Part shown: in pieces, positions 1 through 37,343 of the stretch
Position numbering within the stretch: the first letter of the stretch is position 1
How the letters are laid out: every line of letters begins with the position of its first letter
Origin: Nitrospira sp. LK70
GTDB lineage: Bacteria > Nitrospirota > Nitrospiria > Nitrospirales > Nitrospiraceae
DNA: 37,343 nt
Assembly: GCA_011090425.1 (NCBI GenBank)
Contig: PHGD01000049.1
Span: 1 to 37,343 of the forward strand
Direction: 5' to 3'
Notes under the pieces: generated by a model
Databases searched by the model: none
What the model saw: the letters and a program-made list of their open reading frames with translations, nothing else
What the model was told of the DNA's origin: nothing
Position numbers and translations under genes: made by a program

Positions 1-300
1 GTGCTCGCAGGATTGTGTGAAATTGGAGGTGGGTATCTTGTGTGGCTTTGGTTCCGCGAGGGACGGCCAATTGCATACGGAATTGCAGGAGCGGCCATTC
101 TTATTTTCTACGGCATCATACCGACGTTTCAACCAGCCCATTTTGGTCGTGTGTATGCCGCCTATGGCGGAATGTTTATTGTATTGTCCCTGTTGTGGGG
201 TTGGAGTATCGACGGGGATCGGCCTGACGTCTATGACGCGATAGGAGCCATTCTCTGTTTGGGCGGTATGATCGTCATGATGTATGCTCCCAGAACATGA
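1..300 (+). CDS. ynfA: YnfA/UPF0060-type membrane protein, 5' end cut by window
   Basis: A 99-residue hydrophobic reading frame is open from the first base. The motifs [12 protein letters not shown] near the start, GRVYAAYGG in the middle and a final GGMIVM segment match the UPF0060 (YnfA) family of small four-helix inner-membrane proteins. That family is about 108 residues, so roughly ten N-terminal residues probably lie outside the window; the GTG at base 1 need not be the start. The family resembles small multidrug resistance transporters, and its substrate here is unknown. It lies upstream of merT in the same direction, which is weak evidence for a metal or toxic-compound context. Family assignment is firm; function is not. 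Confidence 0.85.
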
Positions 301-439
301 GGAGCAGGAGTGGGTACTCATTCTTCATGAGTCGTAAATGGAACCCACAGATCGTAACTTGCCGCGCGAGACAGCCGACCGGTCACTGTCCGATTCTCCA
401 GAGGTTGGATAAAGGACCTGTATCGAGAAGGTAATGGCC

Positions 440-844
440 ATGCCTCCGTATCGCGAACTCACTTCCGAAGCGAAACCGCCAAACAACCCCGTGACAATAC
501 TTTCTGTCGGTGGATTGAGCGCAGCGTTGCTGTCTTCCGTTTGCTGCATTGGGCCGCTGGTCTTCGCGGCGCTTGGTGTGGGAGTCGGGGCTACAGGCTT
601 TTGGGCCGGTACGGCTGGGGTCTTGAAGGATCTTCTGCCGTATCGACCGGCCTTCATCGGCCTGACGATACTTCTGTTGGGCGTCGGCTTTTATCTTGCT
701 TATAGAAAGCCGGAGACAGCGAGATGTGCGACAGCAAAAGTGTGTGCTCAGGGAAGTCTGAAGAGTCGCAACAGGACATGGCTTTGGATCATGGCGTCGT
801 TGGCGTTGGTACTGGTTCTGGCACCCTATTGGTTGGGCCTATGA
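440..844 (+). CDS. merT: Mercuric transport protein MerT
   Basis: A 134-residue inner-membrane protein with three predicted helices. Helix 1 holds the vicinal cysteine pair in SSVCCIGPL, which in MerT receives Hg(II) from periplasmic MerP. The loop after helix 2 carries the second pair (C-A-T-A-K-V-C), followed by the third helix. The PYRPAFIG segment is also typical. The upstream AGAAGG at 426-431 is 8 nt from the ATG at 440 but only 2 nt from the ATG at 434, so 440 is preferred. merP follows after about 95 nt. No merR, merA or merB is visible nearby. The protein would bring Hg(II) into the cytoplasm, so a reductase should exist elsewhere, or the pair may serve another soft metal. Confidence 0.88.
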   Translation: MPPYRELTSEAKPPNNPVTILSVGGLSAALLSSVCCIGPLVFAALGVGVGATGFWAGTAGVLKDLLPYRPAFIGLTILLLGVGFYLAYRKPETARCATAKVCAQGSLKSRNRTWLWIMASLALVLVLAPYWLGL

Positions 845-940
845 TTTCCGTGAAGCGAGAGATGTGAGGGCGTAACATCATTTTCAGCCGGCCCGTCTCC
901 CTAGAGGGGAAGCGAGGCGATGGAGAGGAGGAAATCAGCC

Positions 941-1294
941 ATGTGGAAACTCGTTCATACGATAATCGTGATCGGTGTTGTGACCCTAAGCCTGATCGGA
1001 TTTCAGGAAACTGTCGATGCAAGCCAAAGCCGGCAGACCGTCACATTGCAGATCGATGGCATGACTTGCGGGGGATGTGTCAAGGATGTCAAAGCCGCGC
1101 TGTCCAAGGTGTCCGGTGTCAGTGAGGTGGGGCTGAGCACGGGAAAGAAGTGGATCTGGTTCCCCAATTATTCGGACGCCCGCGCGTCAGTGACGTTTGA
1201 TCCGGAGAAGACGAATGTGGAGGCCTTGATCAAGGCGGTCGAGAGCGCCAGCAGCCCACTGTCGGCGTATAAGGCGCAGGTGCTCACCAAATAG
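941..1294 (+). CDS. merP: MerP-like periplasmic heavy-metal-binding protein
   Basis: A 117-residue protein with a Sec signal peptide (MWKLVHTI followed by a hydrophobic run, about residues 1-27) and one HMA domain. GMTCGGC is the metal-binding loop, and the domain ends near residue 105 with an ALIKAVE helix. In MerP the two cysteines bind Hg(II) and pass it to MerT. A region near the middle (KKWIWFPNYSDARASV) is longer than the usual MerP loop. The start at 941 is chosen because AGGAGG lies about 9 nt upstream and the signal peptide begins there; an in-frame ATG at 920 lies ahead of that ribosome site. It is downstream of merT and probably cotranscribed with it. Confidence 0.87.
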   Translation: MWKLVHTIIVIGVVTLSLIGFQETVDASQSRQTVTLQIDGMTCGGCVKDVKAALSKVSGVSEVGLSTGKKWIWFPNYSDARASVTFDPEKTNVEALIKAVESASSPLSAYKAQVLTK

Positions 1295-1385
1295 CACGGC
1301 CAACAGCATCTCCAAGAGAAAAGCTCTGGGGGAGGGACTATTTGCTGTTTTCTGGTTCTGTCAGACCGAGGAAGGAGAAATGTTC

Positions 1386-1775
1386 ATGGACCAAGCGCCA
1401 AGTAGTGAAACCGGACTCTTTGCAGAACTGAGAAAGTTGAGTCCGCTAGTCACCGGAGGGCTGTTGCGCATGCGGCAACAGGCGTATCGAGATGGGGCTG
1501 TGGCAGCCAAGCACAAATTACTCACTGCCATGGCCATTTCGATCGCGATTCGTTGCGAGCCTTGTATTCGTGCCTACGTCCTGATGGCCTACCACCAGGG
1601 GATCACTCAGGAAGAATTGGTCGAATTCCTCGAAGTCGCGATGACGATGCAAGGGTGCCCGGGAGAAGAATGGGCTCTCAAAGCCTATGCGGCCTATAAG
1701 GACTGTATGGACGGTCGGATAGGTTCAGAGCGGTCCGCTTGTTGTCATCATGAGGTCGAGGAAGCCAAAGAGTGA
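1386..1775 (+). CDS. AhpD-like / carboxymuconolactone decarboxylase family protein
   Basis: A 129-residue soluble protein. The core AKHKLLTAMAISIAIRCEPCIRAY has the AhpD-type CxxC motif (CEPC), followed by YHQGITQEELVEFLEVA, the helix-turn-helix-like repeat typical of the CMD/AhpD fold. A further Cys (MQGCPG) and a Cys-rich tail (CCHH) are present. Members are peroxidase-like thiol proteins or decarboxylases. The position behind merT-merP suggests a thiol redox or metal-stress role, but that is inference. The start at 1386 is preferred because GGAG (1374-1377) is 8 nt upstream; the ATG at 1380 is too close. No terminator was recognised between merP and this gene, so the three may form one operon. 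Confidence 0.78.
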   Translation: MDQAPSSETGLFAELRKLSPLVTGGLLRMRQQAYRDGAVAAKHKLLTAMAISIAIRCEPCIRAYVLMAYHQGITQEELVEFLEVAMTMQGCPGEEWALKAYAAYKDCMDGRIGSERSACCHHEVEEAKE

Positions 1776-1820
1776 GGCACCGTATGTGCGGACAGAGGCC
1801 TTGTCGGTGTTGAATGTTGC

Positions 1821-1942
1821 TCAGCGGATGATCTGCAGCTTTAGGCCATCGAAATAGGTCACGGCATCAGATTTGGTCCAGAGCCAGACCTGGCGAAAAT
1901 TGGGAGAAGTATTGGCGAGCAAGCCGCATGGCCTATCGCCAG
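1821..1942 (-). pseudogene. Short open stretch resembling a detached C-terminal coding fragment
   Basis: After the stop of the secreted-protein gene, another minus frame stays open for about 40 codons and ends in TGA at 1821-1823. It reads through FRQVWLWTKSDAVTYF to a terminal LQIIR. It has no start codon with a ribosome site and is preceded by an in-frame stop. It may be the remains of the 3' end of an older gene, but could be chance. I do not recognise the family. Confidence 0.2.
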
Positions 1943-2670
1943 GTCACTTCTTCCCAACAAAGATGAACAAAGGTCTCAAAGGGAGGAAAGTTGTTTGTAT
2001 TTTGTTCCTTGGATCTCACCCAGAGATCTATCTCCATCCCAGCCGGATCGGTTTCGCCGCCGGGCAGGGTGCGTTTGATTGGATATCGGACCTCATGGGT
2101 TTTGGGATCGCGAGAGCGCTCCATCACCATGAAATGGGCGTCATAGTCCTTGTAGAGCACCTGCTCATCCTTATACATCGTCGCGGTACCCCAGCCCCCC
2201 AAGTACAACCAGGTTTTCGGGTACAAAGGATCGCCATTGTTCGAATCCCCATGTTCATAGATTCTTGTGGCGATGCCTCCATCCTGGAACGGTGCTCTGG
2301 CGGCAAACCGATCGAAGACAATGCGATACCGGTCAACCCCTTCGACAAACTCGGCTACCACTCGACCCCTGTTGGTCAGTTCATTCACCTCGATCTCAAT
2401 CGTTCCCTTCACGGAATTCAAATGTTTGCCCGCATAGTCCAGATGATCCCATGGCGCAGTATCGCTCATGCTCCCGACGAGGGTCGCCCGTTCGCCCTTC
2501 AGGTGAAACTCGCCGCTGTAATGGGGATGCTCAGCGGCTTTGAAAATCCTGGTGCCTTCTTCACCCTTGGGGGTTCCAAACTTGCCTTCTTCGGCATGTC
2601 CAGAGGAGACAAGCAGTGCTACCGCCATCGTCAGCAGGACAGCGACAATGTGGTTCGCGAGATGCGTCAT
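1933..2670 (-). CDS. Secreted protein of unknown function
   Basis: A 245-residue protein with a clear signal peptide (MTHLANHIVAVLLTMAVALL, cleavage likely after SSGHA). The mature part is hydrophilic and mostly beta-like: a segment about FHLKGERATLVGS, then GTIEIEVNEL, RGRVVAEFVEG, and a C-terminal block with MVMERSRDPKTHEVRYPI. No cysteine pair, lipobox or known catalytic motif is evident, and I do not recognise the family. The start is supported by AAGAGGT a few bases before the ATG. The gene lies downstream of the N-ATPase operon on the same strand, 221 nt from atpG. Its promoter and first codons are duplicated upstream of atpD. A role linked to the ATPase is possible but unproven. Confidence 0.7.
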   Translation of the reverse strand: MTHLANHIVAVLLTMAVALLVSSGHAEEGKFGTPKGEEGTRIFKAAEHPHYSGEFHLKGERATLVGSMSDTAPWDHLDYAGKHLNSVKGTIEIEVNELTNRGRVVAEFVEGVDRYRIVFDRFAARAPFQDGGIATRIYEHGDSNNGDPLYPKTWLYLGGWGTATMYKDEQVLYKDYDAHFMVMERSRDPKTHEVRYPIKRTLPGGETDPAGMEIDLWVRSKEQNTNNFPPFETFVHLCWEEVTWR

Positions 2671-2800
2671 TGTGTACCTCTTGGATAACTCCCAATTCTA
2701 AAGTGAGAAATAAATAGACGACTAGCGTAACACAATGGCAGGCATGCTTCCCAACATGCCGCAGGTGACGTTGACCCAGTGGTGAAAAAGGTTGAGCTGG
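2668..2800 (-). repeat. Copy A of a duplicated promoter region
   Basis: This segment upstream of the secreted-protein gene aligns over about 130 bp with 9271-9401 upstream of the N-ATPase operon. Shared blocks, read on the plus strand, include GTACCTCTTGGATA, TTCTAAAGT and a CACAATGG block, then a region ending GTGAAAA. It contains the start codon and ribosome site (AAGAGGT) of the minus-strand gene, so the similarity includes the translation start and leader. Confidence 0.7.
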
Positions 2801-2891
2801 CAGGCTGTGGAACAACTCAATTTGTGCGCCTGAAGCGGCTGCAACCAAGCGCCTCTTGCTGTGAGCCCAACGACTTGCTCCGATTGGATCG

Positions 2892-3740
2892 TCATGGCTG
2901 CTTCAGCGCTGCCGCGCTCAGCATGATGACTTCGATTTCTTCGGTGATTTCCTCTTGGCGCAAGTTGTTCCGTTTCAGGACAAGTTCCCCACTGTCCTTT
3001 TCCAACCGTTGAATGGCTTGGTCCATGTGTTGGAAGCGACGGAGATTCTCAGCCATTAATGAACTGTAAAAGACCTCGTGCAAGAGGCTGAACAGGTGCT
3101 GGTCGATCAGGTCTGTCGCAAAGGCGAATGGATCGAGGTTCAGCAAGGGTGGATAACCTGCGCGAACCGGCCGGCGTGCACGCTTCATCGGTTCGTGAAC
3201 GCGTATCCCACCCCCTTCTGAGACGGGACTCTGGTGAATGATCGTGAACTCCAAGCGGACTCCGGGTTTCTGCTGTGCCTGCAATTCCCTCAGCTTCTCC
3301 ATCAGTCCGATGAGAACCACGGGCACTTCCTCGGCGACGGTCGGGCCGGCGAGCGACGCCGTGACCCGTCGGTCCTGCGCAAGTTTCGCGATAAGCTTCC
3401 GCCCAATGAGAATCAGAGGCGGTTGGTGCGGTGAACTCTCACGGATGTGCCGCTCCATGCCGTCCCGCAGCTGTTCATTGTAGTCTCCGCAAAAGCCCCG
3501 CTCTGAACCGATGACCAACCACACCGGTGTGCCCTTGCCCAGCTGGCGAGCGGCCTGAGGATAAAACGTGAAGAAGTCCTCCGCAGCGGCCTCGATGCTG
3601 TCCACCACCCGGCGTTGGGTTGCGAGAAATCGAGTCAACTTTTGCTGCTCCATGAGCGAGAGATTTTTCATGGCGCGGAGGATGCCGCTGATATCGCGCA
3701 ATGCATGGAGGTGGTCGTCGAGTTCCCGGCGCTGGCTCAT
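2892..3740 (-). CDS. atpG: N-ATPase gamma subunit
   Basis: A 282-residue gamma subunit, the central stalk that rotates within the alpha/beta ring. The N-terminal helix ([29 protein letters not shown]) and the C-terminal helix ([19 protein letters not shown]) are the two long coiled-coil helices of the rotor, and [12 protein letters not shown] matches the conserved internal SDRGLCGxxN motif. The ATG at 3740 overlaps the atpA stop as ATGA and has AAGGAGG about 9 nt upstream, so this start is preferred over one eight codons earlier. It is the last gene of the operon, as expected for the N-type order. The sequence is divergent from standard AtpG, as in other N-ATPases. Confidence 0.93.
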
Positions 3741-5209
3741 GTGGTGAAGTCCTCCTTCAGCCAACTTGTCACGGCCTCGGCCCAGAGTTCATCCCGCTGG
3801 TCAAGGGTGAGACGACTCATGGAGATGTGCGACTCGACGCGTTTCATCACTAGTCCGATCTTCCCCGGCGGAACGTCGTCGAACAAGCCGCGGTTGAATC
3901 CTGTGAGCCAGGCCAGTTGGAATTCGATCGGCAGCGGAGCAAGCCGGTCTTGTTTCAAGATTTCGCGCAACACGCGGCCCCGTTTAATCTTGGCTTCCAT
4001 CGTCGCTTCCAATTTGGCGCCGAACCGCGTGAAGACTTCCAGTTCGAGAAACTGCAGAAAGTCCAGTTTCATGCGCCCGGCTTGCTCCTTGATCCGAGGA
4101 TGTTGCCCCTTGCCGCCGATCCGTGAGACTGACTTTGTGACGTCAATGGCGGGGATCGTGCCTGCGGCGAAGAGTCGCGTATCAAAGTAGATTTGCCCGT
4201 CTGTGATGGAAATCAGGTTGGTCGGGATATAGGCGGCGATTTCCCCTTGCGTGGTCTCAACGACGGGCAGCGCAGTCATGCTGCCGCCTCCCAATGAAGG
4301 CGCCAAGCAGGTGGAGCGTTCGAGCAAACGCGAATGAAGAAAGAAAATGTCGCCCGGATAGGCTTCTCGCCCAGGCGGGCGCCGCAACAACAGCGACAGT
4401 TCCCGATAGGTTTGCGCATGAGTGGTGAGGTCGTCGTAGACCACGAGGGTGTCCTGACCCTCCCACATCCATCCTTCGACCAGAGCGCATCCCGCGAAGG
4501 GAGCCAGGTACTTGAGCCCCGGCAGCGCAGTGGCCTCAGCGGCGACAATAGCCGTGTACTCCATGGCGCCATAGGTCTTCAACGTGTCGATGGCATCGAC
4601 GATGCTCGACCGCTTTTGACCGATCGAGACGTAGACGCATCGCACATTTTTCCCTCGCTGGTTGATGATCGTGTCCAGAGCGAAGGCGCGCTTGCCGATT
4701 CCATTGTCGCCGATGATCAACTGCCGTTGCCCTTTCGCAACGGGGATGAGGGTGTCGACGACCTTGCTCCCCGTGTACAAGGGACGATGGACGAAATCGC
4801 GAGCCACAATCGGCGGAGAAGAAGCGAACAATTCGCGTCGACTCGGAGAATCCACTGAAGGCTGTCCATCCAGTGCATCACCCAGTGGATTGATCACGCG
4901 TCCGATCAACTGGTCTCCGACCGGAAGACTCAGACGTTGTCCGGACAGGTGCGCGATCGTCCCTGCAGTCAACCGGGTGGTTTGTGTCAGGAGAATCCCG
5001 CCCAGCCGGTCATTTGCTAAATGAAACACGAGGGCACGACTGCCATCCTCGAGCAACAAGATTTCTTCCATGGCGGCGGAAGGAAGCCCCTCGATCCAGA
5101 CAACCCCGTCGCCGACGGATCGGACACGACCTTGTTCCATAATACGCAAGCCCAACCGATATTGGTCGAGCCAGGCTGCTTGTCCGGAAAGGAGCGAGTT
5201 ACGAAGCAT
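3737..5209 (-). CDS. atpA: N-ATPase alpha subunit
   Basis: A 490-residue alpha subunit, slightly shorter than the usual 500-515. The N-terminal beta barrel covers about residues 25-95. The nucleotide-binding loop is GDNGIGKR (167-174) in place of the usual GDRQTGKT, so the Mg-coordinating Thr is Arg. [31 protein letters not shown] is the conserved core (split over 257-287), SITDGQIY is near 334-341, and SVSRIGG (360-366) keeps the arginine finger R363. The start overlaps the end of atpF by 11 nt and the stop overlaps atpG, which indicates translational coupling. The P-loop change fits the non-catalytic role of alpha sites. Confidence 0.95.
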
Positions 5210-5963
5210 GGGTGGCGCTCACTGACCGTGCCGTTTCGGAGAAGGCTTTCAATTCATCTTGCAGGTTTGCCCCCAGCATCCAGGGACCAAAGCTGAGCCG
5301 GATGCCGGCCACCAAGTCCTGGTCTTCACGCCACTCACACGAAACGGACCGATCGAGTAACGACTGAAGGGCTTCCAGCAGAGACTGCCGCTGCGACTGG
5401 CTGAGAGGATAGGCGCTGGTGACGATGGCCGGCACCTCACACTTCACACAGGCTATTCGAATGGCTTGGCGCCGTTCATCGGGAATCAGACGCAGATCTT
5501 CGAGCATGACCTCCACCAGTTTGGCTTCGAGCTCGGTGCTTGCGAGTCGTGTCAGCAGCCGGGCGGCAAATTGTCCCGCCTGAGCAATGGCAGCATCTTC
5601 GGCTTGTCGCGTCAGGTCGGTCAATCGCCGTTGTTCCAACACCCTTGCCTTGGCGCGATCCTGTTCCAACGAGGTTTGAAGTTCGGCCAAAAGCCGTACT
5701 TTCTCGGCGTTCACCTCTTCTACCATCTGGTTCCGAGCCGTTTCTTTTGCCCGGGTCCATTCCACCTGCCGATTCTCATACTGATCTCGCAGCGCCTGTG
5801 CTTCCTTTCGCAGTGATTCCGCGTCGGTGAGCGTTTTCTGAATCTCGGCCTTGCGCTCGGCAATGACCTTCAAGATAGGTTTATAGAGCAGCCGCTTGAG
5901 CACCCAGACCAAAACCAAAAAGTTGAGGATTTCCAGCGTAAACGTCGTCCAATCCAATTCCAC
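5199..5963 (-). CDS. atpF: N-ATPase b subunit with delta-like C-terminal extension
   Basis: A 254-residue protein, about 100 longer than a normal b subunit. The parts are: one N-terminal membrane helix ([20 protein letters not shown]), a long charged coiled coil (about 35-150), then a domain resembling the C-terminal part of the delta/OSCP subunit. The latter includes [11 protein letters not shown], a helix of about 15 residues, then [20 protein letters not shown]. In standard delta the equivalent is a VxSAxPLS element and a GGIxxxIGDxVxDGS element. N-ATPase operons lack atpH, so this fused tail likely does the job of delta at the top of F1. The start is taken as GTG at 5963, because AGAGG lies 7 nt upstream; an ATG at 5999 has no ribosome site. 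Confidence 0.92.
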
Positions 5964-6021
5964 GTTTCGCCTCTTTCGGTTTACCGCGCCGCGCTGCAAC
6001 CATGTGGCGGACTATTCTCGA

Positions 6022-6288
6022 TCATTTCAGCAGATACTCCAGCAACGGATTTCTAAAGAGAATGATCAGTACGACCACGAGACAGTAGATGGCCAGCGAC
6101 TCGATCATTGCCAAGCCGATAAAAAGAGTCCGTGTGATCGACTTTTCCGCCTCCGGCTGCCGCGCCAGAGCTTCCAACGCTTGTGCGATCGCCCGTCCCA
6201 TGGCGAGGGCTGGCCCCACGGTGCCGATTGCGATCGCCAGCGCGGCGGATGCGGTGGACAATACGGTAAACCAGGTCATGTCTCGCAT
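6022..6288 (-). CDS. atpE: N-ATPase c subunit (rotor ring)
   Basis: An 88-residue hairpin of two membrane helices joined by the polar loop ARQPEAEKS. Helix 2 holds the ion-binding carboxylate in [12 protein letters not shown]: Glu, Ser and Tyr sit where the Na+-binding Glu65, Ser66 and Tyr70 of the Ilyobacter ring lie. In helix 1, aligning backward from RQPEA puts Met (in GPALAMGRA) where Na+-type rings have Gln32 or Glu32, and Leu replaces Thr67. A full Na+ site is therefore not visible, and proton transport is the more likely reading. AAGGA lies upstream of the ATG. It sits between atpB and atpF, as expected. Confidence 0.95.
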
Positions 6289-6292
6289 AAGG

Positions 6293-6979
6293 TCATCCTT
6301 TTTCTGATGGTGAATGAAGCGCTCGTGTCTGGATGGCGCCGGCGAGATAGATCAAGGCCAGCATGCCGAAAATATAGGCTTGGATCAGCGCCTCGACGAT
6401 ATGGAGCATCAAGAGTGGAATGGGAGCCAGAAATCCAGCTACCATCACCACCAACAATGCCGCCATCTCAAGGCTCATCATGTTTCCGAACAGGCGGACG
6501 GCCAGGGTAAGGGTCCTTGAAATCTCGCTGATAATGTGAAACGGCAGCAGTAAGGGCGACGGCGTCAGATAATGGCGGAGATACTGCGTGATCCCTTCGA
6601 TGCTGATGCCGAACCAGTGGACGGATAAGAACACGAGGACGGCCAGTGCCGCCGTCACCGACAGATCGCTGGTCGGTGCCTGGAGGCCCGGGATGAGTCC
6701 GGTGAGATTGGCCAGGAGGATGAAAATCCATAACGTGGCGATGAAGGGAAGGATTCGTTCCACGTGATCGGGCAGCACGGCACGGATGGCGTCATCGATG
6801 GCCCCCATGGCTCCTTCCAGCGCCGCTTGCAACGGGCCTGGCTCACGGCGTAGGCGACGCCCGACAGCCCAGGAGAAGAACACCAATGCCAGCATGATTC
6901 CCCACGTAGTCACGACCGAGGGAGTGATATGGAGTGGTCTCATCTGAAGCATGGTTCCAGCCGTTTCTACACCACGCAT
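6293..6979 (-). CDS. atpB: N-ATPase a subunit
   Basis: A 228-residue integral membrane protein of five to six helices, the stator channel. The essential arginine is R162 in [16 protein letters not shown], matching E. coli Arg210 in its LRLFGNM motif. [17 protein letters not shown] (about 82-98) is the conserved helix that contacts the b subunits, and [20 protein letters not shown] is the final helix. The start at 6979 lies 3 nt after the atpQ stop. Internal ATGs at 6952 and 6943 are alternatives with weaker ribosome sites. There is no room for a separate atpR gene between atpQ and atpB. Confidence 0.94.
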
Positions 6980-6982
6980 GCT

Positions 6983-7252
6983 CTATTCCCTGATTAAGCG
7001 ATATACGTTGAATGCCCCCACGGCGATTCCGACAATGATCAGGCTGAGGGTCCATCGCAGCGAATAGCCTTCGACAAACCCATCCAGCCAACGACCGAGA
7101 TAGGCTCCCGCAATGACCGGCACCACAAAGAGGAGCCCCAGCGTCCCGAGGTAAGCGGTTTGTGCCAACAGAGTCGGCCGGTCCTTATCGGCCTGTTGCC
7201 TGCGAGAGATCTGTTTCGATACGCGTTGCTTCAACTCGTCGTGGTTATTCAT
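6983..7252 (-). CDS. atpQ: AtpQ / AtpI-like assembly protein of N-ATPase
   Basis: An 89-residue protein with a charged N-terminus (NNHDELKQRVSKQISRRQQ) and two membrane helices around the sequence AGAYLGRWLDGF. It matches the AtpI (ATPase gene 1) family, whose members help assemble the c ring or bind Mg2+. In N-ATPase operons this position is called atpQ. The ATG at 7252 overlaps the atpC stop as ATGA, so it is preferred to an ATG 33 nt earlier. The usual partner atpR is not present next to it. The symbol rests on position and family resemblance. Confidence 0.8.
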   Translation of the reverse strand: MNNHDELKQRVSKQISRRQQADKDRPTLLAQTAYLGTLGLLFVVPVIAGAYLGRWLDGFVEGYSLRWTLSLIIVGIAVGAFNVYRLIRE

Positions 7253-7658
7253 GTGTACGGCTCTCGACCGCGGCTCAAACTCCACAGCCTCCTGAACATT
7301 TCTTCTTCAAGGCGATGGAAGCTCTCTTTGAGCTCCCGCAACGCGGCCTCTTCGCCGCGCAACTGTTCCTCCAGAGCCTGAGTGATTCGGGCGTAGTCCG
7401 GGCTGCGCAGGTAACGTCTGGTATTGAGAAACAGCTCGTTGTCGACGAAGTACAGCAACCCGCCGGGCAGAGCGAGGAATTGCCACCCACCGTTCTCCGT
7501 GCGGAACCGTGCCAATCCAAACTGGAGCGGCGTCATCATGCGGTGGTGGCCTGCCATGATCCCCAAGCTGCCGGAGGCATCCTCTCCCACAAACATGGTC
7601 ACACGCTCAATACACTCGTATTGCGTAGCACTTTGCAAATGCATGACGAATTCCGTCA

Positions 7659-7659
<1 letters not shown>
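7249..7659 (-). CDS. atpC: N-ATPase epsilon subunit
   Basis: A 136-residue epsilon subunit, which links the gamma stalk to the c ring. The N-terminal beta sandwich includes the conserved GIMAGHHRMMTPL element (GILPxHxPLLTxL in the family) and ALPGGLLYFVDNE. The C-terminal part is two helices with many charged residues (LEEQLRGEEAALRELKESF). The ATG at 7659 shares one base with the atpD stop (TGATG), which suggests coupled translation; a GTG one codon earlier is possible. Confidence 0.92.
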
Positions 7660-9613
<1,954 letters not shown>

Positions 9614-11029
9614 ATGGAAAGCAGGCGGGGTATGGTGATGCAAATCGTTGCTTGGGGAATCTTCGTCGGGCTGATGGTTCCTGGTTTGGGACTGGCCGGC
9701 ACTCAACAGATTCCAGCGGCCAACGGCCACGATTTACAGAGCCAAGTCAAGGGTACCGCCAATAGGGTCATTCCGGCGGTGGTCAGTATCGCATCCACCG
9801 TGATGGTGCGCGATCAGGCCTTCAGCGACGAAGCCTTGCCGTTCGGTCTGTTCAAAGAGCCGCCGACACGTCGGCAATATGGCCAGGGGTCGGGCGTGAT
9901 CGTCACGCCGGACGGCTACATCATCACGAATAACCATGTAGTGGCGGATGCCGTCGATGTGGAAGTGATCCTGGCGGATCGCCGCCAGTACAAGGGAAAA
10001 GTGGTCGCGACGGATCCAAAGACCGACGTGGCGGTGGTGAAGATTCAGGCCTCGAATCTGCCGTCAGCGGTCTGGGGGGATTCGAGCCATCTGGCCGTCG
10101 GTGACTTCGTGCTCGCCATCGGCAACCCTCTGGGATTGAGCCGCAGCGTCACGTTCGGCATCGTGAGCGCGGTTGGGCGCGCAGATGTCGGCGTGGCGGA
10201 CTTCGAAGACTTCATCCAGACCGATGCTCCCATCAATCCTGGGAATTCGGGAGGAGCGCTCGTCAATATTCATGGCGAGTTGATCGGGATCAATACAGCG
10301 ATCGCGAGTCCGACCGGCGGCAGCGTGGGAGTCGGGTTTGCGATTCCCAGCAACATGGCCCGTGCCGCCATGCAAAGTCTTCTGAGGACGGGTCGTGTGG
10401 TGCGAGGATTTCTGGGAGCCTCGACGCAGGACGTGACTCCTCCACTGGGGAAAATTTTCCGTTTGCCGGATGTCAAGGGCGCGATCGTCACCGACGTGCA
10501 ATCCAGGGGGACGGCGGAACGAGCGGGTCTGAAACGAGGCGATGTGGTGGTGCGTTTCGACGGGCGGGACATCATGGACAGCGGTCAGTTGCGGAATCTG
10601 GTGGCGCAATCGCCGATCGGAAGCAAACATCGCCTGGACCTCATCCGGGATGGGAAACTGTACCAAGCCGATCTGGTCATTCAGGAAGCGCCGCGTGAAC
10701 GTACGAAGAAAAGTCAGATTGCATCGTCGGCTGTATCGACGGTCCATCCGCTCTCCGGAGTGGTCTTTGATGACGTCACTCCCCCTTTGGCACGGCAGAT
10801 GGATTTGCCGGTGAATACCGGCGTTGTCGTGACAGATATCGAAGAAGGCAGCTTGGCCGAAACCTCCGGTTTGCAACCGGGTGACGTCGTGCTGGAGATG
10901 AACCGACAGCATGTGAACAGTTTTGCGGTACTCCAACGTCTCGCCGATCCCCTTAAACCCACCGACCTCGCCCTCCTGCTCGTGAACCGTCAAGGCAACG
11001 TCATGTATATCCCGATTCAGGGAGAATAG
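9614..11029 (+). CDS. htrA: HtrA/DegP-type periplasmic serine protease
   Basis: A 471-residue protein with a signal peptide (after MESRRGMVMQIVAWGIF, cleavage near GLGLAG). The trypsin-like domain has the full triad: His in ITNNHVVAD, Asp in KTDVAVVKI, Ser in NPGNSGGAL. Two PDZ domains follow: one with RGTAERAGLKRGDVVVRFDG and a C-terminal one with GSLAETSGLQPGDVVLEM. It degrades or refolds misfolded envelope proteins. The ATG at 9614 is preferred because AGAGG (9602-9606) is 7 nt upstream; the ATG at 9599 has no such site. The last 30 codons recur at 13038 and 16990, the ends of two tandem units. Confidence 0.94.
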   Translation: MESRRGMVMQIVAWGIFVGLMVPGLGLAGTQQIPAANGHDLQSQVKGTANRVIPAVVSIASTVMVRDQAFSDEALPFGLFKEPPTRRQYGQGSGVIVTPDGYIITNNHVVADAVDVEVILADRRQYKGKVVATDPKTDVAVVKIQASNLPSAVWGDSSHLAVGDFVLAIGNPLGLSRSVTFGIVSAVGRADVGVADFEDFIQTDAPINPGNSGGALVNIHGELIGINTAIASPTGGSVGVGFAIPSNMARAAMQSLLRTGRVVRGFLGASTQDVTPPLGKIFRLPDVKGAIVTDVQSRGTAERAGLKRGDVVVRFDGRDIMDSGQLRNLVAQSPIGSKHRLDLIRDGKLYQADLVIQEAPRERTKKSQIASSAVSTVHPLSGVVFDDVTPPLARQMDLPVNTGVVVTDIEEGSLAETSGLQPGDVVLEMNRQHVNSFAVLQRLADPLKPTDLALLLVNRQGNVMYIPIQGE

Positions 11030-11109
11030 AGGTCGGTAGATCTGTCTCACATACTCGCGCAGTATGGGGAGGACAGAGGCGAGTTTTAAAGTCACATCTG
11101 CCTCCAAGT

Positions 11110-11160
11110 CCGCCGCCTGTTGATTCTGTCAAAAGTCGTAGCAGGTGCGGACGTCGATTC
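11110..11160 (-). pseudogene. Scar of an ECF sigma gene (unit 1)
   Basis: About 50 bp that match 14387-14436 inside the intact sigma gene of unit 2; for example CCGCCGCCTGTTG and AAAAGTCGTA occur in both. Here they are joined directly to the divergent promoter region, so some 330 bp of the sigma gene 5' part and everything downstream have been deleted. Confidence 0.65.
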
Positions 11161-11167
11161 TCTGTAT

Positions 11168-11195
11168 CAAGACGATACGGCGAGTCAAAAGGTTA
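11168..11195 (-). promoter_or_regulatory. ECF-type promoter TAACC-N16-CGTCTT (unit 1, leftward)
   Basis: On the minus strand -35 TAACC (11195-11191) is separated by exactly 16 nt from CGTCTTG (11174-11168). It points at the sigma scar, so in this unit it drives no intact gene. The same spacing and elements occur in the other three promoters of this block. Confidence 0.65.
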
Positions 11196-11244
11196 CAGAT
11201 CTCTGCTATTTGCTGTTGTCATTCATTCACTCTCCGATCGCGTG

Positions 11245-11272
11245 TAACCTTTCCGCCCCTCGCTCCGTCCTA
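11245..11272 (+). promoter_or_regulatory. ECF-type promoter TAACC-N16-CGTCCTA (unit 1, rightward)
   Basis: TAACC at 11245-11249, 16 nt, CGTCCTA at 11266-11272. It points toward the lipoprotein pseudogene and the receiver gene. The -35 boxes of the two divergent promoters are arms of a perfect inverted repeat (AAAGGTTACA / TGTAACCTTT). Confidence 0.65.
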
Positions 11273-11362
11273 GAAGTAGAGCGACCGGAGGCTTCGATGG
11301 GCTGGAGACATGGCCGCCATGGTCACAAGGCGCGTCACGAGAACTCGCGAATCTGTTCCAAG

Positions 11363-11594
11363 GTGCTTCGAGGATGGTTCCGAATGACGAGCACGAACGG
11401 CCTGCTTCTTGCTCGTATTCCTGACAGGATGCCGTTCGACGCAGGGCAACTATCTTGGGCAGGCCACCGATCATGTGACGGCGGTGAAGATTGAACAGAT
11501 CCCGATGCGCCCCAGCCGTGGACAAGTCCTCGATACAGGACAGCGACTCCGGCTCTCTTGTCTCGACAGAATTCCGGTGATGGTCAGGGTCTGA
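11363..11594 (+). pseudogene. Frameshifted small lipoprotein gene (unit 1)
   Basis: Homologous to the intact lipoprotein at 14995-15303. The start region (GTG at 11363) and the lipobox segment FLTGCRSTQGNYLGQA are recognisable, but they are in different frames: relative to the intact copy there is one extra base in the run just before the lipobox. The C-terminal half is also shortened, ending after SCLDRIPVMVRV instead of the FDCNGVLRRW end. The protein is unlikely to be made. Confidence 0.75.
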
Positions 11595-11706
11595 GCTTCC
11601 GGCTTCTCGGCTCGGACCGAGTGTGGGTGGAGGCCGCCCTCCCTTTGCCTCTACCCCGGCCTCACATCGAGGCCTCTGGAATCGCTTCAAATGGAAGGAG
11701 AGCACG

Positions 11707-12147
11707 ATGATGGGATACGGCAAGCGTCTGTTAGTGGTTGGCGATGAAGAACGGGGCGGCTGCCCTTTGGTGGGGCAACTGGAGTTGCATTACTTTACGG
11801 TGGTGGCGGTTGCGGATGGCTTGCAGGCTTTGAGGGAACTCCACCGTCGTCATTTCGATGCCGTGATCACCGACCTACAGATACCGTACCTCGATGGTCT
11901 CGATCTCCTGTGTCAGTGCCGCCTGGTGTGGCCGCAGCTGCCCATCATCCTCCTGTCCGGTAATCTCTCCGGGATTGTCTGGCCGGCGATGGCCCAGGGA
12001 GCCTTTGCATGCCTGCCCAAACCGGTCGATACCGAGAAATTGATCCATGTCCTTTCCCAAGCCATCCTGCACACGGATGATCCTCGATCCAATCAGGTTG
12101 ATATGCTTTCCAACATGCCGGAAGCTCAACGATGTTTGGCTCTGTGA
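11707..12147 (+). CDS. Stand-alone receiver-domain protein (unit 1)
   Basis: A 146-residue CheY-like protein with no output domain. The phospho-acceptor is D56 in DAVITDLQIPYLDG; S84 (LLSGN) and K105 (LPKPVD) are in place. The first of the two acidic Mg2+ ligands is lost: VVGDEER here against VVDDEEH in the unit 2 paralogue, so position 12 is Gly. The insert RGGCPLVGQ after it is also unusual. Phosphorylation may be weakened. A ribosome site (AAGGAGAG) precedes the double ATG. No cognate kinase lies in the block. Confidence 0.85.
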   Translation: MMGYGKRLLVVGDEERGGCPLVGQLELHYFTVVAVADGLQALRELHRRHFDAVITDLQIPYLDGLDLLCQCRLVWPQLPIILLSGNLSGIVWPAMAQGAFACLPKPVDTEKLIHVLSQAILHTDDPRSNQVDMLSNMPEAQRCLAL

Positions 12148-12244
12148 GCAACAGGTACCGAGTAGATGGGTGGACTCATAGAAGATGAGGCGCGATAATG
12201 AAAGGAGGGGAAGATGAAGCGCAAGAATGAAAGGAGGGCCACCT

Positions 12245-12868
12245 ATGCGTATGATCGGATTGCTCACGATGAGTGCGATGGGTATGTGGTTGAGCGCTTG
12301 CTCCACCTCCCCAATGTTCCCACAAGCAATTACGAAGGACGTTGAGACCAACACCCGTGATGTCAAGGCCTGGGAGGACGCGGCCTATCACCCCTCGAGC
12401 GCGAAGTTTGTCCCTCAGAAAGTGGAGTTGGCCGGTGAGATCATACGAGTCATTCAGAAGCCAGACGGTGTGGTCATTCTGGCCGAGGAGCGGTCGCTTG
12501 ATACGGATCCAGCGTCCACCCAGACAGGCGCCCAACAGGACAGCGCACCCTGGTTCGCAATCACTTTTAAAGGGTCTGTAGCGCCGAGTTTGTTGCAGGC
12601 CGGTAATCGACTGACTGTGGTCGGCACGACGCACCGAGCCAGCGCAGAAATGCTCGGCGGCGCTCCACGAATGCTGCCACACCTGGTGGCGCAATGCCTT
12701 CACATCTGGAATACCCGAGAATCGGAAGCGGCGAACTTTTCTTATTATGGTGGCCCTATGGGACATCATCCTGCGGAAGAGCGAACCTTCTGTCTTGAGG
12801 GCAGCAATGCTGGTTCCTCGCCCAGCGGCAGTCAAGGCGACGCGAAGAAGGCCTCCGGAGGCTCGTGA
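12245..12868 (+). CDS. Slp-like outer-membrane lipoprotein (unit 1)
   Basis: A 207-residue lipoprotein. The signal peptide MRMIGLLTMSAMGMWLSACS ends in a lipobox (LSAC). The mature protein has the Slp pattern: a short segment with HPSSAKFVPQKVELAGEI, then IRVIQKPDGVVILAEE, and a beta-barrel part with LLQAGNRLTVVG. Slp proteins are induced by starvation or acid stress in enteric bacteria. The C-terminal tail (rich in Gly, Ser, Ala) extends past the family core. The start is fixed by GGAGG about 8 nt upstream. The unit 2 copy is deleted to a 66-codon remnant. Confidence 0.75.
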   Translation: MRMIGLLTMSAMGMWLSACSTSPMFPQAITKDVETNTRDVKAWEDAAYHPSSAKFVPQKVELAGEIIRVIQKPDGVVILAEERSLDTDPASTQTGAQQDSAPWFAITFKGSVAPSLLQAGNRLTVVGTTHRASAEMLGGAPRMLPHLVAQCLHIWNTRESEAANFSYYGGPMGHHPAEERTFCLEGSNAGSSPSGSQGDAKKASGGS

Positions 12869-13037
12869 AATAACGGCTAGACCGTCGATCGAAAATGAGA
12901 CATGCCGCTGTGTGCAGGGATCGACACGAATGGCTCAAGAACGACCATGTGACGTGCCGAAGACGACGAGTGTGTCAGCTTGGGCGGAGTCTCTTGATAA
13001 TTAGCTGATCGCGCGGTCTCGGAGAGTGCATCATGAG

Positions 13038-13130
13038 CGCCTCGCCGATCTCCTCAAAGCGACCGATCTCGCCCTCCTGCTCGTGAACCGGCAGGTGAAC
13101 GTCATGTCTATCCCGATTCATGGGGAATAG
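13038..13130 (+). pseudogene. Fragment of the htrA 3' end (end of unit 1)
   Basis: Thirty codons and a TAG match the last residues of HtrA (RLADPLKPTDLALLLVNRQG and what follows); here they read RLADLLKATDLALLLVNRQV and end IPIHGE. Nothing upstream supplies the rest of the protease. It marks the boundary of a tandem duplication. Confidence 0.8.
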
Positions 13131-13293
13131 GGGTGGGTCGACCTGCCTCAGTAAGCCCTCGACCGGTGTCGCGGATTCTCACAACGCAACCACTGGGAGC
13201 AGTCAAAGGTCCCCGTTCATCACACCAATGCGCTTGCGTGTTCCCTTGTCAAGAATGTCCATACCAAGATGCGTGCGCATCAGGAGTTCACCG

Positions 13294-13740
13294 TCACTCG
13301 GCGGATAGCGGATAGGATGGCACGAGCAAGGTCGAGCGTTTCCTCGTGGATTCAAGATAGTCTCGAGATTTTGTCCACCGCCGTTGTAACCGTGTATACA
13401 GTACCTCGAGCCGTGTCTGTTGCTCGGGGGACAATTTTGCTTTGAGCGCCGCCATGCCGTTCATCAAGATGGCCTCAATCTCGGCCTGATGCGCAAACCG
13501 TAATTCCAGGATGGCCACATGGGCTTCCGTCACAATCGGTTCAATGTCCGTTCGCTGCTCAGTCGTCAGCGCCAACTCCTGCGCGAGACGTGTCATGATC
13601 CGGTCGTGCTGCGCGGCAGCCCCACGTTCCTCGCGTTGTTCGCGTTCGTACGTGTGATAGAAACTGATGCCCGCAACGCCGCACAGCACGCCGGCGGCAA
13701 AGAGGACGACCAGCCCTCTGATGACTGCACCTCGTGACAT
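13294..13740 (-). CDS. LTxxQ-type periplasmic protein, possible sensor of the sigma operon
   Basis: A 148-residue protein with one N-terminal membrane anchor or signal (GLVVLFAAGVLCGVAGISFY). The rest is helical and charged, with two LTxxQ-like motifs, LALTTEQRTDIEPI and KLSPEQQTRLEVLYTRL, typical of the Spy/CpxP and metal-sensor (CnrX-like) families. It is third in the operon behind the sigma factor and a small membrane protein, an arrangement like the CnrYXH type of ECF regulation, where the periplasmic protein senses the stress. GGAGG lies 8 nt before the ATG. The identity of the signal is unknown; metal or misfolded protein is plausible. Confidence 0.7.
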   Translation of the reverse strand: MSRGAVIRGLVVLFAAGVLCGVAGISFYHTYEREQREERGAAAQHDRIMTRLAQELALTTEQRTDIEPIVTEAHVAILELRFAHQAEIEAILMNGMAALKAKLSPEQQTRLEVLYTRLQRRWTKSRDYLESTRKRSTLLVPSYPLSAE

Positions 13741-13766
13741 CGTGCATGCCTCCTTTTTCTGCGCAT

Positions 13767-14084
13767 CTACTCGAAAAACAATGAGCCCACCTCAACGTCT
13801 TCCGCCATCAGACCGCCTTCTTCACTCACGTTCACAGTAGATTGCATCAGGAACGACACCAGCAGAAAGATCGAAAGAACCGCCGCGAAGCAGGCCGCCC
13901 GCCATACCAGGTGCACGACGTCACCGTTTCCGCAGGCTCGTGGCGGCCGCCTCGCCACACGTCGGACCTCCTGCATCACGTCCTCGACCCATCCAGCTTG
14001 CCACGACGGAATGTGTCGTGCCCGATGGGCTTCAGTGAGCGCCTGTTCCAACTTTTGCAGCCGTTCCTCGTCGACGGGGCTCAT
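13767..14084 (-). CDS. Single-helix membrane protein, candidate anti-sigma factor
   Basis: A 105-residue protein: about 60 hydrophilic residues (SPVDEERLQKLEQAL at the start), one membrane helix (VVHLVWRAACFAAVLSIFLLV), then a short tail rich in acidic residues outside. This is the shape of small anti-sigma factors. Its ATG overlaps the sigma stop as ATGA, so the two are cotranslated. No zinc-binding HxxxCxxC motif is seen. The call rests on position and topology. Confidence 0.6.
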   Translation of the reverse strand: MSPVDEERLQKLEQALTEAHRARHIPSWQAGWVEDVMQEVRRVARRPPRACGNGDVVHLVWRAACFAAVLSIFLLVSFLMQSTVNVSEEGGLMAEDVEVGSLFFE

Positions 14085-14668
14085 TGTTTGGCGACCTCCT
14101 CTCTAAGGATCGTGCGCAGGAGCTGCCGAGCTCGATGTGCGCGCACTTTGACGTTGATCACGCTCCACCCTAATAACGCGGCAGCCTCTCGGACGGAATA
14201 ACCGTCGAGATGCACCAAGGTCACGACCAGACGGTTCTCAGGCGACAGGCGGGCCAATGCCCACTGTAACACCTCACTGGCTTCTTGCCGGCGGGCCTGT
14301 TCGGCAAAGCCCTCATCCGACTGGGCTGCCATCACTTGGTCGATCCAACGTTGATGTTCAGTCGTGAGCGTACTCACCGGCAATTCCGCCGCCTGTTGCG
14401 TCCGCCAAAAGTCGTAACAGCTGCGGACGGCGATTGTGGCCAGCCAATGGGGGAAGGGTTCTTCAAAACGATAGGTTCTGAGTCCGATGTATGCCCTCAC
14501 AAAGACCTCATGTGCGACTTCGGCCATCCGGTCCGGCGGGATGTGGCCTCCGACTATTCGCCTAACATGATCCCGATGACGGAGCATCAAATCCTCAAAG
14601 CGCTCGGTCTCACCTGCGACTACCCGCTGCACCAGGTCGTCATCCGCCCTCTCCGACTGAACCATCGT
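14081..14668 (-). CDS. ECF sigma factor (unit 2)
   Basis: An approximately 195-residue ECF sigma-70. Region 2 contains FEDLMLRHRDHVRRIVGG and VAHEVFVRAYIGLRTY and region 4 an HTH with YSVREAAALLGWSVINVKVRAHRAR. The start is uncertain: ATG 14668 has GAGG about 6 nt upstream; ATG 14695 has a strong GGAGG only 1 nt before it. An upstream ATG at 14851 is excluded because it lies before the predicted promoter. Preceded by TAACC-N16-CGTCTTA, which also faces the lipoprotein operon, so it likely controls itself and that operon. Confidence 0.9.
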   Translation of the reverse strand, partial: TMVQSERADDDLVQRVVAGETERFEDLMLRHRDHVRRIVGGHIPPDRMAEVAHEVFVRAYIGLRTYRFEEPFPHWLATIAVRSCYDFWRTQQAAELPVSTLTTEHQRWIDQVMAAQSDEGFAEQARRQEASEVLQWALARLSPENRLVVTLVHLDGYSVREAAALLGWSVINVKVRAHRARQLLRTILREEVAKQ

Positions 14669-14773
14669 GTCCCTCGGCAACGCCTCAAGAGACATACCTC
14701 CTGTAGGGTAGCAGTGCTCGACCATAGGCGAGGGTGCCCGCATGGGAAGAATGCCAGTTCGTTCTCTCTGTCT

Positions 14774-14801
14774 TAAGACGAAACGATGGGTCAAAAGGTT
14801 A
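14774..14801 (-). promoter_or_regulatory. ECF-type promoter TAACC-N16-CGTCTTA (sigma operon)
   Basis: Minus-strand -35 TAACC (14801-14797), 16 nt, -10 CGTCTTA (14780-14774). It lies about 75-100 nt before the sigma start codons. The unit 1 counterpart keeps both boxes although the sigma gene is lost. Confidence 0.75.
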
Positions 14802-14881
14802 CAGGTCGCCGCCAAATCAGAGAGTAAGATGTCACTATTCGTTTTGGCCATTCATTCAGACCCACATCGCGTGTAACCTTT
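14794..14881. repeat. 10-bp perfect inverted repeat spanning the divergent -35 boxes
   Basis: AAAGGTTACA at 14794-14803 and TGTAACCTTT at 14872-14881. Each arm includes the -35 of one divergent promoter. Symmetry follows from two promoters with the same extended -35, so no extra operator need be assumed. Confidence 0.75.
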
Positions 14882-14901
14882 CCATCCTCCGCTCCGTCTT
14901 A
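14874..14901 (+). promoter_or_regulatory. ECF-type promoter TAACC-N16-CGTCTTA (lipoprotein operon)
   Basis: TAACC at 14874-14878, 16 nt, CGTCTTA at 14895-14901. The start codon of the lipoprotein at 14995 would have a leader of about 85 nt. It matches the divergent sigma promoter base for base in both boxes. Confidence 0.75.
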
Positions 14902-14994
14902 TTAGAAGATCAGGCAATCGGAAGTTTCGATGGGCCGACGACATGGCCGTCAGGTCACAAGGCATCTCAGAAGACCTCGCAAACCTGTTCCAAG

Positions 14995-15303
14995 ATGCGT
15001 CGATGGTGGTTTCGCATGGCGAGTACGGACGGCCTGTTCTTACTTGTGCTCCTCACGGGGTGTCGCTCGGCGCAGGACGGTTACCTCACGCAGGCCATTG
15101 ATCATGCGACGGCGGTGGAACTCGAACAGGTCTTAGGACAGCCCAGTCACGAACAAGTCCTCGAAACAGGACAACGGCTGTGGCTCTATCGCCGTGAAGA
15201 GAGCGGGACAGACGGCCAGGACTTCACACCGTTCTGTCAAGATTTCGGGCTGACTTTTGACTGTAACGGAGTCTTACGTAGGTGGGAGAAACAACGCTGT
15301 TGA
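14995..15303 (+). CDS. Small lipoprotein with SmpA/OmlA-like features (unit 2)
   Basis: A 102-residue protein with an N-terminal signal, a lipobox LLTGC and a short mature domain. The pattern YLTQAIDHATAVELEQVLGQ, then GQRLWLYRR, and a C-terminal FDCNGVLRRWEKQRC resembles the SmpA/OmlA fold (BamE-like) in which a strand ends FDxxGxLxxW. Two further cysteines (FCQDF and FDCNG) might form a disulfide. It begins the plus operon downstream of the ECF promoter. The unit 1 copy is frameshifted. The link to outer-membrane assembly is inference. Confidence 0.7.
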   Translation: MRRWWFRMASTDGLFLLVLLTGCRSAQDGYLTQAIDHATAVELEQVLGQPSHEQVLETGQRLWLYRREESGTDGQDFTPFCQDFGLTFDCNGVLRRWEKQRC

Positions 15304-15361
15304 GCCGAACAGAACAGACGGTCGGGCATGGATGGGTCTTTCTACAGAAAGGAGAATTCAC

Positions 15362-16015
15362 ATGTTACAAGCGCGATTGAGCCAGTGGACGGTGACCATG
15401 TGTGTTGCAGGAATAGGCCTGGCCGCTGTCTTGCTTGTTCCGAACGAGGGCTATACGGATTCAGGTCCAGGAGGCACGTGGTTCCTTCATGGGGAACAGA
15501 AGAAAGATTTTGCCAGCCGAACCTTCCGAGCGCTGCTCCATCATCCTACAGACTTCACTCTCTCCGCTGAGCAGGTGGGGAGGCTCGAAGTGCTGGCCGC
15601 GGACTATGCGAGGACCAGGATTCGGAACCGGGCTGCGGCGGAGCTGGCGGAAGTGGATGTGAAAGCCCTCATCAAGAATCCTCAATCGGAGCTGTCGGCG
15701 ATCGAGGCCGCGCTGCGGAAATCCGAAACGGCCACCACGACGGAGCGGCTCGATCGCGTGAAAGCCATCCGGAGCGCGCTCGCGGTGTTGACGCCGGACC
15801 AGCGCGAAGGCTGGAAAGCGAAGATGCGCGATCGGCATCACGACCAGCGCCAGGGATCAACCTGTGGGAACGTAACTGGTCGTCACGAGCGCGTCCATAA
15901 TCTGGACGATACTGCGGTGACAAGCGTTTCACAGGAGTCGGCTCTGCTCGCTGACAATGAGCCGATGGGGACGACCCAAAGTGAGATGTCAGTCGACTTG
16001 AGCGAATTGCCTTGA
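15362..16015 (+). CDS. LTxxQ-type periplasmic protein (unit 2 only)
   Basis: A 217-residue secreted protein. The signal covers about residues 1-31, with a hydrophobic stretch AGIGLAAVLLVPNEG. The core has FTLSAEQVGRLEVLAADYAR, AAELAEVDVKALI and a final LTPDQREGWKAKM: two LxxxQ motifs around a charged helical region, as in Spy/CpxP-like proteins. The C-terminal 50 residues are low-complexity and polar. AAGGAG lies 8 nt before the ATG at 15362. This gene is absent from unit 1. It is the second LTxxQ protein of the block, on the opposite arm of the divergent promoters from 13294-13740. Confidence 0.7.
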   Translation: MLQARLSQWTVTMCVAGIGLAAVLLVPNEGYTDSGPGGTWFLHGEQKKDFASRTFRALLHHPTDFTLSAEQVGRLEVLAADYARTRIRNRAAAELAEVDVKALIKNPQSELSAIEAALRKSETATTTERLDRVKAIRSALAVLTPDQREGWKAKMRDRHHDQRQGSTCGNVTGRHERVHNLDDTAVTSVSQESALLADNEPMGTTQSEMSVDLSELP

Positions 16016-16139
16016 TGGTCATGTCCGAGCGTCCGGTCTCCAGGCTCGGTCCGAGCGCGAGGTAGAGGCAGCCTTCCTGTTGCCTCTCCCAGACTTGCGT
16101 CGAGGAATGAAGAATCACTTCTGGTAGGAGGAGAGCACG

Positions 16140-16628
16140 ATGATGGCATATGGCAAACGCGTGTTAGTCGTTGACGATGAGGAACATATAGGACATCTGC
16201 TCGTGGAGTATCTGGAGATGCGCCAGTTTGCGGCGGTGGCGGTCACGGATGGGCTGCAGGCTTTGAGGGAACTCCATCGCCGTCATTTCGATGCTGTAAT
16301 CACCGACCTACATGTGCCGTACCTCGATGGCCTCGACCTTCTCCGCCAATGTCATCTGGTGTGGCCGCAGCTGCCCGTCATTCTCATGTCTGGTAATCTC
16401 CTCGATACTATCTGGCCGGCGGTGGCCCAGGGCGCCTATGCCTGTCTGCCAAAACCAGTCGATACCAAGAAATTGATTCATGTCCTTTCTGAGGCGATCT
16501 CAGACTCGGATGATCTCCGATCCGGGCAGGGAGATAGGATCATCCACATGCTGGAAGCCCAACCAGTGCCAGAGAGGGCGACAGACAGATGGCGGGCAGG
16601 TGGATTTACCGAAGATGAGGCGCGTTGA
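16140..16628 (+). CDS. Stand-alone receiver-domain protein (unit 2)
   Basis: A 162-residue CheY-like protein with all expected residues: D12 and D13 in VVDDEEH, phospho-acceptor D56 in DAVITDLHVPYLDG, S84 in LMSGN and K105 in LPKPVD. The C-terminal 35 residues have no recognisable output domain. AGGAGGAG precedes the double ATG (16140, 16143). The unit 1 paralogue is similar throughout but has lost D12. No histidine kinase is adjacent. Confidence 0.88.
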   Translation: MMAYGKRVLVVDDEEHIGHLLVEYLEMRQFAAVAVTDGLQALRELHRRHFDAVITDLHVPYLDGLDLLRQCHLVWPQLPVILMSGNLLDTIWPAVAQGAYACLPKPVDTKKLIHVLSEAISDSDDLRSGQGDRIIHMLEAQPVPERATDRWRAGGFTEDEAR

Positions 16629-16825
16629 TGAACCTGCGGTCCACAGTGATTATAAAAGACGTCGAAACCAACACCTTTGACACCGCGGCCTGGGAGGACC
16701 AGACCCATCACCCATCGAGCGCCGCCTTTGTCTCCCACAAATCTGTCTTAAGGATAGCAATGCTGGTTCCTACCCCGCGACAGCCAAGACGACGTGGAGA
16801 AGGCCTCCGGAGGCTCATGAAATAA
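16625..16825 (+). pseudogene. Deleted slp-like gene (unit 2)
   Basis: A 66-codon remnant. DVETNT, AAWEDQTHHPSSAAFVSHK align with the intact gene at 12245-12868, then the sequence jumps to a region matching the intact gene about 380 bp further on (the CAATGCTGGTTCCT block). The signal peptide and lipobox are missing as well. Confidence 0.8.
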
Positions 16826-16989
16826 CGGCTAGAGCGCCGATCAAGGATGGGACATGCGTTCCGTGTGTCGAGATCCACATGAATGGCTCCAGAACAAGCA
16901 TGTGACGTGCCGAAGATGACGAGGCCTTACCTCGGGCGGAGTCTTTTGATAATCAGGTGATCACGCGATGTCGGGAGCTGCATCATGAG

Positions 16990-17079
16990 CGCCTCGCCGA
17001 TCCACTCAAACCGACCAATCTTGCCCTCCTCCTCGTGAATCGCCAGGGTAACGTCATGTACGTCCAGATTCGTGGGGAA
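16990..17079 (+). pseudogene. Fragment of the htrA 3' end (end of unit 2)
   Basis: Thirty codons that match the HtrA C-terminus at 26 of 30 positions (RLADPLKPTNLALLLVNRQG and beyond). The stop codon is lost and the frame runs on for 25 more codons. It is closer to htrA than the fragment at 13038. Confidence 0.8.
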
Positions 17080-17276
17080 AAAAGAGACGGCTGCCTGGCA
17101 GGAAGACAGAGGCTGCGAGATTTGAAGACCCTACTGGCTCAGAGACTATAGGTCACAATAGTTCCTCATCGTTTCATTCTCAATCACTTACGGAGGAGTC
17201 AGAGGTGGGGGGAAGATCCGATGCAACTAGATCGGACAGGATAGTCCTGCCACAGTTTAGCCACAAGAAATGGCTG

Positions 17277-17813
17277 TTATGGCGCAGAGTCAGATATACG
17301 TAGATTTTCGAGATGTGGGTTGTGAAATTGATTCATACAAGCAAAAAATTCGTTCAGAAATTTCTCTGCACCTTCAATCTGCTCAAGAATTTGAATCACC
17401 GTCGGCGCAATCTCCTGAGTTACTGGTCCTTTCTTTGGAATTATCAAAGGTGAGCCGTCTTTGGGAAACGTCCAAAAGCCGTGCACAATCCTATTTCTTT
17501 CAATATTGATCTTATCCAGTTGATCGAGAGCTTTGTTGAACCGATTAAGAAGTTTAGGCGATGGGTTCTTTAGCTTAAGGGTGCTCTTAAACCACGCTAT
17601 TAGACTTGCGAACGGAAGGTCTTGGGTGAGAACCCTTCCATCGTCGGGATCAATCCTGAGGAGAGACCACAGATTGGTTTCCAGTACAAAATGAATGTAG
17701 CTCAGTTTCACAACTAAGGTGCCGACAGCCATTATGACAGGTAAACCATCAGGATGCAGGTCTGGAAAAACTCCTTCAACCTTATCAGGTTGATCCGGTG
17801 GTGACTTGGGCAT
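17277..17813 (-). CDS. Orphan protein with HEPN-like RNxxxH motif
   Basis: A 178-residue soluble, mainly helical protein. The segment LDKINIERNRIVHGFWTF contains Arg-Asn-x3-His, the core of HEPN RNase active sites (Rx4-6H with a polar residue after R). Helical stretches before it (IMAVGTLVVKLSYIHFVLETN) and after it (APTVIQILEQIEGAEKFLNEFF) could form the HEPN bundle. The assignment is by motif only, and not all proteins with this motif are nucleases. It has a lower G+C than its neighbours. The ATG at 17813 is used; a GTG at 17831 is possible. No antitoxin partner is adjacent. Confidence 0.5.
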   Translation of the reverse strand: MPKSPPDQPDKVEGVFPDLHPDGLPVIMAVGTLVVKLSYIHFVLETNLWSLLRIDPDDGRVLTQDLPFASLIAWFKSTLKLKNPSPKLLNRFNKALDQLDKINIERNRIVHGFWTFPKDGSPLIIPKKGPVTQEIAPTVIQILEQIEGAEKFLNEFFACMNQFHNPHLENLRISDSAP

Positions 17814-17944
17814 AGTGGAGGAGCTTATCACTCAACCTACGCAGACGGAAGAGCGCGCGAATTGCATAGTCGCAGCCGCTGCCATTCATATGATGGTAGC
17901 CCTCGCTCAGTCGTATACAGTGAGCCTCTGACATGAGCATTCGG

Positions 17945-19066
17945 TTATAGCGGAAGCAACTGAAGATCGAAGGCTCGTTCAGTGAACCAGACGAGCGCGA
18001 TCGCGATCACCGCCAGTGACCCGCCGGTTAGCACCAATCTTGGGTACGACCAAGACTGGCGGATCAGATAAGCCAGCGGCAAGAACGCGGCGACGATAGC
18101 GAGCTGACCGAGTTCTACCCCCACGTTGAAGCTGACGAGGCTGAGCAACAATGAATCCTGAGGCAGTCCGAGATCCGTAAGCACTGCAGCAAACCCGAAC
18201 CCATGAACGAGCCCAAATCCAAAAGCAATCATCCAGCGACGACTCATGACCGTGGGATACAAATTGCCAAGTCCTGCAAGCACCACCGAGGCGGCGATGG
18301 TCGATTCCACTAACCGAGATGGTAATCGTACGACATCCAGGGCAGCCAGACTTAACGTGAGCGAATGGGCAACGGTAAAGGCTGTGACGATGCTGACGAC
18401 GTTCCACCATACCGATGAAAAGTCGCCCGCCGCTTGCCAGCGACCATCCACTCGGATCAGGACAGCGGGAAGCAACAGAGCAAGTAAAAACAGAACATGG
18501 TCAAAACCCAGCCAGATGTGCCAGATGCCCTCGTGAATGAATTGCATGCTCTCGGTCCAAGGGGACCTTTCGTTGACTGAGAATTCTTGGATCGGAGATT
18601 CTCGGCTGAAAATGGCGGCCCTGGTTTGTCCGCCTTGAGTAAGCCGCAGGAGTCCCTTATGTTGCGCGTCGATGTCGAACATGAGTCGGTAGTCCACCGC
18701 GAGCCGTCCAATGGGTCCCCCGCAATCTGAACGGAAACGTAGCACCGAGTAAGCTCCGTCTGTGTGGTGATCGATCAGCTGCTCTAGCACCTCAGTCTTA
18801 CACGTTTGCGTATCAGCCGATAAGACGAGATGAGAAAGCGCGTAGACACCAATCTCGTCATGCTTGCTCCGGACCTCTCCCCAGGTGATGTGACCGTTTC
18901 CATCCCCATCCAATCCGATGGCATCTGCCAGATCGCGTAGCGCGATGTCCCATTGCCCCTCAACGTGACTGTGCTGAACGGACAGTGAGAGATAGCTGTC
19001 GCTGGGCTTGTGAGCCCAAGCGGGAAGGCTCAGTAAAAGCCAGGCGATGACGAGCAGGATGCGCAT
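17945..19066 (-). CDS. HupE/UreJ-type membrane protein with extracytoplasmic domain
   Basis: A 373-residue protein. A signal peptide (MRILLVIAWLLLSLPAWAH) precedes about 160 extracytoplasmic residues, then about six to seven membrane helices. The membrane part has HupE/UreJ_2 hallmarks: EGIWHIWLGFDHVLFLL, FTVAHSLTL, GLVHGFGFA, FNVGVELGQL, whose His and Asp residues suggest metal transport; HupE members carry nickel or cobalt. The soluble domain has an EF-hand-like loop (LDGDGNGHITWGEV). The ATG overlaps the TPR stop as TAATG. It is the last gene of the four-gene operon. Confidence 0.85.
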   Translation of the reverse strand: MRILLVIAWLLLSLPAWAHKPSDSYLSLSVQHSHVEGQWDIALRDLADAIGLDGDGNGHITWGEVRSKHDEIGVYALSHLVLSADTQTCKTEVLEQLIDHHTDGAYSVLRFRSDCGGPIGRLAVDYRLMFDIDAQHKGLLRLTQGGQTRAAIFSRESPIQEFSVNERSPWTESMQFIHEGIWHIWLGFDHVLFLLALLLPAVLIRVDGRWQAAGDFSSVWWNVVSIVTAFTVAHSLTLSLAALDVVRLPSRLVESTIAASVVLAGLGNLYPTVMSRRWMIAFGFGLVHGFGFAAVLTDLGLPQDSLLLSLVSFNVGVELGQLAIVAAFLPLAYLIRQSWSYPRLVLTGGSLAVIAIALVWFTERAFDLQLLPL

Positions 19067-20259
19067 TAGAATGTGGTCTCCTGAATCTGGTTCGCAAGTT
19101 GTCGCAGTCGAAAATCTTCAACATGGTTGGCATTCAACCAACCGAGCACCGGCTGGGCCGCCGCTCGGTTCTTGTCGGCGAGCGCACATTCCAGGAGAAT
19201 CCTGGCGTCCGCCGGTTCTCGCTGGACGCTCCAATTGGCCTGGGCTAACGGCAGCGCCTGTCCGGCATCATGCAGCAACGCCAACGTGAACCGTGCTTCT
19301 TCTCTCACATGGACGGTCGTTCCGCGCTCGCGACTAGCGGCAAAGCGGGCTGCCAGTTCGGCTGTATGGTTCTGGAACGCAGGCAGCTCCAACGCTTGTT
19401 CAGCGAGGGTCAGACGCAAGAGCAGGCCATCGGCTCTCGTCTCAGATTGGAGTACGGAAATGACATCCTGATAACGGTGCAGATCCAGTAAGAAATCCGC
19501 ATAGGCGCCTAGCAAGTATTGATCCTTGATGCCGACCTTGAAGGCTTCGGCAAAATACTGCTCAGCCTCTCGTATTGCTCCAGTGCGGACGGCTGTTTCA
19601 CCTAGGATGGTCGCAATCCAGATTCGCTCGCGTCCTGAGAGACTCGACCCCGACAGCACCTGCCGGAGCAGCTCCAGACTTTTCGATGATTGGCCGGTCA
19701 CGCCGGCGATATCGCCCAAGCATCCGAGCAGCACATGAGCTGCAGCCAAGCGTGCGAGCCGCCGGCAGGCTCGCCGGGCCTCGTCGTAGCGAGCCTGTAC
19801 TTGGAGAATGGATGCTTTGGTGAGCCAAGCTTGGGCATTGGTCGGTTGGATAACCAATACCTGGTCGAGATCCGCCAATGCCTGATCGAATTCGTGTGCG
19901 TTCTGTCTGATCGTTGCTCGTAAAAGGAGTGCAGCAGGAGGTGGCATTGGCTCGTTCAACCAAGGGGTAAGGACCGCCTGGGCTTGCCCAAGGAAACGAG
20001 GGTCGCCTTCCGATCGACCTTGTTCGATGTAACGAGTGGCTAGTTGTATGGTCGAATCAAGATTGCGGGGGTTACGTCGCAGATCGGCGCGTAGGATCTC
20101 GATCTCGCGCGCGAAGGGATCGGACGCTTTGAAGGTAAGTCGCTCAAGGACCTGTGTATCATCCATTGGTCGGTAGGGTTCGGGGGAAGCGATGCCGACG
20201 TGACTCAGCGTGAACCATCCGAGGATGGCGATCAGGGTGAGAGATGACAATCGAATCAT
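19066..20259 (-). CDS. Secreted TPR-repeat protein
   Basis: A 397-residue protein with a signal peptide (MIRLSSLTLIAILGWFTLS, cleavage near GIASP). Most of the rest is degenerate tetratricopeptide repeats: AQAWLTKASILQVQARYDEARRA is the clearest, followed by others with QYFAEAFKVGIKDQYLLGAYADF. TPRs mediate protein contacts. It is translationally coupled to the HupE-like gene and follows a DUF4331 gene, a recurring arrangement. The start at 20259 has GAGGT 6 nt upstream, better than an ATG 45 nt earlier. Confidence 0.8.
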   Translation of the reverse strand: MIRLSSLTLIAILGWFTLSHVGIASPEPYRPMDDTQVLERLTFKASDPFAREIEILRADLRRNPRNLDSTIQLATRYIEQGRSEGDPRFLGQAQAVLTPWLNEPMPPPAALLLRATIRQNAHEFDQALADLDQVLVIQPTNAQAWLTKASILQVQARYDEARRACRRLARLAAAHVLLGCLGDIAGVTGQSSKSLELLRQVLSGSSLSGRERIWIATILGETAVRTGAIREAEQYFAEAFKVGIKDQYLLGAYADFLLDLHRYQDVISVLQSETRADGLLLRLTLAEQALELPAFQNHTAELAARFAASRERGTTVHVREEARFTLALLHDAGQALPLAQANWSVQREPADARILLECALADKNRAAAQPVLGWLNANHVEDFRLRQLANQIQETTF

Positions 20260-20318
20260 TGGACTACCTCGTCGTGGTGCGGATGCCGCGTAGGTACGAA
20301 GCACCCGCTTGACGATGA

Positions 20319-21809
20319 CTAGAATGGCTCTCCCGGATCGATATGCCGACGGTCTCGTCCGTCGAACGGTGTTGGAAGGAAGGGAAACACTGTTGCAATC
20401 CCGTTCGCCGTCTTGTTGCTGCCGACTGATCCGACGTTGAAGTTGACTCCGTCGCCGAGGTTCGGGGTCGCAGGGTTGGTCAGAATGCCGGCTACGACGC
20501 GCAAGGCGACATCGGTCACATCGTCGTTGGGTCTTCGACCGTTCGGCCAGCCGGCTCTATCCGGCGTGGCATTGCCGCTCGCGTCATGGGCGAGAGGGCC
20601 CAGTCGCCTCTGGCCGTCGGCCTGGGTCGGTGGGACGTCCAAATCGACTCGTAAGAGCTCAGCCAGGGCTTCATGGGTTTTGCCGGAGCCGCAGACCGGT
20701 GGGCCCGGCGCATACCGGAGCAAGGCGTTCACGAGATCTTCTCGGTTCGCCGTCGGGAAACCGGTGCCGAAGACCGCGTTGAGTGCCGTGGCCAGGGCCG
20801 AATTGCAGTAGAAAGGAACGAATTCGTTCTCGTCTTCAGCATCCGTGGCGTTCCACTTGTCCTTCATGTTCGTGGCGATGATCAACTCGTTCACGAGCGG
20901 ATTGCCCATACGCGCCACTTGAACGAAGCGGGTGCTGTTGTCACGGTCGCCGTTTTTCTTGATGACGCTGACCTTAGGCCGGCTCGTGCTGGCGTAGGCG
21001 CCGAGCACCTTATTGCCGTTCGGGCCGAGGAGCTCGCTGATGGGAATTTCTAGCGCGATCGTGTTGACGTTGAAGCCGCTGAACGTATCGGCGGTACCGG
21101 CGCCCGGCGCTCCGACGATGACGGCATCGTTGGCGTCGTCCGCATTGGAAAGAATCGGAGAGATATGCAAATTCAACGTGTCGAACGTGCCTCCTAAGTC
21201 GATGTAGAAGGTTTCATCCCGTTGGCCGGCGAAGACTCTCCCTCCGTTTTTCAGCGGGAAAACCCCCTTGGCTGCCAGATCTTCGTACTTCGGCGTGGTG
21301 CGAGGGCCGACGTTCGACGGCACGGCGAACATAGGGCCGGTGCCGAGATCGCGTGGCGACCGACCAGACCGCCGCTCCGTGACGCTGTAGCTTTGCCGTA
21401 CCAGCAGCCCTTCGGATCCTCCACCGGTGAGGGCTGTGATGGGAGGTAACGCGACATAGGCTAGTGGGAACACGTTTCCTGGTGGCCTGATCTCAGTCTT
21501 GAACCTGATCTGATAGACGATGTTCCCTGCGATGTTGTCCTTGTTGTTGTCGATATGAATTTCATAGAGCACGTCGTCTGCGAAGTTGAAGTAGTTGGGG
21601 CCTGAGCCCGGCTCCTGACCCGGAATCACATTCATGATCAGGATGGCCTTGTCTGGATCCTGCCAGCTCCGAAAGAAATAGAAATCCGTGATATCCGCCG
21701 TCGGATCATTGGCGATCATCGGAGCCTCGCGATGGCTTGCAGCTAGGACCGGCGTCGTCATGAACACAGCCAGTATCGTCAGGATGAGCGGTCGAATTCG
21801 AGCGAACAT
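20319..21809 (-). CDS. DUF4331 family secreted protein
   Basis: A 496-residue secreted protein. Right after the signal peptide comes ASHREAPMIANDPTADITDFY, the DUF4331 signature, with later VLYEIHIDNNKD and NTIALEIPISELLG segments. Function is unknown for the family; it occurs next to ECF sigma factors in many genomes. The start is set at 21809 because AAGGAGG lies 6 nt upstream and the signal peptide begins there; an in-frame start 47 codons earlier would hide it. The gene is followed by the TPR and HupE-like genes and preceded by a small lipoprotein. Confidence 0.88.
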   Translation of the reverse strand: MFARIRPLILTILAVFMTTPVLAASHREAPMIANDPTADITDFYFFRSWQDPDKAILIMNVIPGQEPGSGPNYFNFADDVLYEIHIDNNKDNIAGNIVYQIRFKTEIRPPGNVFPLAYVALPPITALTGGGSEGLLVRQSYSVTERRSGRSPRDLGTGPMFAVPSNVGPRTTPKYEDLAAKGVFPLKNGGRVFAGQRDETFYIDLGGTFDTLNLHISPILSNADDANDAVIVGAPGAGTADTFSGFNVNTIALEIPISELLGPNGNKVLGAYASTSRPKVSVIKKNGDRDNSTRFVQVARMGNPLVNELIIATNMKDKWNATDAEDENEFVPFYCNSALATALNAVFGTGFPTANREDLVNALLRYAPGPPVCGSGKTHEALAELLRVDLDVPPTQADGQRRLGPLAHDASGNATPDRAGWPNGRRPNDDVTDVALRVVAGILTNPATPNLGDGVNFNVGSVGSNKTANGIATVFPFLPTPFDGRDRRHIDPGEPF

Positions 21810-21846
21810 GATGTCCTCCTTGTGGATCTTTCTGGTGAATGACGGG

Positions 21847-22071
21847 TTACAGATCCGGCTCAGGCGCCAGAATGGGTTCTGAGTCAGCTTGGCTGACCAG
21901 TGCTGCCTCGTCCGATGTGAGTGCGTCTGATTGCGGAGTGCGCTGATCATCCGTGGCAGCGACGGCTGGACTCGGAGCTGTCAGGATAGGCATATTGTCG
22001 CTGCCGCTGCAGCCGGACAAGAGTCCGACGGCGCAGAGGACGCCGAGAAGCCAAAACATTGGTGGTTTCAT
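21847..22071 (-). CDS. Small lipoprotein
   Basis: A 74-residue lipoprotein: MKPPMFWLLGVLCAVGLLSGC gives a typical signal and lipobox (split here as LLSGC), followed by about 50 polar residues with many Asp, Ser and Pro and no clear fold. GAGGAG lies 8 nt upstream of the ATG. It leads the DUF4331 operon and comes directly after the AATCC-N16-CGTA promoter. No family recognised. Confidence 0.7.
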   Translation of the reverse strand: MKPPMFWLLGVLCAVGLLSGCSGSDNMPILTAPSPAVAATDDQRTPQSDALTSDEAALVSQADSEPILAPEPDL

Positions 22072-22153
22072 GACTCTGCTCTCCTCTCATGGTTACTCAT
22101 GGCGGTAGAAAGTCATCTTTCGAATCAGGACCTGCCGGCGGTCTGTTCTCCAC

Positions 22154-22178
22154 TACGAGACAGGATGTTGTTTGGATT
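22154..22178 (-). promoter_or_regulatory. ECF-type promoter AATCC-N16-CGTA (DUF4331 operon)
   Basis: Minus-strand -35 AATCC (22178-22174), exactly 16 nt, -10 CGTA (22157-22154). It starts about 75 nt before the lipoprotein. The promoter of the sigma gene has the same boxes and spacing plus shared flanks (AATCCAA at the left, TCTCGTA at the right). Confidence 0.7.
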
Positions 22179-22270
22179 TCTTCGCGAGGAAGGTCTGCTT
22201 GCCGGGGCTATCGGCCGCTGTTATAGTCGAGTCCCTTCGAGAGGCAGGGCACACAACGGCTTACTTCAGC

Positions 22271-22295
22271 AATCCAATCCCCCCATGTTCTCGTA
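22271..22295 (+). promoter_or_regulatory. ECF-type promoter AATCC-N16-CGTA (sigma-ChrR operon)
   Basis: AATCC 22271-22275, 16 nt, CGTA 22292-22295, about 20 nt before the sigma ATG at 22317. It resembles the TGATC-N16-CGTA class used by RpoE/ChrR-type sigma factors. The implied leader is short and contains the ribosome site AAGGGGGG. Confidence 0.7.
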
Positions 22296-22316
22296 TCATC
22301 TAAGGGGGGGACTGGT

Positions 22317-22919
22317 ATGTTGGTCATGTCAGGGGAAACCACGAAACCGGCACAAGACCAAGAATGGGCTCACCTGATTGCACGGACCGCGCAGGGCGAT
22401 CAGGCCGCGCTCGCCACGTTCTACGATCGGACCAGTCCGCAGGTATTCGGCTTTATCTACAAGATTCTCAACAATCGTGAGGCCGCCGAAGAAGTTACCT
22501 TGGACGTGTACACCCAAGTGTGGCGTCAGGCCCATACCTATGACGAAACCAGAGGGGCGCCGGGAGCTTGGCTGATGACGTTGGCCCGTACAAGGGCGAT
22601 CGACCGGTTTCGCGCCGGGGCGGCCGAACATGGGCGCATCGAATCGTTGGAGGCCGTCGAACTATTTGCCAGCGACGACGACACGCCGGAGCAGGATGTC
22701 GAAGGCCAAGAGCGTCGACGGTATGTCCGACAGGCCTTGGCGGTCCTGACGGAAGAGCAGCGGCAAGCGATCGCACTGGCCTATTTCTATGGCTTAAGTC
22801 AAAGTGAAATCGCCGAAAAGCTTCAACTGCCTCTCGGTACCGTGAAGACGAGAATCAGATTGGGCATGATGAAATTGCGCGAAGCCCTCGCGCCCTATGA
22901 GGATGGTTTAGCGTCGTGA
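22317..22919 (+). CDS. ECF sigma factor paired with a ChrR-like anti-sigma
   Basis: A 200-residue sigma-70 of the ECF type. Region 2: AALATFYDRTSPQVFGFIYKIL and EEVTLDVYTQVWRQA; region 4: ALAYFYGLSQSEIAEKLQLPLGTVKTRIRLGMMKLRE, an HTH that binds the -35. The pairing with a cupin anti-sigma suggests a RpoE/SigK-like system. The stop overlaps the anti-sigma start as GTGA. The ATG at 22317 has AAGGGGGG about 7 nt upstream; an ATG 9 nt later is possible. Confidence 0.92.
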   Translation: MLVMSGETTKPAQDQEWAHLIARTAQGDQAALATFYDRTSPQVFGFIYKILNNREAAEEVTLDVYTQVWRQAHTYDETRGAPGAWLMTLARTRAIDRFRAGAAEHGRIESLEAVELFASDDDTPEQDVEGQERRRYVRQALAVLTEEQRQAIALAYFYGLSQSEIAEKLQLPLGTVKTRIRLGMMKLREALAPYEDGLAS

Positions 22920-23839
22920 CTGAGATCAAGTTATCGGAAGAATTGGAAGAGCAGGCAATGCTCCATGCCCTCGGGGTTTTGGATCCTGAGGATCGTCAGG
23001 CCTTTATGGTCAGACTCCAGGGAGAGTCGGATCTCTTGAGAGAAGCGGTGAGGGCCTATCATGCGACCACCGGCGCTTTGGCCGATGCTGTGGCTCCGGT
23101 TACGCCTCCCGCGACCCTTCGCGAGCGGCTCGTCGGCCGGATTGCGATGGAAGCTGCCCGGGAAGTCGAACAGTTTGAGTTAACTGCTAATACCCTGGCC
23201 CTCGGTTCCTCTCCTGTAAAGCCACAAGATTTCTTGCGGGAGCAGCTCATGTCCCGCATCGAAAGGCTTTCGGGTGTCCGGCATGTACTCGAAGAGTCCA
23301 TGCATGTCCAGAAGGAAACACCTGTTGCAACAGGCGATGGGAGATTGGATGAGAGTAGGATACGTCCCCCTCAAGACCCCGGTCTGCTGTTCGCTTGGCT
23401 GCGATCTTGTTGGACAGCCGGTTCAAACTTCATGCGGACTCTTGTCATTCGCTTCGTGACCTCTGAGCGGGTTAAGTATTGGAAGGCCAAGATCGCGTTT
23501 CAACAGCCGACGAAGGGGTTCACCTTTATCAGGGCGTCGGAGGGGGCCTGGCAGGCGATCGCTCCGGGAGTGACGGCTAAGTTGCTGTCCTTCGATCCGA
23601 CTTCCCGAAGGGTCACCACAATCCTCCGTTTTGCACCAGGCACCAGCTATGCCCCGCATCGCCACACCGCAGTGGAAGAGCTCTATGTCCTCGAAGGGGG
23701 ATGCAGTATCGCCGGCCGTGAGATGACGGTAGGGGACTATCATCGAGCCGAAGCCGGGACCGTACACCACGATACCTCGACGGGCGAGGGATGTCTGCTG
23801 CTCGTGATTTCCTCTCCACAGAACGAGATGTTGTCATAG
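22916..23839 (+). CDS. ChrR-like anti-sigma factor with cupin domain
   Basis: A 307-residue protein. The N-terminal ~60 residues (AMLHALGVLDPEDRQAFMVRL) resemble RskA-type anti-sigma regions; there is no HxxxCxxC zinc motif. Residues ~210-300 are a cupin: PHRHTAVEELYVLEG holds His, His and Glu ligands, GDYHRAEAGTVHH a further His. In ChrR proteins the cupin senses the signal (singlet oxygen or peroxides in the Rhodobacter case) and the N-terminal part holds sigma. A linker of about 100 residues with no clear membrane helix connects the two, so it is probably cytoplasmic. GTG start overlaps the sigma stop. Confidence 0.88.
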   Translation: MTEIKLSEELEEQAMLHALGVLDPEDRQAFMVRLQGESDLLREAVRAYHATTGALADAVAPVTPPATLRERLVGRIAMEAAREVEQFELTANTLALGSSPVKPQDFLREQLMSRIERLSGVRHVLEESMHVQKETPVATGDGRLDESRIRPPQDPGLLFAWLRSCWTAGSNFMRTLVIRFVTSERVKYWKAKIAFQQPTKGFTFIRASEGAWQAIAPGVTAKLLSFDPTSRRVTTILRFAPGTSYAPHRHTAVEELYVLEGGCSIAGREMTVGDYHRAEAGTVHHDTSTGEGCLLLVISSPQNEMLS

Positions 23840-23922
23840 GTCGTCCGACAGGGAATCTCCGCTCGGCCGCAAATCCATTCCCGATCAACCTCCGTAGTAC
23901 ATGTTGAATCGAATTTAGGCGA

Positions 23923-23951
23923 TTGACCTTTTACATCGTCAGTGCTATGAA
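23923..23951 (+). promoter_or_regulatory. Sigma-70-type promoter of nikR
   Basis: TTGACC (23923-23928), 17 nt, TATGAA (23946-23951). It lies about 40 nt before the GTG start of nikR and overlaps an upstream ATG at 23947, which argues that this ATG is not used. Confidence 0.55.
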
Positions 23952-23988
23952 ACACAAATTCGTGCCACCATCACGCGGGAGGAAGTCG

Positions 23989-24405
23989 GTGAAAAAATTA
24001 GTGCGTTTCGGCGTGTCCCTCGACCACCATCTGTTGGACGCTTTTGATCGCCACATCGAACGGCGGAAATACACCAACCGATCGGAAGCCCTACGTGATC
24101 TGATCCGCAATAACTTGGTCGGCCAAGAATGGGATGAGAATAAGGAAACAGTCGGCACCATCACGTTCGTGTACGACCATCATGTGCGGGACCTGACAAG
24201 CAAGTTGACTGACATTCAGCATGACTACCATGGGCAAATATTGTCCGGTATGCATGTACACCTCGATCATGACCATTGCCTTGAAGTGTTGGTGGTGAAG
24301 GGTAAGGGCTCTGAAATTCGCAAGGTGGCCGACGCGTTGGTCAGCGTGAAGGGTGTCAAGCACGGCAAGCTCACGACGACGACTACGGGCAAAGGGCTGA
24401 GCTGA
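23989..24405 (+). CDS. nikR: Nickel-responsive regulator NikR
   Basis: A 138-residue repressor. A ribbon-helix-helix domain ([19 protein letters not shown] at the start, [11 protein letters not shown] in the second helix) precedes the ACT-like nickel-binding domain. The four square-planar Ni ligands align with E. coli NikR H76, H87, H89 and C95: His in IQHDYH, both His of MHVHLD, and Cys in DHDHCLEV. The GTG at 23989 has GGGAGG 6-8 nt upstream and lies after a sigma-70 promoter. NikR is a DNA-binding repressor of nickel uptake. Nearby genes for TonB, a receptor and HupE are candidate targets, although I found no GTATGA-N16-TCATAC operator. Confidence 0.93.
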
Positions 24406-24415
24406 TAAACCGGGC

Positions 24416-24577
24416 TTGTGGAAAACCATTCGGCATCAGTGCTCGTTACAGACGCCAGCCTTCGAGGTAGAGATCAAGACCGGTTTCTACCGGAAAGAAA
24501 GGGCAGACGGACCATCGGTCGTTGTTCCTCTGAAAGAGCTTGTCGCCAACATTGTGGCTAAGGCGGTGATGAGGTGA
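24416..24577 (+). CDS. Small ORF overlapping the tonB start, uncertain
   Basis: A 53-codon frame from TTG 24416 to TGA 24577 that overlaps the tonB GTG (GTGA). It reads TPAFEVEIKTGFYRKERADG then VVVPLKELVANIVAKAVMR, which looks like protein rather than random. The ribosome site is weak. It may be a real small gene or the end of a shortened gene that was coupled to tonB. No family recognised. Confidence 0.35.
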   Translation: MWKTIRHQCSLQTPAFEVEIKTGFYRKERADGPSVVVPLKELVANIVAKAVMR

Positions 24578-25548
24578 TTGGGACGCTCGAACATCGGCTG
24601 TTCGCTCAGGCCTGGGCGATATCGGTTACGCTGCACGGAATTGCGGTGGCCCTCGCGATGCTGTTGGTATTCCAGATGAAACCGCTGCCGCTGCAGGACA
24701 TCTTTCAATGGGACGTAGCGTTAGTCGAGACGCTCCAAGAGCAGTCTGCCGAACTGGGAGCTCAGGCTGCAGGGTTGCCTGAACCAGCGCCGCAAGCCGT
24801 GGTCCGGCCAAAGCAGCCCGTGAGCCCGACTTCTCAGGTCGTGCCGACCAAGAAACCGAATCCTGGTTCAAACGAAAGACAGCAGCGACTCATCGAAACG
24901 GCTTCAATAATGGAGCGGTCGCCGGCTGAGACGCCGCCTGCGATCGAGCAGCATCAAGAAGCTGTCGTCCAGATGGATGCGGCCCCGGTCAAGGACGCTA
25001 TCAAGAGTGAGGAGGCGCACGTCGAACCGGTGCCTAATCCTATAGCCCAATCTGTGGTACCGGAGGAGCCGCCCAGCCATGTCGATCCCAGCCCATCGGT
25101 TCGACAGGTGCCCACGGACAACAACAAGGAGCCGCTCACTGAGTCGACAGAATCGGTACGGATGGCCGCTGTCCCCAAAGAATCAGTGACGTCTCAAGCT
25201 TCTCCTGAGCCGCCTCAACCTGTGACCGGAACGATTCCACAAGCGCCGGTAGGCCGCGCCGACTATGGCTGGTTGATTGAGTCGGTCAGCAAGCGGATGG
25301 CGGAATTAAAGCGCTATCCGGTAACGGCCCGCGCTAATGGATTGGAAGGCAAGGTGCTGCTGCGCGCGGTGATTCGCGCAGATGGGCAGTTGGTCGAAGT
25401 GGTGGTACAGAGGAGCTCAGGCCATGAGGAATTGGATGCAGCCGCAATACAAACCATGCGTGACGCGAGTCCATTAAAACTGCATCAGGAATTGGGGAGA
25501 GCTCAAATTGCCGTCACCGTTCCGCTGGTCTACACGCTGGCTCGATGA
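24574..25548 (+). CDS. tonB: TonB energy-transducing protein
   Basis: A 324-residue protein with one N-terminal membrane helix (AWAISVTLHGIAVALAMLLVF), a long Pro/Glu/Val-rich periplasmic linker (about 55-235), and a C-terminal TonB domain (KRYPVTARANGLEGKVLLRA, VVVQRSSGHEELDAAAIQ, near residues 255-324). It transfers proton-motive energy to outer-membrane receptors. ExbB and ExbD, which it needs, are not in the window. The gene stands between nikR and a TonB-dependent receptor. GTG start with AAGGCGG upstream; the stop overlaps the next gene as ATGA. Confidence 0.92.
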   Translation: MIGTLEHRLFAQAWAISVTLHGIAVALAMLLVFQMKPLPLQDIFQWDVALVETLQEQSAELGAQAAGLPEPAPQAVVRPKQPVSPTSQVVPTKKPNPGSNERQQRLIETASIMERSPAETPPAIEQHQEAVVQMDAAPVKDAIKSEEAHVEPVPNPIAQSVVPEEPPSHVDPSPSVRQVPTDNNKEPLTESTESVRMAAVPKESVTSQASPEPPQPVTGTIPQAPVGRADYGWLIESVSKRMAELKRYPVTARANGLEGKVLLRAVIRADGQLVEVVVQRSSGHEELDAAAIQTMRDASPLKLHQELGRAQIAVTVPLVYTLAR

Positions 25549-26051
25549 AGCGACCTGATGAGTCCTTCATGGGAAAGCGGTACAACGGCATCGTCATGGC
25601 GAAGGGACCGGGTGTCATCTTGAAACAAAATATCTGTGTCATCGATGGGCGTGGTGGTGGAATGGGCAGTCGTCTGGTGGCGGGACTCATTTCGCATATG
25701 GGTCGCAGGTATGACGTCATCGGATTAGGGACGAACGAGGTTGCGGCTGAGGCTATGAAGCAAGCCGGAGCGACTCGTGTGGTGATAGGAGCCGCAGCGA
25801 TTGCCGAGACTGTCCCGGCCGCCGACGTGATACTGGGAACACTCAACGTGGTGATGCCGGGCACCATGTTGGGGGAGATCACCCCGGAAATCGTGACTGC
25901 GGTTCTGGCGTCCAAGGCTAAGAAGGTGTTGTTGCCGCTGAATCGAGTCCAGGTGGAAGTCGTTGGAACTGAAGGCCACACGATGGAGAGGTTGATCGAC
26001 GAGTGCCTCGCACGCGTCCTTGTTGCCGTACAAGCAACCTGCCAAGTATAA
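25545..26051 (+). CDS. DUF3842 family protein
   Basis: A 168-residue protein, no signal peptide. The N-terminal part NICVIDGRGGGMGSRLVAGL and VIGLGTNEVAAEAMKQAGAT form a Rossmann-like nucleotide-binding pattern, and ITPEIVTAVLASKAKKVLLPLNR closes the domain. This matches DUF3842, of unknown biochemical role. The ATG overlaps the tonB stop. Internal ATGs at 25569 and 25596 are possible starts, and the family core begins close to them. In this context a link to metal handling is possible, but nothing in the sequence shows it. Confidence 0.75.
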   Translation: MKRPDESFMGKRYNGIVMAKGPGVILKQNICVIDGRGGGMGSRLVAGLISHMGRRYDVIGLGTNEVAAEAMKQAGATRVVIGAAAIAETVPAADVILGTLNVVMPGTMLGEITPEIVTAVLASKAKKVLLPLNRVQVEVVGTEGHTMERLIDECLARVLVAVQATCQV

Positions 26052-26176
26052 CGGCATTCCCATTTCGTTCTGAGTTGCGAGACCACGAGGGTCTACGCCG
26101 GTCGATGAGTCGGCTGTCGAGAGATTGTCGTGGGCGTCTCATCCGTCCACAGAATCCGTGATGAGGAATCGTGGAC

Positions 26177-28222
26177 ATGACACGCGCAATGACGCTCGTG
26201 CTTGCGTTTGCCGTGGTCCTGAGCGTTTGGGAAACGGCCCAAGCTCACGACCCCGAGGAGCCAGAATTGGAAGTGCCGGAAGTTGCGGTCATCGGTGAAA
26301 AACCGGTGGCGGCTTCCTCTCAACAGTTCATCCCCGACAAAGAGATCGTGCTGCAGCCTCAAGGCAGACCGGCCCAAATTCTTCGCTTGATCCCCGGTAT
26401 GGTGGCGGTTGAGCATTCCGGCGGGGCAGGAAAGGCGGACCAGTACTTTCTCCGCGGATTCGACGCCGACCATGGAACGGATGTCGCCTTCTTCACGGAC
26501 GGCATGCCGATCAACCTCCGGACACACGCGCATGGGCAGGGGTATGCCGATCTGAATTTCATCATTCCTGAAACCATTGAAGGTGTCGAGGCCACCAAAG
26601 GCGCCTATCTCCCGGAGATCGGCGATTTTGATGTGGCAGGGGCGATCAATTTCAAGACCAGACAAGTCGTTAAAGAAGGCATCGCGCAGGCGACCGGCGG
26701 GGAGTTCAACATGCAACGGTATCTGGTGATGTTCTCACCGACGAAAGACAGAATCCGCACGTTATTTGCCGGGGAAATCTACGATACGAACGGCCCGTTC
26801 ATAAACCACAACGACTACCTTCGCAGCAATGTGCTCGGGAAAATCACCAGTAACTTCACCGGGCGAGACGAAATCAGCCTGACGGCGACGATTCAGTATT
26901 CGAAGTGGAATGCCTCTGGGGAGATTCCCCAACGTGCAGTCTTTGCGGGACTGATCGATCGGTTCGGCTCCATCGATCCCTCCGAGGGCGGCAACACGCT
27001 CAGGAGCACGGTCCGACTGAACTACCATTACGACACGACGACGGGCGGGCAATTCTTTGCCAATGCCTACGGGCAGTATTACCGGCTGGACCTCTTTACG
27101 AATTTTACGTTCTTTCTCAACGATCCCGTTAACGGCGACGGTATTGCGCAATACGATCGCCGTGGCATCTATGGCGGCGACCTCGGCTACAAACAACGAG
27201 GAGAGATTCTGGGAATCCCGGTCATTGGGACGGTCGGATTTCAAACGAGATTGGACGACATCCACACCAAGTTGGGCACGCAAACGAAGAGGACTCCGAC
27301 CGGCACGACGACGGACAGCGACGTCTTCGAGGTGTCCTATGCGCCGTTCGTCAAGGCCGAGGCCCAGCCGATCTCCTGGATGCGGCTGGCGGGCGGATTG
27401 CGCTGGGAAATATTTACCTTCGATGTAAAGAACCTCTGTACCGCTTGTGCAGAGCAACCGGGTGGAAACACGAGCTCGGGGATCCTCCTTCCGAAAATGA
27501 ACATGATTCTCGGGCCATGGGTGAAGACGGAATTCTTCGTCAACTATGGAGAAGGGTTTCACAGTAACGATGCGCGCTCCGCCGTACAGGTGGGGAGTTC
27601 ACCGCTTGCTCGTTCAGTGAACTATGAGGTCGGTGTCCGATCCAAGCCTTGGGGACCGGAGGGACTCGAATTGACCGCCACGGCTTGGCGAATCGACCTC
27701 CAGTCCGAACTCGTCTTTGTCGGGGATGAAGGCACAACCGAAATTCGCGGGCCGAGTCGACGACAGGGCTTTGAAGTTGCCGCGCGGGGCCAAGTCTGGG
27801 GCCCGCTGTATGTCAACGGCAGCTTCACCTGGACCGACGCCAAGTTCCGTAACGGGGACGCGATTCCTCTGGCGCCGGAATACACCGCCTATGGGGCCGC
27901 AATCCTGACATGGCCGCTGGGGCTGACGTCACAGTTCCAGGCCACGTATCTCGGAGTCAGGCCGCTCATCGAAGATCAGAGCATCAAATCGCCCTCGTGG
28001 ATCGTCTTTGATTGGACACAGCGCTATCGGTTGCCGTTCCGGTTGCCTCATGGCCGCCTGGAAGCATTTTACTTCATACAGAATCTGTTCGATACCCACT
28101 GGGAACAGGCGATCTTTGCGTTTGAATCAAGACTGAAGAACGAGCCGGCCGGGGTGATGGACATCCATTTCGTGCCGGGGAATCCGCGGACGGTGATGGG
28201 AGGCCTGGCATGGTACTTTTGA
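26177..28222 (+). CDS. TonB-dependent outer-membrane receptor
   Basis: A 681-residue receptor with a signal peptide (MTRAMTLVLAFAVVLSVW). A likely TonB box is PEVAVIGEKP just after it. The plug domain includes RPAQILRLIPGMVAVE, QYFLRGFDADHG and GVEATKGAYLPEIGDFDVAG, and the barrel ends in a C-terminal Phe (GLAWYF). Several His in the plug (HAHGQGY) could suit a metal complex. GAGGA about 9 nt before the ATG at 26177 favours that start over GTG 26171. The neighbouring NikR and TonB make nickel or cobalt the leading guess for the substrate. Confidence 0.9.
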   Translation: MTRAMTLVLAFAVVLSVWETAQAHDPEEPELEVPEVAVIGEKPVAASSQQFIPDKEIVLQPQGRPAQILRLIPGMVAVEHSGGAGKADQYFLRGFDADHGTDVAFFTDGMPINLRTHAHGQGYADLNFIIPETIEGVEATKGAYLPEIGDFDVAGAINFKTRQVVKEGIAQATGGEFNMQRYLVMFSPTKDRIRTLFAGEIYDTNGPFINHNDYLRSNVLGKITSNFTGRDEISLTATIQYSKWNASGEIPQRAVFAGLIDRFGSIDPSEGGNTLRSTVRLNYHYDTTTGGQFFANAYGQYYRLDLFTNFTFFLNDPVNGDGIAQYDRRGIYGGDLGYKQRGEILGIPVIGTVGFQTRLDDIHTKLGTQTKRTPTGTTTDSDVFEVSYAPFVKAEAQPISWMRLAGGLRWEIFTFDVKNLCTACAEQPGGNTSSGILLPKMNMILGPWVKTEFFVNYGEGFHSNDARSAVQVGSSPLARSVNYEVGVRSKPWGPEGLELTATAWRIDLQSELVFVGDEGTTEIRGPSRRQGFEVAARGQVWGPLYVNGSFTWTDAKFRNGDAIPLAPEYTAYGAAILTWPLGLTSQFQATYLGVRPLIEDQSIKSPSWIVFDWTQRYRLPFRLPHGRLEAFYFIQNLFDTHWEQAIFAFESRLKNEPAGVMDIHFVPGNPRTVMGGLAWYF

Positions 28223-28306
28223 CCGGCCGAATAGTTTATGCTCAATGGGCAATAGCTGAATTGTAAGTTCGCAATCCCGGCAGTTACCATCCGGCACTCA
28301 CTGAGC

Positions 28307-28852
28307 ATGGTGAAGCCAAAGACTCTCTCTCGTGCCTTTTTCAATCGTTCCACCCTGACGGTGGCGCGTTCGCTGATCGGCAAGTACCTGGTGCGCGAGA
28401 ACGGGAAGGGGTCGGTCGCAGGAAAAGTCATCGAGGTGGAAGCCTATGTCGGTCCCGAGGACAAGGCTTGCCATGCCTCGAAAGGTAGGACCGCAAGGAC
28501 GGAGGTGCTGTTCGGTCCTCCAGGAATGTCATATGTCTACCTCATTTATGGGATGTACTACATGTTGAATGTGGTGACAGAGCGGATGGAATTTCCCGCA
28601 GCGGTGCTCATTCGAGCGATCGAAGTCGAAGGAGAGTTGATCGACGGGCCAGGAAAGCTCTGTCGTGCATTGGAGATCGATCGGTCATTGAATCGACTCG
28701 ACATGACCCATGGCCGATCCCTCTGGTTCGAAGATCGAGGCGTACGGATTCCCAACAAGCAGGTCGGGACGTTCCCGAGAATCGGGGTTGCGTATGCGGG
28801 AATTTGGGCGAAAAAACCCTGGCGGTTTCGTTTGCTCCAGAGCGAGAGTTAA
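28307..28852 (+). CDS. mpg: 3-methyladenine DNA glycosylase (AAG/MPG family)
   Basis: A 181-residue enzyme that excises alkylated purines. SLIGKYLVREN, AGKVIEVEAYVGPEDKACHA (with the catalytic Glu in EVEAY), RTEVLFGPPGMSYVYLIYGMYYMLNV and GPGKLCRALEI are AAG signature segments. The length is near the bacterial norm of 180-210. It does not fit the metal theme of the neighbouring genes and is probably an independent unit. A palindromic element separates it from the convergent gene downstream. Confidence 0.93.
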   Translation: MVKPKTLSRAFFNRSTLTVARSLIGKYLVRENGKGSVAGKVIEVEAYVGPEDKACHASKGRTARTEVLFGPPGMSYVYLIYGMYYMLNVVTERMEFPAAVLIRAIEVEGELIDGPGKLCRALEIDRSLNRLDMTHGRSLWFEDRGVRIPNKQVGTFPRIGVAYAGIWAKKPWRFRLLQSES

Positions 28853-28862
28853 GTAGACCCCG

Positions 28863-28984
28863 CAGGCTGGTCAAACAGTCCGTCCAGCAAGGCCTCAGCA
28901 AGCGAGGAGGCGAGGCGTACACTTCGGTACGTTGAGCCTCTGAGCGATGCGAGAACGCCGCTGGCGGACTGTTTCAACAGCCTG
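28863..28984. repeat. 122-bp palindromic repeat element
   Basis: The ends are inverted repeats: CAGGCTGGTCAAACAGTCCG at the left and CGGACTGTTTCAACAGCCTG at the right (complementary apart from a mismatch or two). The CCAGC/GCTGG arms continue inward, and an inner hairpin has CGTAC/GTACG arms around ACTTCG. It resembles a dispersed element I recognise from Nitrospira genomes. It lies between two convergent genes and touches the stop codon of the minus one, so it could work as a two-way terminator. Confidence 0.75.
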
Positions 28985-29350
28985 TTAGTCGATCTGGCGA
29001 TCGCCGGTGATCTTGGTTGCGGAGGTTACCGGCGGAGCAATTTGGACCTGAGGCCCGTCGACGTTTGGAAGCCTCCCGGCACCCTGCTCTCCCGTGATTC
29101 TCGCATTGTCGGTCTTGACCAGTTTCTGTTCGGCGTTCTGGACGGACTCCGCTGATCTCAACAGCGTAGACGCTCCGCGCGCGTCCGTTTGGCCGGGATC
29201 GTTCGCCGTCGGCTGGCCGTTCACGGGACTGCCATCGTTCTTCATGGGGTAGCCCTCATGTTTCGGCAGCAGTGCAGGATTGGCCGAGGCCACCGAGCAT
29301 GCAAGTAGGATCGAGGAGACTGTCGCGACTGCACCGGTAAGAAGTTTCAT
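28985..29350 (-). CDS. Small secreted protein, unknown function
   Basis: A 121-residue protein with a signal peptide (MKLLTGAVATVSSILLACSVASA). The mature part is polar and Pro/Gly/Asn-rich with no clear domain: KHEGYPMKNDGSPVNGQPT, later KTDNARITGEQGAG. AAGGGAG lies 7 nt before the ATG at 29350; an ATG two codons earlier is too near. The stop codon borders a palindromic element. I do not recognise a family. Confidence 0.65.
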   Translation of the reverse strand: MKLLTGAVATVSSILLACSVASANPALLPKHEGYPMKNDGSPVNGQPTANDPGQTDARGASTLLRSAESVQNAEQKLVKTDNARITGEQGAGRLPNVDGPQVQIAPPVTSATKITGDRQID

Positions 29351-29580
29351 ACCCATTCTCCCTTCGAGCTATGACGATGGATGACAATCATACGTTTCAA
29401 GCGTTCCATTTGAATGACTACATCCGAGGCCTGAATCATAGCGAGGGAGGGGCGCTCTGTCAAACGGGCAGTAGGAGCAAGACTCGCGAGGCGTGCGAGA
29501 AACGCGAGACCGGCAAGGCCCTTCATCTGCCCGCGTCACGCTTGCCGCGCATGTCGCGCGCGTCCTGCGTCTCAATTCGG

Positions 29581-31419
29581 TCAGCGCGGATGGCGCCGGC
29601 CACGGCCACGATGCCGAAACGTCGGACCGCGACTCACACCATGCAGACGAATGGTGACCGTCGTACCTTCACCGGGGGCGCTGCCGATCGCAATGGTTCC
29701 TCCGTGCTCCTCGACGATTTTTTTGACGCTGGAGAGGCCCAGGCCGGTCCCCGAGCGCTTGGTGGTGAAAAATGGCTCGAAGACTTTGTCGACGATTTCA
29801 GCCGGGATGGGGACTCCGTTATTCTGAATGAGAATCTGAACCTCAAGCCCTCGTCCGGCACGATGTTGGGTGACCTGGATATTGAGATGGCCGCCGGGAG
29901 ACATGGCTTCACACGCGTTCCGGAATATGCTCAAGAACGCCTGTTGGAGCTTGGCCTCATCGCCGCGCACGGGCGCGATGACATTGGCGTAGTCTTTGGT
30001 GACTTGGATACGGGTCGCTTCCAGATCGGTTCCGACCACCACGAGGGCGCTCTCGACCACCTCCGGAATACGGCATAAATGACGACTGAGTTCCAGCGGC
30101 TTCGCGTAGTCGAGGATCTCGTTCAGAATCGCTTCGATCCGGATCAAGTCGCGCATCGCATTCTCGACGCGTGTCTGAGGGTCGAAGTCGAGGATTCCTT
30201 CACCGGTTACTTCTTCGAGTTGCGATCGAATGGACGCGAGGGGTTCACGGATTTCAGTCGCCAAAAAGGCGCTGAACTCGCCGATCGCGGCCTGACGTTC
30301 TTGTTTCCGAATGATGGGTTCGGAGGGGGCGGCCACGGCCAGTTGTAGCCCCGTGGTTCCGACGTCGGTCGCCGGGGAAGGAGCGGCAGCCTGCGGCGCA
30401 GGTGCCTGTAAGACCTCCGAGAGTTTGAGGATAATGGGCTCCAGCGTCCTGGCATCGGTGGTCTGATACCGTTGTGAGTCTTTCGACCCCAACGTCAACG
30501 TCCCGCCGACCTGGCCTTTGACGAAGAAGGGAACGACGAGCGACGACTGAAACTGGTCCTTGAAGAGATGTTTATGATCGAGAAAGCGGCCCTGGGTAGA
30601 AGCCAGATCGTGATCCACACGAGGTTTGCGATGGCGGACGGCCCATCCCGCCGCCGAACCGTCGAGCGTCAGGCGCTGGCCTGGTTTTAACTCTTTCTTG
30701 GCGTCCTTTGGGTCTGCTTTCACGTCGCCGGCGATTCCCAACACCTCGACATTTCCGGCCAGTGGATCATAGTAGCAAGCCCAGGCTCGGTCATAGGTCA
30801 CATATTGGTGAGCCTCGTCCAAGACCGCCTCGATCCTTTCTTGAAGCTCAGGTGAAAAATGCTTGGTCATGGGAGGAAACAGGTCCGCTCCGATCTGCAG
30901 AGGAGAACCAGGTTCCTGAGTGACGTACGAACGACTCAACACCACGTTGCTATTGAAGAGTCCTTCGCGGTCCAGCGCCTTGGTCATGTCGTCGCACATC
31001 TGCTCCAGGTGGAGTTTGTCTTTCTTGGAGAAGGCTGCTGCCTCTTTCCGTCCGATGACCAGGCAACCGTAGACGTTATTGAAGTGGCGAAGCGGGACGG
31101 CCAGCAGGGATTTTGCACCGGGAGTAATCAACCGCAGGCGGATGGCATGCCCACCATCATGATCTTGGACTGGCGGGGTCAAGGCAGCGGCACGTTGCGT
31201 CGAGAGGGTACGGAGAATGGCTTGCACATCTCTCGGCGTGAACCCCCGCGACGCATGTTCGACGAGAGGCCCGTTCTCTTGATGGAAGACGGCCGCCAAG
31301 GCGGCATCCGTGCCGATGTCGTTCAACGCGCTGTTCAACGTCCGTTGAAGGTGCGTTTCAGGGGACGGCTTTGTTTGAGGAATCGAACTCGTCATACGAT
31401 TACGTGCGAGCGGTTGCAT
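29581..31419 (-). CDS. GAF-GAF histidine kinase homologue lacking the phospho-acceptor His
   Basis: A 612-residue soluble protein: GAF-like domain about 20-150 (with LLAVPLRHFNNVYGCLVIG), a second about 190-335 (SLVVPFFVKGQVGGTLTLG), a DHp-like region about 375-450, and a HATPase domain (about 485-605). The ATPase N box (FRNACEAM, N501) and G2 box (GTGLGL, 557-562) are present. In the H box FLATEIREPLASI, Thr388 stands where HEIRNPL proteins have the His. The G1 box reads NNG rather than DNG. Autophosphorylation by the standard path is unlikely. No receiver gene adjoins it. The start is uncertain (31419 or 31395). Confidence 0.85.
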   Translation of the reverse strand: MQPLARNRMTSSIPQTKPSPETHLQRTLNSALNDIGTDAALAAVFHQENGPLVEHASRGFTPRDVQAILRTLSTQRAAALTPPVQDHDGGHAIRLRLITPGAKSLLAVPLRHFNNVYGCLVIGRKEAAAFSKKDKLHLEQMCDDMTKALDREGLFNSNVVLSRSYVTQEPGSPLQIGADLFPPMTKHFSPELQERIEAVLDEAHQYVTYDRAWACYYDPLAGNVEVLGIAGDVKADPKDAKKELKPGQRLTLDGSAAGWAVRHRKPRVDHDLASTQGRFLDHKHLFKDQFQSSLVVPFFVKGQVGGTLTLGSKDSQRYQTTDARTLEPIILKLSEVLQAPAPQAAAPSPATDVGTTGLQLAVAAPSEPIIRKQERQAAIGEFSAFLATEIREPLASIRSQLEEVTGEGILDFDPQTRVENAMRDLIRIEAILNEILDYAKPLELSRHLCRIPEVVESALVVVGTDLEATRIQVTKDYANVIAPVRGDEAKLQQAFLSIFRNACEAMSPGGHLNIQVTQHRAGRGLEVQILIQNNGVPIPAEIVDKVFEPFFTTKRSGTGLGLSSVKKIVEEHGGTIAIGSAPGEGTTVTIRLHGVSRGPTFRHRGRGRRHPR

Positions 31420-31521
31420 TGTAGCCGGAACATCGGCGAATAGCTACAGTCTCAGAACGGGAGCCAATGACCACGCAGTCTGAGTCAACGCAGGCTGACC
31501 CCACCGTTTTCAATGACCGCT

Positions 31522-31577
31522 CCGTTCGTCCTGAGGCTCTCGAAGCCTGTGGTGAGTTCATCGAACCGGAGGAACGG
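31522..31577. repeat. REP-like inverted repeat
   Basis: CCGTTCGTCC at the left and GGAGGAACGG at the right are near-perfect inverted repeats. The inside contains CTCTCGAAG and TTCATCGAACC motifs like the TTCGTCGAAC-type repeats scattered in many bacterial genomes. It sits between the kinase homologue and the WD40 gene. Confidence 0.5.
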
Positions 31578-31869
31578 AGGGTTTCTCCGCAACCAGTTCG
31601 AACAGCTGCTGATCCTGTCTCCATTGGCTGAGCCTACTCCTTCGTAGACATTGTCGCGTCCGGGACGCCGTACCGACGCCGCTCATCGTCAGTCAAGTCT
31701 CGTCCAATAGTTTTCCGCAACTCCGCCGCGAGTTCATTGATCGGGCGGCAGGCTTCGCAACGCCACAGCCGCGCTGTCCCATCCCAACTCGCCGTGACTA
31801 CCGTCTTCCCATCGGGCGCAAACTGCGCGTTCCTGACCCCTTCCTCATTGCCGCTCAGCAACTGCAGCT

Positions 31870-32009
31870 CCTTGCCGCTCGCGACGTCCCACAACCGCGC
31901 TGTGTCATCCGAACTCGCCGTGACGACCGTCTTCCCATCGGCGGCAAACTGCGCGTGCATGACCGAGTCCTCATGGCCGCGCAGGACGTGGAGCTCCTTG
32001 CCGCTCGCC
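31870..32009. repeat. WD40 module copy 1 of 3, 140 bp identical
   Basis: One 126-bp WD40 repeat with the residues GHEDSVMHAQFAADG plus a 14-bp overlap. By eye identical to 32385-32524 and 32933-33072. It is followed on the right by a second copy of the 14-bp end, which breaks the frame. Confidence 0.85.
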
Positions 32010-32384
32010 CCTTGCCGCTCGCCACATCCCACAGGTGTGCCGTCGAATCCCAACTCACCGTGACCACCGTTTTCCCGGCGAGGGCAAACTGCGCGCTCGT
32101 GACCCCGCCCTCATGCCGCAGGACGTGGAGCTCCTTGCCGCTCGCGACGTCCCACAACCGCGCTGTGTCATCCGAACTCGCCGTGACGACCGTCTTCCCA
32201 TCGGGGGCAAACTGCGCGCTCGTGACCGGGCCCGCATGGCCGCGCAGGATGTGGAACTCCTTGCCGCTCGCCACATCCCACAGCCGCGCGGTCTGGTCGT
32301 CGCTGGCCGTGACGACGGTCTTCCTATCGGGGGCAAACTGGGCGCTCGCGACCGGGCTCGCATGGCCGCGCAGGATGTGGAGCT

Positions 32385-32524
32385 CCTTGCCGCTCGCGAC
32401 GTCCCACAACCGCGCTGTGTCATCCGAACTCGCCGTGACGACCGTCTTCCCATCGGCGGCAAACTGCGCGTGCATGACCGAGTCCTCATGGCCGCGCAGG
32501 ACGTGGAGCTCCTTGCCGCTCGCC
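32385..32524. repeat. WD40 module copy 2 of 3, 140 bp identical
   Basis: Identical to the modules at 31870 and 32933. Its right end is followed by a 32-bp tandem copy of the module end (32525-32556), which shifts the frame. Confidence 0.85.
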
Positions 32525-32932
32525 CGCGCAGGACGTGGAGCTCCTTGCCGCTCGCCACATCCCACAGCCGCGCGGTCTGGTCGTCGCTGGCCGTGACGAC
32601 GGTCTTCCCATCGGGGGCAAACTGCGCGCTCGTGACCGGGCCCGCATGGCCGCGCAGGATGTGGAACTCCTTGCCGCTGGCGACATCCCACAGGCGCGCG
32701 GTCTGGTCTGTCTCAAAGGGCCTGCCACTCGCGGTGACGACGGTCTTGCCGTCGGGGGCAAACTGGGCGCTGTTGACCGGGCCCGCATGGCCGCGTAGGG
32801 CGTGCAACTCCTTGCCGCTGACGACATCCCACAGGCGCGCGGTCTTATCCTCGCTGGCCGTGACGATGGTCTTCCCATCGAGGGCAAACTGCGCGCTCGT
32901 GACCGGGCCCGCATGCCGCAGGACGTGCAGTT

Positions 32933-33072
32933 CCTTGCCGCTCGCGACGTCCCACAACCGCGCTGTGTCATCCGAACTCGCCGTGACGACCGTCTTCCCA
33001 TCGGCGGCAAACTGCGCGTGCATGACCGAGTCCTCATGGCCGCGCAGGACGTGGAGCTCCTTGCCGCTCGCC
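32933..33072. repeat. WD40 module copy 3 of 3, 140 bp identical
   Basis: Identical to the modules at 31870 and 32385. Right of it, 26 bp normally found between two WD40 repeats are missing, so the frame of the main gene ends just beyond it. Confidence 0.85.
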
Positions 33073-35574
33073 ACACGCGGTGACCACCGTCTTGCCGTCG
33101 GGGGCAAACTGGGCGCTGTTGACCGGGCCCGCATGGCCGCGCAGGACGTGCAACTCCTTGCCGCTGGCGACATCCCACAGGCGCGCGGTCTGGTCTGTCT
33201 CAAAGGGCATGCCACTCGCGGTGACGACGGTCTTGCCGTCGGGGGCGAACTGGGCGCTCGCGACAGGGACCGTATGGCCGCGCAGGACGTGCAACTCCTT
33301 GCCGCTGGCGACATCCCACAGGCGCGCGGTGTCATCATCGCTCGCTGTCACCACCGTCTTGCCGTCGGGTGCAAACTGCGCGCTGTTGATCGCGGTCGAG
33401 TTCGCGTGGCCGCGCAGGACGTGGAGCTCCTTGCCGCTCGCCACATCCCACAGCCGCGCGGCGTCGTCGCCCGCGGTGACCACCGTCTTGCCGTCGGGGG
33501 CGAACTGCGCGCTCGTGACCGGGCCCGCATGGCCGCGCAGGACGTGGAGCTCCTTGCCGCTCGCCACATCCCACAGCCGCGCGGTCTGGTCGTCGCTGGC
33601 CGTGACGACGGTCTTCCCATCGGGGGCGAACTGGGCGCTCGCGACCGGGCCCGCATGGCCGCGCAGGATTGTCTGCCCCACGTAGCGACCCGTCGCAGTA
33701 CGGATCAGCGCCTGAGTCTTGGCGACCGGGCTAATCTGCCAGGCAGCCAGCGCCAGCAAGGCGCTCTGATCGGGATAATTGTTGGCAAGGCCTTCGGCCT
33801 TCGTGGCGAGTTCGCCGGAGATGGCATCGCGTGCCATCCCTTCAGCGCGAGTCTTTTCCTGATTTGCCCGCCAAGCAGCCAGTACTGCAAGCACAAGACA
33901 CAGGACTGCCAGGACCACGCCAGACAATGCGATACGTGTTTTCCGGCGACTCGCAGTAGCAAATTCTTGTGCTTGTTGCTTTTCTTTTTCAGCTTGTAAT
34001 AGCTCAGCGTTTGCCCGCTCGGCTGCCTCACGCTGCACCTTCGCTTCGAGTTCCAGGCGCCTGGTTTCCGCCTCCTTGGCTTCGCGTTCCAACCGTTCCT
34101 GCTCGGCTTTGGCCTGCTTCACACGCTTGTTACTGCTCTCTATGTATTCGTGAACCTCAACATACCTGACAGAATCGGTGACAGGCCCCCCGTAACGCTC
34201 AGTCCATACAACGGGATCGGTTCGATCGGTGATCCGAGCGCGCCAACGCTGGGCCCGCACGCAGTCATATTTGTCCAGCCAGCCACCGCCTTCCTTCTGC
34301 CTGGCTACACGCTGTTGCCATTCTTTCAGCTCTGCGACATCCACATCTTCCTCCTCCAGCCATTGCCGCAACAGATGCCACTGGCGGAAAAGGCTCTCGT
34401 GGCTGATGTCGATCATCTGGTCGTCGTCGAGCTTCGTACCAGCGGCAGGCAGGAGAAAGCCGACCTCCTCAGTGCGAAAGGCCTTGATCACGGCCAGCAG
34501 ATTCTCTCGTTCCTGATCACCAACCGACTCGACCAACTGTTTCACCGTTTGCGGCCGACGCACCTCCCGGCCGTCGCGTCGCTCGACCAGCGCGAGGAAC
34601 ACCTGGCGTGCAATAGGCCGCTGCTGCAACGGGAGCGATTCGTAGATCTCGGAGGCGTGATTGTCGATGGCATGGGCCAATCGTGCCTGGCCCTCCTGTT
34701 TGTTATGCGAGTCACAGACTGCTTCGAAATCTTCCGTCTCAATGCTGGTACGCCCCGCGTCGCGAGCCCTGTTCCACATGCGCAGCAGCGCATGCTCCAT
34801 GATCGGCAGCTCGTCCTCGCCCCCTAACGTATTGACCAGCTTTGTGACCAGTACCGGATCAATCTCTCCACCGACGAGCGAGAGCGGTGAGGCGATAATC
34901 GACTTCAACTGGTCTGGCCCAAGCCGCGGCGTGAGGTAAATGCTGCGATTGATCGCCTCCGGCAGGCCAAAGAAGGCCACACAGTTGCCGAGGAAATCAG
35001 ACCGCATGGTCATCACGACATAAATCGGCACGTTCTCGGAGGCGGAGCGTAACAGCAGATTGATGAAGGATTCGGCTTCGTCGACGTTCCTCTGTCGATA
35101 GCGGAAAATCTCTTCGAACTGGTCCACGACCAGCAGCAGCGCCTGGCTGGCCATCACGTCCGCCTTCTGCCGGTAGAGCTCGGTCAGAGCCAGCGGACTC
35201 ATCGCCAGCGAAGCGCTCAGGGAAGCCACGGCGTCGGCGCGGTTGTCGCTATCCCTCCAGCCTGAATGCTCGGTCAGGGCCTGTGCCAGATTGGTCAGCG
35301 GTGCATCGCCTGGCTTGAAGATGCAGACGTTCCAGTTGTAGCCGGCGGACATGAGGGCGCCACGATGCAGGGCGGGAACCAGTCCGGCTCGCACGAGCGA
35401 CGACTTGCCGGTGCCAGAGGCCCCGAGGACGGCGATGAAGCGTTGCTCGGCTTCGAGCTCCGTTAACAACTCCCGCACATGCCGATCGCGTCCGAAAAAC
35501 AGGACCGCATCCCGTTCGTCGAATGGGCGAAGCCCGACGTAGGGAGCCCGCAGTGCCAAGGTGATGCGCTTCAT
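33034..35574 (-). CDS. nSTAND-type ATPase with coiled coil, membrane helix and WD40 repeats (C-terminus frameshifted)
   Basis: An 846-residue protein. Residues 12-30 (PYVGLRPFDERDAVLFFGRD) begin the nSTAND1 domain; Walker A is GASGTGKSS (51-59) and Walker B LLLVVDQFEEIF (147-158); ISHESLFRQW (390-399) is a typical C-terminal nSTAND segment. A charged coiled coil (about 485-545) leads into one membrane helix (548-569), then WD40 repeats from about 637: four complete and one broken. STAND ATPases switch on by oligomerisation, and the WD40 domain likely senses a ligand. The ATG is 2 nt past the stop of the TIR gene, so they form an operon. The C-terminus ends in a frameshift. Confidence 0.9.
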   Translation of the reverse strand: MKRITLALRAPYVGLRPFDERDAVLFFGRDRHVRELLTELEAEQRFIAVLGASGTGKSSLVRAGLVPALHRGALMSAGYNWNVCIFKPGDAPLTNLAQALTEHSGWRDSDNRADAVASLSASLAMSPLALTELYRQKADVMASQALLLVVDQFEEIFRYRQRNVDEAESFINLLLRSASENVPIYVVMTMRSDFLGNCVAFFGLPEAINRSIYLTPRLGPDQLKSIIASPLSLVGGEIDPVLVTKLVNTLGGEDELPIMEHALLRMWNRARDAGRTSIETEDFEAVCDSHNKQEGQARLAHAIDNHASEIYESLPLQQRPIARQVFLALVERRDGREVRRPQTVKQLVESVGDQERENLLAVIKAFRTEEVGFLLPAAGTKLDDDQMIDISHESLFRQWHLLRQWLEEEDVDVAELKEWQQRVARQKEGGGWLDKYDCVRAQRWRARITDRTDPVVWTERYGGPVTDSVRYVEVHEYIESSNKRVKQAKAEQERLEREAKEAETRRLELEAKVQREAAERANAELLQAEKEKQQAQEFATASRRKTRIALSGVVLAVLCLVLAVLAAWRANQEKTRAEGMARDAISGELATKAEGLANNYPDQSALLALAAWQISPVAKTQALIRTATGRYVGQTILRGHAGPVASAQFAPDGKTVVTASDDQTARLWDVASGKELHVLRGHAGPVTSAQFAPDGKTVVTAGDDAARLWDVASGKELHVLRGHANSTAINSAQFAPDGKTVVTASDDDTARLWDVASGKELHVLRGHTVPVASAQFAPDGKTVVTASGMPFETDQTARLWDVASGKELHVLRGHAGPVNSAQFAPDGKTVVTACGERQGAPRPARP

Positions 35575-35576
35575 CA

Positions 35577-37082
35577 CTAGAGCCCCCTCACGAAGTCCGC
35601 CAACCGCCGTTCGTCGATCGTGATCACGTCAGCCGACGTCAATCCAAGATCAGCCGCCTCCGTGCCAGGCGTGACATAGATGCCCCAACGCGCCAACGGC
35701 AGGTGGCACTCGGCGATCTGGTTCAGGAAGAAGATCAGCCGGTTGTAGACCGTGTCCCGCTTGGCTCCATCGGCAAAGACGGTGATGCCGGCCCGGCAAG
35801 GTTTGAGCACCTGAGCGATATCGATACCGTTGTTGCCCAAGGGGGCCATCGGCGGCAAGCCCCGAACGTCGCAGTTCGCGCCCCGCAGCCACGCGCGCAA
35901 TTTTTCGTTGAGCGCCTTTTCACCTGCCACATCGTCGACGAAGATCAGCTTCTTCACAGGCCCAGGCGCGGGGTGAACCGCTGCGGCCGCTTGGGCAGTC
36001 TCTGCCACCTGCTTGATGACCCGCAGCCTCGCCAGAATTTCGCTTTCAAACGATGTGCGGTTGGTCGCCCGCAGGTACTCGGTGTTGAACAGTCTCCGAT
36101 GCCCTTCATCCGCGATGTCGGCCTGGCCCGGCAACCGTTCGCACCATTGGAGAATCGGCAGCTTGGCCGAAATTGCGCCGTCGAACTGGAGCTGAGGTAA
36201 GGGGGCCGTGAAGCCTTTGCCTGTGCGGCCAACGGTGGTGGAGAGCAGTTGCACGAACAACTCACACCGGGCGAGATCGCGCGCAAACTCGATATTGAAC
36301 TCTTCCGGCGTCAGGCCGACATAATCCCCCTCCGGCAGGATCACGACCCCTTCCGGTTCCAACGCAGCCTTGACTGCGCTGCGCTGTGGAACCAAGTCGT
36401 CCGTCGTATCGGCCAAAAGGACTGTGCCGAGCGTTGCCGTAGCGCTCTGGTGGGAGGCGACTGGTGAGACATTCGTTGTCCGCGTGGTACTGGATGACGA
36501 AGGTTGGTCCCGACGCAACGTTCGAAGTCGGGAGTCGATCGCGTTCCTCAGCTCGTGTAGCTTCCGCCAGTAATGCCGCTCGCTGTCAGGTCCGCTCTCT
36601 TGCGGAGTAGGATTACCGGCCAGCAGTGGGGCTGAAGCATCGGCCGGTTTATGCCAGAACTGCGCATGGATGAGCCGCTTGCGGAGGTTCTCAATGTTGG
36701 CAGGGACGTTCGCGAAGGTCTCGAATGGAAACAGCTCGACCACGAAGACATCGGTCGGCTTGTCGGGATCGTTCGCATGAGTACGGACAAAATGGTCCAG
36801 TTCTTTTCCGCACCAGGTGGATTCGATGTAGTTCTGGGAGAGCAGCAGCAGGAGCAGCGTGCTGTGTTCGACCGTCGTAACAAGATCGTCGCTGAATACG
36901 TCGCCCGGCTTGAGCCGATGGTCGATGAAGAGGTTCTTGCGGTAGTGCCCTGGCCCTGTGTTCAGGTTGTGGGCGAGCGTCGTCACCCAGCCGTACTGCG
37001 CAGCCGACCCTAACGGTTTTTCGTTATCCGCATGGGCATAGCTGACGAAGACATCGTGTGCTTGCTCGGACCCGGTCGGCAT
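35577..37082 (-). CDS. TIR-domain protein, effector candidate for the nSTAND ATPase
   Basis: A 501-residue protein. Residues 9-150 are a TIR domain: HDVFVSYAHADN at the start, LFIDHRLKPGDVF, LLLLLSQNYIESTWCGKELD with Glu94 in the W-C-x-x-E position of the TIR NADase catalytic Glu. A second TIR-like or DUF4062-like region covers about 213-300 (TVLLADTTDDLVPQRSAVK). A third Rossmann-type region (KKLIFVDDVAGEKALNEKL, about 375-500) ends it. TIR proteins cleave NAD+ in several defence systems. Gene order with the nSTAND ATPase suggests that the TIR is the effector and the WD40-ATPase the sensor. Three such domains in one chain is unusual. Confidence 0.85.
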   Translation of the reverse strand: MPTGSEQAHDVFVSYAHADNEKPLGSAAQYGWVTTLAHNLNTGPGHYRKNLFIDHRLKPGDVFSDDLVTTVEHSTLLLLLLSQNYIESTWCGKELDHFVRTHANDPDKPTDVFVVELFPFETFANVPANIENLRKRLIHAQFWHKPADASAPLLAGNPTPQESGPDSERHYWRKLHELRNAIDSRLRTLRRDQPSSSSTTRTTNVSPVASHQSATATLGTVLLADTTDDLVPQRSAVKAALEPEGVVILPEGDYVGLTPEEFNIEFARDLARCELFVQLLSTTVGRTGKGFTAPLPQLQFDGAISAKLPILQWCERLPGQADIADEGHRRLFNTEYLRATNRTSFESEILARLRVIKQVAETAQAAAAVHPAPGPVKKLIFVDDVAGEKALNEKLRAWLRGANCDVRGLPPMAPLGNNGIDIAQVLKPCRAGITVFADGAKRDTVYNRLIFFLNQIAECHLPLARWGIYVTPGTEAADLGLTSADVITIDERRLADFVRGL

Positions 37083-37168
37083 GCCACCCTCCCAGGACGC
37101 TTCTTAGGGTGGCAAACGTACCACTTGTGGTGGTCTGATGCAAAGTGGCGTGCACCGTAGCGCACTCC

Positions 37169-37219
37169 CATAGCAGCCTGCGGAAAGACTCGATGTGTGT
37201 GCTTCGACAGGCTGCTATG
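37169..37219. repeat. 12-bp perfect inverted repeat upstream of the TIR gene
   Basis: CATAGCAGCCTG (37169-37180) and CAGGCTGCTATG (37208-37219) are exact inverse complements with a 27-nt loop. The arms share the CAGGCTG core with the ends of the 122-bp element at 28863. It is about 90 bp from the TIR start and could be a small mobile-type repeat or a regulatory hairpin. Confidence 0.6.
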
Positions 37220-37343
37220 TGGATGTCAAGTGGCCGATAGAGGAGTCCTCTTTCGGTTATCATCTGCGTGTCCTTTCAGCCCAAAGAGAGACTGGCTGCT
37301 ATGCGTGGCACGGCACACGGCCGTCACACTGACTTGGAATGCG

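What the first reader, a model, noticed from the sequence alone, without database searches (positions are those of the whole stretch)
31634..33072. Three identical 140-bp WD40 modules, each sitting at a reading-frame break
Modules at 31870, 32385 and 32933 match base for base over 140 bp, while neighbouring WD40 repeats differ. Each has a defect directly at its right end: a 14-bp tandem duplication (32010-32023), a 32-bp tandem duplication (32525-32556), and a 26-bp deletion. All three change the frame by the amount needed to explain the observed frame switch. Either these are recombination hotspots that vary the WD40 sensor, possibly by frame shifting, or a read-length-sized repeat was misassembled three times.
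Basis: partly seen in the sequence, partly recalled or inferred. Interest (0 to 1): 0.8.

Follow-up and report, generated by a model that had tools for sequence, protein, structure and literature searches.

The report
Assembly seams in a WD40 gene
Three identical WD40 blocks and the three reading-frame breaks beside them are there in the assembled text, but the breaks lie exactly where the assembler joined pieces at repeats it could not resolve, so the bacterial immune-type gene is most likely whole in the living cell.

Summary
Three 141-bp blocks are identical, and each has a frame-breaking defect at its right end (14-bp duplication, 32-bp duplication, 26-bp deletion). The gene lies on the minus strand: the WD40 half of an nSTAND1-WD40 ATPase behind a TIR gene in Nitrospira. 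The misassembly reading is the right one, and this can be shown without reads. Contig ends in this 201-contig assembly share exactly 144 bp with other contig ends (7 instances, never more), the junction length of a de Bruijn graph. In the window, the distance from each frame break to the point where that copy diverges from its siblings is also 144 bp, three times of three. The third copy starts and diverges 3 bp earlier (141 shared, offset 3), a nested pattern also seen between contig ends. The 14- and 32-bp duplications equal contig-end overlaps left unmerged. A second WD40 array in the same genome, with no identical tract above 95 bp, is in frame, and orthologs in Accumulibacter and Nitrosomonas are intact genes of 1311-1401 aa. 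The frame breaks are assembly seams. The module homogeneity is probably real and ordinary. Order and copy number of the blocks cannot be trusted.

The parts
35577..37082 (-). TIR-domain protein gene (501 aa), first gene of a two-gene unit
   Evidence: Pfam TIR_2 E=3.5e-11; TIR orthologs 71-77% identical directly upstream of the nSTAND1 gene in G004, G007, G059
31636..35577 (-). nSTAND1-WD40 gene, broken into four reading-frame segments in this assembly; the conserved C-terminal tail (RCEACRPINEL...RRRYGVPD) ends at about 31636
   Evidence: Pfam nSTAND1 E=2.1e-86 and WD40; tail conserved in orthologs; intact orthologs 1311-1401 aa
32932..33075 (-). Module copy 3: first 144 bp of contig piece B3 (ACA plus the 141-bp block)
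   Evidence: 144 bp from the J1 break to the point of divergence
32381..32524 (-). Module copy 2: first 144 bp of contig piece B2
   Evidence: identical to copy 1 over exactly 144 bp from the J2 break
31866..32009 (-). Module copy 1: first 144 bp of contig piece B1
   Evidence: 144 bp from the J3 break to the point of divergence
33075..33076 (.). Seam J1 (26 bp missing relative to the repeat period)
   Evidence: 97-bp repeat where 123 is expected; comparison with 33435-33490 puts the boundary at 33075|33076 (sequence)
32492..32556 (.). Seam J2: 32-bp tandem duplication equal to the overlap of the left piece's end with the start of the module
31996..32023 (.). Seam J3: 14-bp tandem duplication equal to the overlap of the left piece's end with the start of the module
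1..144 (.). Start of the contig: 144-bp overlap with the end of contig C80
37200..37343 (.). End of the contig: exactly 144 bp shared with the start of contig C155

Best explanation
The three frame breaks are joins made by the assembler, not features of the genome. The assembly behaves like a de Bruijn graph whose junctions are 144 bp long. The WD40 array holds a module repeated at or above that length. Contigs that leave the module therefore all begin with the same junction sequence: two with one 144-mer, the third with the 144-mer lying 3 bp upstream. In a later step (scaffolding or gap closing, inferred) three such contigs were placed after pieces that ended near the start of the module. 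Two joins kept short overlaps of 14 and 32 bp unmerged, and one left out 26 bp. The gene itself is most likely an ordinary uninterrupted nSTAND1-WD40 sensor ATPase working with the TIR protein upstream. Shown: the 144-bp rule and the exact coincidence. Inferred: which program step made the joins, and that the gene in the cell is in frame.
For: (1) Contig ends of this assembly share exactly 144 bp: C80->C114, C155/C114, C187/C170; C6/C65, C201/C25, C186/C60, C159/C54; none shares more. (2) Distance from break to divergence is 144 bp in all three modules: 32009->31866, 32524->32381, 33075->32932. (3) Nested geometry: copy 3 starts 3 bp earlier and shares 141 bp with the others, and the next bases branch A/G and then G/C; contig ends C200 against C186 and C60 show the same 141-bp share with offset 3. 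(4) The end of the left piece overlaps the start of the shared module by exactly 14 and 32 bp at J3 and J2, the lengths of the two duplications. (5) The only identical tracts above 95 bp in the window are these three, and the only frame changes in the array are beside them. (6) Control: the WD40 array on contig C152 of the same genome, longest identical tract 95 bp, is open over 1031 aa. (7) Orthologs are single open frames of 1311, 1347 and 1401 aa with the same C-terminal tail; the Nitrospira ortholog in G059 is in frame until its contig ends inside the array.
Against: No reads were available, so no join was seen to lack support. The ends of the left-hand pieces do not show a 144-bp junction of their own within the known sequence, so why they stopped is not explained. 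Orthologs in G004 and G007 are also frame-broken, which leaves room for real decay of this gene in some lineages. One contig link is 140 bp, not 144 (C113->C4). The J2 boundary is ambiguous by one base (143 or 144).
Confidence: 0.95

Rival explanations
1. The breaks are real: recent template switching or illegitimate recombination copied one module into three places and damaged the frame each time, leaving a fresh pseudogene.
For: All three copies are identical and each segment is open in its own frame, as expected of recent damage. Orthologs in G004 and G007 also carry frame breaks in the array.
Against: Three independent events would each have to lie exactly 144 bp from the point of divergence, the overlap length of unrelated contig ends of the same assembly. 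The junctions have almost no microhomology, and homologous exchange between repeats would keep the frame.
Confidence: 0.03
2. The array is a phase-variable sensor: slippage or recombination at the modules switches the WD40 frame on and off, or ribosomes shift frame there.
For: The sensor is repeat-rich, and other WD40 arrays with near-identical repeats exist in this and related genomes.
Against: Intact orthologs show no such junctions. Lengths 14, 32 and 26 are unrelated and the two duplications share one start. The assembly geometry explains all three.
Confidence: 0.01
3. A variant of the best explanation: the binned genome merges two or more strains whose arrays differ, and the assembler stitched their pieces, so part of the branching comes from strain variation rather than from repeats within one array.
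For: Bin contamination estimate 3.61%; branching in the graph could come from strain variants as well as from repeats inside one array.
Against: Would still make the breaks assembly seams. Nothing here separates the two sources of branching.
Confidence: 0.15

Closest known systems
De Bruijn graph contig-end overlap with unmerged scaffold joins
   Same: Nodes that meet in the graph overlap by a fixed number of bases (k-1 in the usual description, PMC9215042 abstract); here 144 bp at contig ends and at the three modules.
   Different: The joins are inside a contig and carry no N, so they are invisible without this comparison.
nSTAND1-WD40 ATPase with a TIR partner (STAND-type conflict system)
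   Same: nSTAND1 domain (PF20703), C-terminal WD40 array, TIR gene directly upstream; nSTAND1, TIR and WD40 proteins are described as parts of bacterial conflict systems (PMC10907252).
   Different: No experimentally characterised system was matched: PADLOC gave only weak hits. The TIR domain is encoded by a separate gene.

Membership tests
Assembly artefact at a repeat (de Bruijn seam) | Seam-to-divergence length equals the assembly's contig-end overlap | tested here: met
   144 bp in 3 of 3 modules and in 7 contig-end pairs
Assembly artefact at a repeat (de Bruijn seam) | Reads do not support the junctions | not testable with these tools
   no reads available
nSTAND1 ATPase with WD40 repeats | nSTAND1 NTPase domain | tested here: met
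   PF20703 E=2.1e-86
nSTAND1 ATPase with WD40 repeats | C-terminal WD40 array in one reading frame | tested here: inconclusive
   WD40 repeats present but split in four frame segments in this assembly; one frame in orthologs
TIR protein | TIR domain | tested here: met
   PF13676 E=3.5e-11
Known anti-phage system in PADLOC | Strong match to a system model | tested here: not met
   only mad8 E=3.9e-5 and PDC-S66 E=1.9e-5

The most novel reading that the evidence does not exclude
The frame breaks are real and the WD40 sensor of a TIR-nSTAND1 unit is diversified or switched by copying one module to new sites with a fixed start point; the 144-bp coincidence would then be chance.
Probability: 0.02. 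Interest if true: 0.6.

Novelty: not a real feature. Interest (0 to 1): 0.1.

Why it matters
Repeat-rich immune sensors in draft genomes can look like pseudogenes, or like recombination hotspots, because of unmerged contig joins that carry no N. Comparing the length of an identical tract next to a frame break with the overlap of contig ends in the same assembly exposes such seams without reads. Surveys of frame-broken or hypervariable WD40 and similar repeat proteins should apply this test first.

Tried and rejected
A donor copy of the module elsewhere in the genome was sought: full-length identical copies are these three only, all in this array. Microhomology-driven duplication was considered and rejected: the two duplications share one start and have at most 1-2 bp of microhomology (read from the sequence). 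PADLOC gave no convincing system.

Full report
What is there. The window is a whole contig, C114, of a 201-contig, 4.70-Mb draft genome. The genus is Nitrospira: the same-genus genome G059 holds a contig of the same length (379215 bp) and match as the GenBank record titled Nitrospira sp. KAN-bin2. The finding lies in the 3' half of a gene on the minus strand: an nSTAND1 ATPase (PF20703, E=2.1e-86) with C-terminal WD40 repeats, directly behind a TIR-domain gene. Three blocks of 141 bp are identical at 31869-32009, 32384-32524 and 32932-33072; the first two share 145 bp. No other identical tract in the window exceeds 95 bp.

Frame structure. Reading in gene direction and marking each repeat by its GKE codons, the array is in frame 0 for R1-R4, frame 1 for R5-R8, frame 0 for R10-R13 and frame 2 for R14-R15 and the tail. 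The frame changes only at three places, each immediately before one of the identical modules: a repeat shortened by 26 bp, a 32-bp tandem duplication (32492-32556) and a 14-bp tandem duplication (31996-32023). No segment contains a stop in its own frame.

The assembly's own ruler. I asked what length the assembler could not resolve. The first 144 bp of contig C114 equal the last 144 bp of C80, and its last 144 bp equal the start of C155; C187 and C170 start with the same 144 bp. Further families of contig ends give exactly 144 bp again for C6/C65, C201/C25, C186/C60 and C159/C54; nested members share 141-143 bp with an offset of 0-3 bp, and no pair shares more than 144. One link is 140 bp (C113 to C4). 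In a de Bruijn graph neighbouring nodes overlap by k-1 bases (PMC9215042, abstract), so 144-bp junctions are what an assembly with k of 145 would leave at branches. The program and its k are not known to me.

The modules obey the same ruler. From the J3 break (32009|32010, fixed by a 14-base period run of exactly 14) copy 1 runs 144 bp to 31866 before it diverges from copy 2. From the J2 break (32524|32525, ambiguous by one base) copy 2 runs 144 bp to 32381. From the J1 break (33075|33076, fixed by comparison with the homologous repeat at 33435-33490) copy 3 runs 144 bp to 32932, where it diverges from both. Copy 3 starts 3 bp earlier, and the first branch (A against G) comes 3 bp before the second (G against C). 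This is the nested pattern of two successive graph junctions, and contig ends C200 against C186 and C60 show the same thing: 141 bp shared, offset 3. The end of the left-hand piece at J3 overlaps the start of the module by 14 bp and at J2 by 32 bp, precisely the two duplications; at J1 there is no overlap and 26 bp are missing. Three unrelated biological events have no reason to measure 144 bp.

Controls and relatives. Another WD40 array of the same genome, on C152, has identical tracts of at most 95 bp and is open over 1031 aa. Orthologs of the two-gene unit were found in 3 of 78 other Nitrospira genomes searched and, in the GTDB contigs, in one Nitrosomonas and three Accumulibacter genomes at 59-65% identity over the nSTAND1 part. 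In the Nitrosomonas genome and two of the Accumulibacter genomes the nSTAND1-WD40 gene is one open frame of 1401, 1311 and 1347 aa with the same kind of C-terminal tail, and a TIR gene lies directly upstream. In the third Accumulibacter genome (L058) the array is open too. The window's gene spans about 3.94 kb, about the length of those. In the Nitrospira genome G059 the array is in frame until its contig stops inside it. The orthologs in G004 and G007 are frame-broken; G007 also has a stop and a different C-terminal part, so real decay of this gene occurs in some lineages or those assemblies have troubles of their own.

Conclusion. The breaks are seams between contig pieces that share a repeat of junction length. 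The modules themselves are probably really repeated, since the graph would not branch there otherwise, though strain mixture could add branches. Which piece follows which, and how many repeats the array holds, cannot be taken from this assembly. The gene most likely encodes an ordinary TIR-linked nSTAND1-WD40 sensor; this last step is inferred from orthologs. No mechanism of sensor variation needs to be invoked.

Noticed in passing
L032 4231-7642 (G007:C61): Ortholog of the nSTAND1 gene whose WD40 part is replaced by an unrelated C-terminal region; a frame-broken WD40 remnant with a stop and the conserved tail follows downstream.
   Followed up: partly
L031 2042-4512 (G004:C401): Ortholog with a shrunken WD40 array split over reading frames, in a 410-contig draft; real decay and repeat collapse by the assembler are both possible.
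   Followed up: partly
L055-L058; window 31636-37082: The TIR plus nSTAND1-WD40 pair is patchy in Nitrospira (4 of 79 genomes) but has close relatives in Nitrosomonas and Accumulibacter, which suggests horizontal exchange among bacteria of wastewater and nitrifying communities.
   Followed up: partly
L045 3924-6722 (G000:C170): A second TIR domain 80% identical to the window's, inside a 932-aa protein with further domains, on a contig whose start shares a dispersed repeat with the end of C114.
   Followed up: no
window 37200-37343: The contig ends in a dispersed repeat shared with C155, C87, C187 and C170; its nature was not determined.
   Followed up: no
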